Part shown: piece by piece, positions 1 through 28,358 of the stretch
Position numbering within the stretch: position 1 is the stretch's first letter
Layout of the letters: every line of letters starts with the position of its first letter
Source of the DNA: a virus
Length of the DNA: 28,358 bases
Virus record (IMG/VR): IMGVR_UViG_3300038701_001082
Location: 1-28,358 of that record
Direction: 5' to 3' (one strand)
Translations under genes and position numbers: made by a program
The notes under the pieces: model-generated
Told to the model about the DNA's origin: nothing
What the model saw: only the letters and a program-made list of their open reading frames with translations
Database searches by the model: none

Positions 1-133
1 CCGCACTGCGCGCCGGTGCTTTCAACGCGCAATGTTCGAAGGGGTTGGGGTGCGCATGGAGGGGGGATGCGCACCCCGCGATCCGAAGGGAGAGGGCCGG
101 ATCGCAAATGAAATTGATTGTGGGGAGGGTCAC
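1..133 (-). CDS. Partial gene directly downstream of the methyltransferase (C-terminus off the edge)
   Basis: A GTG codon at 133-131 directly follows the methyltransferase stop (TAA at 136-134). A good Shine-Dalgarno, GGAGG, lies about 8 nt upstream inside the end of the methyltransferase gene. The frame stays open for 44 codons to the left edge. The visible peptide starts VTLPTINFICDPALS and matches no family I know. The support is the tight junction and ribosome site, which fit the 4-nt-overlap style of this leftward operon. The remainder and the function cannot be seen, and a short spurious frame remains possible. Confidence 0.45.
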   Translation of the reverse strand, partial: MTLPTINFICDPALSLRIAGCASPLHAHPNPFEHCALKAPARSA

Positions 134-982
134 TTATACCGCCTCCGCTTCGAGGATGGCATTGCCGATCAGTTCAGGGATTTGGGGAACTACGGCGTTT
201 CCCAGGGCTTTAAGTCGGTGTGCCCGATGGGGAACCCCATTAGCCACTCGACCCACGGCGGGTTCAGTGCGCCAGATTCCGGCGACACGACCATGGAAAG
301 CATCAATTGCTTGCCCTTGGATAAGCGGCGTTGGATTGACGGGTTCGAGAGGTTGCCCCTGTCCCTGTCGTCCCCCGCTTGCGGTGTCGGCCATAGCGCC
401 CGCGCCACTTCCCGCTCCAAGTTCGGGAATTTGGCCTTCGCAGTGTTTTCTGTAAAGTTCGCCGCCATCGCACTGCAACTGCGTGGGGTAGGCCATAATC
501 CAGATTCGGTCCCTGCGGTGAGGTGCGCCAACGTAGGAAGCTGGTATGCAGTGCCACTCCGCATCATACCAGAGCGAGGCCAAGGTTCCGAGAACGTCTG
601 CAAGCCCTCGACTAAGCAGTGCTGCGACGTTTTCCAAGATAACGTATCGGGGTGCCAGTTCGCTAATGAGACGGGCGATTTCGTAAAACAGGCCGCTTCG
701 CTCGCCTTCAAGGCCTGCACCTTTTCCGGCGAAACTAATGTCTTGGCAGGGGAACCCTCCTGTGATGACATCAACGGCAATTCCATCGGCAGCAAGTTGC
801 TCTGCGGTAAGCTCTCGCACGTCTCGGTAGCAGGGCACGTCTGGCCAGTGCTTTGCGAGGACTTTGCGAGGGAACTCTTCGATTTCACAGAATGCGACGG
901 TTTCAAATCCGCCTGTTCGTTCAAGGCCAAGGCTGAAACCTCCTATTCCAGAGAAAAGATCAAGGACGCGCAGCTTACTCAC
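134..982 (-). CDS. C5-cytosine-specific DNA methyltransferase (Dcm-like)
   Basis: A 282-residue enzyme that would transfer a methyl group from S-adenosylmethionine to carbon 5 of cytosine in a specific DNA site; in phages this usually protects against host restriction. Motif I (DLFSGIGGFSLGL) is near residues 8-20. Motif IV holds the catalytic PC pair at 78-79 (GGFPCQDIS). ENV is at 117-119, the RRDRIWI motif near 156-162, and the motif IX/X end (RVANG, then GNAVVPQ) near 245-267. All core motifs are intact, so it should be active. The target-recognition stretch is short (about 85 residues). The GTG start overlaps the stop of the upstream 44-aa gene by 4 nt. A second long frame lies wholly inside this gene. 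The recognition site cannot be predicted. Confidence 0.95.
   Translation of the reverse strand: MSKLRVLDLFSGIGGFSLGLERTGGFETVAFCEIEEFPRKVLAKHWPDVPCYRDVRELTAEQLAADGIAVDVITGGFPCQDISFAGKGAGLEGERSGLFYEIARLISELAPRYVILENVAALLSRGLADVLGTLASLWYDAEWHCIPASYVGAPHRRDRIWIMAYPTQLQCDGGELYRKHCEGQIPELGAGSGAGAMADTASGGRQGQGQPLEPVNPTPLIQGQAIDAFHGRVAGIWRTEPAVGRVANGVPHRAHRLKALGNAVVPQIPELIGNAILEAEAV
190..930 (-). CDS. Nested overlapping gene inside the methyltransferase (+1 frame)
   Basis: A 246-codon frame lies entirely inside the methyltransferase, same strand, shifted +1. It reads like a protein: a Ser/Pro-rich start, DTLSWKTSQ near 95-103, WPRSGMMRSG near 117-126, two WPTP motifs near 146-149 and 180-183, and a C-terminal WVEWLMGFPIG near 226-236. 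I recognise this motif series from separately annotated phage proteins beside or within C5-methyltransferases; that is memory, not a search. The start is uncertain: the frame opens at TTG, the first ATG is residue 49, and no strong ribosome site is visible. It could be a true dual-coded protein or a frame that stays recognisable only because the methyltransferase is conserved. Function unknown. Confidence 0.5.
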   Translation of the reverse strand: MALNEQADLKPSHSVKSKSSLAKSSQSTGQTCPATETCESLPQSNLLPMELPLMSSQEGSPAKTLVSPEKVQALKASEAACFTKSPVSLANWHPDTLSWKTSQHCLVEGLQTFSEPWPRSGMMRSGTAYQLPTLAHLTAGTESGLWPTPRSCSAMAANFTENTAKAKFPNLEREVARALWPTPQAGDDRDRGNLSNPSIQRRLSKGKQLMLSMVVSPESGALNPPWVEWLMGFPIGHTDLKPWETP

Positions 983-1113
983 ACCACACCCCCATTGTCG
1001 TTAACCGCCACGAACGCGCATAAAGCAGGGCGCAGATCGTGAGCCTCGTTAATCCGGTGCAGGGTTATGACCGTGGGCAGATAAAGCGTTGCCACGCTGC
1101 AAGGGCGGGTCAT
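979..1113 (-). CDS. 44-aa micro-gene between cro-like gene and methyltransferase
   Basis: This short frame fills the gap between the Cro-like regulator and the methyltransferase. Its ATG overlaps the regulator's TGA (ATGA), and its own TGA overlaps the methyltransferase's GTG (GTGA). The gene is therefore locked into a chain of translational coupling. The 44-residue product begins MTRPCSVATLYLPTV and ends VAVNDNGGVV; it has no transmembrane segment and matches no family I recognise. Both junctions being 4-nt overlaps is the main evidence that it is real. It might be a small regulator or only a coupling leader for the methyltransferase. Confidence 0.5.
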   Translation of the reverse strand: MTRPCSVATLYLPTVITLHRINEAHDLRPALCAFVAVNDNGGVV

Positions 1114-1301
1114 GCTACCTCTTCCCGAAGATCGAGAAGCTGCTCAGCCGTGGCCCAATTCTTCTCAATAAAGACAGACCACTCGTTGACCGGAATGCTC
1201 TTCCGCTGGTCCCATGAGCGAACCGTCGTGATTGGACGTTTTGTTGCCTCTGCAATCTCTGCATGGCCAACCGAACGAATGATGTCTCGATGATTTTGCA
1301 T
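1110..1301 (-). CDS. Cro-like HTH regulator, first gene of the leftward early operon
   Basis: A 63-residue DNA-binding protein. The stretch HAEIAEATKRPITTVRSW is a Cro/YdaS-type helix-turn-helix and is followed by QRKSIPVNEW, typical of small phage regulators where an Ile-Pro pair precedes an aromatic residue. It is transcribed divergently from the repressor and leads the operon carrying the methyltransferase. I chose the ATG at 1301 over one five codons upstream because the predicted -10 (1313-1308) would start RNA at about 1302-1301, giving a leaderless message; the upstream ATG overlaps the promoter itself. The likely role is to repress the repressor gene and commit to lysis. Identity as a regulator is firm, the direction of its effect is inference. 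Confidence 0.82.
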   Translation of the reverse strand: MQNHRDIIRSVGHAEIAEATKRPITTVRSWDQRKSIPVNEWSVFIEKNWATAEQLLDLREEVA

Positions 1302-1359
1302 AATGGCGTTATGCATAATGCATTACAGGAATGCAAGCACCTTTTGCATAACGATGCAA
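1297..1359. promoter_or_regulatory. Operator cluster between the divergent regulator genes
   Basis: Three dyads share one core: TGCATAA-N5-TTATGCA at 1297-1315, an overlapping TGCATAATGCA at 1312-1322, and TTGCAT-N4-ATGCAA at 1344-1359. The heptamer TGCATAA or its complement occurs four times in 60 bp (1297, 1309, 1312, 1345). The same elements recur around 1736-1778. They cover the leftward promoter and the upstream part of the repressor promoter, as expected for operators of the repressor and the Cro-like protein. Confidence 0.7.
1308..1336 (-). promoter_or_regulatory. Leftward early promoter of the cro-like gene
   Basis: On the minus strand, TTGCAT (1336-1331) is followed after exactly 17 bp by CATAAC (1313-1308). 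The rightward promoter has the same -10 hexamer and the same spacing. The -10 lies inside the dyad TGCATAA-N5-TTATGCA, so repressor bound there would block RNA polymerase. The start point would fall about at the ATG of the regulator. Confidence 0.6.
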
Positions 1360-1361
1360 TT

Positions 1362-1367
1362 TATATT
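1362..1367 (+). promoter_or_regulatory. -10 box of the repressor gene, probable leaderless transcript
   Basis: TATATT lies 7 nt before the repressor ATG, which has no Shine-Dalgarno. Transcription would begin at or next to the A of the ATG, as in lambda cI made from its maintenance promoter. No convincing -35 is present at the right spacing, which would fit a promoter needing activation. The dyad at 1344-1359 is suitably close upstream for self-activation by the repressor. Confidence 0.45.
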
Positions 1368-1373
1368 GGCCCT

Positions 1374-1697
1374 ATGAATGATCCGGCCTCAAGATTGCGA
1401 ACAGCGCGCCTGCGTGCAGGATATGAAACCGCTAAGGATGCCGCCTTGTCGCTTGGCTTTCCTGTTTCGACCTATCTTGCGCACGAGAACGGAAGCCGAG
1501 GCTATCCCGCGAAGAAGGCCTTTACCTATGCGCGAAAGTTCAAAGTTTCCGAGCAGTGGCTTTTATATGGAACAGGGAAAGCGCCTGGGCTTGAGGGCGA
1601 TAAGAACGCTGAGATCATCAATATCATCGAGCACCTTCCCCCGTTAAAGAGAGACGCAGCGCTGGCAATGCTCAAAGGCTTAGCGAACGGCGATTGA
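1374..1697 (+). CDS. HTH lysogeny repressor without a cleavage domain
   Basis: A 107-residue protein with an N-terminal XRE/CI-type helix-turn-helix: SRLRTARLRAGYETAKDAA, then VSTYLAHENGSRGYP, then an AR-FKVS-EWLLYGTG ending that is common in alphaproteobacterial prophage repressors. In those relatives a LexA-like S24 peptidase domain usually follows. Here only about 35 residues come after GTGKAPG, and the Ser/Lys peptidase is absent, so RecA-driven self-cleavage is not expected. Longer starts exist upstream but would run through the operators; the ATG 7 nt after TATATT fits best. The gene is divergent from the Cro-like gene and flanked by matching operator clusters on both sides. It most likely maintains lysogeny by silencing both early promoters. 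Confidence 0.85.
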   Translation: MNDPASRLRTARLRAGYETAKDAALSLGFPVSTYLAHENGSRGYPAKKAFTYARKFKVSEQWLLYGTGKAPGLEGDKNAEIINIIEHLPPLKRDAALAMLKGLANGD

Positions 1698-1735
1698 TTC
1701 GCCAGTAATTTCACAAAATGCAAAAATGCGCTTCG

Positions 1736-1778
1736 TTATGCAAAATGCATTTGACAGGGTGTAACGCATAATGCATAA
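1736..1778. promoter_or_regulatory. Second operator cluster, downstream of the repressor gene
   Basis: The dyad ATGCA-AAA-TGCAT (1738-1750) touches the -35 of the rightward promoter, and GCATAATGC (1766-1774) lies across its spacer and -10. The same 9-mer GCATAATGC occurs at 1313-1321 in the other cluster. TTATGCA (1736-1742) and TGCATAA (1772-1778) repeat the shared heptamer. The repressor gene is thus bracketed by two sets of its presumed binding sites. Confidence 0.7.
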
Positions 1779-1779
1779 C
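1751..1779 (+). promoter_or_regulatory. Rightward early promoter
   Basis: A perfect -35 (TTGACA, 1751-1756), a 17 bp spacer and CATAAC (1774-1779) precede the long run of small rightward genes. The start point would be near 1786, about 25 nt before the first gene. The operator GCATAATGC overlaps the spacer and -10, so repressor binding should shut it off. Confidence 0.72.
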
Positions 1780-1781
1780 AA

Positions 1782-1804
1782 TCTCCAGACACACCGTTTG
1801 GAGA
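1782..1804 (+). promoter_or_regulatory. Inverted repeat that could hide the first gene's ribosome site
   Basis: TCTCCA (1782-1787) is complementary to TGGAGA (1799-1804), which contains the Shine-Dalgarno of the gene starting at 1811. RNA from the rightward promoter would start near 1786 and lack most of the left arm. Only read-through RNA from the repressor gene could form the full stem. A six-pair stem is short, so this is tentative. Confidence 0.3.
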
Positions 1805-1810
1805 GCACCA

Positions 1811-2086
1811 ATGTTTAAGATTGAAAAGGGCGTCCCGCTACCCCCACAAGAGCGTGGTCGTGGCGCAATTTCAAAATACCCCTTTGCTGAAATGGAGGTT
1901 GGGGACAGTTTTTCCCTACCCCTTACTGGTGAGAAGGGCACAGGAGGCTCGACTTACTACAAATGGGATAAATCAACCCGAAAGCTAACGAACGCCAGTA
2001 TCCATCACGCCAGAAGGCATGGTAAAAAATTTACTGTCCGCGAAATGAAAGAAGAGGGCGTTGCTCGATGCTGGAGGGTGTCATGA
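1811..2086 (+). CDS. Small phage protein, first gene of the rightward early arm
   Basis: A 91-residue protein. It fits a small phage family in which a PFAEMEVGDSF-like core is followed by a basic HHARRHGKKFTVREM stretch and a final RCWRV. I recognise the pattern from many tailed phages, where it often sits next to the repressor, but know of no proven function. The start is ATG with GGAGAG about 7 nt upstream. It is the first gene behind the rightward promoter and would be derepressed as soon as the repressor leaves. Its TGA overlaps the next ATG. A nucleic-acid-binding role is suggested only by the basic C-terminal half. Confidence 0.78.
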   Translation: MFKIEKGVPLPPQERGRGAISKYPFAEMEVGDSFSLPLTGEKGTGGSTYYKWDKSTRKLTNASIHHARRHGKKFTVREMKEEGVARCWRVS

Positions 2087-2406
2087 ACGCGCCCACCATC
2101 AACGCACAGGCCCTTGCCAAGACCGCGCAAGAGATTGTGAATTGCAAGCACAGCAACCGCTTTCTTAAGTCGGCGGCTCAGCTTTACCTCGACAATCTGA
2201 GTGACGGTTATTGCGAGCCTGACGAGTTGCTTGAGTTGCTTGCCGAAGAAAACGCGGAAGATGACTTTCAGGGCGTTTGCTTCACCTATGAACGCCGCAA
2301 TCCCGGCTATGCCTACACGCTTGATTATGACGAGTGGTTTGAAGGTCGCAAAGGCGAATACCTCGCATCTGTTCGCAGCACCTATGGAATGGGGGAAGCG
2401 GCATGA
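2083..2406 (+). CDS. Early protein of unknown function, acidic C-terminal half
   Basis: A 107-residue protein that I do not recognise. The N-terminal half looks helical (NAQALAKTAQEIVNCKH, SAAQLYLDNLSDG). The second half is acidic and aromatic (EPDELLELLAEENAEDD, YTLDYDEWFEGRK). I chose the ATG that forms an ATGA overlap with the preceding gene and has GGAGGG 7 nt upstream; a longer start five codons earlier is less likely. There is no signal peptide or membrane segment. Its place in the immediate-early cassette and its strong negative charge would suit a host-takeover or DNA-mimic role, but this is speculation. Confidence 0.72.
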   Translation: MNAPTINAQALAKTAQEIVNCKHSNRFLKSAAQLYLDNLSDGYCEPDELLELLAEENAEDDFQGVCFTYERRNPGYAYTLDYDEWFEGRKGEYLASVRSTYGMGEAA

Positions 2407-2837
2407 GCGGGGCTAAGCATACGCCGGAGCCTTGGGCTCAATCCCATCGTGAACGCCGCGACGGCATGTATTCAACCGAGGTTTATTGTGCCGATGGCGA
2501 AACGATTGCCAGAATTGCTTGGTATCCGCACCCGGTTGACACTGCAACAGGCTCGATCGGCACTTACCGCGAAGCCAACGCCACCCGCATAGTCGAATGC
2601 GTCAATGCCCTTGAAGGCATCGAGAACCCCGCCGCTTTTCGTGAGGTGTTTGGGGAATTGGTGGAGGCTTTGGAGCGCATCCGCCTGCGCGGCAACCAAT
2701 GGGAAAGCGCTTTGAAAAACTGGACTGGCGCTTTGTCCATGTCTCGAACGTCTGGGGGTTGTGTGGCTGCTGAGGCGGAATGGGCTGCTTACATCGCCAC
2801 CGCCGCCCTCGCCAAAGCAAAGGAGCTTCAATCATGA
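2403..2837 (+). CDS. Early phage protein with TPEPW start motif
   Basis: A 144-residue protein opening MSGAKHTPEPWAQ, followed by a beta-rich part (EVYCADGETIARIAWY) and NATRIVECVNALEGIENP. The combination of an N-terminal TPEPW, an ANA-RIVECVNA motif and a helical C-terminal tail is familiar from hypothetical proteins in early regions of many phages; I know no proven function. The ATG overlaps the previous TGA, with GGGGGAAG just upstream. The C-terminal part (residues 80-144) is helix-forming and ends in an Ala/Lys-rich stretch. No catalytic motif is visible. Confidence 0.78.
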   Translation: MSGAKHTPEPWAQSHRERRDGMYSTEVYCADGETIARIAWYPHPVDTATGSIGTYREANATRIVECVNALEGIENPAAFREVFGELVEALERIRLRGNQWESALKNWTGALSMSRTSGGCVAAEAEWAAYIATAALAKAKELQS

Positions 2838-3061
2838 GCCCCGCCGAGAAAGCCGCTGTGCACGTGGCGAAAACTGGTGTGCTTTGGCAGCGTCCTACAA
2901 CGCTTGCTCAAAAACTGGACCTGTTCGCGCACTTTGATACGAACTGGACGGAGGCCAACGATGGGGCAACGCTCGATATTGCTGCCCAAATCCGTAGCCA
3001 GCTTATGTCCGAGCATGGCCTTACTAAAGCGCAGTGTGACGCGCTTGGGAGGGCGCTGTGA
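2834..3061 (+). CDS. Small early protein, unknown function
   Basis: A 75-residue soluble protein beginning MSPAEKAAVHVAKTGV, mostly helical, with a Trp-containing centre (FDTNWTEANDGATLDIA). The ATG has an ATGA overlap with the preceding stop and AGGAG about 8 nt upstream; an in-frame upstream start would extend 18 residues into the previous gene and lacks a better site. No family is recognised. The GTG of the following membrane protein overlaps its stop, so the two are probably translated together. Confidence 0.68.
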   Translation: MSPAEKAAVHVAKTGVLWQRPTTLAQKLDLFAHFDTNWTEANDGATLDIAAQIRSQLMSEHGLTKAQCDALGRAL

Positions 3062-3252
3062 AGCACCTCACCCGCTGGCACGTAGCAATTGCCCTGATCT
3101 ACCTTGGCGCGCTCGTTATCGGCGCTCGTGCCTGGGATGTTGTCGCCAGACTAAACCTCTTCGGTGCAGCGATGGGTCTTGTGATTGGCCTTAACCTGCT
3201 TTGGGCAATCCCCGCGCTGACCGGCGCGCTTGTATTTGGAGAATTGATGTGA
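3058..3252 (+). CDS. Small inner-membrane protein with two membrane segments
   Basis: A 64-residue protein. Two hydrophobic segments, near residues 9-24 and 36-60, flank a short arginine-containing loop (ARAWDVVAR), giving a helical hairpin with the N-terminus probably in the cytoplasm by the positive-inside rule. The GTG start is in a GTGA overlap with the previous gene, with GGGAGG upstream. Small membrane hairpins expressed early often change the host envelope or block superinfection; that role is an inference. It sits far from the lysis genes, so it is unlikely to be the holin. Confidence 0.68.
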   Translation: MKHLTRWHVAIALIYLGALVIGARAWDVVARLNLFGAAMGLVIGLNLLWAIPALTGALVFGELM

Positions 3253-3368
3253 GCAATCCGAGCCACGCATACAACCACCTGCCACGCCTTGGCCCGAACG
3301 CGGTCAACCCGTTTGTGCAGCCACGCCGCCCACTCTTGCAACGCTTGTTTGCGCGGGGGAGGCGGTGA
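3249..3368 (+). CDS. 39-aa Arg/Pro-rich micro-protein
   Basis: A 39-codon frame from a GTG that overlaps the previous TGA; GGAGAA lies about 8 nt upstream. It ends in TGATG shared with the next gene. The peptide starts VSNPSHAYNHLPRLGP and ends with a basic tail rich in Arg and Leu (RRPLLQRLFARGRR). The basic tail would suit nucleic-acid or membrane binding. No family is recognised. It fills a stretch that would otherwise be the only gap in this tightly packed run, and both junctions show coupling. Confidence 0.5.
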   Translation: MSNPSHAYNHLPRLGPNAVNPFVQPRRPLLQRLFARGRR

Positions 3369-3538
3369 TGCCCAAACCAAAACGCTTTGAGTTCGTGATC
3401 GAGAATACGCTTTACGAAGGACACTTCATGGCCACCCTTGGCGACTATGACGAGGCCGCACCGATTGGCACAGGCGACACACCATCCGAGGCCATAATCG
3501 ACTGGCTCGAATTGCACGGGGAGACGATTGATGAATGA
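3368..3538 (+). CDS. 56-aa acidic early protein
   Basis: The ATG shares its A with the previous TGA, and GGGGGAGG is a strong ribosome site 5 nt upstream. The 56-residue product starts MPKPKRFEFVIENTLYEG, has a beta-rich first half, and ends in an acidic helix (SEAIIDWLELHGE). The pattern of a small beta sheet followed by SEAI-DWL suggests a compact fold. It resembles short phage hypotheticals generally, but I cannot name a family. The next gene starts 8 nt before its stop. Confidence 0.58.
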   Translation: MPKPKRFEFVIENTLYEGHFMATLGDYDEAAPIGTGDTPSEAIIDWLELHGETIDE

Positions 3539-4055
3539 TGCACACCCAACACCCACAGATGCGATGTGCAATATGGAACTTCGCTCTGCCGTATTTGAAA
3601 TCCTACGCCGCCACGATGTCAGCGATCAATGCTTTGCAGAAGTGGCCTCGGTCACTCAAGCCGCCCTTGCGCAACAGCAGCCGAGCGGGGAGGTTGTGGG
3701 GTGGGTATATGAAGAATTGAGAACATTCACGTTTGATGAGTGGTGTTCTGGTTTGAGCTTCGACAAACCAGATGAAGGCGATATGTTCCGCAACGTCCGC
3801 CCCCTCTACGCCCACCCGCCTGCAATGGAGGACGGTTGGAATGCGAATATGGGTGAAGCGCCGGATGGGGGTCTAATCCTTGTCTGCGGAGGCGTTTGGC
3901 ACGGCGAAATTAACGATGCCTATCCCGAAGATAAGGGACCGTGGATCGTCGATGCAAGCAATTATCACGTCGATGGAACCGACGCTTACAGCGCGTGGAT
4001 TGAAAACCCAACCCACTGGCAACACCTCCCCCAACCACCCAAGGAGCAAGGATGA
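3531..4055 (+). CDS. Early phage protein with DUF551-like C-terminal motif
   Basis: A 174-residue protein. The N-terminal part is helical (ELRSAVFEILRRHDVSD). The middle contains RPLYAHPP, a motif common in modular phage early proteins, and the end reads ENPTHWQHLPQPP, close to the THW-PLP-PP signature of DUF551. These are mosaic early-region proteins of unknown function. I took the ATG at 3531, which has GGGGAG 8 nt upstream, over a TTG one codon earlier. It overlaps the previous gene by 8 nt and its stop overlaps the next ATG. Confidence 0.76.
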   Translation: MNDAHPTPTDAMCNMELRSAVFEILRRHDVSDQCFAEVASVTQAALAQQQPSGEVVGWVYEELRTFTFDEWCSGLSFDKPDEGDMFRNVRPLYAHPPAMEDGWNANMGEAPDGGLILVCGGVWHGEINDAYPEDKGPWIVDASNYHVDGTDAYSAWIENPTHWQHLPQPPKEQG

Positions 4056-4165
4056 TGGCGTTTTTCATCATATTCGCTGCACTGGTTGCGCTAGCCTTCT
4101 TAGCTAAAATCGGGGACGAACTCGGTAAAATTCGCAAGCTTATGGAGGATGCGAAAAATGGATAA
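4052..4165 (+). CDS. 37-aa single-pass membrane micro-protein
   Basis: This very short gene has an ATGA overlap with the previous stop and AGGAG about 5 nt upstream. Its 37 residues begin MMAFFIIFAALVALAF, one hydrophobic segment (residues 3-18), followed by a charged amphipathic tail (DELGKIRKLMEDAKNG). The layout is that of a small bitopic membrane protein with the tail in the cytoplasm. The following gene starts 8 nt before its stop. Function unknown. Confidence 0.58.
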   Translation: MMAFFIIFAALVALAFLAKIGDELGKIRKLMEDAKNG

Positions 4166-4553
4166 AGAGGTAGAGGCGATTGACCGGGCTTTAGGTGACG
4201 ACGACAATGGTTTTCGGCTCGCTGTCCGCGCTCACATTGCCAAGCATCGCCATGAGCAAGCCACCCGCACACCCGCTGCCACCGCTGATCGCGAGGGGGT
4301 TGTTCGTGACATGATCGAAAGCGGCACTAACCCAGACACAGCGGGTCAATACTCTTGGCCTAACTGGAAGGTTGCTGACGCCCTGCGCGCATCTGATCGG
4401 GATGCGGTGATTGGGGCTCAGCGCGACAAATGGGAGGCTGAACGCCGCGATTATGCGTCCTATAATGGGCCGACAATGCAGGCTGAAAAAGACTTGGCAT
4501 TCAAAGTTAAAATTGCTGACGAGCTTCTCGCCCTCAAAGGGAGCAAGACATGA
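4158..4553 (+). CDS. Early soluble protein, charged and helical, unknown function
   Basis: A 131-residue highly charged protein with no membrane segment. It is largely helical, with several short segments (EVEAIDRALGDDD, LAVRAHIAKHRHEQ, KDLAFKVKIADELLALK). A central SWPNWKVADALRASDRDAV stretch is the most distinctive part. I chose the second ATG because GGAGG (4144-4148) abuts the first ATG with no spacing but lies 9 nt before this one. No family is recognised. The stop is overlapped by the next ATG. Confidence 0.68.
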   Translation: MDKEVEAIDRALGDDDNGFRLAVRAHIAKHRHEQATRTPAATADREGVVRDMIESGTNPDTAGQYSWPNWKVADALRASDRDAVIGAQRDKWEAERRDYASYNGPTMQAEKDLAFKVKIADELLALKGSKT

Positions 4554-4783
4554 GCGATAAAGTGGCCACAGAAGCGGCCAAGATCAGAGCTAGCCAGAAC
4601 GCTACAGAGTTGCTTTTAACAGGCAAAGATCGCTCGATTGGAGGGATTGCGGGAGCGGCCCTCATTATGCGCGGCCTGATGGACTACCGATACAAATGGA
4701 TGGTCTTTGGCGAAAAGCGCCTCGTCCCTACGCGCTTCGGCAGAAAGGTCCGCAACCACCTCAAAGGAGAATCAAATGCCTAA
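4550..4783 (+). CDS. 77-aa early protein, basic C-terminus
   Basis: The product is 77 residues: a helical start (KVATEAAKIRASQNA), a glycine/alanine-rich middle (SIGGIAGAALIMRGL) that is mildly hydrophobic, and a basic end (RFGRKVRNHLKGES). The middle is short for a membrane span. The ATG overlaps the previous TGA, with GGGAGC 7 nt upstream. No family is recognised. It overlaps the next gene by 8 nt. Confidence 0.66.
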   Translation: MSDKVATEAAKIRASQNATELLLTGKDRSIGGIAGAALIMRGLMDYRYKWMVFGEKRLVPTRFGRKVRNHLKGESNA

Positions 4784-5036
4784 CGCAGCAAACATGATGC
4801 AAGCATACGCCGAACTTGACCGCCTTTCGATTGCGGGCACACCTCTCACCGGACAGGCGCGCACCGACTTTCTCGATGCAGCGTGGCGGGGTGATCTGGT
4901 GCTTGAGCCCTCGCAAGCAATCAAAGGGTATTTTCAGAAGCGCAAAATGGCCCGCAACACCCGCCACGGCGCAGGCTGGAACAAGGCGCAAGCTGCGGTG
5001 ATGACTGACAGGGTGAAGGGGACGCGCGGTGGGTGA
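4776..5036 (+). CDS. 86-aa early protein, basic C-terminal half
   Basis: An 86-residue protein beginning MPNAANMMQAYAELDRL. The second half is strongly basic (YFQKRKMARNTRHGAGWNKAQ), which would suit nucleic-acid binding. The start has AGGAG 7 nt upstream; earlier in-frame starts lie inside the previous gene and lack such a site. No family is recognised. The next gene begins at a GTG 8 nt before its stop. Confidence 0.66.
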   Translation: MPNAANMMQAYAELDRLSIAGTPLTGQARTDFLDAAWRGDLVLEPSQAIKGYFQKRKMARNTRHGAGWNKAQAAVMTDRVKGTRGG

Positions 5037-5259
5037 TGATCTAATCCGCAAAGCAGAATATCGCCTCGTTTCTGTAGAGACGACCGACTACGGCGATGGT
5101 CCCGCGTGTGAAAAGCGCGTGATAGGCAGCTTCTCGCGCATCCCGGACGGGACACATTGGGAGGCGTTGCCGCAATCCTTCAAGGCATCCTTAGCAGAAG
5201 GCACAAGGCCCGGCGCTGTGTTTGAACTCACCTTGCAAGCCAAGGATGCCGCACAGTGA
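5029..5259 (+). CDS. 76-aa early protein, beta-rich
   Basis: The frame opens at GTG and overlaps the previous gene by 8 nt. The 76-residue product alternates short strands and turns (EYRLVSVETTDYGDGPACEKRV, then PDGTHWEALPQSF, then GAVFELTLQAKD), suggesting a small beta fold. GTHWEALPQ recalls the THW-PLP motif of DUF551-type phage proteins, but too weakly to assign. Its TGA overlaps the GTG of the next gene. Confidence 0.62.
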   Translation: MGDDLIRKAEYRLVSVETTDYGDGPACEKRVIGSFSRIPDGTHWEALPQSFKASLAEGTRPGAVFELTLQAKDAAQ

Positions 5260-5432
5260 CAGCGCCTGCCCGTTTCAAGCAATCGGATATAAAGCGCGCA
5301 GCAGCCGGTGTAGTTGCTGCGGGGCTTTCGATTGCGCGGGTGGAGATAGACTCAAGCGGTAAAATCGTCATTATTCCCGGCAAACCAACCGTAGCGCCAA
5401 GGAATGATAACGAGTGGGAAGACCTCGAATGA
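5256..5432 (+). CDS. 58-aa protein translationally coupled to the integrase
   Basis: A 58-residue protein whose GTG overlaps the previous stop and whose TGA overlaps the integrase ATG. The core reads DIKRAAAGVVAAGLSIARVEID followed by SGKIVIIPGKP. I recognise this as a small protein that very often sits directly upstream of integrases in alphaproteobacterial prophages; its role is not established to my knowledge. A short helix followed by two strands would fit a small DNA-binding fold, so a recombination directionality role is plausible, but this is inference. Confidence 0.72.
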   Translation: MTAPARFKQSDIKRAAAGVVAAGLSIARVEIDSSGKIVIIPGKPTVAPRNDNEWEDLE

Positions 5433-6463
5433 GCAAGACGCTGCCAAAATATGCCAGCGCGTTTGTCGATAATCGCGGCAAGCAGCGCGTGCGACTGCGG
5501 CGGACAGGATGGAAAACGCACTATGTGCAAAGCCCACTTGCAAGCCCTGAATTTACGCAAGAATATCACGATTGGCTTGAGAATGGCCGCGTCGCTGCAG
5601 GGCAGGAAAAGGTTATCCCGCGTAGCTTTGACGATCTGATTGCGCGCTTTTACCAGTCAAACGACTTTGCCGAATTGTCGGAAGTCACCCGCAAAACCTA
5701 CAGGGGCGAACTGGAACGCTTTCGGGCCAAGTATGGGGAGCGCAGCGCAGCAACCATTCAAGCGCGCCACATTGCCAACCTACTTGCACAGATGAGCGAC
5801 ACGCCAAGCGCGGCGAACAACCTGCGCAAACGGCTTGGGCAGTTGTTCAATCTGGCAATCTTTTTGAATTGGCGCGCTGATAATCCTGCCAAATCCGTTC
5901 GGGCACTTAAGACACCGAGCGGCGGCTACAAAACGTGGCAGGAGCCTCAGATTGCCATATACGAGGCCGCGCACCCTATCGGCACCAAGGCCCGCCTTTT
6001 GTTTGACTTGGCGCTCTACACGGCTCAGCGGCGCTCAGACCTAGCAGTCATGGGGCCGCAGCATATCGAAAAGGGGCGCATTCGTGTGCGTCAGATTAAA
6101 ACGTCCAAGACGCTGTTAATCCCGATCCATCCGAATTTGGCCAAAAGCATTGCCGCAACCGAGACGGGACACTTTGCTTTTGTGGCGACCATGCGCGGCA
6201 CGGCATACACCAAGGAAAGCTTGGGCAATTGGTTCGGGGACCAATGCGCGGAATTGGACCTGCATGGATATAGCCTGCATGGATTACGCAAGGCCGCGTC
6301 ACGCCGCATGGCGGAAGTCGGATTGTCCAATCAGCTTATCAAGTCGATCACCGGCCACGTTACGGACTCGGAGGTATCGCGCTACACGCGGGATGCCGAG
6401 CAGCAAGTTATGGCCGATAAGGCAATGGCGCATTTGGCTAGCGCAGGAAAGGCATTTGGCTAG
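5429..6463 (+). CDS. int: Tyrosine-recombinase integrase
   Basis: A 344-residue site-specific recombinase that would insert and excise the phage genome. The N-terminal third holds a basic arm-binding region and a SAM-like core-binding domain (residues about 65-150). The catalytic domain carries TAQRRSDL with the first catalytic Arg near 201, HGLRKAAS with His 284 and Arg 287, TGHVT with His 310, and the nucleophile Tyr 319 in SRYTRDAE. All catalytic residues are present. The chosen ATG overlaps the stop of the upstream 58-aa gene; a GTG five codons earlier is possible. The gene lies far from the repressor, at the end of a run of small early genes. Repeated 10-mers start inside its last codons and continue downstream. 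Confidence 0.95.
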   Translation: MSKTLPKYASAFVDNRGKQRVRLRRTGWKTHYVQSPLASPEFTQEYHDWLENGRVAAGQEKVIPRSFDDLIARFYQSNDFAELSEVTRKTYRGELERFRAKYGERSAATIQARHIANLLAQMSDTPSAANNLRKRLGQLFNLAIFLNWRADNPAKSVRALKTPSGGYKTWQEPQIAIYEAAHPIGTKARLLFDLALYTAQRRSDLAVMGPQHIEKGRIRVRQIKTSKTLLIPIHPNLAKSIAATETGHFAFVATMRGTAYTKESLGNWFGDQCAELDLHGYSLHGLRKAASRRMAEVGLSNQLIKSITGHVTDSEVSRYTRDAEQQVMADKAMAHLASAGKAFG

Positions 6464-6605
6464 CATGAATTTTTACCGAGGTAAAAGCGAAGAAATGGCG
6501 CGCCCTGCAGGGGTGTCAGAACTCTCACAATTCAATGAATTGGTTTGGCTAGCGGGCCTCAAACTGGCCACGCATTTCTGCGCGTCCCGGTTTCTTTTGG
6601 CTAGC
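6433..6605 (+). repeat. Four direct copies of TTTGGCTAGC around the integrase end
   Basis: The exact 10-mer TTTGGCTAGC occurs at 6433-6442, 6455-6464, 6544-6553 and 6596-6605. The first two copies lie in the last codons of the integrase, the second containing its stop. All are in the same orientation, with start-to-start spacings of 22, 89 and 52 bp. I noticed no further copies elsewhere when reading. Placed next to an integrase, they would suit arm-type binding sites of an attachment region. Confidence 0.7.
6471..6542. other. Palindrome-rich intergenic region, candidate attP
   Basis: The 168 bp between the integrase and the next gene holds no gene that I can support. It contains three palindromes: TTTTACC-GA-GGTAAAA (6471-6486), CCCTGCAGGG (6503-6512) and CAATTC-AAT-GAATTG (6528-6542), lying between direct repeats. 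This fits an attachment site or a control region. No tRNA fragment was recognised, so the core and the integration target remain unknown. Confidence 0.4.
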
Positions 6606-6631
6606 GACACCCCGACAACAGGAGATGAATT

Positions 6632-6874
6632 ATGACCACCCCAAGCGAAGTAGAGCGCATTGCCAAGGGGTTGAGTGAGGCGCAGCGGCGATACCTCACC
6701 GCAGAAGCTAAGTGGCGTGAACCCACAGCCTATCACGGCAAGGTTTGGATGACTTTCCCGCGCTTCAATACACATCGCGTATTGCAGGAGAAGGGATTAG
6801 CGGAACGATCAGGACAAATCACACCCCTCGGCCTAGCCGTGAGCCAACATTTGAAGGAGAATGGCGATGGATAA
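6632..6874 (+). CDS. Small winged-helix-like early protein
   Basis: An 80-residue protein: LSEAQRRYLTAEAKW, then a central part with PRFNTHRVLQEKGLAERS, then ITPLGLAVSQHL. The order of a helix, a recognition-type helix, a short turn and a TPLG-V--HL end is what I associate with small winged-helix phage proteins, but the match is loose. AGGAG lies about 9 nt before the ATG. It is the first gene beyond the integrase/repeat region, so it may respond to events there; no promoter is evident. Confidence 0.68.
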   Translation: MTTPSEVERIAKGLSEAQRRYLTAEAKWREPTAYHGKVWMTFPRFNTHRVLQEKGLAERSGQITPLGLAVSQHLKENGDG

Positions 6875-7130
6875 GATTGAGATTATGGCGAAGGCGATGC
6901 GACCTTATGCGCAAACGGAGGGGTCGCTCGAATTTGCGAAGATGGAGGCCCAAGCCGCCCTCAAGGCCCTATCAGACGCGGGTTATGCTGTCGTGCCTAA
7001 AGTGCCGACTGAGGCGATGAAGCGGGCCGGGGCTACATTTTTGGCGGACGGGCGCTGGCAAAAGGAATTGTGCGAAGACGCGGAAAGCATCTACACAGCC
7101 ATGATCGCAGCGGGAGAAGGCAATGAGTGA
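6867..7130 (+). CDS. 87-aa early protein with VVPKVPTEAM motif
   Basis: An 87-residue helical protein. The segment AGYAVVPKVPTEAMKRAG resembles the VVP-EPTEAM element shared by many modular phage early proteins, usually followed by a short region before the end, as here (YTAMIAAGEG). The chosen ATG has AAGGAG 7 nt upstream; another ATG six bases earlier is only 1 nt from that site. It overlaps the preceding gene by 8 nt and the next by 8 nt. Function unknown. Confidence 0.74.
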   Translation: MDKIEIMAKAMRPYAQTEGSLEFAKMEAQAALKALSDAGYAVVPKVPTEAMKRAGATFLADGRWQKELCEDAESIYTAMIAAGEGNE

Positions 7131-7329
7131 GCGCGCTGCAATTGTGGCTTGGCTGCGGGGCGATGCGGAAAAATTTTACTGCGCAAGGATGCCCTTAAAA
7201 GACAGAATTAGAGGCGCGTGGATGCAATTCAAAAAACCAGGCGGGCATCATTGGGCTGCGTTAGACAATGCCGCCGACGCAATCGAGCACGGCGAACACA
7301 TGAAAGGAAGCGATGATGGACCCCGATAA
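7123..7329 (+). CDS. 68-aa early protein
   Basis: A 68-residue protein beginning MSERAAIVAWLRGDAEKF, with a basic middle (KDRIRGAWMQFKKPG) and the end HHWAALDNAADAIEHGEH. It is helical and soluble. It resembles short phage proteins of the type AIVA-LR followed by A-D-AADAIE, which are of unknown function. GGGAGAAGG provides the ribosome site. It overlaps its neighbours on both sides. Confidence 0.68.
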   Translation: MSERAAIVAWLRGDAEKFYCARMPLKDRIRGAWMQFKKPGGHHWAALDNAADAIEHGEHMKGSDDGPR

Positions 7330-7462
7330 AGTAATGATAGCCCACCTCACCCGCCAGCTTGAAATTGCGCGGGAGGCTTTGGAGACTATCGGACAATGCA
7401 ATGCGTCCATGAATGGTCATATCGCACGTTCTGCCCTTGCCCAAATCGACGCAAAAAGCTAA
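7316..7462 (+). CDS. 48-aa helical micro-protein, last gene of the rightward arm
   Basis: A 48-residue protein beginning MDPDKVMIAHLTRQLEIAREALETIG and ending ARSALAQIDAKS, probably two helices. Such short proteins (a helix containing REALE, then a second helix with ALAQI) are common in phage early regions. Of two adjacent ATG codons, the second has better spacing (7 nt) from AAGGAAG. It overlaps the previous gene by 14 nt. About 40 nt later the terminator closes the operon. Confidence 0.62.
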   Translation: MDPDKVMIAHLTRQLEIAREALETIGQCNASMNGHIARSALAQIDAKS

Positions 7463-7502
7463 ACCATCCAAGCCCACGGGAATTGAACGGCTTGTAGGCA
7501 CG

Positions 7503-7530
7503 GGGCCAGTCTTTCGGGGCTGGCCCTTTT
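7503..7530 (+). terminator. Intrinsic terminator of the rightward early operon
   Basis: GGGCCAG (7503-7509) pairs with CTGGCCC (7520-7526) around a 10-nt loop and is followed at once by TTTT. The stem is seven pairs, six of them G-C. Read on the other strand the hairpin is followed by CGTG, not a T-run, so it should act only on rightward transcription. It sits where the rightward early and leftward late operons converge. Confidence 0.82.
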
Positions 7531-7820
7531 CATTCAGGTATCCGCAGCGCGCCGTAGTAATTGCGGCAAGCAACGCTATCCTGACACAGAAAGTTAAGCC
7601 GGGTTGCCGCGTCATTCATAAAGTCGCGCCGCCCCACAATTTTTCGCTCCACCTCGTCAAGCCGATAATCCTGCTTGCGGTTTTCGCTTTCAATCTCGGC
7701 AATGCGAACGTCAACGTCTTGCGGCAAGACCCCGATAACAAACACGGTCACAGACAGCAGTAGCGATGAGGTCGCCACAATCGTCTCCCATTTAATCTTG
7801 GGGCCGCTTACATCTGTCAT
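7530..7820 (-). CDS. Membrane-anchored coiled-coil protein, last gene of the late operon
   Basis: A 96-residue protein with one membrane segment near residues 14-33 (VATSSLLLSVTVFVIGVL), then an acidic/basic coiled-coil stretch (IAEIESENRKQDYRLDEVERKI) and a C-terminal region with two cysteines that could form a disulphide (CQDSVAC). The single anchor plus coiled coil resembles inner-membrane lysis accessory proteins. A better i-spanin candidate exists upstream, so its role is open. The start overlaps the previous stop (ATGA). Confidence 0.7.
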   Translation of the reverse strand: MTDVSGPKIKWETIVATSSLLLSVTVFVIGVLPQDVDVRIAEIESENRKQDYRLDEVERKIVGRRDFMNDAATRLNFLCQDSVACRNYYGALRIPE

Positions 7821-8326
7821 GCCAAGCCGCCATGAGACGCTTTCGCAGACTTTCGAGGGCTAAGCAGGCCCATACGGCGACCAATATTTCCACAAGACCA
7901 ACTCGCTAATACTAGCAAATTGAAGCAAGCCATTAGGAAAACGGCCATCCAGTTCACTAAGTCAGTATGCGCGTTGAACCCTTGCGTGATGTGCAAAACG
8001 CCACAAACCGCACTGGCCAACAATCCGCCCATACAAGAACCACAAAGAACCGCGCTCCACTTGCTTGCTGGCCTAACCGTGACAACCCAAGCAACAATGA
8101 AAAGGCTGATGCAGTAGAGCGCCCAAGGTTGCCCTACCGCATCAACGGGACGGATGAATGCGAACCAAAACTGCAAGAAGCCCGTATGAACCGCAACTGC
8201 ACTTGCGGCTTTGAGCAACTCGGGTTCGTCTATAATCACCCGCTTAAGGTCGATGCTCCCCGCAATCGCAAGGAAAGCAACAATCCCCGCGCACCAAAGG
8301 TAAACGGTGTGCATCTGGGCAAGCAT
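7817..8326 (-). CDS. Multi-pass membrane protein
   Basis: A 169-residue integral membrane protein with about four hydrophobic segments: near residues 8-25, a Phe/Trp-rich one near 47-60, near 67-85, and two closely spaced ones near 92-112 and 122-145. The C-terminus is basic (RRMGLLSPRKSAK), as expected for a cytoplasmic tail. I chose the ATG in a TAATG overlap with the upstream 50-aa gene; a longer frame would run through that gene. No family is recognised. Its place at the end of the lysis block suggests a lysis or envelope role. Confidence 0.7.
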   Translation of the reverse strand: MLAQMHTVYLWCAGIVAFLAIAGSIDLKRVIIDEPELLKAASAVAVHTGFLQFWFAFIRPVDAVGQPWALYCISLFIVAWVVTVRPASKWSAVLCGSCMGGLLASAVCGVLHITQGFNAHTDLVNWMAVFLMACFNLLVLASWSCGNIGRRMGLLSPRKSAKASHGGLA

Positions 8327-8478
8327 TACTTCTTGCCCGCTTGCTTCAAAAGACGCTGAATGCGCTTGGAAGCCCACTCAATTTCATCTGCCAACTGGTC
8401 AATTTCGATCATTGGCGATGATGAAAACTTGCACTGCGAAAGGCGCGAGCTTGATGAAGGTGGTGGTCCTGAACCCAT
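8326..8478 (-). CDS. 50-aa small protein, Ser-rich start and helical end
   Basis: A short frame between the lipoprotein gene and the membrane protein. GGAG lies 8 nt before the ATG, and the stop shares TAATG with the next gene. The 50 residues open MGSGPPPSSSSRLSQ and end in an amphipathic helix (DQLADEIEWASKRIQRLLKQ) with a lysine tail. A second ATG at residue 23 could give a helix-only product. No family is recognised. The strong ribosome site and exact coupling are the evidence that it is real. Confidence 0.55.
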   Translation of the reverse strand: MGSGPPPSSSSRLSQCKFSSSPMIEIDQLADEIEWASKRIQRLLKQAGKK

Positions 8479-8483
8479 TAGAA

Positions 8484-8792
8484 TTACTCCTGTTCTTGGT
8501 AATAATCAGATACACGGCCAAGTTGGTTGGCGCAATCAAACCATGCGCCGCGCAATTCCACAATGTATCGGGCAATTTGAGCGTCCCGAGCGTCCGTTTC
8601 GGGCTTTGAGTAAACAAGTGCGCCGTTGCTTGCCTGAATGGCTTCCAGCGCGCTTATATCGGGCGCTGTGGGCATTTCTTGGCAGGTCAGATACTCTTGC
8701 GGCGGTGGTGGTGTGCCAACTTCGATGACTTCACCTGTGCAGGCTGTGAGGGCGGCAAATGATGCCACCCCCACGATTGCAAGGCGGGTCAC
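8484..8792 (-). CDS. Small lipoprotein, candidate outer-membrane spanin (Rz1-like)
   Basis: A 102-residue protein with a signal peptide and a lipobox LTAC at residues 15-18, so the mature protein would be a lipoprotein with Cys 18 acylated. A proline run (TPPPPQ) and a P-rich LTCQEMPTAPD follow, as in many o-spanins, then a helical tail. With the membrane-anchored coiled-coil protein two genes upstream it would form a two-component spanin that joins inner and outer membranes at the last lysis step. The two genes are separated by the gp49-like gene, which is less common than a nested arrangement. The lipoprotein call is firm; the spanin role is inferred. Confidence 0.7.
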   Translation of the reverse strand: MTRLAIVGVASFAALTACTGEVIEVGTPPPPQEYLTCQEMPTAPDISALEAIQASNGALVYSKPETDARDAQIARYIVELRGAWFDCANQLGRVSDYYQEQE

Positions 8793-9091
8793 GAGGCCAG
8801 CCTTTCGCGAAGGAGGTATCCCTCAAGGCCCCAAATCTTATTGCGTGCATTTTCTCGTGCGATTTTGCGGCCAATGGCTTGATCGAAGTTTTCAGGCGAT
8901 GCAGCCGCGCTTTCGCCCGTTACGATGTAGCCATTGCGTAAAGTCAGAGCGCATACAGTTAGTGTTGTTCCTGTGAACACATGATATTGCTCTGAGACAA
9001 TAACTGCGTCGATCATTTCAGGATTCAAGCGCGGAGCGTTTAAGCCCTTGTCTTGAATTTCTTTTTCAATCTGCTGTTCAGTCTGGTTCAT
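8789..9091 (-). CDS. N4 gp49 / Sf6 gp66 family protein
   Basis: A 100-residue protein matching the widespread phage family named after N4 gp49 and Sf6 gp66. Its hallmarks are all present: an N-terminal EQQIEKEIQDKGL helix, an APR-NPEMIDA-I segment, TVCALTLRNGYIVTGES, then ASPENFD and ENARNKIWGLEGYLLRERL. The function is not established; it is often found near lysis or structural genes. The start is the ATG with AAAGG 7 nt upstream; a TTG one codon earlier is less likely. The stop overlaps the ATG of the lipoprotein gene. Confidence 0.92.
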   Translation of the reverse strand: MNQTEQQIEKEIQDKGLNAPRLNPEMIDAVIVSEQYHVFTGTTLTVCALTLRNGYIVTGESAAASPENFDQAIGRKIARENARNKIWGLEGYLLRERLAS

Positions 9092-9152
9092 CAATCTACC
9101 TTTCTATCATGCCCCAATTGCGCGGTGCTTCGCCTTTGGCATTTGCCAAAAC

Positions 9153-9491
9153 TCAAAATATCGTGTCCAACGCATTCGCACCCGAAGTCTCAGCTTCTTC
9201 GATTGCATCGTTCAACACCTCTTGTTGTGTCTCAAATTCTTGCGCGCGTTCATCCGCCTTGGCATCGGCCTGCTTTTCAGCGTCCCGCGCCTTTTCCTTC
9301 GCTTCCGCAGCCTTTGCGCGTAAGTCGCTCAGAACCGCCTCACGGCCCGCGTCATAGCCCCTGCCATGCTGCACACAGCCGTTGACGGGAATTGCCGCCA
9401 CAAGCGCGCTGATAACCCACACCTGCCACGGGATAGCCTTAAGCGCGCCGATAGCGTTGCCAGCCCACCGGATTAGGAAAGCTTCAATCAT
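9153..9491 (-). CDS. Candidate inner-membrane spanin (Rz-like)
   Basis: A 112-residue protein with an N-terminal membrane anchor (residues 22-40, VWVISALVAAIPVNG) followed by a long Ala/Glu/Lys coiled coil (about 48-102, with AKAAEAKEKARDAEKQ). One anchor plus a periplasmic coiled coil is the i-spanin layout, and it lies just downstream of the endolysin and holin candidate. The chosen ATG overlaps the stop of a 22-aa micro-gene and has AAAGGGG upstream; the frame also opens 43 codons earlier, but that part only antisenses no gene and reads through the micro-gene and holin end. Confidence 0.76.
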   Translation of the reverse strand: MIEAFLIRWAGNAIGALKAIPWQVWVISALVAAIPVNGCVQHGRGYDAGREAVLSDLRAKAAEAKEKARDAEKQADAKADERAQEFETQQEVLNDAIEEAETSGANALDTIF

Positions 9492-9556
9492 CGAAAAGCC
9501 CCTTTCAAAATGTCTCTGAGAATTGCCAGGACGACGCGGGGATGCAGGCCGTGCAT
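9488..9556 (-). CDS. 22-aa micro-gene between holin candidate and i-spanin
   Basis: The only gap in the central lysis block contains a 22-codon frame joined at both ends by coupling: its ATG shares TAATG with the holin candidate's stop, and its TGA shares ATGA with the spanin start. The peptide starts MHGLHPRVVLAILRD and ends KGAFR, an amphipathic, net-positive helix. It could act on the membrane, or be a coupling leader that carries ribosomes to the spanin gene. No family is recognised; the double coupling is the evidence. Confidence 0.42.
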   Translation of the reverse strand: MHGLHPRVVLAILRDILKGAFR

Positions 9557-9768
9557 TATTCGTCGCCTTGGCGAAGCTTTTCCCACCCTCGAAGGCCATA
9601 AACAGCCGCAACAAAGGCAAGCAAAACGCCGCGCACCGCGCTATCCATGGGAAAGCCGAACCAATCGCAAAAGAACACCCACGCTGTGCCGGGGATGCAC
9701 ACCCACCTCAAAAGCGGACGAGGCAGGCTTTCGTAAAGCTGCCAGACTTTGGATAGGTCGAACGTCAC
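9556..9768 (-). CDS. Small membrane protein, candidate holin
   Basis: A 70-residue protein with two hydrophobic segments (about 20-38, rich in Trp/Phe, and 43-58, GVLLAFVAAVYG), an acidic start and a charged C-terminal tail (RGWEKLRQGDE). Size, two segments and position directly after the endolysin fit a class II holin, which would form the hole that releases or triggers the lysin. Other small membrane proteins in this block (10541-10813, 10798-11115) are alternatives. Its ATG overlaps the endolysin stop. Confidence 0.6.
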   Translation of the reverse strand: MTFDLSKVWQLYESLPRPLLRWVCIPGTAWVFFCDWFGFPMDSAVRGVLLAFVAAVYGLRGWEKLRQGDE

Positions 9769-10544
9769 GCCAACCGCTCCCGCCGCAGCAATTCCGCGAC
9801 CAGCTTGTTGAACTTGCGCCGCCTGTCAGCCAGCCCAATAAGCCCGCCGTTGATGCGCCGCGTCTCGTCCTCGATGCCGGGACTATCCGCAAGGCGGTTA
9901 ATGCCGTTGCGCGTCCAGAACCACGCCGCCGCTGCAACGCTGCCATCGATGCTGTTTTCGATGTAGGATGCCGCTTGCTCGGCGGTCTTGCCGATGGTCT
10001 TGCCGAACTCTGCGTGATTGGCGCGGCCCGTCAACTGGATTGCGCCATTGCCACGAAAGCGCCAGCCATCGCCGCTTTGCGGTGTGCCGTTGCCCATCCG
10101 GTTCGCGTAAACCTCATTGGCAATCGCCACGGGCTTGCGGTGGAGTGCCCGCGCTTTAGCCCGTCCCGCCGCACCGGAAAAGCGCGAAGGCCACACTTGG
10201 CGCAGTCGCTTGGCGCTGTAATTCATATTCTCGCGCCCGCCGACCTTAAACCCGCCTTCGTGGGCAAGCGTGGTGATGAACGCGGCAATGCGGCGGATGG
10301 TGATTATGCCGTGTTCGCGGCACGCCCGCTTGATCGGCTCCACCCAAGACTGCGTGGCATTGGGCGACACAAGCTTGAGCAAGCTTAGGTCAATCGCGCT
10401 AATCGGAAAGCCGTCCGGTGCGACAAATTCGGAGGCAGCGGGCACTTCACCGAACTGCACGCCCTTTATCATGTCGCGCTCGTATTGCGTCTCGACCTCG
10501 CGGCGCAGCTTGAACGCCTTTTGCAGGATGGTTTTGAGTGTCAT
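9765..10544 (-). CDS. Endolysin, glycoside hydrolase family 19
   Basis: A 259-residue muralytic enzyme. Residues from about 60 to the end match GH19 (chitinase/lysozyme-like): AAFITTLAHEGGF with the likely catalytic Glu 96, NMNYSAKRLRQVWPSRF, YANRMGNG, and GWRFRGNGAIQLTGRANH. It would cut the glycan chains of peptidoglycan. About 55 residues before the catalytic part are unusual: helical and charged (LRREVETQYERDM), without a signal peptide, so export would depend on the holin. The extension is not a cell-wall domain that I recognise. The ATG overlaps the preceding stop. Confidence 0.92.
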   Translation of the reverse strand: MTLKTILQKAFKLRREVETQYERDMIKGVQFGEVPAASEFVAPDGFPISAIDLSLLKLVSPNATQSWVEPIKRACREHGIITIRRIAAFITTLAHEGGFKVGGRENMNYSAKRLRQVWPSRFSGAAGRAKARALHRKPVAIANEVYANRMGNGTPQSGDGWRFRGNGAIQLTGRANHAEFGKTIGKTAEQAASYIENSIDGSVAAAAWFWTRNGINRLADSPGIEDETRRINGGLIGLADRRRKFNKLVAELLRRERLA

Positions 10545-10813
10545 TTTTGCTTATCCTGTCTTTCGCGCAAAACCGCTACTTCACGTTCAAGTTCTGCGAC
10601 CTTCAACTGCAAGGTAAGGCAACGGGCGCGCTCTGCACTCAGCTCGTTTTCCAAATGGACGAGGCGCGCTGCTAGTTTATCGTGCATATCTGAATACGCA
10701 TCGAGGCTATCCTTTCGCCTGTTGCGAACGTAACCCAAGACAGCGGCCCCCAAACCGCCGCCAAGAATTAGCGTTGCAATCTGCAAAACCAGATCAATTA
10801 CTTTGATTTCCAT
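10541..10813 (-). CDS. Membrane-anchored coiled-coil protein next to the endolysin
   Basis: A 90-residue protein: an N-terminal membrane segment (about 7-29, with a GGGLGAAVLG motif), a basic patch (RNRRK), then a coiled coil (about 40-88, HLENELSAERARCLTLQ and ELEREVAVLRER). It lies just upstream of the endolysin and overlaps it by 4 nt. The topology suits a holin partner, antiholin or second spanin-like protein. The exact role cannot be told from sequence. Confidence 0.7.
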   Translation of the reverse strand: MEIKVIDLVLQIATLILGGGLGAAVLGYVRNRRKDSLDAYSDMHDKLAARLVHLENELSAERARCLTLQLKVAELEREVAVLRERQDKQK

Positions 10814-11115
10814 TGAACAGCGGCTTTCCCGACTAAAAAGAAGGCTGTCCCTGCACTGACAATAGCCTCTGCAATTGCGGTGATTTGAAGCATAATGATG
10901 CTTGCCCCCAACGCATCAGCGGCGTGATCCATGAAGCACGCAAAAACGAAAACCGCGACAAGCTTAAACGCGGTTGCCCGGTCGTTTTTATTGCGCAAAA
11001 GCGTAAAACGGAACTTGGGAGATACACCGCACCAATAAAGCACGAAGCCGACCACGAAATAGGCCCCGCTGGTGATAAGGTGCATCAAGTCGATGAATGG
11101 GTCGCCGTGGTTCAT
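10798..11115 (-). CDS. Three-segment membrane protein, alternative holin candidate
   Basis: A 105-residue protein with membrane segments near 10-30, 48-65 and 70-98, a basic loop between the first two (RFTLLRNKNDRATAFK) and a short basic tail (QWKSK). Three segments in about 100 residues fit a class I holin. It shares TGATG with the stop of the preceding structural gene and overlaps the following gene by 16 nt. Holin, antiholin or general phage membrane protein are all possible. Confidence 0.68.
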   Translation of the reverse strand: MNHGDPFIDLMHLITSGAYFVVGFVLYWCGVSPKFRFTLLRNKNDRATAFKLVAVFVFACFMDHAADALGASIIMLQITAIAEAIVSAGTAFFLVGKAAVQWKSK

Positions 11116-11801
11116 CAGCTTGGCGCGAAGATTGCCAGCGCGCCCTGTATCCGCCCGCCGTTACTTGTGGACACGGAAAGCTCCGATGCGTCTTGTTGCA
11201 CCCAACCAAGCTGCAAACCGTCGTTGCCGTAATGCAATGCCTCAACTTGCGTTGCGCCTGTAAGCGTGTCGCCCGTTGCACTATCCGAAGACCCAAAGCC
11301 CGCCAATACAAGCGAACCGTCAGACGCAGGCGTTGCTGCAATGGGGCTTCCGTTTGCCGTTGTCACTACAGGCGCGCTTGGTGCGTCTTGAATGGATGCC
11401 GCCACAATACCCATGCGAGCAGGGGTAGCGCCGCCCGATGTTGTCGCTTCAAGAGTATATGGGCCATCACCGGGCAAAGACGCTTCGGGAATTACAAACC
11501 CTGCGTAATCTTCAAACCCGTTAGGGCCTTGCTCAAAGAACACGCGCGTCATTGAAACCGCCGCGCTTGTGCCCTCAATCGTGCAGTCAATGCTGGTTAC
11601 ATCAGCATTAGTGCCCGCGCCCACCATCGCAAAGATATAGCGGCTGCTGCCCGTCGCGGTCAGACCCGCCACAGACACCGTGCTTGTAGCAGAGTCATTG
11701 GAAACGCTATCGACAAATGACGGGTCAGGCGTAGGCGTAGGTGTGGGCGCTGGTGTCCCGCTGCTTGGCTGTGTCAATCCAAGCGAAAGTCCTAGTTTCA
11801 T
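11115..11801 (-). CDS. Tail-associated structural protein with Pro-Thr linker
   Basis: A 228-residue protein. The start MKLGLSLGLTQ is followed by a Pro/Thr linker (PAPTPTPTPDP, residues 17-27) and then a beta-rich domain rich in Ser, Thr, Ala and Gly (VSNDSATSTVSVAGLTATG to the end). I have seen this layout in structural proteins of alphaproteobacterial phages. The domain looks like a jelly-roll or Ig-like adhesion fold. Its gene follows the tailspike with an ATGA overlap, so it may be a tail-tip or receptor-binding accessory. The function is inferred from position. Confidence 0.66.
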   Translation of the reverse strand: MKLGLSLGLTQPSSGTPAPTPTPTPDPSFVDSVSNDSATSTVSVAGLTATGSSRYIFAMVGAGTNADVTSIDCTIEGTSAAVSMTRVFFEQGPNGFEDYAGFVIPEASLPGDGPYTLEATTSGGATPARMGIVAASIQDAPSAPVVTTANGSPIAATPASDGSLVLAGFGSSDSATGDTLTGATQVEALHYGNDGLQLGWVQQDASELSVSTSNGGRIQGALAIFAPS

Positions 11802-13792
11802 GAGCGCACTGCCCCCTTGGCATCAGTTGTGGCGAAAGCGTTGCCGTTCAAATCATACGGAACAATCGGCGCGACCTTGTTGGTCAAAAGCAATCCATCG
11901 GGCGTGAAGTCGCCGCCGATAGCGTCCACATAAAGGTCCGTGCTATCGCCGCCCTCGGTCGTGCCTGTGGTGTCTGCTGGCAGGTTGTCGTCGTAGTGAA
12001 CGTGGTTGTTCGCCACCGTGACCTCCACATCGAGGCCGCCAGTTGCGCGGATCTCTTTCACCGAGTTATTCGCAAACAAGCAGTATTCGTCCGCATCGGT
12101 ATTCACCGCGTCTTGCGGCAATGAGGTGTATTGCGTGGCCATCGTGTTATGGACAAACACCGTATTGCTCGAACAACCGCCCAAAGCCGAGCGTAAGCCC
12201 TCGTCCAACGTGCCAAGATTGTTGTAAAAGGCGTTGCTAAAGATGTAGAAGTCACGCCCGTTGCCCGTTGGCGTTTGGCTCGTGAAGATGTTTTGCGCAT
12301 CAATCAGCGTAAACTTGTTGAACGCCATCACCACGTTTTCGGTGTTGAAATTGTTGGGCTGCTGGTAAATGTCCGAGTGAATATCGAAGTGCGTCGGCAA
12401 GGTCGCAGGGACCGCAATATCTTCTTTTGGATTGCCGTTGGTTGTGCCGGGAGGCGAAAGCGAAGAGCCCCGGCGCGTGTCGTCAATCAGGGTAGCGGAC
12501 CAATCAGTCTGTGTGTTTACCCAATCCACCGCCGAGCCCACGCGATAATCCACATCATCGCGGAAGTCCTGCTCGGCATTGCTAAACGTGTAGCTGGCAA
12601 CGTCAGAGCCATCCACGCGCAACACCAAACGGCGCGGACTGTTGCGAATGGAAACCGTTGGCGTGCCACTGCCCGAATAGGCAATGCTCATTGCATCAAC
12701 GTTGGTGTAATAGAACTCGCTTGAGTGATCGTCCACGAGATTATTGACAAAACACAGTGCCGATTGCGCCAAATCCGACCACGTTTCAGACGATTGACAA
12801 CCGCGCACCAAAAGCGCCTTGTCATATACATCATTCACTTGGCTAACCGAGCAATCGGTAAACCATGCCCCGTTGCGGAAAAGGCTTGGGATGCTGTTGC
12901 GGGGAGCCAAGCGCCACAAGTCCTCGCGGCCTCGGCTTTGCGTAATGGTGATACCATCAAGCCAGTGCTGACCACCCGCTTGCTCGGTGTAGAACTCAAG
13001 CGTCTCGACAAAATCAATCGTGATGTTTGAGCCCTTGAAGTGAAGGCTATCCATTGACGGACGGAAGCGTGTGAAGTCACCATCGAGCGCAGGGGGGTTT
13101 TGCTTGAACGTCACCGCTGCGTCGGCCTCGATCCGCACCCACCCCGCAGGAGAGTGCCCACCGCCGCTGCCAAGGTCGTAATTACCCGCCGTGGTGACGG
13201 TAATACGCGGATGCTGCGCATTGTCGGATTTAAGCGCGCTAAACGCCGCCGCCATTGTGGTGTAATCCGCGCCCGTGCCTACAGTCACATCGTAATCGAA
13301 CTCGTCATTAGAGACGATCACATTGTATGGCCCGATAACCCTGTTTTGCATGGTGCCATCCAGCGGGACCGCCTCTGCATAAAGGTCTGCGATGCCTTCG
13401 GTTGCGCCGTTGCGCTCAAGTGTAATCCACCACCCTAGCTGCTGGTATGTGCTGCCATCAAAGCGGGTGAAGGTCCGAAAGCTTGGGGCGGTCACGTCAA
13501 CCGAATTGCCTTCAAGGTAAAACGTGACCTTCTCAATACCCAGTTCAGCAAGCATGGTCCCATTGTTATTCGCACCCGCAAGAACGCCCACAACCATGCT
13601 GTCTGTCATGGTCTGGTTAGGCGGGGTCAAAAGGCGGCAAACAGGCTTGGCTGTCGTGCGCGTCGGGTCCGATGGGGCCGCAGGGTTCGCAGTGCCAAAG
13701 CCCGTCCCTGCTGTGCCGTTCCATTGCGCTGTTGGGGTAAGAATTGCGTCGGTATTGTTCTGCGCTGCGACTGCAAGCGTAAAACCTCTCAT
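11798..13792 (-). CDS. Tailspike / beta-helix receptor-binding protein
   Basis: A 664-residue protein that reads as a right-handed beta-helix. An N-terminal domain of about 165 residues is followed by VTVGTGADYTTMAAAFSALK, the usual entry to pectate-lyase-like tailspikes, then many short strand repeats with Asn/Asp turns (FVNNLVDDHSSEF, NKFTLIDAQNIF, VTVANNHVHYDD). Such proteins bind, and often degrade, capsule or lipopolysaccharide. No catalytic residues can be assigned by eye. I chose the ATG that overlaps the previous TGA, with GGAGA 7 nt upstream; a longer start eight codons earlier is less likely. It would sit on the short tail. Confidence 0.8.
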   Translation of the reverse strand: MRGFTLAVAAQNNTDAILTPTAQWNGTAGTGFGTANPAAPSDPTRTTAKPVCRLLTPPNQTMTDSMVVGVLAGANNNGTMLAELGIEKVTFYLEGNSVDVTAPSFRTFTRFDGSTYQQLGWWITLERNGATEGIADLYAEAVPLDGTMQNRVIGPYNVIVSNDEFDYDVTVGTGADYTTMAAAFSALKSDNAQHPRITVTTAGNYDLGSGGGHSPAGWVRIEADAAVTFKQNPPALDGDFTRFRPSMDSLHFKGSNITIDFVETLEFYTEQAGGQHWLDGITITQSRGREDLWRLAPRNSIPSLFRNGAWFTDCSVSQVNDVYDKALLVRGCQSSETWSDLAQSALCFVNNLVDDHSSEFYYTNVDAMSIAYSGSGTPTVSIRNSPRRLVLRVDGSDVASYTFSNAEQDFRDDVDYRVGSAVDWVNTQTDWSATLIDDTRRGSSLSPPGTTNGNPKEDIAVPATLPTHFDIHSDIYQQPNNFNTENVVMAFNKFTLIDAQNIFTSQTPTGNGRDFYIFSNAFYNNLGTLDEGLRSALGGCSSNTVFVHNTMATQYTSLPQDAVNTDADEYCLFANNSVKEIRATGGLDVEVTVANNHVHYDDNLPADTTGTTEGGDSTDLYVDAIGGDFTPDGLLLTNKVAPIVPYDLNGNAFATTDAKGAVRS

Positions 13793-14379
13793 GCAAGGTC
13801 TCCCGCCAGAACCCAAACATTCGTATCGACTTTGCGAAGCCCTACAACTGCGTATAGCCCACTGGTCACAACCAAGGAGCCACGCGAATTGAGCGTAACG
13901 CCCGAACCCGCCGCGATTGTAATGGCTCCCGCGCCCGCCTGATGGACTTCAACAAACGAGCCAACCGGAATGGCTGCGTCTGCATTTGGGGGAATCGTAA
14001 GCGATATGGGCGAGGCGTTATTGCACTGCACCACCGAATTTCCATCATCGAGCGTAAGCGTGTAGCTTGTCCCCGTTTGCTCGGACACAGGAACGGGAAA
14101 CGCGATAATATCCGCGAAATTCTCGATTGTGCTTACAAGGTTGCCACTTGGGTCAAGGGTTTGCAGGTCTTGCCCCCTTGCAGGCTCCCAATAAAATTCG
14201 ACAAGCCCCGTTGCCGATGATGTGGCGTAGTTGACCGCGCCGCCCCCAACTGAAAACTGCGTCCCATTGGCATCGGCAAAAATACTGACTGCATCGCCGT
14301 TGCTATCCGCAACTTGCACCCGATAGCCCGCCAGAACATCGCCGCGCTCGTTCGTGACGGTAAAGAAATACTTTTCCAT
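13789..14379 (-). CDS. Tail/fibre structural protein with beta C-terminal domain
   Basis: A 196-residue protein. The N-terminal half (MEKYFFTVTNERGDVLAGY, then VADSNGDAVSIFADANGT) recalls baseplate-attachment or fibre-hinge domains. The C-terminal half (SYTLTLDDGNSVVQCNNAS, IPVGSFVEVHQAGAGAITI, ending VWVLAGDL) is a repeat-like beta module seen in many phage fibre proteins. It directly precedes the tailspike with an ATGA overlap and probably links it to the tail. The precise role is unknown. Confidence 0.72.
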   Translation of the reverse strand: MEKYFFTVTNERGDVLAGYRVQVADSNGDAVSIFADANGTQFSVGGGAVNYATSSATGLVEFYWEPARGQDLQTLDPSGNLVSTIENFADIIAFPVPVSEQTGTSYTLTLDDGNSVVQCNNASPISLTIPPNADAAIPVGSFVEVHQAGAGAITIAAGSGVTLNSRGSLVVTSGLYAVVGLRKVDTNVWVLAGDLA

Positions 14380-14382
14380 GTT

Positions 14383-14841
14383 TTATTCCGCGCCCGTTGA
14401 AAGGTTGTTAAATGTAGCGGTTACGTCCGCCGTGTCGCTTTGCCCCGTGTCGTCCGTGATGGTGACGCGAAATACAGCAGAGCGCCCCGTGTTAGGCCCT
14501 AGCGTTGACCGGAAAGCCGTGGTGGCCATTGCGGGGTTTAAAATGCTGGCAGTATCGCCCGAAACAAAAGCCCACGAATATGTGAACGGCCCACGCCCAC
14601 CGATTGGCGCTGCTGTTGTCTGGTTTGTCGTAATGGTTTGGTCGTTTGAGCCGTTACCCGTGCCCGTTACAGTTGTGGGCGATGCCGAAGCACTCAGATC
14701 GGACACAAATTCCGCCACGGTGCGCAGCGACCCGCCATGTTGGACCTTCACCGTGCGAATAGAGCGATTAATGCCCCCATCGCGCACCGTCATGGCCGTG
14801 ATTGTTCGCAGCGTCCCGCTGTCTCTGATTTTGAACGCCAT
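14383..14841 (-). CDS. Structural protein with Ig/PKD-like domain
   Basis: A 152-residue protein. The first 45 residues contain three similar units (IRDSGTLRTI, VRDGGINRSI, VQHGGSLRTV), a short repeat that probably binds a tail partner. The rest looks like a PKD/Ig-like beta sandwich (GPFTYSWAFVSGDTASILNP, then VFRVTITDDTGQSDTADVTATF). Ig-like modules are common on phage surfaces and give weak adhesion. No catalytic role is expected. The ATG shares its position with the upstream gene's stop. Confidence 0.74.
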   Translation of the reverse strand: MAFKIRDSGTLRTITAMTVRDGGINRSIRTVKVQHGGSLRTVAEFVSDLSASASPTTVTGTGNGSNDQTITTNQTTAAPIGGRGPFTYSWAFVSGDTASILNPAMATTAFRSTLGPNTGRSAVFRVTITDDTGQSDTADVTATFNNLSTGAE

Positions 14842-15176
14842 TAGTATTCCAGCAGAATGTCGCCGTTCGCCATTGTTGGCGTGGCTGCACCCGAAGCCTG
14901 CACAAAAACCTTGCCCGAAGCGTTTGAGGCATTGTTGTGATGAATAACCGCCCCGCGTGTGGCGACGGTGGGCTGTCCGGTAAACGCAGGGGAGGCAATG
15001 TCCGCCTTGTCGGAAAGGTCGATTGCATCCAGCGCGTTGGCAAGTTCTTTCCCGTCCGCCATAAGCTGCCGCAAGCCGTTATTGATCGAGGCAGGGTTGG
15101 TCGTGTTTTCGGCAATACTCAGACCTGCCAGCGTGGTGTTGCTTGCAGGCGTGAGGGAATAGCTAGAAAAGCTCAT
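14841..15176 (-). CDS. Small tail/fibre protein
   Basis: A 111-residue protein beginning MSFSSYSLTPASNTTLAGLSI, with a central helix (NNGLRQLMADGKELANALDA) and ASPAFTGQPTVATRGAVIHH, a motif typical of phage fibre proteins. The ASPAFTG-PT element is a common fibre repeat, supporting a structural role. The chosen ATG has AGGAA about 8 nt upstream; a TTG two codons earlier is possible. Its upstream region is also the promoter of an opposing gene, which leaves an unusual gap of about 270 bp in the late operon. Confidence 0.74.
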   Translation of the reverse strand: MSFSSYSLTPASNTTLAGLSIAENTTNPASINNGLRQLMADGKELANALDAIDLSDKADIASPAFTGQPTVATRGAVIHHNNASNASGKVFVQASGAATPTMANGDILLEY

Positions 15177-15205
15177 TGGCAAATTCCTATGCTTTTTGAT
15201 ATGAT
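15176..15205 (+). promoter_or_regulatory. Near-consensus promoter of the opposing gene
   Basis: TTGGCA (15176-15181), an 18 bp spacer and TATGAT (15200-15205) each match the sigma-70 consensus at five of six positions. The start point would fall at about 15212, which is the GTG of the plus-strand gene. The -35 overlaps the start codon of the minus-strand fibre gene, and the spacer covers that gene's ribosome site. Confidence 0.72.
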
Positions 15206-15211
15206 GGGAAG

Positions 15212-15460
15212 GTGAGCGATGAATTACGTGATCTAGAAGCTGAAATTCAGCGTTCTCGCTTCGAGATGTCCGAAGTCGAAAAGTTTCTAATTCAACGCCA
15301 CGAAGCTAAAATTGCAGAATTGGAAAAACCCAAAAGCAAGCCAAGGCTCTGGCTCACCCTAGCCAAGGAGGCTGGATTGCTAGGGACGTTCTTCCTTGGA
15401 CTTTATCAAATATCGCAAATCTTCGCGTGGTCGTTCGCGCAGGTGTTATTGGCCCTGTAG
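15212..15460 (+). CDS. Counter-oriented moron: coiled-coil protein with C-terminal membrane anchor
   Basis: An 82-residue protein on the opposite strand to the whole late operon. A charged helix or coiled coil (residues 1-38, ELRDLEAEIQRSRFEM) is followed by a basic segment (KPKSKPRLW) and one hydrophobic span (about 55-80, LLGTFFLGLYQISQIFAWSF). This gives a tail-anchored topology with the coil in the cytoplasm. A near-consensus promoter would start RNA at the GTG, so the message is probably leaderless; the only Shine-Dalgarno-like bases abut the start. It overlaps the end of the opposing ejection-protein gene by 15 nt. Possible roles are superinfection exclusion or defence, by analogy with other morons. 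No family is recognised. Confidence 0.75.
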   Translation: MSDELRDLEAEIQRSRFEMSEVEKFLIQRHEAKIAELEKPKSKPRLWLTLAKEAGLLGTFFLGLYQISQIFAWSFAQVLLAL

Positions 15461-17986
15461 AGCGATCTGCCGCGCACCAGAGCCGAACAAGCCAGAACGA
15501 GCGCCCACCGCCCGACCTACGCGCTGTGCGGTAGTGGGGCGCTCAAACAGGACTGTATCAAGCGCCCTTTGTCCGCCACGAGTGCCGAGAAGGGCCAAAG
15601 CACCCGCCAAAGCGCCAAGTGTCGCCGTATTGCTTACATCACCCGTTGCGTAATTCTCGCCAAGGCCAGCCACACCAAGACCCGCAGAGCCAAGCGCCGT
15701 TGCCGCAAGCGCCCTATCCGTTGTCCCGCTGTTTGGCACAGTCGAAGGCAGAACCTCCTGGGCATTGTCTGCCAACTCGGCAAACGGCCTTTGCCCACCA
15801 AACTTGCGTTGGTTTTTAATCCCCGCGCGCTGCAATTGACTTGGCGTAAAAACGAAGTTTTCACCTGATTGGCTGCCGCCCGCAGCGCGGTTTGCAGCGT
15901 CGTCAAGCACGCGTGAAGCGCGATAGGTTTGGTTCGCGTTGTTCAGGGCTTCAACCCCTTCTTCGCCACCAGAACGCCTTACCGCACCTTCCAGCGCGTC
16001 CATAACCATCGTGGATGTGTTGCGCAGCGTGTTTTGCGAATTAGGCATAACACCCGCTGGATTGTTACGCAGGTTGCGAAGTGCGCTCAAAGCGTCCTGA
16101 AATTGCGCGCCAGTGATCTGCCCCGCATTTGCTGGCACTTGCACCGCATCGCGCAACGTATCGCCAAGCTGTCGGCGGTTTTGCTCGCTCATAGTGCGCC
16201 CCGCCTGCCTTACGGGCGCAAGGTCTTTTAGAAACTGGCGATCAAGAGGTGCTGGATTGATACCAATGGCACGGTCGTATTCCGCCCCCACCGCGTCCCC
16301 AAGTTCGTCCAAACCCTGCAAACCCGTGTTAGTAGGTGTGACACCTACAGGCTCACCCGCCTGCCTAAACGCTTCACGGTTGAAGTCTTGGAATGCGTCA
16401 AGTTGCCGCGCCCTTACCTGATCACCAACAATCGGCAGGCTTTGGGCCAGATCTTCCGCCCGCGCCGCGCCGCCACCGAGTGAGCGGCCTACACTGAGGC
16501 GAACGCCAGCATCGCGCAACGCCTGAGCCGGGGCTGTGCGCTGCAATCCGCCAATGCCAGCGCCAAGCACCTTCCCAAGCCCCTGACCCGCCAGTGATCC
16601 GCCTACGCCAAGCCCTACGCCCATGCCAACGCTATCACCGCTGTTGGCGCTGTAAACGCCGCCATAGGTCGCATCCGCAGCAACATTGCGCCCTACTTGT
16701 GCACGGGTGCCACCTTTAAGCAGGTTGGGAGCCAAGCGTGACGCAGCGCGCCCGCCAATGCCGCCGACAATGCCCGTTCCGGTGATTGCACCGCCAATTT
16801 CGCCGCCGAGACTTGAAAGCGGGTAAGCGTCCGAAAGAGCCGCCGCCTCATCGGGCAACATCGCATTGATGCCACCAAGGCTTGCAGCATTGGCAAATCC
16901 GGTAGCAGCAGCGCCAACGGGATTGCTAATAAGGTTGTTTTGCAGGGTTTCCGTGCGGCTTAGTGTGCGCTCGGTTGGCTGAATACCTGTCGGGATGGTT
17001 TTGCCACCAGCTTCAAGATATTCGTTGACCGACGTTGCCCAATTTACGTTGGCATTTGGGTCGCTTTGTTCGCCGTATTTCTGATCGAGTTCAGCGCGGG
17101 CCTGTGCATAGGCTTGCGGGTCAATCCGTCCGCCGTTTTCACCAGCAAGGCGCGCAACCATGCGGTCGTGTTCGCTGGCCATTTCTTCGGAAACAGGGAT
17201 AAATTCGGTCGTAGCACCAAAGCCCGCCGCTTTTTGTTGCGGGTTTGCGCCGCCAGTGGTGCGGACAACATCAAGCGCGCTCGTTTGCTCTTGCTTTGGA
17301 ATTGGCGTGATATTCCCGTATTCGTCAGGAACGCCGCCCAAAATTGCTACTGAACGGGCCTTAGCCTGTTCGCGCAAGTCTTTAAGCCGTTGGATAGCAT
17401 CCTCAATCGTGCCATCCTTGTCCGTTGACGATGGAATATATGGCCCGATATTCAACCGTGCCTCACCTTCACTGTTCAATTGCCCACCAGTGAAGCCAAG
17501 CGCCTGCCCCACAATACCACGCGCTGCGTTAGCCGCCCGATCAAATCGCTCATTTGCCTCAGTGGGGAGATAATCCAGCGCGCCTGCTACGCCGTTTGTG
17601 CTGCCGGGGCCTTCGCGATAAAGCCTCTCAAGGTCTGCAATGATCCCATCAAGAGACAACGCAGACTGATAGCCTGTAATAGCGTTGGCGCGCTCGGTTT
17701 CGCTTTGAGTGCCTGATCTCTGCATTTCCGCACGAATACGGTCTGCCTCTGCACGCGCTTTCTCAGCGTCAGCTTGGGCCTTGGCAATCTCGGCAGGAGC
17801 CGTGGCGCGGTCGATCTCGTTTTGCGTCTGCACGCGCTGCAAGTCCGCTTCCGCCTTGGGAGCTTCATATTGCGCAGCAGGGTCTTGTGGGCCAAGTGGA
17901 GTGCCTTGGTTCTCATACCCGACAACCGTGGCAGTGCCATCGCCATTGTCTTGATAAATCACGCCATCGCGGCTGAAAGTTTGCAT
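15446..17986 (-). CDS. Large internal virion / DNA-ejection protein
   Basis: An 846-residue protein, the largest in the window. Order: a short N-terminal beta part (FSRDGVIYQDNGDGTATVVGY), a long Ala/Glu/Arg helix (about 45-105), a helical middle, a glycine-rich hydrophobic region (about 385-500, with GGEIGGAITGTGIVGGIGG) that may insert into membrane, and an Arg/Ala-rich helical end. Length, low complexity and position after the tail-stabilisation genes fit the ejection proteins that podoviruses carry in the capsid and extrude into the cell envelope. I see no transglycosylase motif. It is the third of three adjacent ejection-type genes. Confidence 0.75.
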   Translation of the reverse strand: MQTFSRDGVIYQDNGDGTATVVGYENQGTPLGPQDPAAQYEAPKAEADLQRVQTQNEIDRATAPAEIAKAQADAEKARAEADRIRAEMQRSGTQSETERANAITGYQSALSLDGIIADLERLYREGPGSTNGVAGALDYLPTEANERFDRAANAARGIVGQALGFTGGQLNSEGEARLNIGPYIPSSTDKDGTIEDAIQRLKDLREQAKARSVAILGGVPDEYGNITPIPKQEQTSALDVVRTTGGANPQQKAAGFGATTEFIPVSEEMASEHDRMVARLAGENGGRIDPQAYAQARAELDQKYGEQSDPNANVNWATSVNEYLEAGGKTIPTGIQPTERTLSRTETLQNNLISNPVGAAATGFANAASLGGINAMLPDEAAALSDAYPLSSLGGEIGGAITGTGIVGGIGGRAASRLAPNLLKGGTRAQVGRNVAADATYGGVYSANSGDSVGMGVGLGVGGSLAGQGLGKVLGAGIGGLQRTAPAQALRDAGVRLSVGRSLGGGAARAEDLAQSLPIVGDQVRARQLDAFQDFNREAFRQAGEPVGVTPTNTGLQGLDELGDAVGAEYDRAIGINPAPLDRQFLKDLAPVRQAGRTMSEQNRRQLGDTLRDAVQVPANAGQITGAQFQDALSALRNLRNNPAGVMPNSQNTLRNTSTMVMDALEGAVRRSGGEEGVEALNNANQTYRASRVLDDAANRAAGGSQSGENFVFTPSQLQRAGIKNQRKFGGQRPFAELADNAQEVLPSTVPNSGTTDRALAATALGSAGLGVAGLGENYATGDVSNTATLGALAGALALLGTRGGQRALDTVLFERPTTAQRVGRAVGARSGLFGSGARQIALQGQ

Positions 17987-17987
17987 A

Positions 17988-18542
17988 TCAGTTACTCACC
18001 CTTACGCCGCTGCTTTGGAGCCATGCCTGCGTCCGTTGTTTGCCCATTTGGTCAACCATGCCTTGATATTGCTGGCGTGTGATCGTTTGACCTTGCGTCG
18101 ATTGACCGGAAGGAGCGCCGCCAATATCAGCCATAGAAACCTTGGAGCCAACGGCAGGGCGGCGAGGAACCGCAACAGGGCCAGCGCCCGTTGAAACCAC
18201 AAACGGGTTATATTGATCGTATGTGGCGCGCTCTTGTGGGGTCGCGCTTTGATACCACTCAAAACTTCCCGGCTTTGGTGGCTGGCCTGCTGCAAGTTTG
18301 GCCTTGTAATCAGCCAGCCCGTATTGCGCCTGCGTGCGCTGTGCCAACAATTCTGCCTGTTGGCGCTGCTGCTGCGCCAAAACTTCGCGCTGGTATTGCA
18401 TTTGTTGCCGCTGCGCTTGCATCGGGCCGTAAATCGCAGCCCCGCCTGAATGACGTGATACGGCATCACCAACATGGCCAAGGACGTTCAACGCCACATC
18501 ACCAAAGCTAGGCTTGCCGCCCTTCTTTCCGAAAAGTGCCAT
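17988..18542 (-). CDS. Internal virion protein, Gln-rich
   Basis: A 184-residue protein opening MALFGKKGGKPSFGDVAL, with a Gln/Ala-rich helix in the first half (MQAQRQQMQYQREVLAQQQ) and Pro/Gly-rich loops in the second. The basic start and the long Gln helix resemble small podoviral ejection proteins. It lies between two other probable ejection proteins and shares TAATG with the stop of the upstream gene. The role is inferred mainly from position and composition. Confidence 0.66.
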   Translation of the reverse strand: MALFGKKGGKPSFGDVALNVLGHVGDAVSRHSGGAAIYGPMQAQRQQMQYQREVLAQQQRQQAELLAQRTQAQYGLADYKAKLAAGQPPKPGSFEWYQSATPQERATYDQYNPFVVSTGAGPVAVPRRPAVGSKVSMADIGGAPSGQSTQGQTITRQQYQGMVDQMGKQRTQAWLQSSGVRVSN

Positions 18543-19333
18543 TAGAAAATCCCCGGATTGTTATTCATCGCAGCCTGCACACTTGGTGTAAGTGCCTCGG
18601 CCTGCGCGCCAGTTATACCAAATCCGCTTGCGAATTGCCCCGCAAGGCCGCCACCGCTGCCAAGGCCGCCCGTAAGCGCGCTTGTAAGACCACCCGTCGC
18701 AGCGCCGAGGATTGACCCAAGAAGTCCGCCAGACTGTTCTGTCTCACTGTTGACCGTTTGGTATTGACCAAGAAGTCCGCCAGTGCCAGCAGAACGTGCC
18801 AGAGCCGCTTGCAGAGGCATCATAGCGCCTTGGCTGCCCGTCCGAAGCGCAGCATCGAGCGGGATAAGTTCAGCCGCCGAAAGCCCCGGAGCCATACCCG
18901 CAGCGCGCTCTTGACGCGCTTGCTGATTGTTGAAGTCGCTATAGCGCAACCCAAGTTCGTTCTGCGCCAAGGCATCGGCAATAATGTCCACATAAGACGA
19001 GCCGCCCGTAAGCCCCCGCGTTCCAAGCTGTGCCTGTAAGTCATTGCGCACGCTGTTATTGGTCTGTGCGACCAAATCATCCAAGTAGGGGTTAGACGCA
19101 GGGTCACTGGCAAGCGCGTCGGTCACGTAGCCTTGTGCGGCTTGAATAAGCGGGTCACCTTCACGAAACCGCCTGAAAAGCTCGTCACTTGCCTGTGTGG
19201 CGTTGTCTTGGAATTGGTCGAACAAACCTGTTGAGGCATTATACGCTGCATCAACGTCGCGGCCTGCACGCTCGATCTGAGCGCCATATACAGGACGGTT
19301 GACCTGCTCGGTCTTAGTTTTCTTTTTGCCCAT
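18542..19333 (-). CDS. Internal virion / ejection protein
   Basis: A 263-residue protein: a very basic start (MGKKKTKTEQVNRPVYG), a helical body with FDQFQDNATQASDELFRRF and NNSVRNDLQAQLGTRGL, then a glycine/alanine-rich tail (LLGSILGAATGGLTSALTGG) that could be membrane-active. This layout, with the GTRGLTGGS motif after a helical domain, is common in ejection proteins of podoviruses. It overlaps the previous gene by 20 nt and abuts the next by TAATG. The role is inferred. Confidence 0.7.
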   Translation of the reverse strand: MGKKKTKTEQVNRPVYGAQIERAGRDVDAAYNASTGLFDQFQDNATQASDELFRRFREGDPLIQAAQGYVTDALASDPASNPYLDDLVAQTNNSVRNDLQAQLGTRGLTGGSSYVDIIADALAQNELGLRYSDFNNQQARQERAAGMAPGLSAAELIPLDAALRTGSQGAMMPLQAALARSAGTGGLLGQYQTVNSETEQSGGLLGSILGAATGGLTSALTGGLGSGGGLAGQFASGFGITGAQAEALTPSVQAAMNNNPGIF

Positions 19334-19709
19334 GTGGCGGAACCTTTAAGTAAAGCACGTCGTCGCGACGTTCCCAATGTGGCAATAAGCGATGCCACCC
19401 TTTGCGACCCTCAATCCTGAGCGTCATTCCAGCGTGTGCGGGATGGGCCAACATACAGGCTTCCCAAGGTTTTACGCATTCCCCGGCGCGCTTTCCGCCC
19501 GCCAGCAAAACTTCAATTTCATTGTCTGCATTGGCAAGCGTCAGGACAAACCCTACGCCGCCAATTGACCACACCTGAGCAACCCCATCGCGTAGCCATT
19601 TGCCAATTTGCGCCCAATCGTGCCCGTCTCGTTTTGCGGCGCGATCCAATGCGCGAAAAGACCGCTCCTCAAGGGCGATAGGCTTACACCGTAATGGCTG
19701 CAATTTCAT
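19314..19709 (-). CDS. GNAT-fold-like virion protein
   Basis: A 131-residue protein. A helical start (ALDRAAKRDGHDWAQIGKWLRDG) leads into QVWSIGGVGFVLTLA, EIEVLLAGGKRAG and LRIEGRKGWHRLLPHW. The order LLAGG, then IEGRKGW, then a final strand matches small phage proteins related to a GNAT-like fold near the ejection genes, comparable to the place of T7 gp13. The acetyl-CoA-binding residues are not obvious, so catalysis is doubtful. It overlaps the preceding gene by 26 nt, starting within its last codons. Confidence 0.68.
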   Translation of the reverse strand: MKLQPLRCKPIALEERSFRALDRAAKRDGHDWAQIGKWLRDGVAQVWSIGGVGFVLTLANADNEIEVLLAGGKRAGECVKPWEACMLAHPAHAGMTLRIEGRKGWHRLLPHWERRDDVLYLKVPPHGQKEN

Positions 19710-19965
19710 CGCCCTGTGTCAGCTTGAGCCATACAAGGGTATTCGCAGGAACATAGGCGCTTGTGCCCGCCGCTGCCGTAACGCTGGCACTTGGCCCCAC
19801 GTTCACATAATGCGCAGCATCCGAAAACACCGAAGCTACCACACCACCGTCATTGCCGCTGGTTTTTGCGCTTGTGCCCGAAGTTGTGACAACCTCGCTA
19901 CCCGAAGGGCGAGAGGCAACGCCGTAGTCAACGCCGCCATAGAAAGAAACATAAAGACTAGCCAT
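19684..19965 (-). CDS. Small beta-rich structural protein
   Basis: A 93-residue protein rich in Ser, Ala, Gly and Val (MASLYVSFYGGVDYG, then TSGTSAKTSG, VFSDAAHYVNVGPSA, and LVWLKLTQGDEIAAITV). The last segment resembles the WLKL-QGD-IA end seen in small capsid or tail decoration proteins. It has no membrane segment and sits between fibre and ejection genes. It is probably a minor structural protein, without closer identity. Confidence 0.68.
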   Translation of the reverse strand: MASLYVSFYGGVDYGVASRPSGSEVVTTSGTSAKTSGNDGGVVASVFSDAAHYVNVGPSASVTAAAGTSAYVPANTLVWLKLTQGDEIAAITV

Positions 19966-19992
19966 TAGAACACCATCCTATACTTGAAGCAC

Positions 19993-20595
19993 TTACCCTG
20001 CCGTTTCCTCGAACCGGAAGCCGGCACGAGCATCGGTAGTCAAGCCCACCAGCGCCCCCGTTTGCACAATCAGAACATCGCCAGCTTCAAACGTGATAGG
20101 CACGGGAAGCTGAAAAACCCCATTGTTGCTCGTGAAAATAGGGCTTGCGACAATTGTGCCCGAACCCGAACCCGTTGATTTGCGCGCGCGGATCTGCACG
20201 CTTGTCCCAAAGCTATCAGCGTTTAGCGCAATGTGCGTCAAACGGCTTTCAACCATGATTGTCACGCCGATGTCGTTGCCCGTCGCGCCGTTGCCATAGG
20301 ACCATTCATAGGCGTTAGTGCCAAGCCCGCCGTTTTCTTCTGCCCAGATGTAATACGAATTGGTCCCGCTGATAGGATTGGCGAGGATATAGGCTGCAAT
20401 CAGAGCGTTAATTTCAATCACGCTTGGAGTATCACCGGGCGGGCCTTGTGGCCCCGTGTCGCCTGTATCGCCCTTTTCGCCTTGTGGTCCCTGTGGTCCT
20501 GGAGGGCCTTGTTCGCCACCGCCGCCGTTTTGCTCCAAATCCCAGAGGCGCGCCCGAATGTCCTGAATGCCGTTAAAGCCTACTGGATCAGTCAC
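19993..20595 (-). CDS. Collagen-like fibre protein
   Basis: A 200-residue protein. A short helix ([14 protein letters not shown]) is followed by ten uninterrupted Gly-X-Y triplets (residues 27-56) with several prolines, which should form a collagen-like triple helix, and then a globular beta-rich domain ([11 protein letters not shown] to FRFEETAG). This is the usual plan of trimeric phage fibres: a coiled start, a collagen stalk and a head that binds a partner or receptor. It begins at GTG, overlapping the previous gene, with no clear Shine-Dalgarno. Confidence 0.82.
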
Positions 20596-21163
20596 GGTTG
20601 CGATGCTCGATGTTGATTAGAAGCGACTTGTTAGAAAGAACTCCCGGCCCATCGCTTTGAGCCATGATCTTTCCGCCATTCGCCTCCCATGTGTCAGCGT
20701 TGAAGCAGATAAAATTGTAAAAGCGGGATACTGCCACACCTGCCCCGCCTAGAATGTCGTAGTGATCGGGAAACAGCGGCGGAAAACCACCGCCAATATC
20801 AATCCAAAGGTCCAGATAACTTGCCGTTCCGTCGTCTGGTGTGAACGTAAACATGAATTGGCAATCCCGGCTGTCGCCATTCACACCCGCGATTGTGTTT
20901 GTCGCCGTGTCCCAAATGCTCGCCATGTCCGCTGGCAGTCGGCTGCGATCTGTGCCGGGGCCACCGTCTGCAATCGTCACCTGCGTTGCCGTTGCCGCTG
21001 CAATTGCCTGTGTTGCCGCCGCCGTGTCGTCTACAAACTCCCAACCGGACGAGTTCTCTACATTCTCACGCGCCCACGCCCCATCACGCGCCGCCTTATT
21101 GCCAACCTGAGCGACCAAACGCGGCCAATCGTCACGCCTGTAGGTTTCGGGAATAGGCTTCAT
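20588..21163 (-). CDS. Fibre-associated structural protein
   Basis: A 191-residue protein starting MKPIPETYRRDDWPRLVAQVGN. A threonine/alanine-rich helix (DDTAAATQAIAAATATQV) is followed by a beta-rich domain (CQFMFTFTPDDGTASYLDLWI, FYNFICFNADTWEANGG). It resembles head- or tail-fibre-type proteins of short-tailed phages, in which a helical attachment part carries a jelly-roll. It sits between the stabilisation protein and the collagen-like fibre, overlapping each by a few nt, so the two may make one appendage. Confidence 0.68.
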   Translation of the reverse strand: MKPIPETYRRDDWPRLVAQVGNKAARDGAWARENVENSSGWEFVDDTAAATQAIAAATATQVTIADGGPGTDRSRLPADMASIWDTATNTIAGVNGDSRDCQFMFTFTPDDGTASYLDLWIDIGGGFPPLFPDHYDILGGAGVAVSRFYNFICFNADTWEANGGKIMAQSDGPGVLSNKSLLINIEHRNRD

Positions 21164-22566
21164 CGCACTGCCCCCGCATTGGCTTCAAACTCAAAACCCT
21201 GCACATAAGACCAATCGCTATCTGCGATCTGCATGGTGCACTCGAAATATCGCCCATTGGCTTGCAGTGCCATGCGCCCGCTTGGCTGCATCACAGAAGC
21301 CGTTTTAAGCGTCCCCGTGTCACCTCGGCGCTGTTGCGCGTTCAACTTGACGGTCACGCCGCCTGTTGCGTCTGTATCGGGCCACACAGCCCTTACGCGG
21401 GTCTTGCGGCCTTTTGATGGTTCAACCTCACCCGTCACAAAGCGCGCTGTCATGTTTGCGCCCGCAAAATTGCCAACTTCGCCGTTCTGCACCGCATACA
21501 ACCTTGGCGCACCGCCACTATAGCGCGGGTCGTCAAAGCTAATGGTCGCCGCATCCAAATCGGTTACGGTTGCCGCCAGCGTCTCAAGGTCTGTGCTGTT
21601 TTCAAACCCTGCAAAAATACCATCAAAGGGCAATTCAAGAACAAATGCGCGGTCCAGTGCCCAGTTGTAGCCCCAGATTTGCCCTTCAAGCCCCGGGATG
21701 CCCCAAAACACAATTGAGCGTTCAGGGTCAATTGCCGAATAAAGCCGCTCGAACCCGTCGCTGCCCAACGCCTCGGTAAATGAGCGGTCAAACTTCTCAT
21801 TGCCAACAAGGCGAATGTCCTGCCCGCTTTCCAGCGCCGCAAACCCCCTGTCAGACAGATAAAAGATAGTGCGACCCGCCGCCGCAATGGATGCCTTGGA
21901 CGCGCAACCGAAATTCTCGCTTATCGGGTCAAAATTGAACGGTGCATCCGCATCACCCGTCAAATCCATCCGAACAAGGCGATTGCGCTGCAAAATAACG
22001 CCGTATTCACCACCGACAACGCCCATCACCTCGCCGCCAGCAAGCATAATCTGCTCACCCGCTTGGTTAGTGCCGTTTGTCCATCCTGTGCTGTCGCCAA
22101 ATGCGCTCCAGCGCACCTTAAGCTGCTCACCATTAGGCTGCGCCAAGACAACGTGATCGCCTACAACCGCCACATCAATCGCAGTCGGTGCACCGGAAAG
22201 CGCCGCCGCCGTTTGCGTGCTCAAATCCACTTCTTGCGTGGTCGTGCCGTTAACCGCAATTACGGAATTGCCAAACTGCGTAAAGCGCCAGCGCCCGCTT
22301 ACTGAAAGACCCGTCAATATGCCCGTCCAAGCGCCACCAGAGAGCCGTGAGAGCGTCGATGCTGTGCCTACAAGCAGGGTTGCCGTGCCATTGCCCGATT
22401 TGAAGCTGGCAGCGCCTAAAAACGTGTCTGGCAGCGGGCTTGAAATAGACGAAAAGCTAGGCGCGGCCCTGTAACCGTTCTCAGCCGGGAACACGTTGAC
22501 GCACTCGACCAGAATGTCGCCAGTGGGTAGCTTGTCAGGAACAAACGCCCCAAGGTTATACTGCAT
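21160..22566 (-). CDS. Packaged-DNA stabilisation / tail-hub protein
   Basis: A 468-residue beta-propeller-like protein. The start NLGAFVPDKLPTGDILVECVNVFP and the blade-like repeats (VVGDHVVLAQPNGEQLKVRWSAFG, MGVVGGEYGVILQRNRLVRM, IFYLSDRGFAALESGQDI) are typical of the family of podoviral DNA-stabilisation or nozzle proteins that includes P22 gp10. Such proteins plug the portal after packaging and form the base of the short tail. The length is close to that usual for the family. It follows the adaptor gene, with TGATG coupling, as expected. Confidence 0.84.
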   Translation of the reverse strand: MQYNLGAFVPDKLPTGDILVECVNVFPAENGYRAAPSFSSISSPLPDTFLGAASFKSGNGTATLLVGTASTLSRLSGGAWTGILTGLSVSGRWRFTQFGNSVIAVNGTTTQEVDLSTQTAAALSGAPTAIDVAVVGDHVVLAQPNGEQLKVRWSAFGDSTGWTNGTNQAGEQIMLAGGEVMGVVGGEYGVILQRNRLVRMDLTGDADAPFNFDPISENFGCASKASIAAAGRTIFYLSDRGFAALESGQDIRLVGNEKFDRSFTEALGSDGFERLYSAIDPERSIVFWGIPGLEGQIWGYNWALDRAFVLELPFDGIFAGFENSTDLETLAATVTDLDAATISFDDPRYSGGAPRLYAVQNGEVGNFAGANMTARFVTGEVEPSKGRKTRVRAVWPDTDATGGVTVKLNAQQRRGDTGTLKTASVMQPSGRMALQANGRYFECTMQIADSDWSYVQGFEFEANAGAVR

Positions 22567-23225
22567 CAGACCCGCGTCCCAGGCACTTGCAGAAGCCCGG
22601 TGGGGCTAAGCGGCCCTGCACCATAGCGGTTAGACCGCGCCGAGCGGTTGATTTGCTCAATAATGCTGTTCGCTTGCCCCAAGTTGATAGCCGCCCTGTC
22701 AATATCGCCCGTCTTGTTAAACAGGATTGCAAGGCACTGGTGGAGGTAAAGGTCTGGATGCTCGTCAAGCAGCCAATTCACCGGGTTATTGTCGGTGAGG
22801 TGCGGAATGGCGGCATAATACACCACAGTCAGCGATGCCTCGCCAACAGGTGCCACAATCAGCTTGCGGTTTTCAATTGCATAAGCGCAGGGGCTACCTG
22901 ATCGGCCACGATAGGTCTTACGAAGGCCCGCAGGCGATAGGCTTTGCAGCGGATTATCAGGGCTTGCCTCTTCGTAAATGGTGCGAAGCTGCAAGAAGTT
23001 GAGCGGCAGGTCTGTCTGCTCGGCGGCCACCGTCAAAGCAACCTGCGTTTCCATCAAGGGGGTCCGCAGGAGGCGGTTAAACACACCCTCGGCGCGTGTG
23101 ATAGCGCGCTTGATCTTGCTTTCGCTATAAGCGTCGTCGTCCATTTCATCGCGAATTTCAGCAATGAGGTCGTCGATGTTTGTAATCGCGCTTTCGGGCG
23201 ATGTTTGAACGGCGATGATGCTCAT
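22566..23225 (-). CDS. Head-tail adaptor protein
   Basis: A 219-residue protein: an N-terminal helical region (IDDLIAEIRDEMDDDAYSESKI, RAITRAEGVFNRLLRTP), a beta middle (YAIENRKLIVAPVGEASLTVVYYA) and a C-terminal helix (YLHQCLAILFNKTGD). This is the plan of podovirus adaptor proteins (gp11- or gp4-like) that bind below the portal. The gene lies between head genes and the stabilisation protein, as usual. The ATG overlaps the preceding stop with AGGA 8 nt upstream. Confidence 0.82.
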   Translation of the reverse strand: MSIIAVQTSPESAITNIDDLIAEIRDEMDDDAYSESKIKRAITRAEGVFNRLLRTPLMETQVALTVAAEQTDLPLNFLQLRTIYEEASPDNPLQSLSPAGLRKTYRGRSGSPCAYAIENRKLIVAPVGEASLTVVYYAAIPHLTDNNPVNWLLDEHPDLYLHQCLAILFNKTGDIDRAAINLGQANSIIEQINRSARSNRYGAGPLSPTGLLQVPGTRV

Positions 23226-23554
23226 AGAATAATCCTATTCATTCCCGGCACCAAATGCCGATAATCGCTGTCCATAAGCTTTTTGCGCAGCGCGTCCTGA
23301 TGGTGAGGGTTCCACATATCAATGCCCTCCTCAGTCAGCCATTTAAGCCCCACAGATGCGGGGATATGGCCTACGTGCCACATCTCCTTGTCCAGCTTGT
23401 GCGTGTCTGCCCGCTTGTTTTGCTCGACAATGGAGCCACCCGAGACATCCTCGTATTTGACCTCAACAGAGCCGTGGTCGTCAGAAGTGCCCCGGATGGA
23501 CTTTTTTAAACCGTTGAAAGACCCATCATCCAGGACTTCCCATTCGGTATTCAT
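23222..23554 (-). CDS. Conserved small head-region protein
   Basis: A 110-residue protein with MWHVGHIPASVGLKWLTEEGIDMWNPHH near residues 58-85, followed by DSDYRHLVPG. I recognise the motif HIPA-V-LKWL-EEGID--NP from small proteins in the head gene clusters of podoviruses; its role is unknown to me. No membrane segment is present. It lies between the capsid block and the adaptor, overlapping both neighbours by 4 nt. Confidence 0.78.
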   Translation of the reverse strand: MNTEWEVLDDGSFNGLKKSIRGTSDDHGSVEVKYEDVSGGSIVEQNKRADTHKLDKEMWHVGHIPASVGLKWLTEEGIDMWNPHHQDALRKKLMDSDYRHLVPGMNRIIL

Positions 23555-23703
23555 GACGCAAGGCCCTTGTCGACCAGACTGTCAACGTCGCAACCTTCGG
23601 GCAGTTCATCGCCTTTTTCCAGAAAACCGCCTTTGCCATCATGCACCGCGTTTTCCTTGGCGACCTTGTATTTCTTCGGACGGCCCTGCTTTTTCTCAGC
23701 CAT
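23551..23703 (-). CDS. 50-aa basic/acidic small head-region protein
   Basis: A 50-residue protein: a basic start (MAEKKQGRPKKYKVAK) followed by an acidic end (LEKGDELPEGCDVDSLVDKG). The GRPKKYK motif resembles an AT-hook and could touch DNA. The ATG has AAGGA 7 nt upstream; a longer frame exists but runs into the intergenic region. The position between major capsid and adaptor genes suggests a minor head component. No family is recognised. Confidence 0.66.
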   Translation of the reverse strand: MAEKKQGRPKKYKVAKENAVHDGKGGFLEKGDELPEGCDVDSLVDKGLAS

Positions 23704-23753
23704 GTTCAATCCTTCCAATTGAAAGGGCGGACCCGAAAGCCCGCCCCTCAAAT

Positions 23754-24707
23754 TTACGACAAGTCTGCCACAACGCCCGAAGCCGCCTCGTTAAGGCAGC
23801 GCAGCGTTTCTTCACAGCGGATATACTTGCGCTCGGCAAGGCCGGTCACCGCCATGTCAGCAGTGGTCATGCTCTCACCGATTGCAACATCCCAGTATTC
23901 AGGATCAACAATCAGCGCATCGCGGCCCGAAGCGAAGCGATCAGGCACAAAGTTGAGGAGGCCAAAATCCGACTGGTAAACATCAGCGCCAGCAACAATG
24001 GTCAACTGACCCGCGCCGCTGTTTTGCATACGCTGAGCCGCAAGGCCGGTGAACTCGGCTTGTGCCTGCTTCTGTGTGCCGTTGGTGATAACCATCTTGG
24101 GGTTACCGCCCGCGACCCAAATGTCTTGCAGGACAGGCTTGAGAAGCGCCTCAGTGTAGGTGCGCTGCGTGCCATTGGTTGCCGCCGAGACAGTGCCCGA
24201 TGAGAAACCACCGTCTGCACCGCCCGAACCACGCGAAGTGTTGGTTTCGAGCCATGCCAGAGCGCCGGCAGCTTCACCAGCAGTGCCCGCAGCAGCCGCA
24301 ACCGACGCATAGTTACCGCAATAACGCTTTTCAGTGTCAGTGCGAACTTCACGAGCGGCCTTCATGATCTCACGCGCCATTTCAGAGCGGCGGCCAGCTT
24401 TGTTGGTCCACTCGACAGTGGTCGAAGAACCGACAACCTCGGTGAAGATTTGCGTGTGGTTGCCGACGCGGGCGGTGTCTGCCCGTGCCTTGTTGGACAG
24501 GTCATCGCCTTGGATGCTCTTGTTGTCCTCATTGGCCGCACGAAGGGCATCGGTTTGCCATTCGGTGTATGTTGCCGAAGCCTTCGATGTGCCAATCGCA
24601 TCACGGAAAGGGGTATCATCCGGGAAGAGTTCGGCGATCTTGTCGGAAAGGTCCTCGCGGACACCGACGCGGCCCACGTTCTGAATTGTATTACTTGGAA
24701 CTGCCAT
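23754..24707 (-). CDS. Major capsid protein (SU10-type, DUF5309)
   Basis: A 317-residue protein. The N-terminus (MAVPSNTIQNVGRVGVREDLSD, then LFPDDTPFRDAIGTSKASA and TEWQTDALRAANEDN) is the signature of the SU10-type major capsid family, formerly DUF5309. A later GNPKMVITNGTQKQ segment and a final IRCEETLRCLNEAA complete the HK97-like fold. Many copies would form the icosahedral shell. It directly follows the scaffold gene. Its Shine-Dalgarno is weak (AAGATGGA, about 10 nt away), surprising for the most abundant structural protein. Confidence 0.92.
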   Translation of the reverse strand: MAVPSNTIQNVGRVGVREDLSDKIAELFPDDTPFRDAIGTSKASATYTEWQTDALRAANEDNKSIQGDDLSNKARADTARVGNHTQIFTEVVGSSTTVEWTNKAGRRSEMAREIMKAAREVRTDTEKRYCGNYASVAAAAGTAGEAAGALAWLETNTSRGSGGADGGFSSGTVSAATNGTQRTYTEALLKPVLQDIWVAGGNPKMVITNGTQKQAQAEFTGLAAQRMQNSGAGQLTIVAGADVYQSDFGLLNFVPDRFASGRDALIVDPEYWDVAIGESMTTADMAVTGLAERKYIRCEETLRCLNEAASGVVADLS

Positions 24708-24728
24708 GATAAAAATCCATCTTGGTTA

Positions 24729-24748
24729 CGGCCCCTCGAAAGAGGCCG
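24729..24748 (-). other. Hairpin between scaffold and capsid genes
   Basis: In the 82 bp gap between the scaffold and major capsid genes the sequence can fold as CGG plus CCTC (24729-24737, with two bulged bases), a GAAA loop and GAGG plus CCG (24742-24748). No T-run follows on the late-gene strand, so it is not an ordinary terminator. It may be an mRNA processing or stabilising element. Confidence 0.35.
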
Positions 24749-24789
24749 GGGAGGGGTGCGCAGTCTCGCGACGCGCTAACTTGTGAAAC

Positions 24790-25794
24790 CTACATGAGCC
24801 CCTGTGCTTCCAGCCAAGCAGCCGAGTTTTCCCCGAACGCCTGTTTATCCTTCTTGCTGGCCTTCACACGGTCCCATGCTTTTTTGCCGCCTGCTGCCCT
24901 ATTCTGAGAATTGGGGGCCGCGCCCGGCTTGAGCGTTGTAAAGCGTCCGCTCTTGTCGCGCTTGCGCTTGCTGGCACTCGACTTGATCTTGGCAAGTTCC
25001 TCGCTGTCCGCCTTGTATTTGGCAAACTGGGCGAGAGCCCGCATATCTGTCGCGTCCATTGTGTCCATCAAGGCGTTGGCATCATAGCCAAGTTCGCCCG
25101 CCATCGAGAGCGCCGACTGGATATATTCCGAGCGGGTTTCTTCGTTGGCAATTTCAGGAATTTGCATCAATTCAGCGTCACGTTGCTGAATGCGCTGCGC
25201 TTTCTGCTCCGGTGTCTCAACACCAATCGACCCCACTTGCTGCATCAATTGATCGTGCTGGGCTTTCGCGTGGTCGTAAACAGCCTTATCCCGTTGGTAT
25301 TGCTGAATGTCAGCGTATTGAGCGGGGTCCGGCATTTGCGGCTCGAATTGAGACGTAAACGTTCGTAGCTGCTCACCAAAACGGGTTTCGGCTTCGCGCT
25401 CTACTTGGGCTGCTTTCTGCTCGGCAGAACGCTGGGCCTCCTTGGCGCGGGTTGTGGCCTCTTGGACCTGTGTGTTGCGTCGGGTTTCACTTGCGGCCCA
25501 TGCTGCCTGGGCTTCCGCTGGAAGCTGGCTGAAAACCGCTTTTTCCTCCGCATTTAAGCTAACGGGAGCGTCAATGGCAGGTTCGTCCTGTTCTTCGCCT
25601 TCCTCGTCCGCTTCATCTGCCTCGAATTCAAGCTCATCGCCTTCACTTTCGGCAAATTCCTCTTGCTCACCCTCTTCTTGTGGCAGGTCGTCTTCAAATC
25701 CTGCCTCGGTGAGAAAATTCTCAAAGTCCGCCGCCTTTTCCGCAACGCTGGTTGGCGCTGGAGAAACTGCGGCTTCCATTTCTGGATGGGCCAT
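24790..25794 (-). CDS. Scaffolding protein
   Basis: A 334-residue protein with no globular core evident. Residues about 28-75 are extremely acidic (EEGEQEEFAESEGDELEFE). A coiled-coil region follows (about 105-150, ATTRAKEAQRSAEQKAAQVERE). The C-terminus is strongly basic (SSASKRKRDKSGRFTTLKPG, KKAWDRVKASKKDKQ). An acidic start, a helical middle and a basic C-terminal capsid-binding tail is the usual design of phage scaffolds, and the gene lies directly before the major capsid gene. No protease is visible nearby, so it is probably released intact. Confidence 0.84.
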   Translation of the reverse strand: MAHPEMEAAVSPAPTSVAEKAADFENFLTEAGFEDDLPQEEGEQEEFAESEGDELEFEADEADEEGEEQDEPAIDAPVSLNAEEKAVFSQLPAEAQAAWAASETRRNTQVQEATTRAKEAQRSAEQKAAQVEREAETRFGEQLRTFTSQFEPQMPDPAQYADIQQYQRDKAVYDHAKAQHDQLMQQVGSIGVETPEQKAQRIQQRDAELMQIPEIANEETRSEYIQSALSMAGELGYDANALMDTMDATDMRALAQFAKYKADSEELAKIKSSASKRKRDKSGRFTTLKPGAAPNSQNRAAGGKKAWDRVKASKKDKQAFGENSAAWLEAQGLM

Positions 25795-25835
25795 AGTTTG
25801 TTTCCTTCTTGGGATAGACCGTCATTGCGACGGGC

Positions 25836-26186
25836 TTACGACTTCCTAATGTGATGAAATTGCTTTTCCGATTGCTTTGCAGCGATCTTGCCGCTTGCAA
25901 TGATGCTGTCCACGCGGGCGCGCAGTTGGCGCAGCGCACGGTCTTGCATGGCAAGGTATTCCTTTTCCGCGATCTGATCGGGCCGCGTATCCGCAAAAGC
26001 CTCGAAAGCCTCGCGCCGCTGCTTGTCGATCATATCAAACAAGCCGCCTTGTTCTGTGGCGAACATTTCCCAACGCTTGCCGCGCTCTACGGCATCGCCG
26101 CCGATGAATTTGCGCTGCTCATCAATAAGCACAATCTCAAAGCGAGCGGAAAGCCAAAGGACGAGGCGGATTGCGAGGTTACGCAT
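25836..26186 (-). CDS. Small head-region protein between portal and scaffold
   Basis: A 116-residue mainly helical protein. MRNLAIRLVLWLSARFEIVLIDEQRKFIGG opens it, with a mildly hydrophobic first part, followed by charged helices (WEMFATEQGGLFDMIDKQRREAFEAFADT, RALRQLRARVDSIIASGK). The chosen ATG has AAGG 7 nt upstream and an 8-nt overlap with the previous gene. Podoviruses often carry one or two small genes between portal and scaffold; the role is unknown. Confidence 0.66.
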   Translation of the reverse strand: MRNLAIRLVLWLSARFEIVLIDEQRKFIGGDAVERGKRWEMFATEQGGLFDMIDKQRREAFEAFADTRPDQIAEKEYLAMQDRALRQLRARVDSIIASGKIAAKQSEKQFHHIRKS

Positions 26187-26376
26187 TTTGAGCCTTCCAA
26201 TGCGCCACTTTTCCAATATCAGCCATCAATCTATCATAGCGCCTCTGCCAACTTTTCCGCATCGCGTCGGGTATAGGGGTTTGGGAGGTGTTGACATCCT
26301 CAAACACTTGTAAAAAGAGCGCATCGTCTGGTGATATACGAACCATTGCTAAGTCGTGCTGGTAAAAATCAATCAT
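26179..26376 (-). CDS. 65-aa small protein coupled to the portal gene
   Basis: A 65-residue protein (MIDFYQHDLAMVRISPDDALFL, then a basic helical end MRKSWQRRYDRLMADIGKV). Its ATG overlaps the portal stop (ATGA), with a G-rich Shine-Dalgarno about 9 nt upstream inside the end of the portal gene. No family is recognised. Coupling to the portal gene suggests a minor head protein. Confidence 0.66.
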   Translation of the reverse strand: MIDFYQHDLAMVRISPDDALFLQVFEDVNTSQTPIPDAMRKSWQRRYDRLMADIGKVAHWKAQNA

Positions 26377-28358
26377 GACGCAACACTCCCCCCCATCCGT
26401 TGGTTTGTCAGGTTGGCTTTGTTCGTCATTTCAAACTGCGTTTTCATTGCAGCCAAACGGGCTTCCGTCTCGGCACGATATGCCGCCAGATCAAGCTGCC
26501 CAGTCAACTGCGCTGTCTCAAGTTCAAGCTTGCGCTCAAGTTCAAACATCCGAAGCTGCGCATCAAACTGCGCTTGCTCGGTCTTGCGCTTCTGCTCCAT
26601 TTGAACCTGCATCAATTCAGGCGACGGCTCTTGCTCCTGCTGCTGCATACGCTGCGCAACCTCGGGATCATCGGGGTCAAACATAATATCCGAACCACGG
26701 CCAAGGTCGTAATCGCGCATAATGGCATCCATCTGGTTATACAGATGCTCCATTCCCGAAACGCCCTCGGTAATCATTTCACGCAGCGGCAACAGAAGCC
26801 CCAGACGGGCATTAAGGCGCTTGTCCTTTGCGCCGTTGCCCAGACCAACGCGCACAATCATATTCATGCTCTCAGGCCACTGTGTGGGATCAACCGTCTT
26901 GTATTTGCCATCCACCTTGATCTGGAACGGCTCGCCCTCGACCCGCACCATACGGTAAAGCTTCATCAGCGCATTGCCGAACGCATTGGCAAGGTTGCGC
27001 GCCATAAACTCCTGCAACACCTCGCCCTTGGCTTCGCGGCCTTGGAACTCGGTAGCGGTCATGTTGTTAAGCGCATCCTCGCTTGCCACAGGAACATTGC
27101 GCCCAGAACCCGAACGCGCCTCTTTCTCGCGGCTGAACCACTCCATCGCCTGCAAGGACTGCCCAAGGTTGAAGTTGCCCGTGTAAGGCGTGACAGCGCC
27201 CGCAGTGCGTGTGCGGATGGGCGAACCGGGAATAGGGTTGAGAATGTCGTCTAGCGTTTCATCGCTAGAGCCATCCATAGAAACAATCGGACGCGGGTTA
27301 TTCGCCGTTACCATGCCGTCCATCATCTGACGGGCAAGCAGGCTGCGGCCATATTGAATGTCCATCACCTTATCAGCCAGAGAGTAGCCAATCATTCGGT
27401 GCGGACGCGGGAACGGGCAATAGATCGAAAAAGGCTGCTCATCTACGGTTTCAACCGCAAGCTCATTTTCTTCATACATTGGCTCGCCATCGCGGCCCAA
27501 AACTTGCTGCCCGAATTCATCAAGCTGAGGCTCGCCCTGATAGCGCAGTATTTCATTGCCGACGCGGCACACCTTGATAAGTTCGGCAATCCCGTCGTCG
27601 TCATAGTCAAGCCGCGCATAGCCTTCGCAAAACTCGACTTTGGTCAATTCCTCGCTTGGCTCGTTGGCGCTGTATTGATCGAGCGTTTCGCTTTCGCTCT
27701 CGCTTTCAACGTCCTGCACATAACCCGGCAGCGAATACACCTGCTCACGCTCAAAACCCATCGCCACAAGTTCGGATCGGGTCTTAGGCTGTGCGTGCTC
27801 GACATAAGCGCAAGTCTCTACATCGCGGCCATTCGGCGTAAACCGGAATTCGTGCGAAGGAACGGAAACCACGTTCCACTGCGTGTCCTGGCGCTCGTTT
27901 TTGATAAGCACCTTTGCCATTGCGACAGGCTGCTGTGTGGCTTCGTCAAAAGCCTCGAACTCGCGAACGTCCTCCACATCGCCCGAGGCCATAATCAACG
28001 GCAGACCCTCGAGCGGCACCACCTGCCACTCACGAGAAACCCGCTCGGTGACGATCTTGCAGGACTTGAAAATGCCAATCTTGCGCAGGTTCCCGTCTTG
28101 CAAAACATCGCTCAGCGTATTGTCGCCGCCATTGCGCATAAAGTTGTAATCAAGCGCCGTGGTTGCCTCGTCAGCAAAAGGCTCGTCTTCTTCGTTCGTG
28201 GCTTCAAATTCAACCGTGCGATCACCCGAGACAAACATACGCAAGATGTTGGCGTTTGTGTCGTCAAGAACCTCTTGGACATCAGGCAGGACAATCTGCG
28301 AACGGCCTTCAATTTCGTTACCGAACGGCTGCGCTTCATAATAAGAAAAAGCGGCCTC
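26373..28358 (-). CDS. Portal protein (P22/SU10-type), start beyond the right edge
   Basis: 661 codons are visible and the frame is open to the last base, so the N-terminus is missing. The visible start reads EAAFSYYEAQPFGNEIEGRS, then IVLPDVQEV, a motif of P22-like portal proteins that lies well upstream of the first internal ATG (28244); that ATG is therefore not the true start. Later come FCEGYARLDYDDDGIAEL, RPHRMIGYSLADKVMDIQYGRS and GREAKGEVLQEFMARN. The C-terminal 90 residues form a Gln/Glu-rich coiled coil, like a P22-type barrel. Twelve copies would make the DNA channel and bind the terminase, whose genes should lie to the right. Confidence 0.93.
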   Translation of the reverse strand, partial: EAAFSYYEAQPFGNEIEGRSQIVLPDVQEVLDDTNANILRMFVSGDRTVEFEATNEEDEPFADEATTALDYNFMRNGGDNTLSDVLQDGNLRKIGIFKSCKIVTERVSREWQVVPLEGLPLIMASGDVEDVREFEAFDEATQQPVAMAKVLIKNERQDTQWNVVSVPSHEFRFTPNGRDVETCAYVEHAQPKTRSELVAMGFEREQVYSLPGYVQDVESESESETLDQYSANEPSEELTKVEFCEGYARLDYDDDGIAELIKVCRVGNEILRYQGEPQLDEFGQQVLGRDGEPMYEENELAVETVDEQPFSIYCPFPRPHRMIGYSLADKVMDIQYGRSLLARQMMDGMVTANNPRPIVSMDGSSDETLDDILNPIPGSPIRTRTAGAVTPYTGNFNLGQSLQAMEWFSREKEARSGSGRNVPVASEDALNNMTATEFQGREAKGEVLQEFMARNLANAFGNALMKLYRMVRVEGEPFQIKVDGKYKTVDPTQWPESMNMIVRVGLGNGAKDKRLNARLGLLLPLREMITEGVSGMEHLYNQMDAIMRDYDLGRGSDIMFDPDDPEVAQRMQQQEQEPSPELMQVQMEQKRKTEQAQFDAQLRMFELERKLELETAQLTGQLDLAAYRAETEARLAAMKTQFEMTNKANLTNQRMGGSVAS

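Follow-up and report, generated by a model that had tools for sequence, protein, structure and literature searches.

A phage cytosine-5 DNA methyltransferase very likely encoded as two subunits in two reading frames of one DNA stretch

The C5-methyltransferase M.EcoHK31I (YGGCCR) naturally consists of two polypeptides (Lee, Kam and Shaw 1995, summarised in PMC3404938), of which the large chain carries motifs I-VIII and X together with the predicted TRD, and the small chain carries motif IX (PMC3404938). The small chain of this enzyme, about 176 aa long, is read from a different frame within the gene for the large one. M.AquI (CYCGRG) is a C5-methyltransferase split over two genes (PMC3404938). 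Multispecific C5-methyltransferases with tandem TRDs are described for Bacillus phages (cited in PMC8936443), and M.BatI, an orphan methyltransferase of a B. anthracis prophage, is reported to be 20-30% smaller than usual, to have an unusually short TRD and to be active in E. coli when its gene alone is expressed (PMC8936443). Papers on nested phage methyltransferases were not found in the literature searched.

The locus described here, in which a frame termed beta lies inside a methyltransferase frame termed alpha, very likely encodes a two-subunit phage cytosine-5 DNA methyltransferase in two frames of one DNA stretch; the assembly and activity of this enzyme are inferred. In the proposed arrangement alpha would be the catalytic, AdoMet-binding large domain, with motifs I-VIII and, at its C-terminus, motif X, and beta, which lies in the +1 frame within alpha and most likely has an internal start, would be the small DNA-reading domain, with tandem TRD modules followed by motif IX. 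The two chains are inferred to assemble into one complete enzyme, in which beta would pick the target sequence and alpha would transfer the methyl group. Both the target sequence and the biological role, probably the shielding of phage DNA from host restriction, are inferences.

The locus and the contents of its two frames

The window (the whole stretch of DNA that was analysed) is the 28,358-base virus record IMGVR_UViG_3300038701_001082 of IMG/VR, and the locus occupies the minus strand at the left end. Elsewhere in the window, a tyrosine integrase is encoded at 5414-6463 on the plus strand (Pfam Phage_integrase, 1.1e-15) and an SU10-type portal protein at 26373-28244 on the minus strand (4.9e-112), from which the source is inferred to be a temperate tailed phage. 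A weak likeness to class I chitinases was seen at 9765-10544 on the minus strand (Glyco_hydro_19, E 0.003, below cut-off); the product is likely a phage lysin, with only this sub-threshold match in support.

The alpha frame (134-982, minus strand), read as the catalytic chain of a C5-cytosine methyltransferase, is an ORF of 282 aa with a GTG start. It matches the Pfam family DNA_methylase (PF00145) at 2.8e-43 and phrog_363 at 4.5e-80, and meets the criterion for a C5-methyltransferase core, namely the Pfam catalytic core with the PCQ and ENV motifs. Motifs I-VIII are present, among them, as located in the sequence and all on the minus strand, motif I (DLFSGIGG, 938-961), motif IV with the catalytic Cys (GGFPCQ, 743-760), motif VI (ILENV, 626-640) and motif VIII (GAPHRRDRIW, 500-529), at which the frame of conservation changes; motif X (ALGNAVVPQ, 182-208, minus strand) was recognised by eye. 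Only positions 2-166 of the 324 in the Pfam profile are covered, because the TRD and motif IX are absent from the alpha frame. The criterion for an enzyme of the monomeric kind, a TRD and motif IX in one chain with motifs I-VIII, is not met; these two elements lie in the +1 frame.

The longest nested frame (190-930, minus strand, +1 relative to alpha) comprises 246 codons from a TTG and ends with the stop at 192-190; the part most likely translated (190-711, minus strand) is inferred to be 173 aa from TTG 711. The profile match of beta is to phrog_1008 (3.8e-27), a family of phage proteins that bears the label DNA methyltransferase, and among relatives the same family is matched by gp83 of L004 (2.2e-91) and gp5 of L005 (6.4e-42). 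Beta alone matched no family in Pfam and NCBIfam, and gave no direct sequence match to PDB chains. It supplies two WPTP-type TRD modules, WPTPRSCSAMAANFTENTAKAKFPNLEREVARAL (module 1, 394-495, minus strand) and WPTPQAGDDRDRGNLSNPSIQRRLSKGKQLMLSMVVSPESGA (module 2, 268-393, minus strand, where conservation of beta exceeds that of alpha), followed by LNPPWVEWLMGFPIG (223-267, minus strand), the counterpart of M.HhaI motif IX. The motif IX string LNPxWVEWLMGxP lies in the +1 frame in 265 of the 267 loci with a recognisable copy, which come from phages, plasmids and many bacterial phyla, and in most loci motif X is found in the alpha frame 21 codons past it. The standard string is missing in about 60 loci; in several of these, inspection by eye found degenerate forms in beta. 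Judged from sequence alone, beta is very likely the TRD-IX subunit of the methyltransferase.

A preliminary description of the locus had placed a 246-codon +1 frame wholly within an intact methyltransferase (ORF 134-982, minus strand). The nesting held, and all motifs quoted for the nested frame are present: DTLSWKTSQ (648-622), WPRSGMMRSG (582-553), WPTP at 495 and 393, and the motif IX segment (267-223). The claim that the methyltransferase is intact failed, the alpha frame being without TRD and motif IX. A further claim, that the bases encoding alpha from RVANG to GNAVVPQ encode WVEWLMGFPIG in the other frame, held in part: WVEWLMGFPIG overlaps RVANGVPHR (250-224) only, and GNAVVPQ (208-182) lies downstream of it, with an overlap limited to the last beta codons.

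Selection on both frames

Viral contigs were searched for relatives with alpha alone, so that beta was not chosen for, which gave 65 distinct loci; the chance expectation for beta was obtained by resampling alpha codons among synonyms from PCQ to motif X. Beta was open in 61 of the 65 loci (4.6 expected), with a mean of 0.06 stops against 3.0 expected; the third frame of the same loci contained 8.3 stops (7.3 expected) and was open in none. When beta was kept and its codons were resampled in the reverse test, alpha was open from motif VIII to IX in 216 of 219 cases against 19.1 expected, and the third frame was near expectation here too.

From PCQ to motif VIII the identity is 0.70 for alpha and 0.47 for beta. 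From motif VIII to motif X the alignment score of beta is the higher one in 98.7% of 3655 pairs, and the identity is 0.42 for beta, 0.37 for alpha and 0.35 for the third frame, which alpha barely exceeds. In 40 independent close pairs, the differences at alpha positions 1, 2 and 3 numbered 656, 311 and 1534 in the catalytic part and 699, 256 and 235 between motifs VIII and X (the TRD part); position 1 of alpha coincides with position 3 of beta, so the latter distribution is the one that coding in the beta frame produces.

Alpha third positions change at a rate of 0.29-0.39 up to a point about 60 codons short of the end of motif VIII, at 0.165-0.19 from 60 to 15 codons before that end and at 0.251 in the last 15 codons up to it; the rate is 0.05-0.13 after motif VIII and returns to 0.31 at motif X, where substitutions again fall at alpha third positions. 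The order along the DNA is therefore alpha coding, double coding, beta coding with alpha merely open, and alpha coding once more. In the window, third-position rates place the stretch under double selection at 500-690 (minus strand), where alpha motifs VI-VIII lie over the beta N-terminus with DTLSWKTSQ and WPRSGMMRSG. Stop avoidance, conservation and substitution phase agree that both frames are maintained by selection. That beta is a translated, selected protein is very likely, as inferred without proteomic, ribosome-profiling or biochemical data.

Change at alpha third positions also dips (0.15-0.27) at PCQ-26 to PCQ-7, corresponding to about 770-838 in the window. This dip lies upstream of the likely beta start, with a free stretch between, and perhaps reflects an upstream signal or codon bias.

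TRD modules, rearranged relatives and structure models

Units opening with (W/L)PTP make up the beta frame between motifs VIII and IX; 275 of 282 distinct loci have one to five such units, two being the commonest number and the number in the window. A given type of unit turns up at different positions and beside different units; the RSCSAMAA type, for one, has 24 copies. Module 1 of the window belongs to a module cluster with 24 copies at varying positions and module 2 to a large cluster; the largest unit cluster (179 units) was probably over-merged by single linkage. TRD modules are reassorted among relatives. By analogy with the multispecific Bacillus phage enzymes, the array may be read as shuffled TRDs, the targets of the modules being unknown, and the balance tips slightly towards several modules giving several targets.

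In the actinophages Colucci, Wildflower and Taquarus, alpha ends past motif VIII, and what follows in the +1 frame is annotated as a gene of its own. The actinophage homologues of beta are separate downstream genes (gp83 of L004, gp5 of L005 and gp77 of L335), which contain the PTP modules (TRD), motif IX and motif X. In the prophage prophiGD91-2 (a Mycobacterium phage), gp27 (989-2140) is a single chain that contains motifs I-VIII, PTP modules, and motifs IX and X, matching phrog_1008, the beta family, over residues 188-381 (4.3e-58) and phrog_116 over residues 3-379 (1.6e-69). It is possible, as inferred from sequence alone, that an indel re-fused a formerly split enzyme in this phage. A search of plasmids with beta returned seven records only, none of them from E. 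coli.

The two exceptions to a motif IX in the +1 frame are Megaera plasmids from separate strains, L170 (1664-2686) and L172 (1164-2189). Their alpha frame contains both IX and X, and their +1 frame holds PTP modules only and stops before motif IX. The L170 chain covers positions 2-321 of the 324 in the Pfam profile. Its equivalent of the window's motif IX region, LNPDWVEWLMGYPISWTD...GNAVV, aligns with M.HhaI 270-314, KLHPRECARVMGYPDSY...GNSVV, the score of this segment alone being weak; the alignment puts LNPDWVEWLMGYPISW on M.HhaI KLHPRECARVMGYPDSY, which is motif IX. The boundaries vary among these arrangements, yet the two frames always sum to one complete methyltransferase, and the homologue of beta in the single-chain relatives is their TRD-IX half.

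Some details of individual relatives may be recorded here. In gp27 of prophiGD91-2 the later modules are in the main frame, but the first PTP-like one has stayed in the +1 frame, where a stop ends it. A Paenibacillus polymyxa plasmid (L168, 1256-2746) has a long alpha of about 496 aa, three PTP modules in the +1 frame and, in the same frame, two copies of motif IX, the second after a stop, an apparent duplication.

The AlphaFold2 model of beta alone (pLDDT 62, pTM 0.25) was not usable. For the relative L035, the DNA of which is readable as alpha motifs I-VIII and then beta, the joined chain was modelled by AlphaFold2 with a pTM of 0.78 and a pLDDT of 81.5; confidence is low for the first TRD part. 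Residues 1-266 of this model aligned to M.HhaI 12-294 (Z 22.1, rmsd 2.3, 201 residues); as the alignment extends to M.HhaI 294, the motif IX segment of L035 ends close to that of M.HhaI. The predicted structure is consistent with a two-frame enzyme, with most of the score coming from the catalytic domain.

Start of beta, rival explanations and known systems

Synonymous constraint sets in at about PCQ+18, directly downstream of several potential start codons grouped at PCQ+13 to +15. TTG 711 is alpha codon PCQ+13, and AAGG (720-723, minus strand), 8 nt before it, is a possible ribosome-binding site by consensus match only. A TTG occupies the equivalent place in 76 of 261 loci, 43 of those 76 with an SD-like site; no single start codon for beta is conserved across relatives. 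TTG 711 with AAGG is plausible as a start, with weak support, and an internal start near 711, inferred without experimental data, could as readily prove wrong as right. TTG 930 was rejected as a general start: the AGGAGG located 8 nt before it (939-944, minus strand), an alternative start signal, falls on conserved codons of alpha motif I (IGG), and most relatives lack this start.

The nested frame might be no more than a passive, untranslated shadow, cast in GC-rich DNA by a conserved methyltransferase, and in line with this the identity of beta is below that of alpha over motifs IV-VIII (0.47 versus 0.70) and long spurious ORFs are common in the window. However, past motif VIII it is beta that is conserved, with alpha at the level of the third frame (0.37 versus 0.35), substitutions gather at beta third positions, beta is also found apart from alpha, and the 61 open beta frames among 65 relatives compare with an expectation of 4.6; the shadow is all but excluded. 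Beta might alternatively be a separate regulator or inhibitor of the methyltransferase and not its recognition half; nesting would tie the dose of such a protein to that of the enzyme, and the modules of beta differ between relatives. Against this, beta corresponds in both order and position to the C-terminal half of single-chain methyltransferases, and the parts absent from the alpha frame are exactly those matched by beta, which leaves a regulator very unlikely.

A further rival retains the recognition half and dispenses with the internal start: programmed frameshifting near motif VIII would yield a chain with motifs I-VIII, TRD and IX beside full-length alpha. The exact switch of the conserved frame at motif VIII, the lack of a start codon common to all relatives and the confident overall model of the joined L035 chain all speak for it. 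Yet alpha-synonymous constraint starts about 60-70 codons before motif VIII, as if beta included residues upstream of the shift, N-terminal motifs of beta such as SSWRTSQ and SETWPRSGM are conserved, and no slippery site was identified, although without a systematic search. Frameshifting is regarded as unlikely and is not excluded.

The preferred reading remains a nested beta that completes alpha. The proposals of the preliminary description that both frames are selected and that the nested gene encodes a product working with or against the methyltransferase were, respectively, upheld and supported, translation being inferred and not shown; the latter is refined in that beta would be the missing half of the enzyme (TRD and motif IX) and not an extra regulator. 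None of the outcomes named there as refuting was borne out: constraint at alpha-synonymous sites is strong and not without excess, stops in the nested frame of relatives are rare and not frequent, and homologues occur outside the nested arrangement, as separate actinophage genes and, within one chain, in the prophiGD91-2 fusion.

Documented cases of full nesting with clear selection on both frames are rare in cellular and phage DNA; in this locus the reason for the nesting is visible, namely one enzyme split across two frames. In the records examined mostly alpha alone is annotated, and the recognition half, which would set the methylation target, is therefore missing from gene tables and target predictions. 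Hundreds of enzymes from phages and bacteria that are listed as single proteins are probably interlocked pairs. A bolder reading, towards which the evidence leans by a modest margin, is that a large, unrecognised share of the phage and prophage cytosine methyltransferases annotated as single are nested pairs and, jointly with this, that the specificity domain in the second frame is an array of interchangeable TRD cassettes. If this is true, cassette swaps would alter the methylation target of a phage while both frames stay open. Because the enzyme occurs among the relatives in nested, tandem, reshuffled and re-fused states, these hundreds of loci form a ready system for studying the origin and persistence of double-coded genes.

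Among the known systems, M.BatI is reported as short, TRD-poor and active from one gene, which is what a hidden nested beta would give; that it is another such case is a possibility and a lead only, its sequence not having been examined. The multispecific Bacillus phage enzymes likewise have several tandem TRD modules in a phage enzyme, but they are described as single coding sequences, whereas the modules of the window lie in the other reading frame. M.AquI is, like the window pair, one C5-methyltransferase split between motifs VIII and IX, and it is the actinophage loci L004, L005 and L335, with motif X on the second chain, that resemble it; it differs from the window in that its split lies inside the variable region and motif X is on the small chain, whereas in the window motif X is on alpha and beta is nested. 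By analogy, the window pair may work like M.EcoHK31I, the requirement for two chains being inferred and without sequence-homology data. The window pair meets the criterion of a large chain with motifs I-VIII and X and of motif IX on a small chain, and the inferred 173 aa of beta compare with about 176 aa for the small chain of M.EcoHK31I. The difference is that the predicted TRD of M.EcoHK31I is in the large chain (PMC3404938), whereas here the conserved TRD lies in beta, with one to about five modules across the loci.

What the first reader, a model, noticed from the sequence alone, without database searches (positions are those of the whole stretch)
15176..15460. A leaderless, promoter-equipped moron pointing against the late operon
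A single plus-strand gene interrupts about 21 kb of minus-strand late genes. It has its own near-consensus promoter (5/6 and 5/6, 18 bp spacing) whose start would be the GTG itself. The promoter sits on top of the ribosome site and start of the opposing fibre gene, so the two transcripts are antisense to each other. The product is a cytoplasmic coiled coil with a C-terminal membrane anchor. Expression from a silent prophage would be expected, as for morons that block other phages or change the host envelope.
Basis: partly seen in the sequence, partly recalled or inferred. Interest (0 to 1): 0.7.

Follow-up and report, generated by a model that had tools for sequence, protein, structure and literature searches.

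The report
Leaderless membrane-protein gene in exclusion-like slot
A tiny membrane-protein gene reads backwards between the phage's DNA-injection gene and its tail-fibre gene; dozens of related phages carry very different small membrane-protein genes at exactly the same spot, all apparently transcribed from their own start codon, so it looks like a dedicated place for genes that could stop other phages injecting their DNA.

Summary
An 82-codon plus-strand ORF (GTG 15212 to TAG 15460) fills the gap between a minus-strand DNA-ejection gene and a fibre gene. Its promoter is TTGGCA-18-TGaTATGAT, and exactly 6 nt separate the -10 from the GTG. Alone, that promoter is no better than chance over 19 kb (9 sites found, 8.8 expected); comparison decides the matter. 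Three homologues (33-42% identical), one in a Pelagerythrobacter prophage, sit in the identical antisense slot with the same spacing. Across 39 non-redundant related loci the slot shows a -10 box 6 nt before a start codon (z = 9.1; 7.1 without the largest clade). pN/pS of about 0.3 in the antisense frame shows that real proteins are encoded. They fall into about 20 groups without detectable similarity, nearly all small membrane proteins. So this is not a one-off insertion but a conserved slot with variable content, absent from a few relatives. Position and orientation match P22 sieA (between ejection gene 16 and tailspike gene 9, opposite strand), without sequence similarity. Best explanation: an early- or prophage-expressed inner-membrane protein that excludes superinfecting phages at DNA entry. 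Architecture shown; function inferred.

The parts
15176..15181 (+). -35 hexamer TTGGCA
15197..15205 (+). extended -10 TGaTATGAT; 18 bp from the -35
15206..15211 (+). 6-nt discriminator; predicted transcription start is the first base of the GTG (leaderless)
   Evidence: the 6-nt spacing is enriched across relatives, z = 9.1 and 7.1
15212..15460 (+). 82-aa slot gene, GTG start, SRF family (SRFExxxVExFLxxRHxAKI + C-terminal TM)
   Evidence: pN/pS 0.32 in this frame
15215..15325 (+). codons 2-38: predicted cytoplasmic helical hairpin, the conserved part
   Evidence: AlphaFold2 model, mean pLDDT 73.6; alignment A3
15374..15457 (+). codons 55-82: hydrophobic C-terminal helix, predicted membrane anchor
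   Evidence: hydropathy; helix 43-81 in the model
14841..15176 (-). N-terminal fibre-like gene (111 aa); its start codon and AGGA (15185-15188) lie under the antisense promoter
   Evidence: conserved in relatives
15446..17986 (-). DNA-ejection protein homologue (846 aa); its last 15 nt overlap the slot gene
   Evidence: 25% over 32% to the annotated DNA ejection protein of phage C72C1; the L115 orthologue hits phrog_26400 DNA ejection protein, 3.7e-16
14383..14841 (-). PKD-like gene after the fibre gene (conserved synteny)
21160..22566 (-). phage stabilization (gp10-like) protein used as the anchor for finding relatives
   Evidence: phrog_3287; hits annotated 'phage stabilization protein'
5414..6463 (+). 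tyrosine integrase: the phage is temperate

Best explanation
The gene is the window's version of a conserved antisense slot in podoviruses with P22-like gene order that infect Alphaproteobacteria (the named hosts seen here are Sphingomonadales). SHOWN by sequence: a host-type extended -10 promoter 6 nt before the start codon, a protein under purifying selection, a predicted membrane anchor with a conserved hydrophilic hairpin, and a position back-to-back with the fibre gene and tail-to-tail with the DNA-ejection gene. INFERRED: host RNA polymerase makes a leaderless mRNA in the lysogen, or right after DNA entry; ribosomes translate it; the protein sits in the inner membrane and blocks the ejection-protein conduit of related superinfecting phages, as P22 SieA does from the same position. 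Close linkage to the ejection gene would keep excluder and target travelling together, and the diversity of slot proteins would reflect an exclusion and escape race.
For: Homologues in L115/L186, L147 and L184 at the same slot with the same 6-nt spacing. The -10-to-start distance peaks at 6 nt over 39 non-redundant loci (z 9.1), and over 28 after removal of the Sphingomonas-phage clade (z 7.1). pN/pS is 0.31-0.32 in the antisense frame of two unrelated slot families. About 20 protein groups, mostly with a predicted TM. P22 sieA is on the opposite strand directly after ejection gene 16, before tailspike gene 9; [quoted passage not shown] L106 carries an RHH gene plus a 2-TM gene in the slot, recalling P22 immI (mnt/arc and sieA). 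Contigs of Pelagerythrobacter, Sphingopyxis and a Sphingomonas MAG (180-851 kb, so integrated) carry a slot gene. Leaderless transcripts are regular in Zymomonas mobilis, of the same order from my own knowledge (119 of 2,675 TSS-gene pairs; PMC7566282).
Against: No sequence or fold similarity to SieA or any known exclusion protein. 17 slot-bearing long contigs lack a detectable integrase, so prophage expression cannot be assumed for all; early lytic expression would be needed there. P22 sieA has a leader, these do not. Some slot products are very short (26-38 aa) or look periplasmic (L157), so one mechanism may not fit all. No expression or phenotype data exist.
Confidence: 0.5

Rival explanations
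1. The slot holds lysogenic-conversion genes of mixed function: small membrane proteins that alter host envelope, transport or stress behaviour rather than excluding phages.
For: Protein types are very diverse, including periplasmic-looking and Cys-rich products (L157, L154, L168). None tested matches a defence family.
Against: The slot sits strictly next to the ejection gene, nearly all products are tiny membrane proteins, and most types follow the ejection-gene tree (26 state changes where 21 is the minimum for the 22 states scored).
Confidence: 0.22
2. The slot gene acts in the lytic cycle of its own phage: a small membrane protein for lysis timing (holin/antiholin-like) or host takeover, made early from a host promoter.
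For: Present in long contigs without a detectable integrase; holin-sized single-TM proteins with a basic tail.
Against: The window has a separate lysis block with endolysin 9765-10544, spanin-like 9153-9620 and TM genes 10541-11115. The slot gene is opposite to late transcription and absent from some relatives (L124).
Confidence: 0.15
3. The conserved part is the promoter: its antisense RNA or colliding polymerase silences the ejection/fibre genes in the lysogen, and the ORF is secondary.
For: The promoter covers the fibre ribosome site and the transcript runs against the ejection gene; in 10 relatives a sense terminator lies 12-19 nt before the fibre gene.
Against: Purifying selection on the encoded proteins and the fixed 6-nt distance to a start codon point to translation. 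Silencing may still be a side effect.
Confidence: 0.1
4. Chance ORF and chance promoter in a spacer.
For: The promoter count in the window equals the shuffled expectation; an 82-codon frame is not long.
Against: Homologues at the same place, pN/pS 0.32, and z 7-9 for the spacing.
Confidence: 0.03

Closest known systems
P22 sieA (SieA superinfection exclusion), Lederbergvirus
   Same: Opposite strand, directly after the last ejection gene and before the tailspike/fibre gene; small membrane protein; sequence-diverse types at one position; the P22 immI region also holds RHH repressors (arc, mnt), as L106 holds an RHH gene.
   Different: SieA is 164 aa with several TM segments and an annotated promoter about 30 nt upstream (leadered); these are 26-117 aa, mostly 1-2 TM, leaderless, and the window's family is not detectably homologous.
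Morons / lysogenic-conversion genes (own promoter, within the late region)
   Same: Own host-type promoter, late-region position, absent from some relatives.
   Different: A moron is usually a sporadic insertion; here position and promoter geometry are conserved across most relatives and only the protein changes.
Small single-protein exclusion factors (HK97 gp15, Sie2009, Ltp; named in PMC10883804)
   Same: Small membrane-associated products thought to block DNA injection.
   Different: Different phage types and genome positions; no sequence match found here in Pfam, PHROG or PADLOC.
Leaderless prophage genes such as lambda cI from PRM (own knowledge)
   Same: Leaderless expression of a phage gene in the lysogen.
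   Different: cI is a repressor; here many unrelated membrane proteins share one leaderless layout.

Membership tests
P22 SieA family | sequence similarity to SieA, incl. FxRYPxEAxxFNK motif | tested here: not met
   hhalign of A3 against P22 SieA: probability 0.1; no such motif in the window protein. SieA types B and C were not compared.
P22 SieA family | gene antisense between ejection gene and tailspike/fibre gene | tested here: met
   window; P22
P22 SieA family | inner-membrane location | tested here: inconclusive
   predicted C-terminal TM only
P22 SieA family | blocks DNA injection by related phages | not testable with these tools
   needs plating and DNA-entry tests
Moron / lysogenic-conversion gene | own promoter independent of the late operon | tested here: met
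   (sequence evidence only)
Moron / lysogenic-conversion gene | discrete element, present in some and absent in other relatives | tested here: inconclusive
   absent in L124, L028, L055 (11, 1 and 11 nt gaps), but present with varied content in most relatives
Moron / lysogenic-conversion gene | expressed in the lysogen | not testable with these tools
   no RNA data at hand
Leaderless gene | transcription starts at (or within 5 nt of) the start codon | tested here: inconclusive
   -10 box 6 nt upstream, enriched mainly at that distance (a weaker peak at 8 nt probably comes from overlapping TA-rich boxes) in relatives; no 5'-end data
Holin / lysis protein | member of the lysis block or match to a holin family | tested here: not met
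   no Pfam or PHROG match; lysis genes lie at 9-11 kb

The most novel reading that the evidence does not exclude
A dedicated, leaderless, hypervariable exclusion slot welded to the ejection gene exists across a broad group of podoviruses: about 20 different small membrane proteins have been recruited behind one conserved promoter geometry to block the ejection conduit, making P22 sieA one instance of a general arrangement.
Probability: 0.4. Interest if true: 0.78.

Novelty: new variant of a known kind. Interest (0 to 1): 0.62.

Why it matters
[quoted passage not shown] A slot with about 20 different small proteins beside one ejection-protein family would make that testable: clone each, and test it against phages with matching and non-matching ejection proteins. 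Some candidates are only 26-40 aa. It also shows how gene finders can miss a conserved class: short, antisense, leaderless genes in late operons.

Tried and rejected
Pfam, PHROG and PADLOC scans of the ORF: nothing credible; CENP-F leucine zipper at 0.014 is a coiled-coil artefact. tblastn in phages: one weak Arthrobacter hit, E 0.7. Viral-contig scans with the ORF or the ejection protein alone found nothing; the gp10-like and capsid proteins served as anchors instead. Foldseek against PDB and BFVD: no match. 396 genomes of the host order with the 4-row profile: only the known prophage plus a weak hit inside a 427-aa frame, taken as chance. Integrase as a marker for slot presence: not a clean split. 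HTH_3 as a lysogeny marker: uninformative. My first terminator script missed G-U stems and was redone. A terminator-like stem at 15333-15360 (minus) in the window folds little better than shuffles (z -1.0). No paper describing leaderless phage exclusion genes was found in the held library.

Full report
What is in the window. The window is a 28,358-base IMG/VR virus record: portal, capsid, gp10-like stabilization protein, ejection and fibre genes on the minus strand, lysis genes at 9-11 kb, and a tyrosine integrase at 5414-6463. The ORF 15212-15460 lies on the plus strand between the 846-aa ejection homologue (ends 15446) and the fibre gene (starts 15176). The promoter is TTGGCA-18-TATGAT with a TG, and six bases lie between the -10 and the GTG. 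With the usual numbering (-10 hexamer at -12 to -7) the first transcribed base is the G of GTG. The scan finds as many promoter-like sites in 9-28 kb as shuffled sequence does (9 against 8.8), so the window alone could not settle the matter.

Finding relatives. The ORF and the ejection protein found no relatives by themselves. The gp10-like protein and the capsid protein did, including contigs from Pelagerythrobacter marinus H32, Sphingopyxis bauzanensis DSM 22271 and a Sphingomonas MAG. Ejection and fibre genes were mapped in all loci with iterated HMMs. In relatives the ejection-to-fibre gap is mostly about 90-390 nt.

Homologues of the window gene. L115:16277-16546 (42% over 71 aa, pairwise E 2e-12), L147:15672-16019 (50% over 40 aa, 5e-12) and L184:6223-6495 are homologous, share SxFxxxxVExxLxxRHxAKIxxL followed by a hydrophobic C-terminus, and lie in the same slot on the same strand. 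L186 appears to be the same protein as L115. All four have the -10 box 6 nt before the start codon (TATGAT, TATGGT, TATTTT, TATGTA). A profile search of 396 genomes of the order found only the known prophage and one chance-like hit, so the family seems confined to this slot.

The slot in general. Reading the antisense strand of the gap in 45 non-redundant loci shows TG-n-TAtnnT, six bases, then ATG or GTG, again and again. Tested without choosing starts by hand, the best -10 score as a function of distance to any start codon peaks at 6 nt: mean 4.72 against 3.45 in dinucleotide shuffles, z 9.1 over 39 loci; the next, 8 nt (z 6.2), probably comes from overlapping TA-rich boxes. Without the large Sphingomonas-phage clade it is still z 7.1 over 28 loci. 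Related loci are not independent, so the z values overstate certainty, but the peak is specific. The table was built by picking the best start at 5-8 nt and is descriptive only. L097, L103, L106, L153 and L160, whose fibre gene was not recognised next to the ejection gene, also carry such ORFs (read by eye).

Coding evidence. In the Sphingomonas-phage clade (M-x-G-I-I-L-G-I-x-L-K-G-x-x-F-E) pN/pS is 0.31 in the antisense frame and 0.58-1.63 in the five others; in the window's family it is 0.32 against 0.53-1.83. These are proteins under purifying selection.

Diversity. BLASTP clustering of slot products gives one large group (single-TM or two-TM, K-[GA] in the first helix), the window's SRF group of four, small groups (two-TM, RYxAWK...PDL, Cys-rich, ERI with an N-terminal helix and C-terminal TM) and about 15 singletons. 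Short singletons may be unrecognised relatives of the large group, so 'about 20 groups' is an upper-side count. On the ejection-protein tree (quick method) the SRF members fall in one clade of 8 rows together with K-[GA] members and a slot-less phage (L124), so content is mostly inherited with the ejection gene and now and then swapped or lost.

How it most likely works. P22 sieA lies on the minus strand right after ejection gene 16 and before tailspike gene 9, and all examined SieA types keep that position although they are only about 25% identical (PMC10883804). [quoted passage not shown] escape mutants change gp16 and gp20. The window gene has the same place, orientation, neighbours and predicted location, and the neighbour is an ejection-protein homologue (L115 orthologue to phrog_26400, 3.7e-16). 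I therefore favour exclusion at DNA entry. It is an analogy of position and build, not homology: profile comparison with SieA gives nothing, and the AlphaFold2 model (mean pLDDT 73.6, pTM 0.31, four sequences) has no fold match.

Limits. No expression data. Integrases were found in 12 of 36 long records tested, all 12 judged slot-bearing (L141's slot gene is uncertain); 17 slot-bearing ones had none, and no resolvase was found in the 18 records tested for it. For those, early lytic expression or incomplete contigs must be assumed. P22 sieA has a leader; the leaderless layout is a feature of this group. Leaderless transcripts are regular in Zymomonas mobilis (PMC7566282), so hosts of this order can translate them.

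Noticed in passing
L102, L107, L120, L150, L162, L163, L165, L170, L184, L186: 12-19 nt before the fibre start: Ten loci have a sense-strand intrinsic terminator (stem of 8-10 pairs plus T-run) between the antisense promoter and the fibre gene, so the fibre gene may need read-through, antitermination or its own promoter; the window lacks it.
   Followed up: partly
L106, about 18150-18600: The slot holds a leaderless 48-aa ribbon-helix-helix gene (RHH_1, 20.4 bits, cut-off 20.5) followed by a two-TM gene, like a miniature P22 immI region (arc/mnt plus sieA).
   Followed up: partly
L160, antisense of the region after the ejection gene: A 26-aa slot ORF (MNLFFIMLAKAFIIAFIKSLGLVFGK) would be among the smallest candidate exclusion proteins.
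   Followed up: no
L124, 16803-16815: A relative (59% in the gp10-like protein) has only 11 nt between ejection and fibre genes: no slot gene, and no integrase or resolvase found.
   Followed up: partly
L097 and L103, downstream of the ejection gene: A second antisense ORF (ending ...RFIRQFLR(S/A)HGS...AVSGFAC) precedes the small membrane gene, so some slots hold more than one gene.
   Followed up: no
window 10541-10813 and 10798-11115: Two small TM genes next to the endolysin (one TM plus coiled coil; several TM) are the likely holin or spanin-like parts of the lysis block.
   Followed up: no
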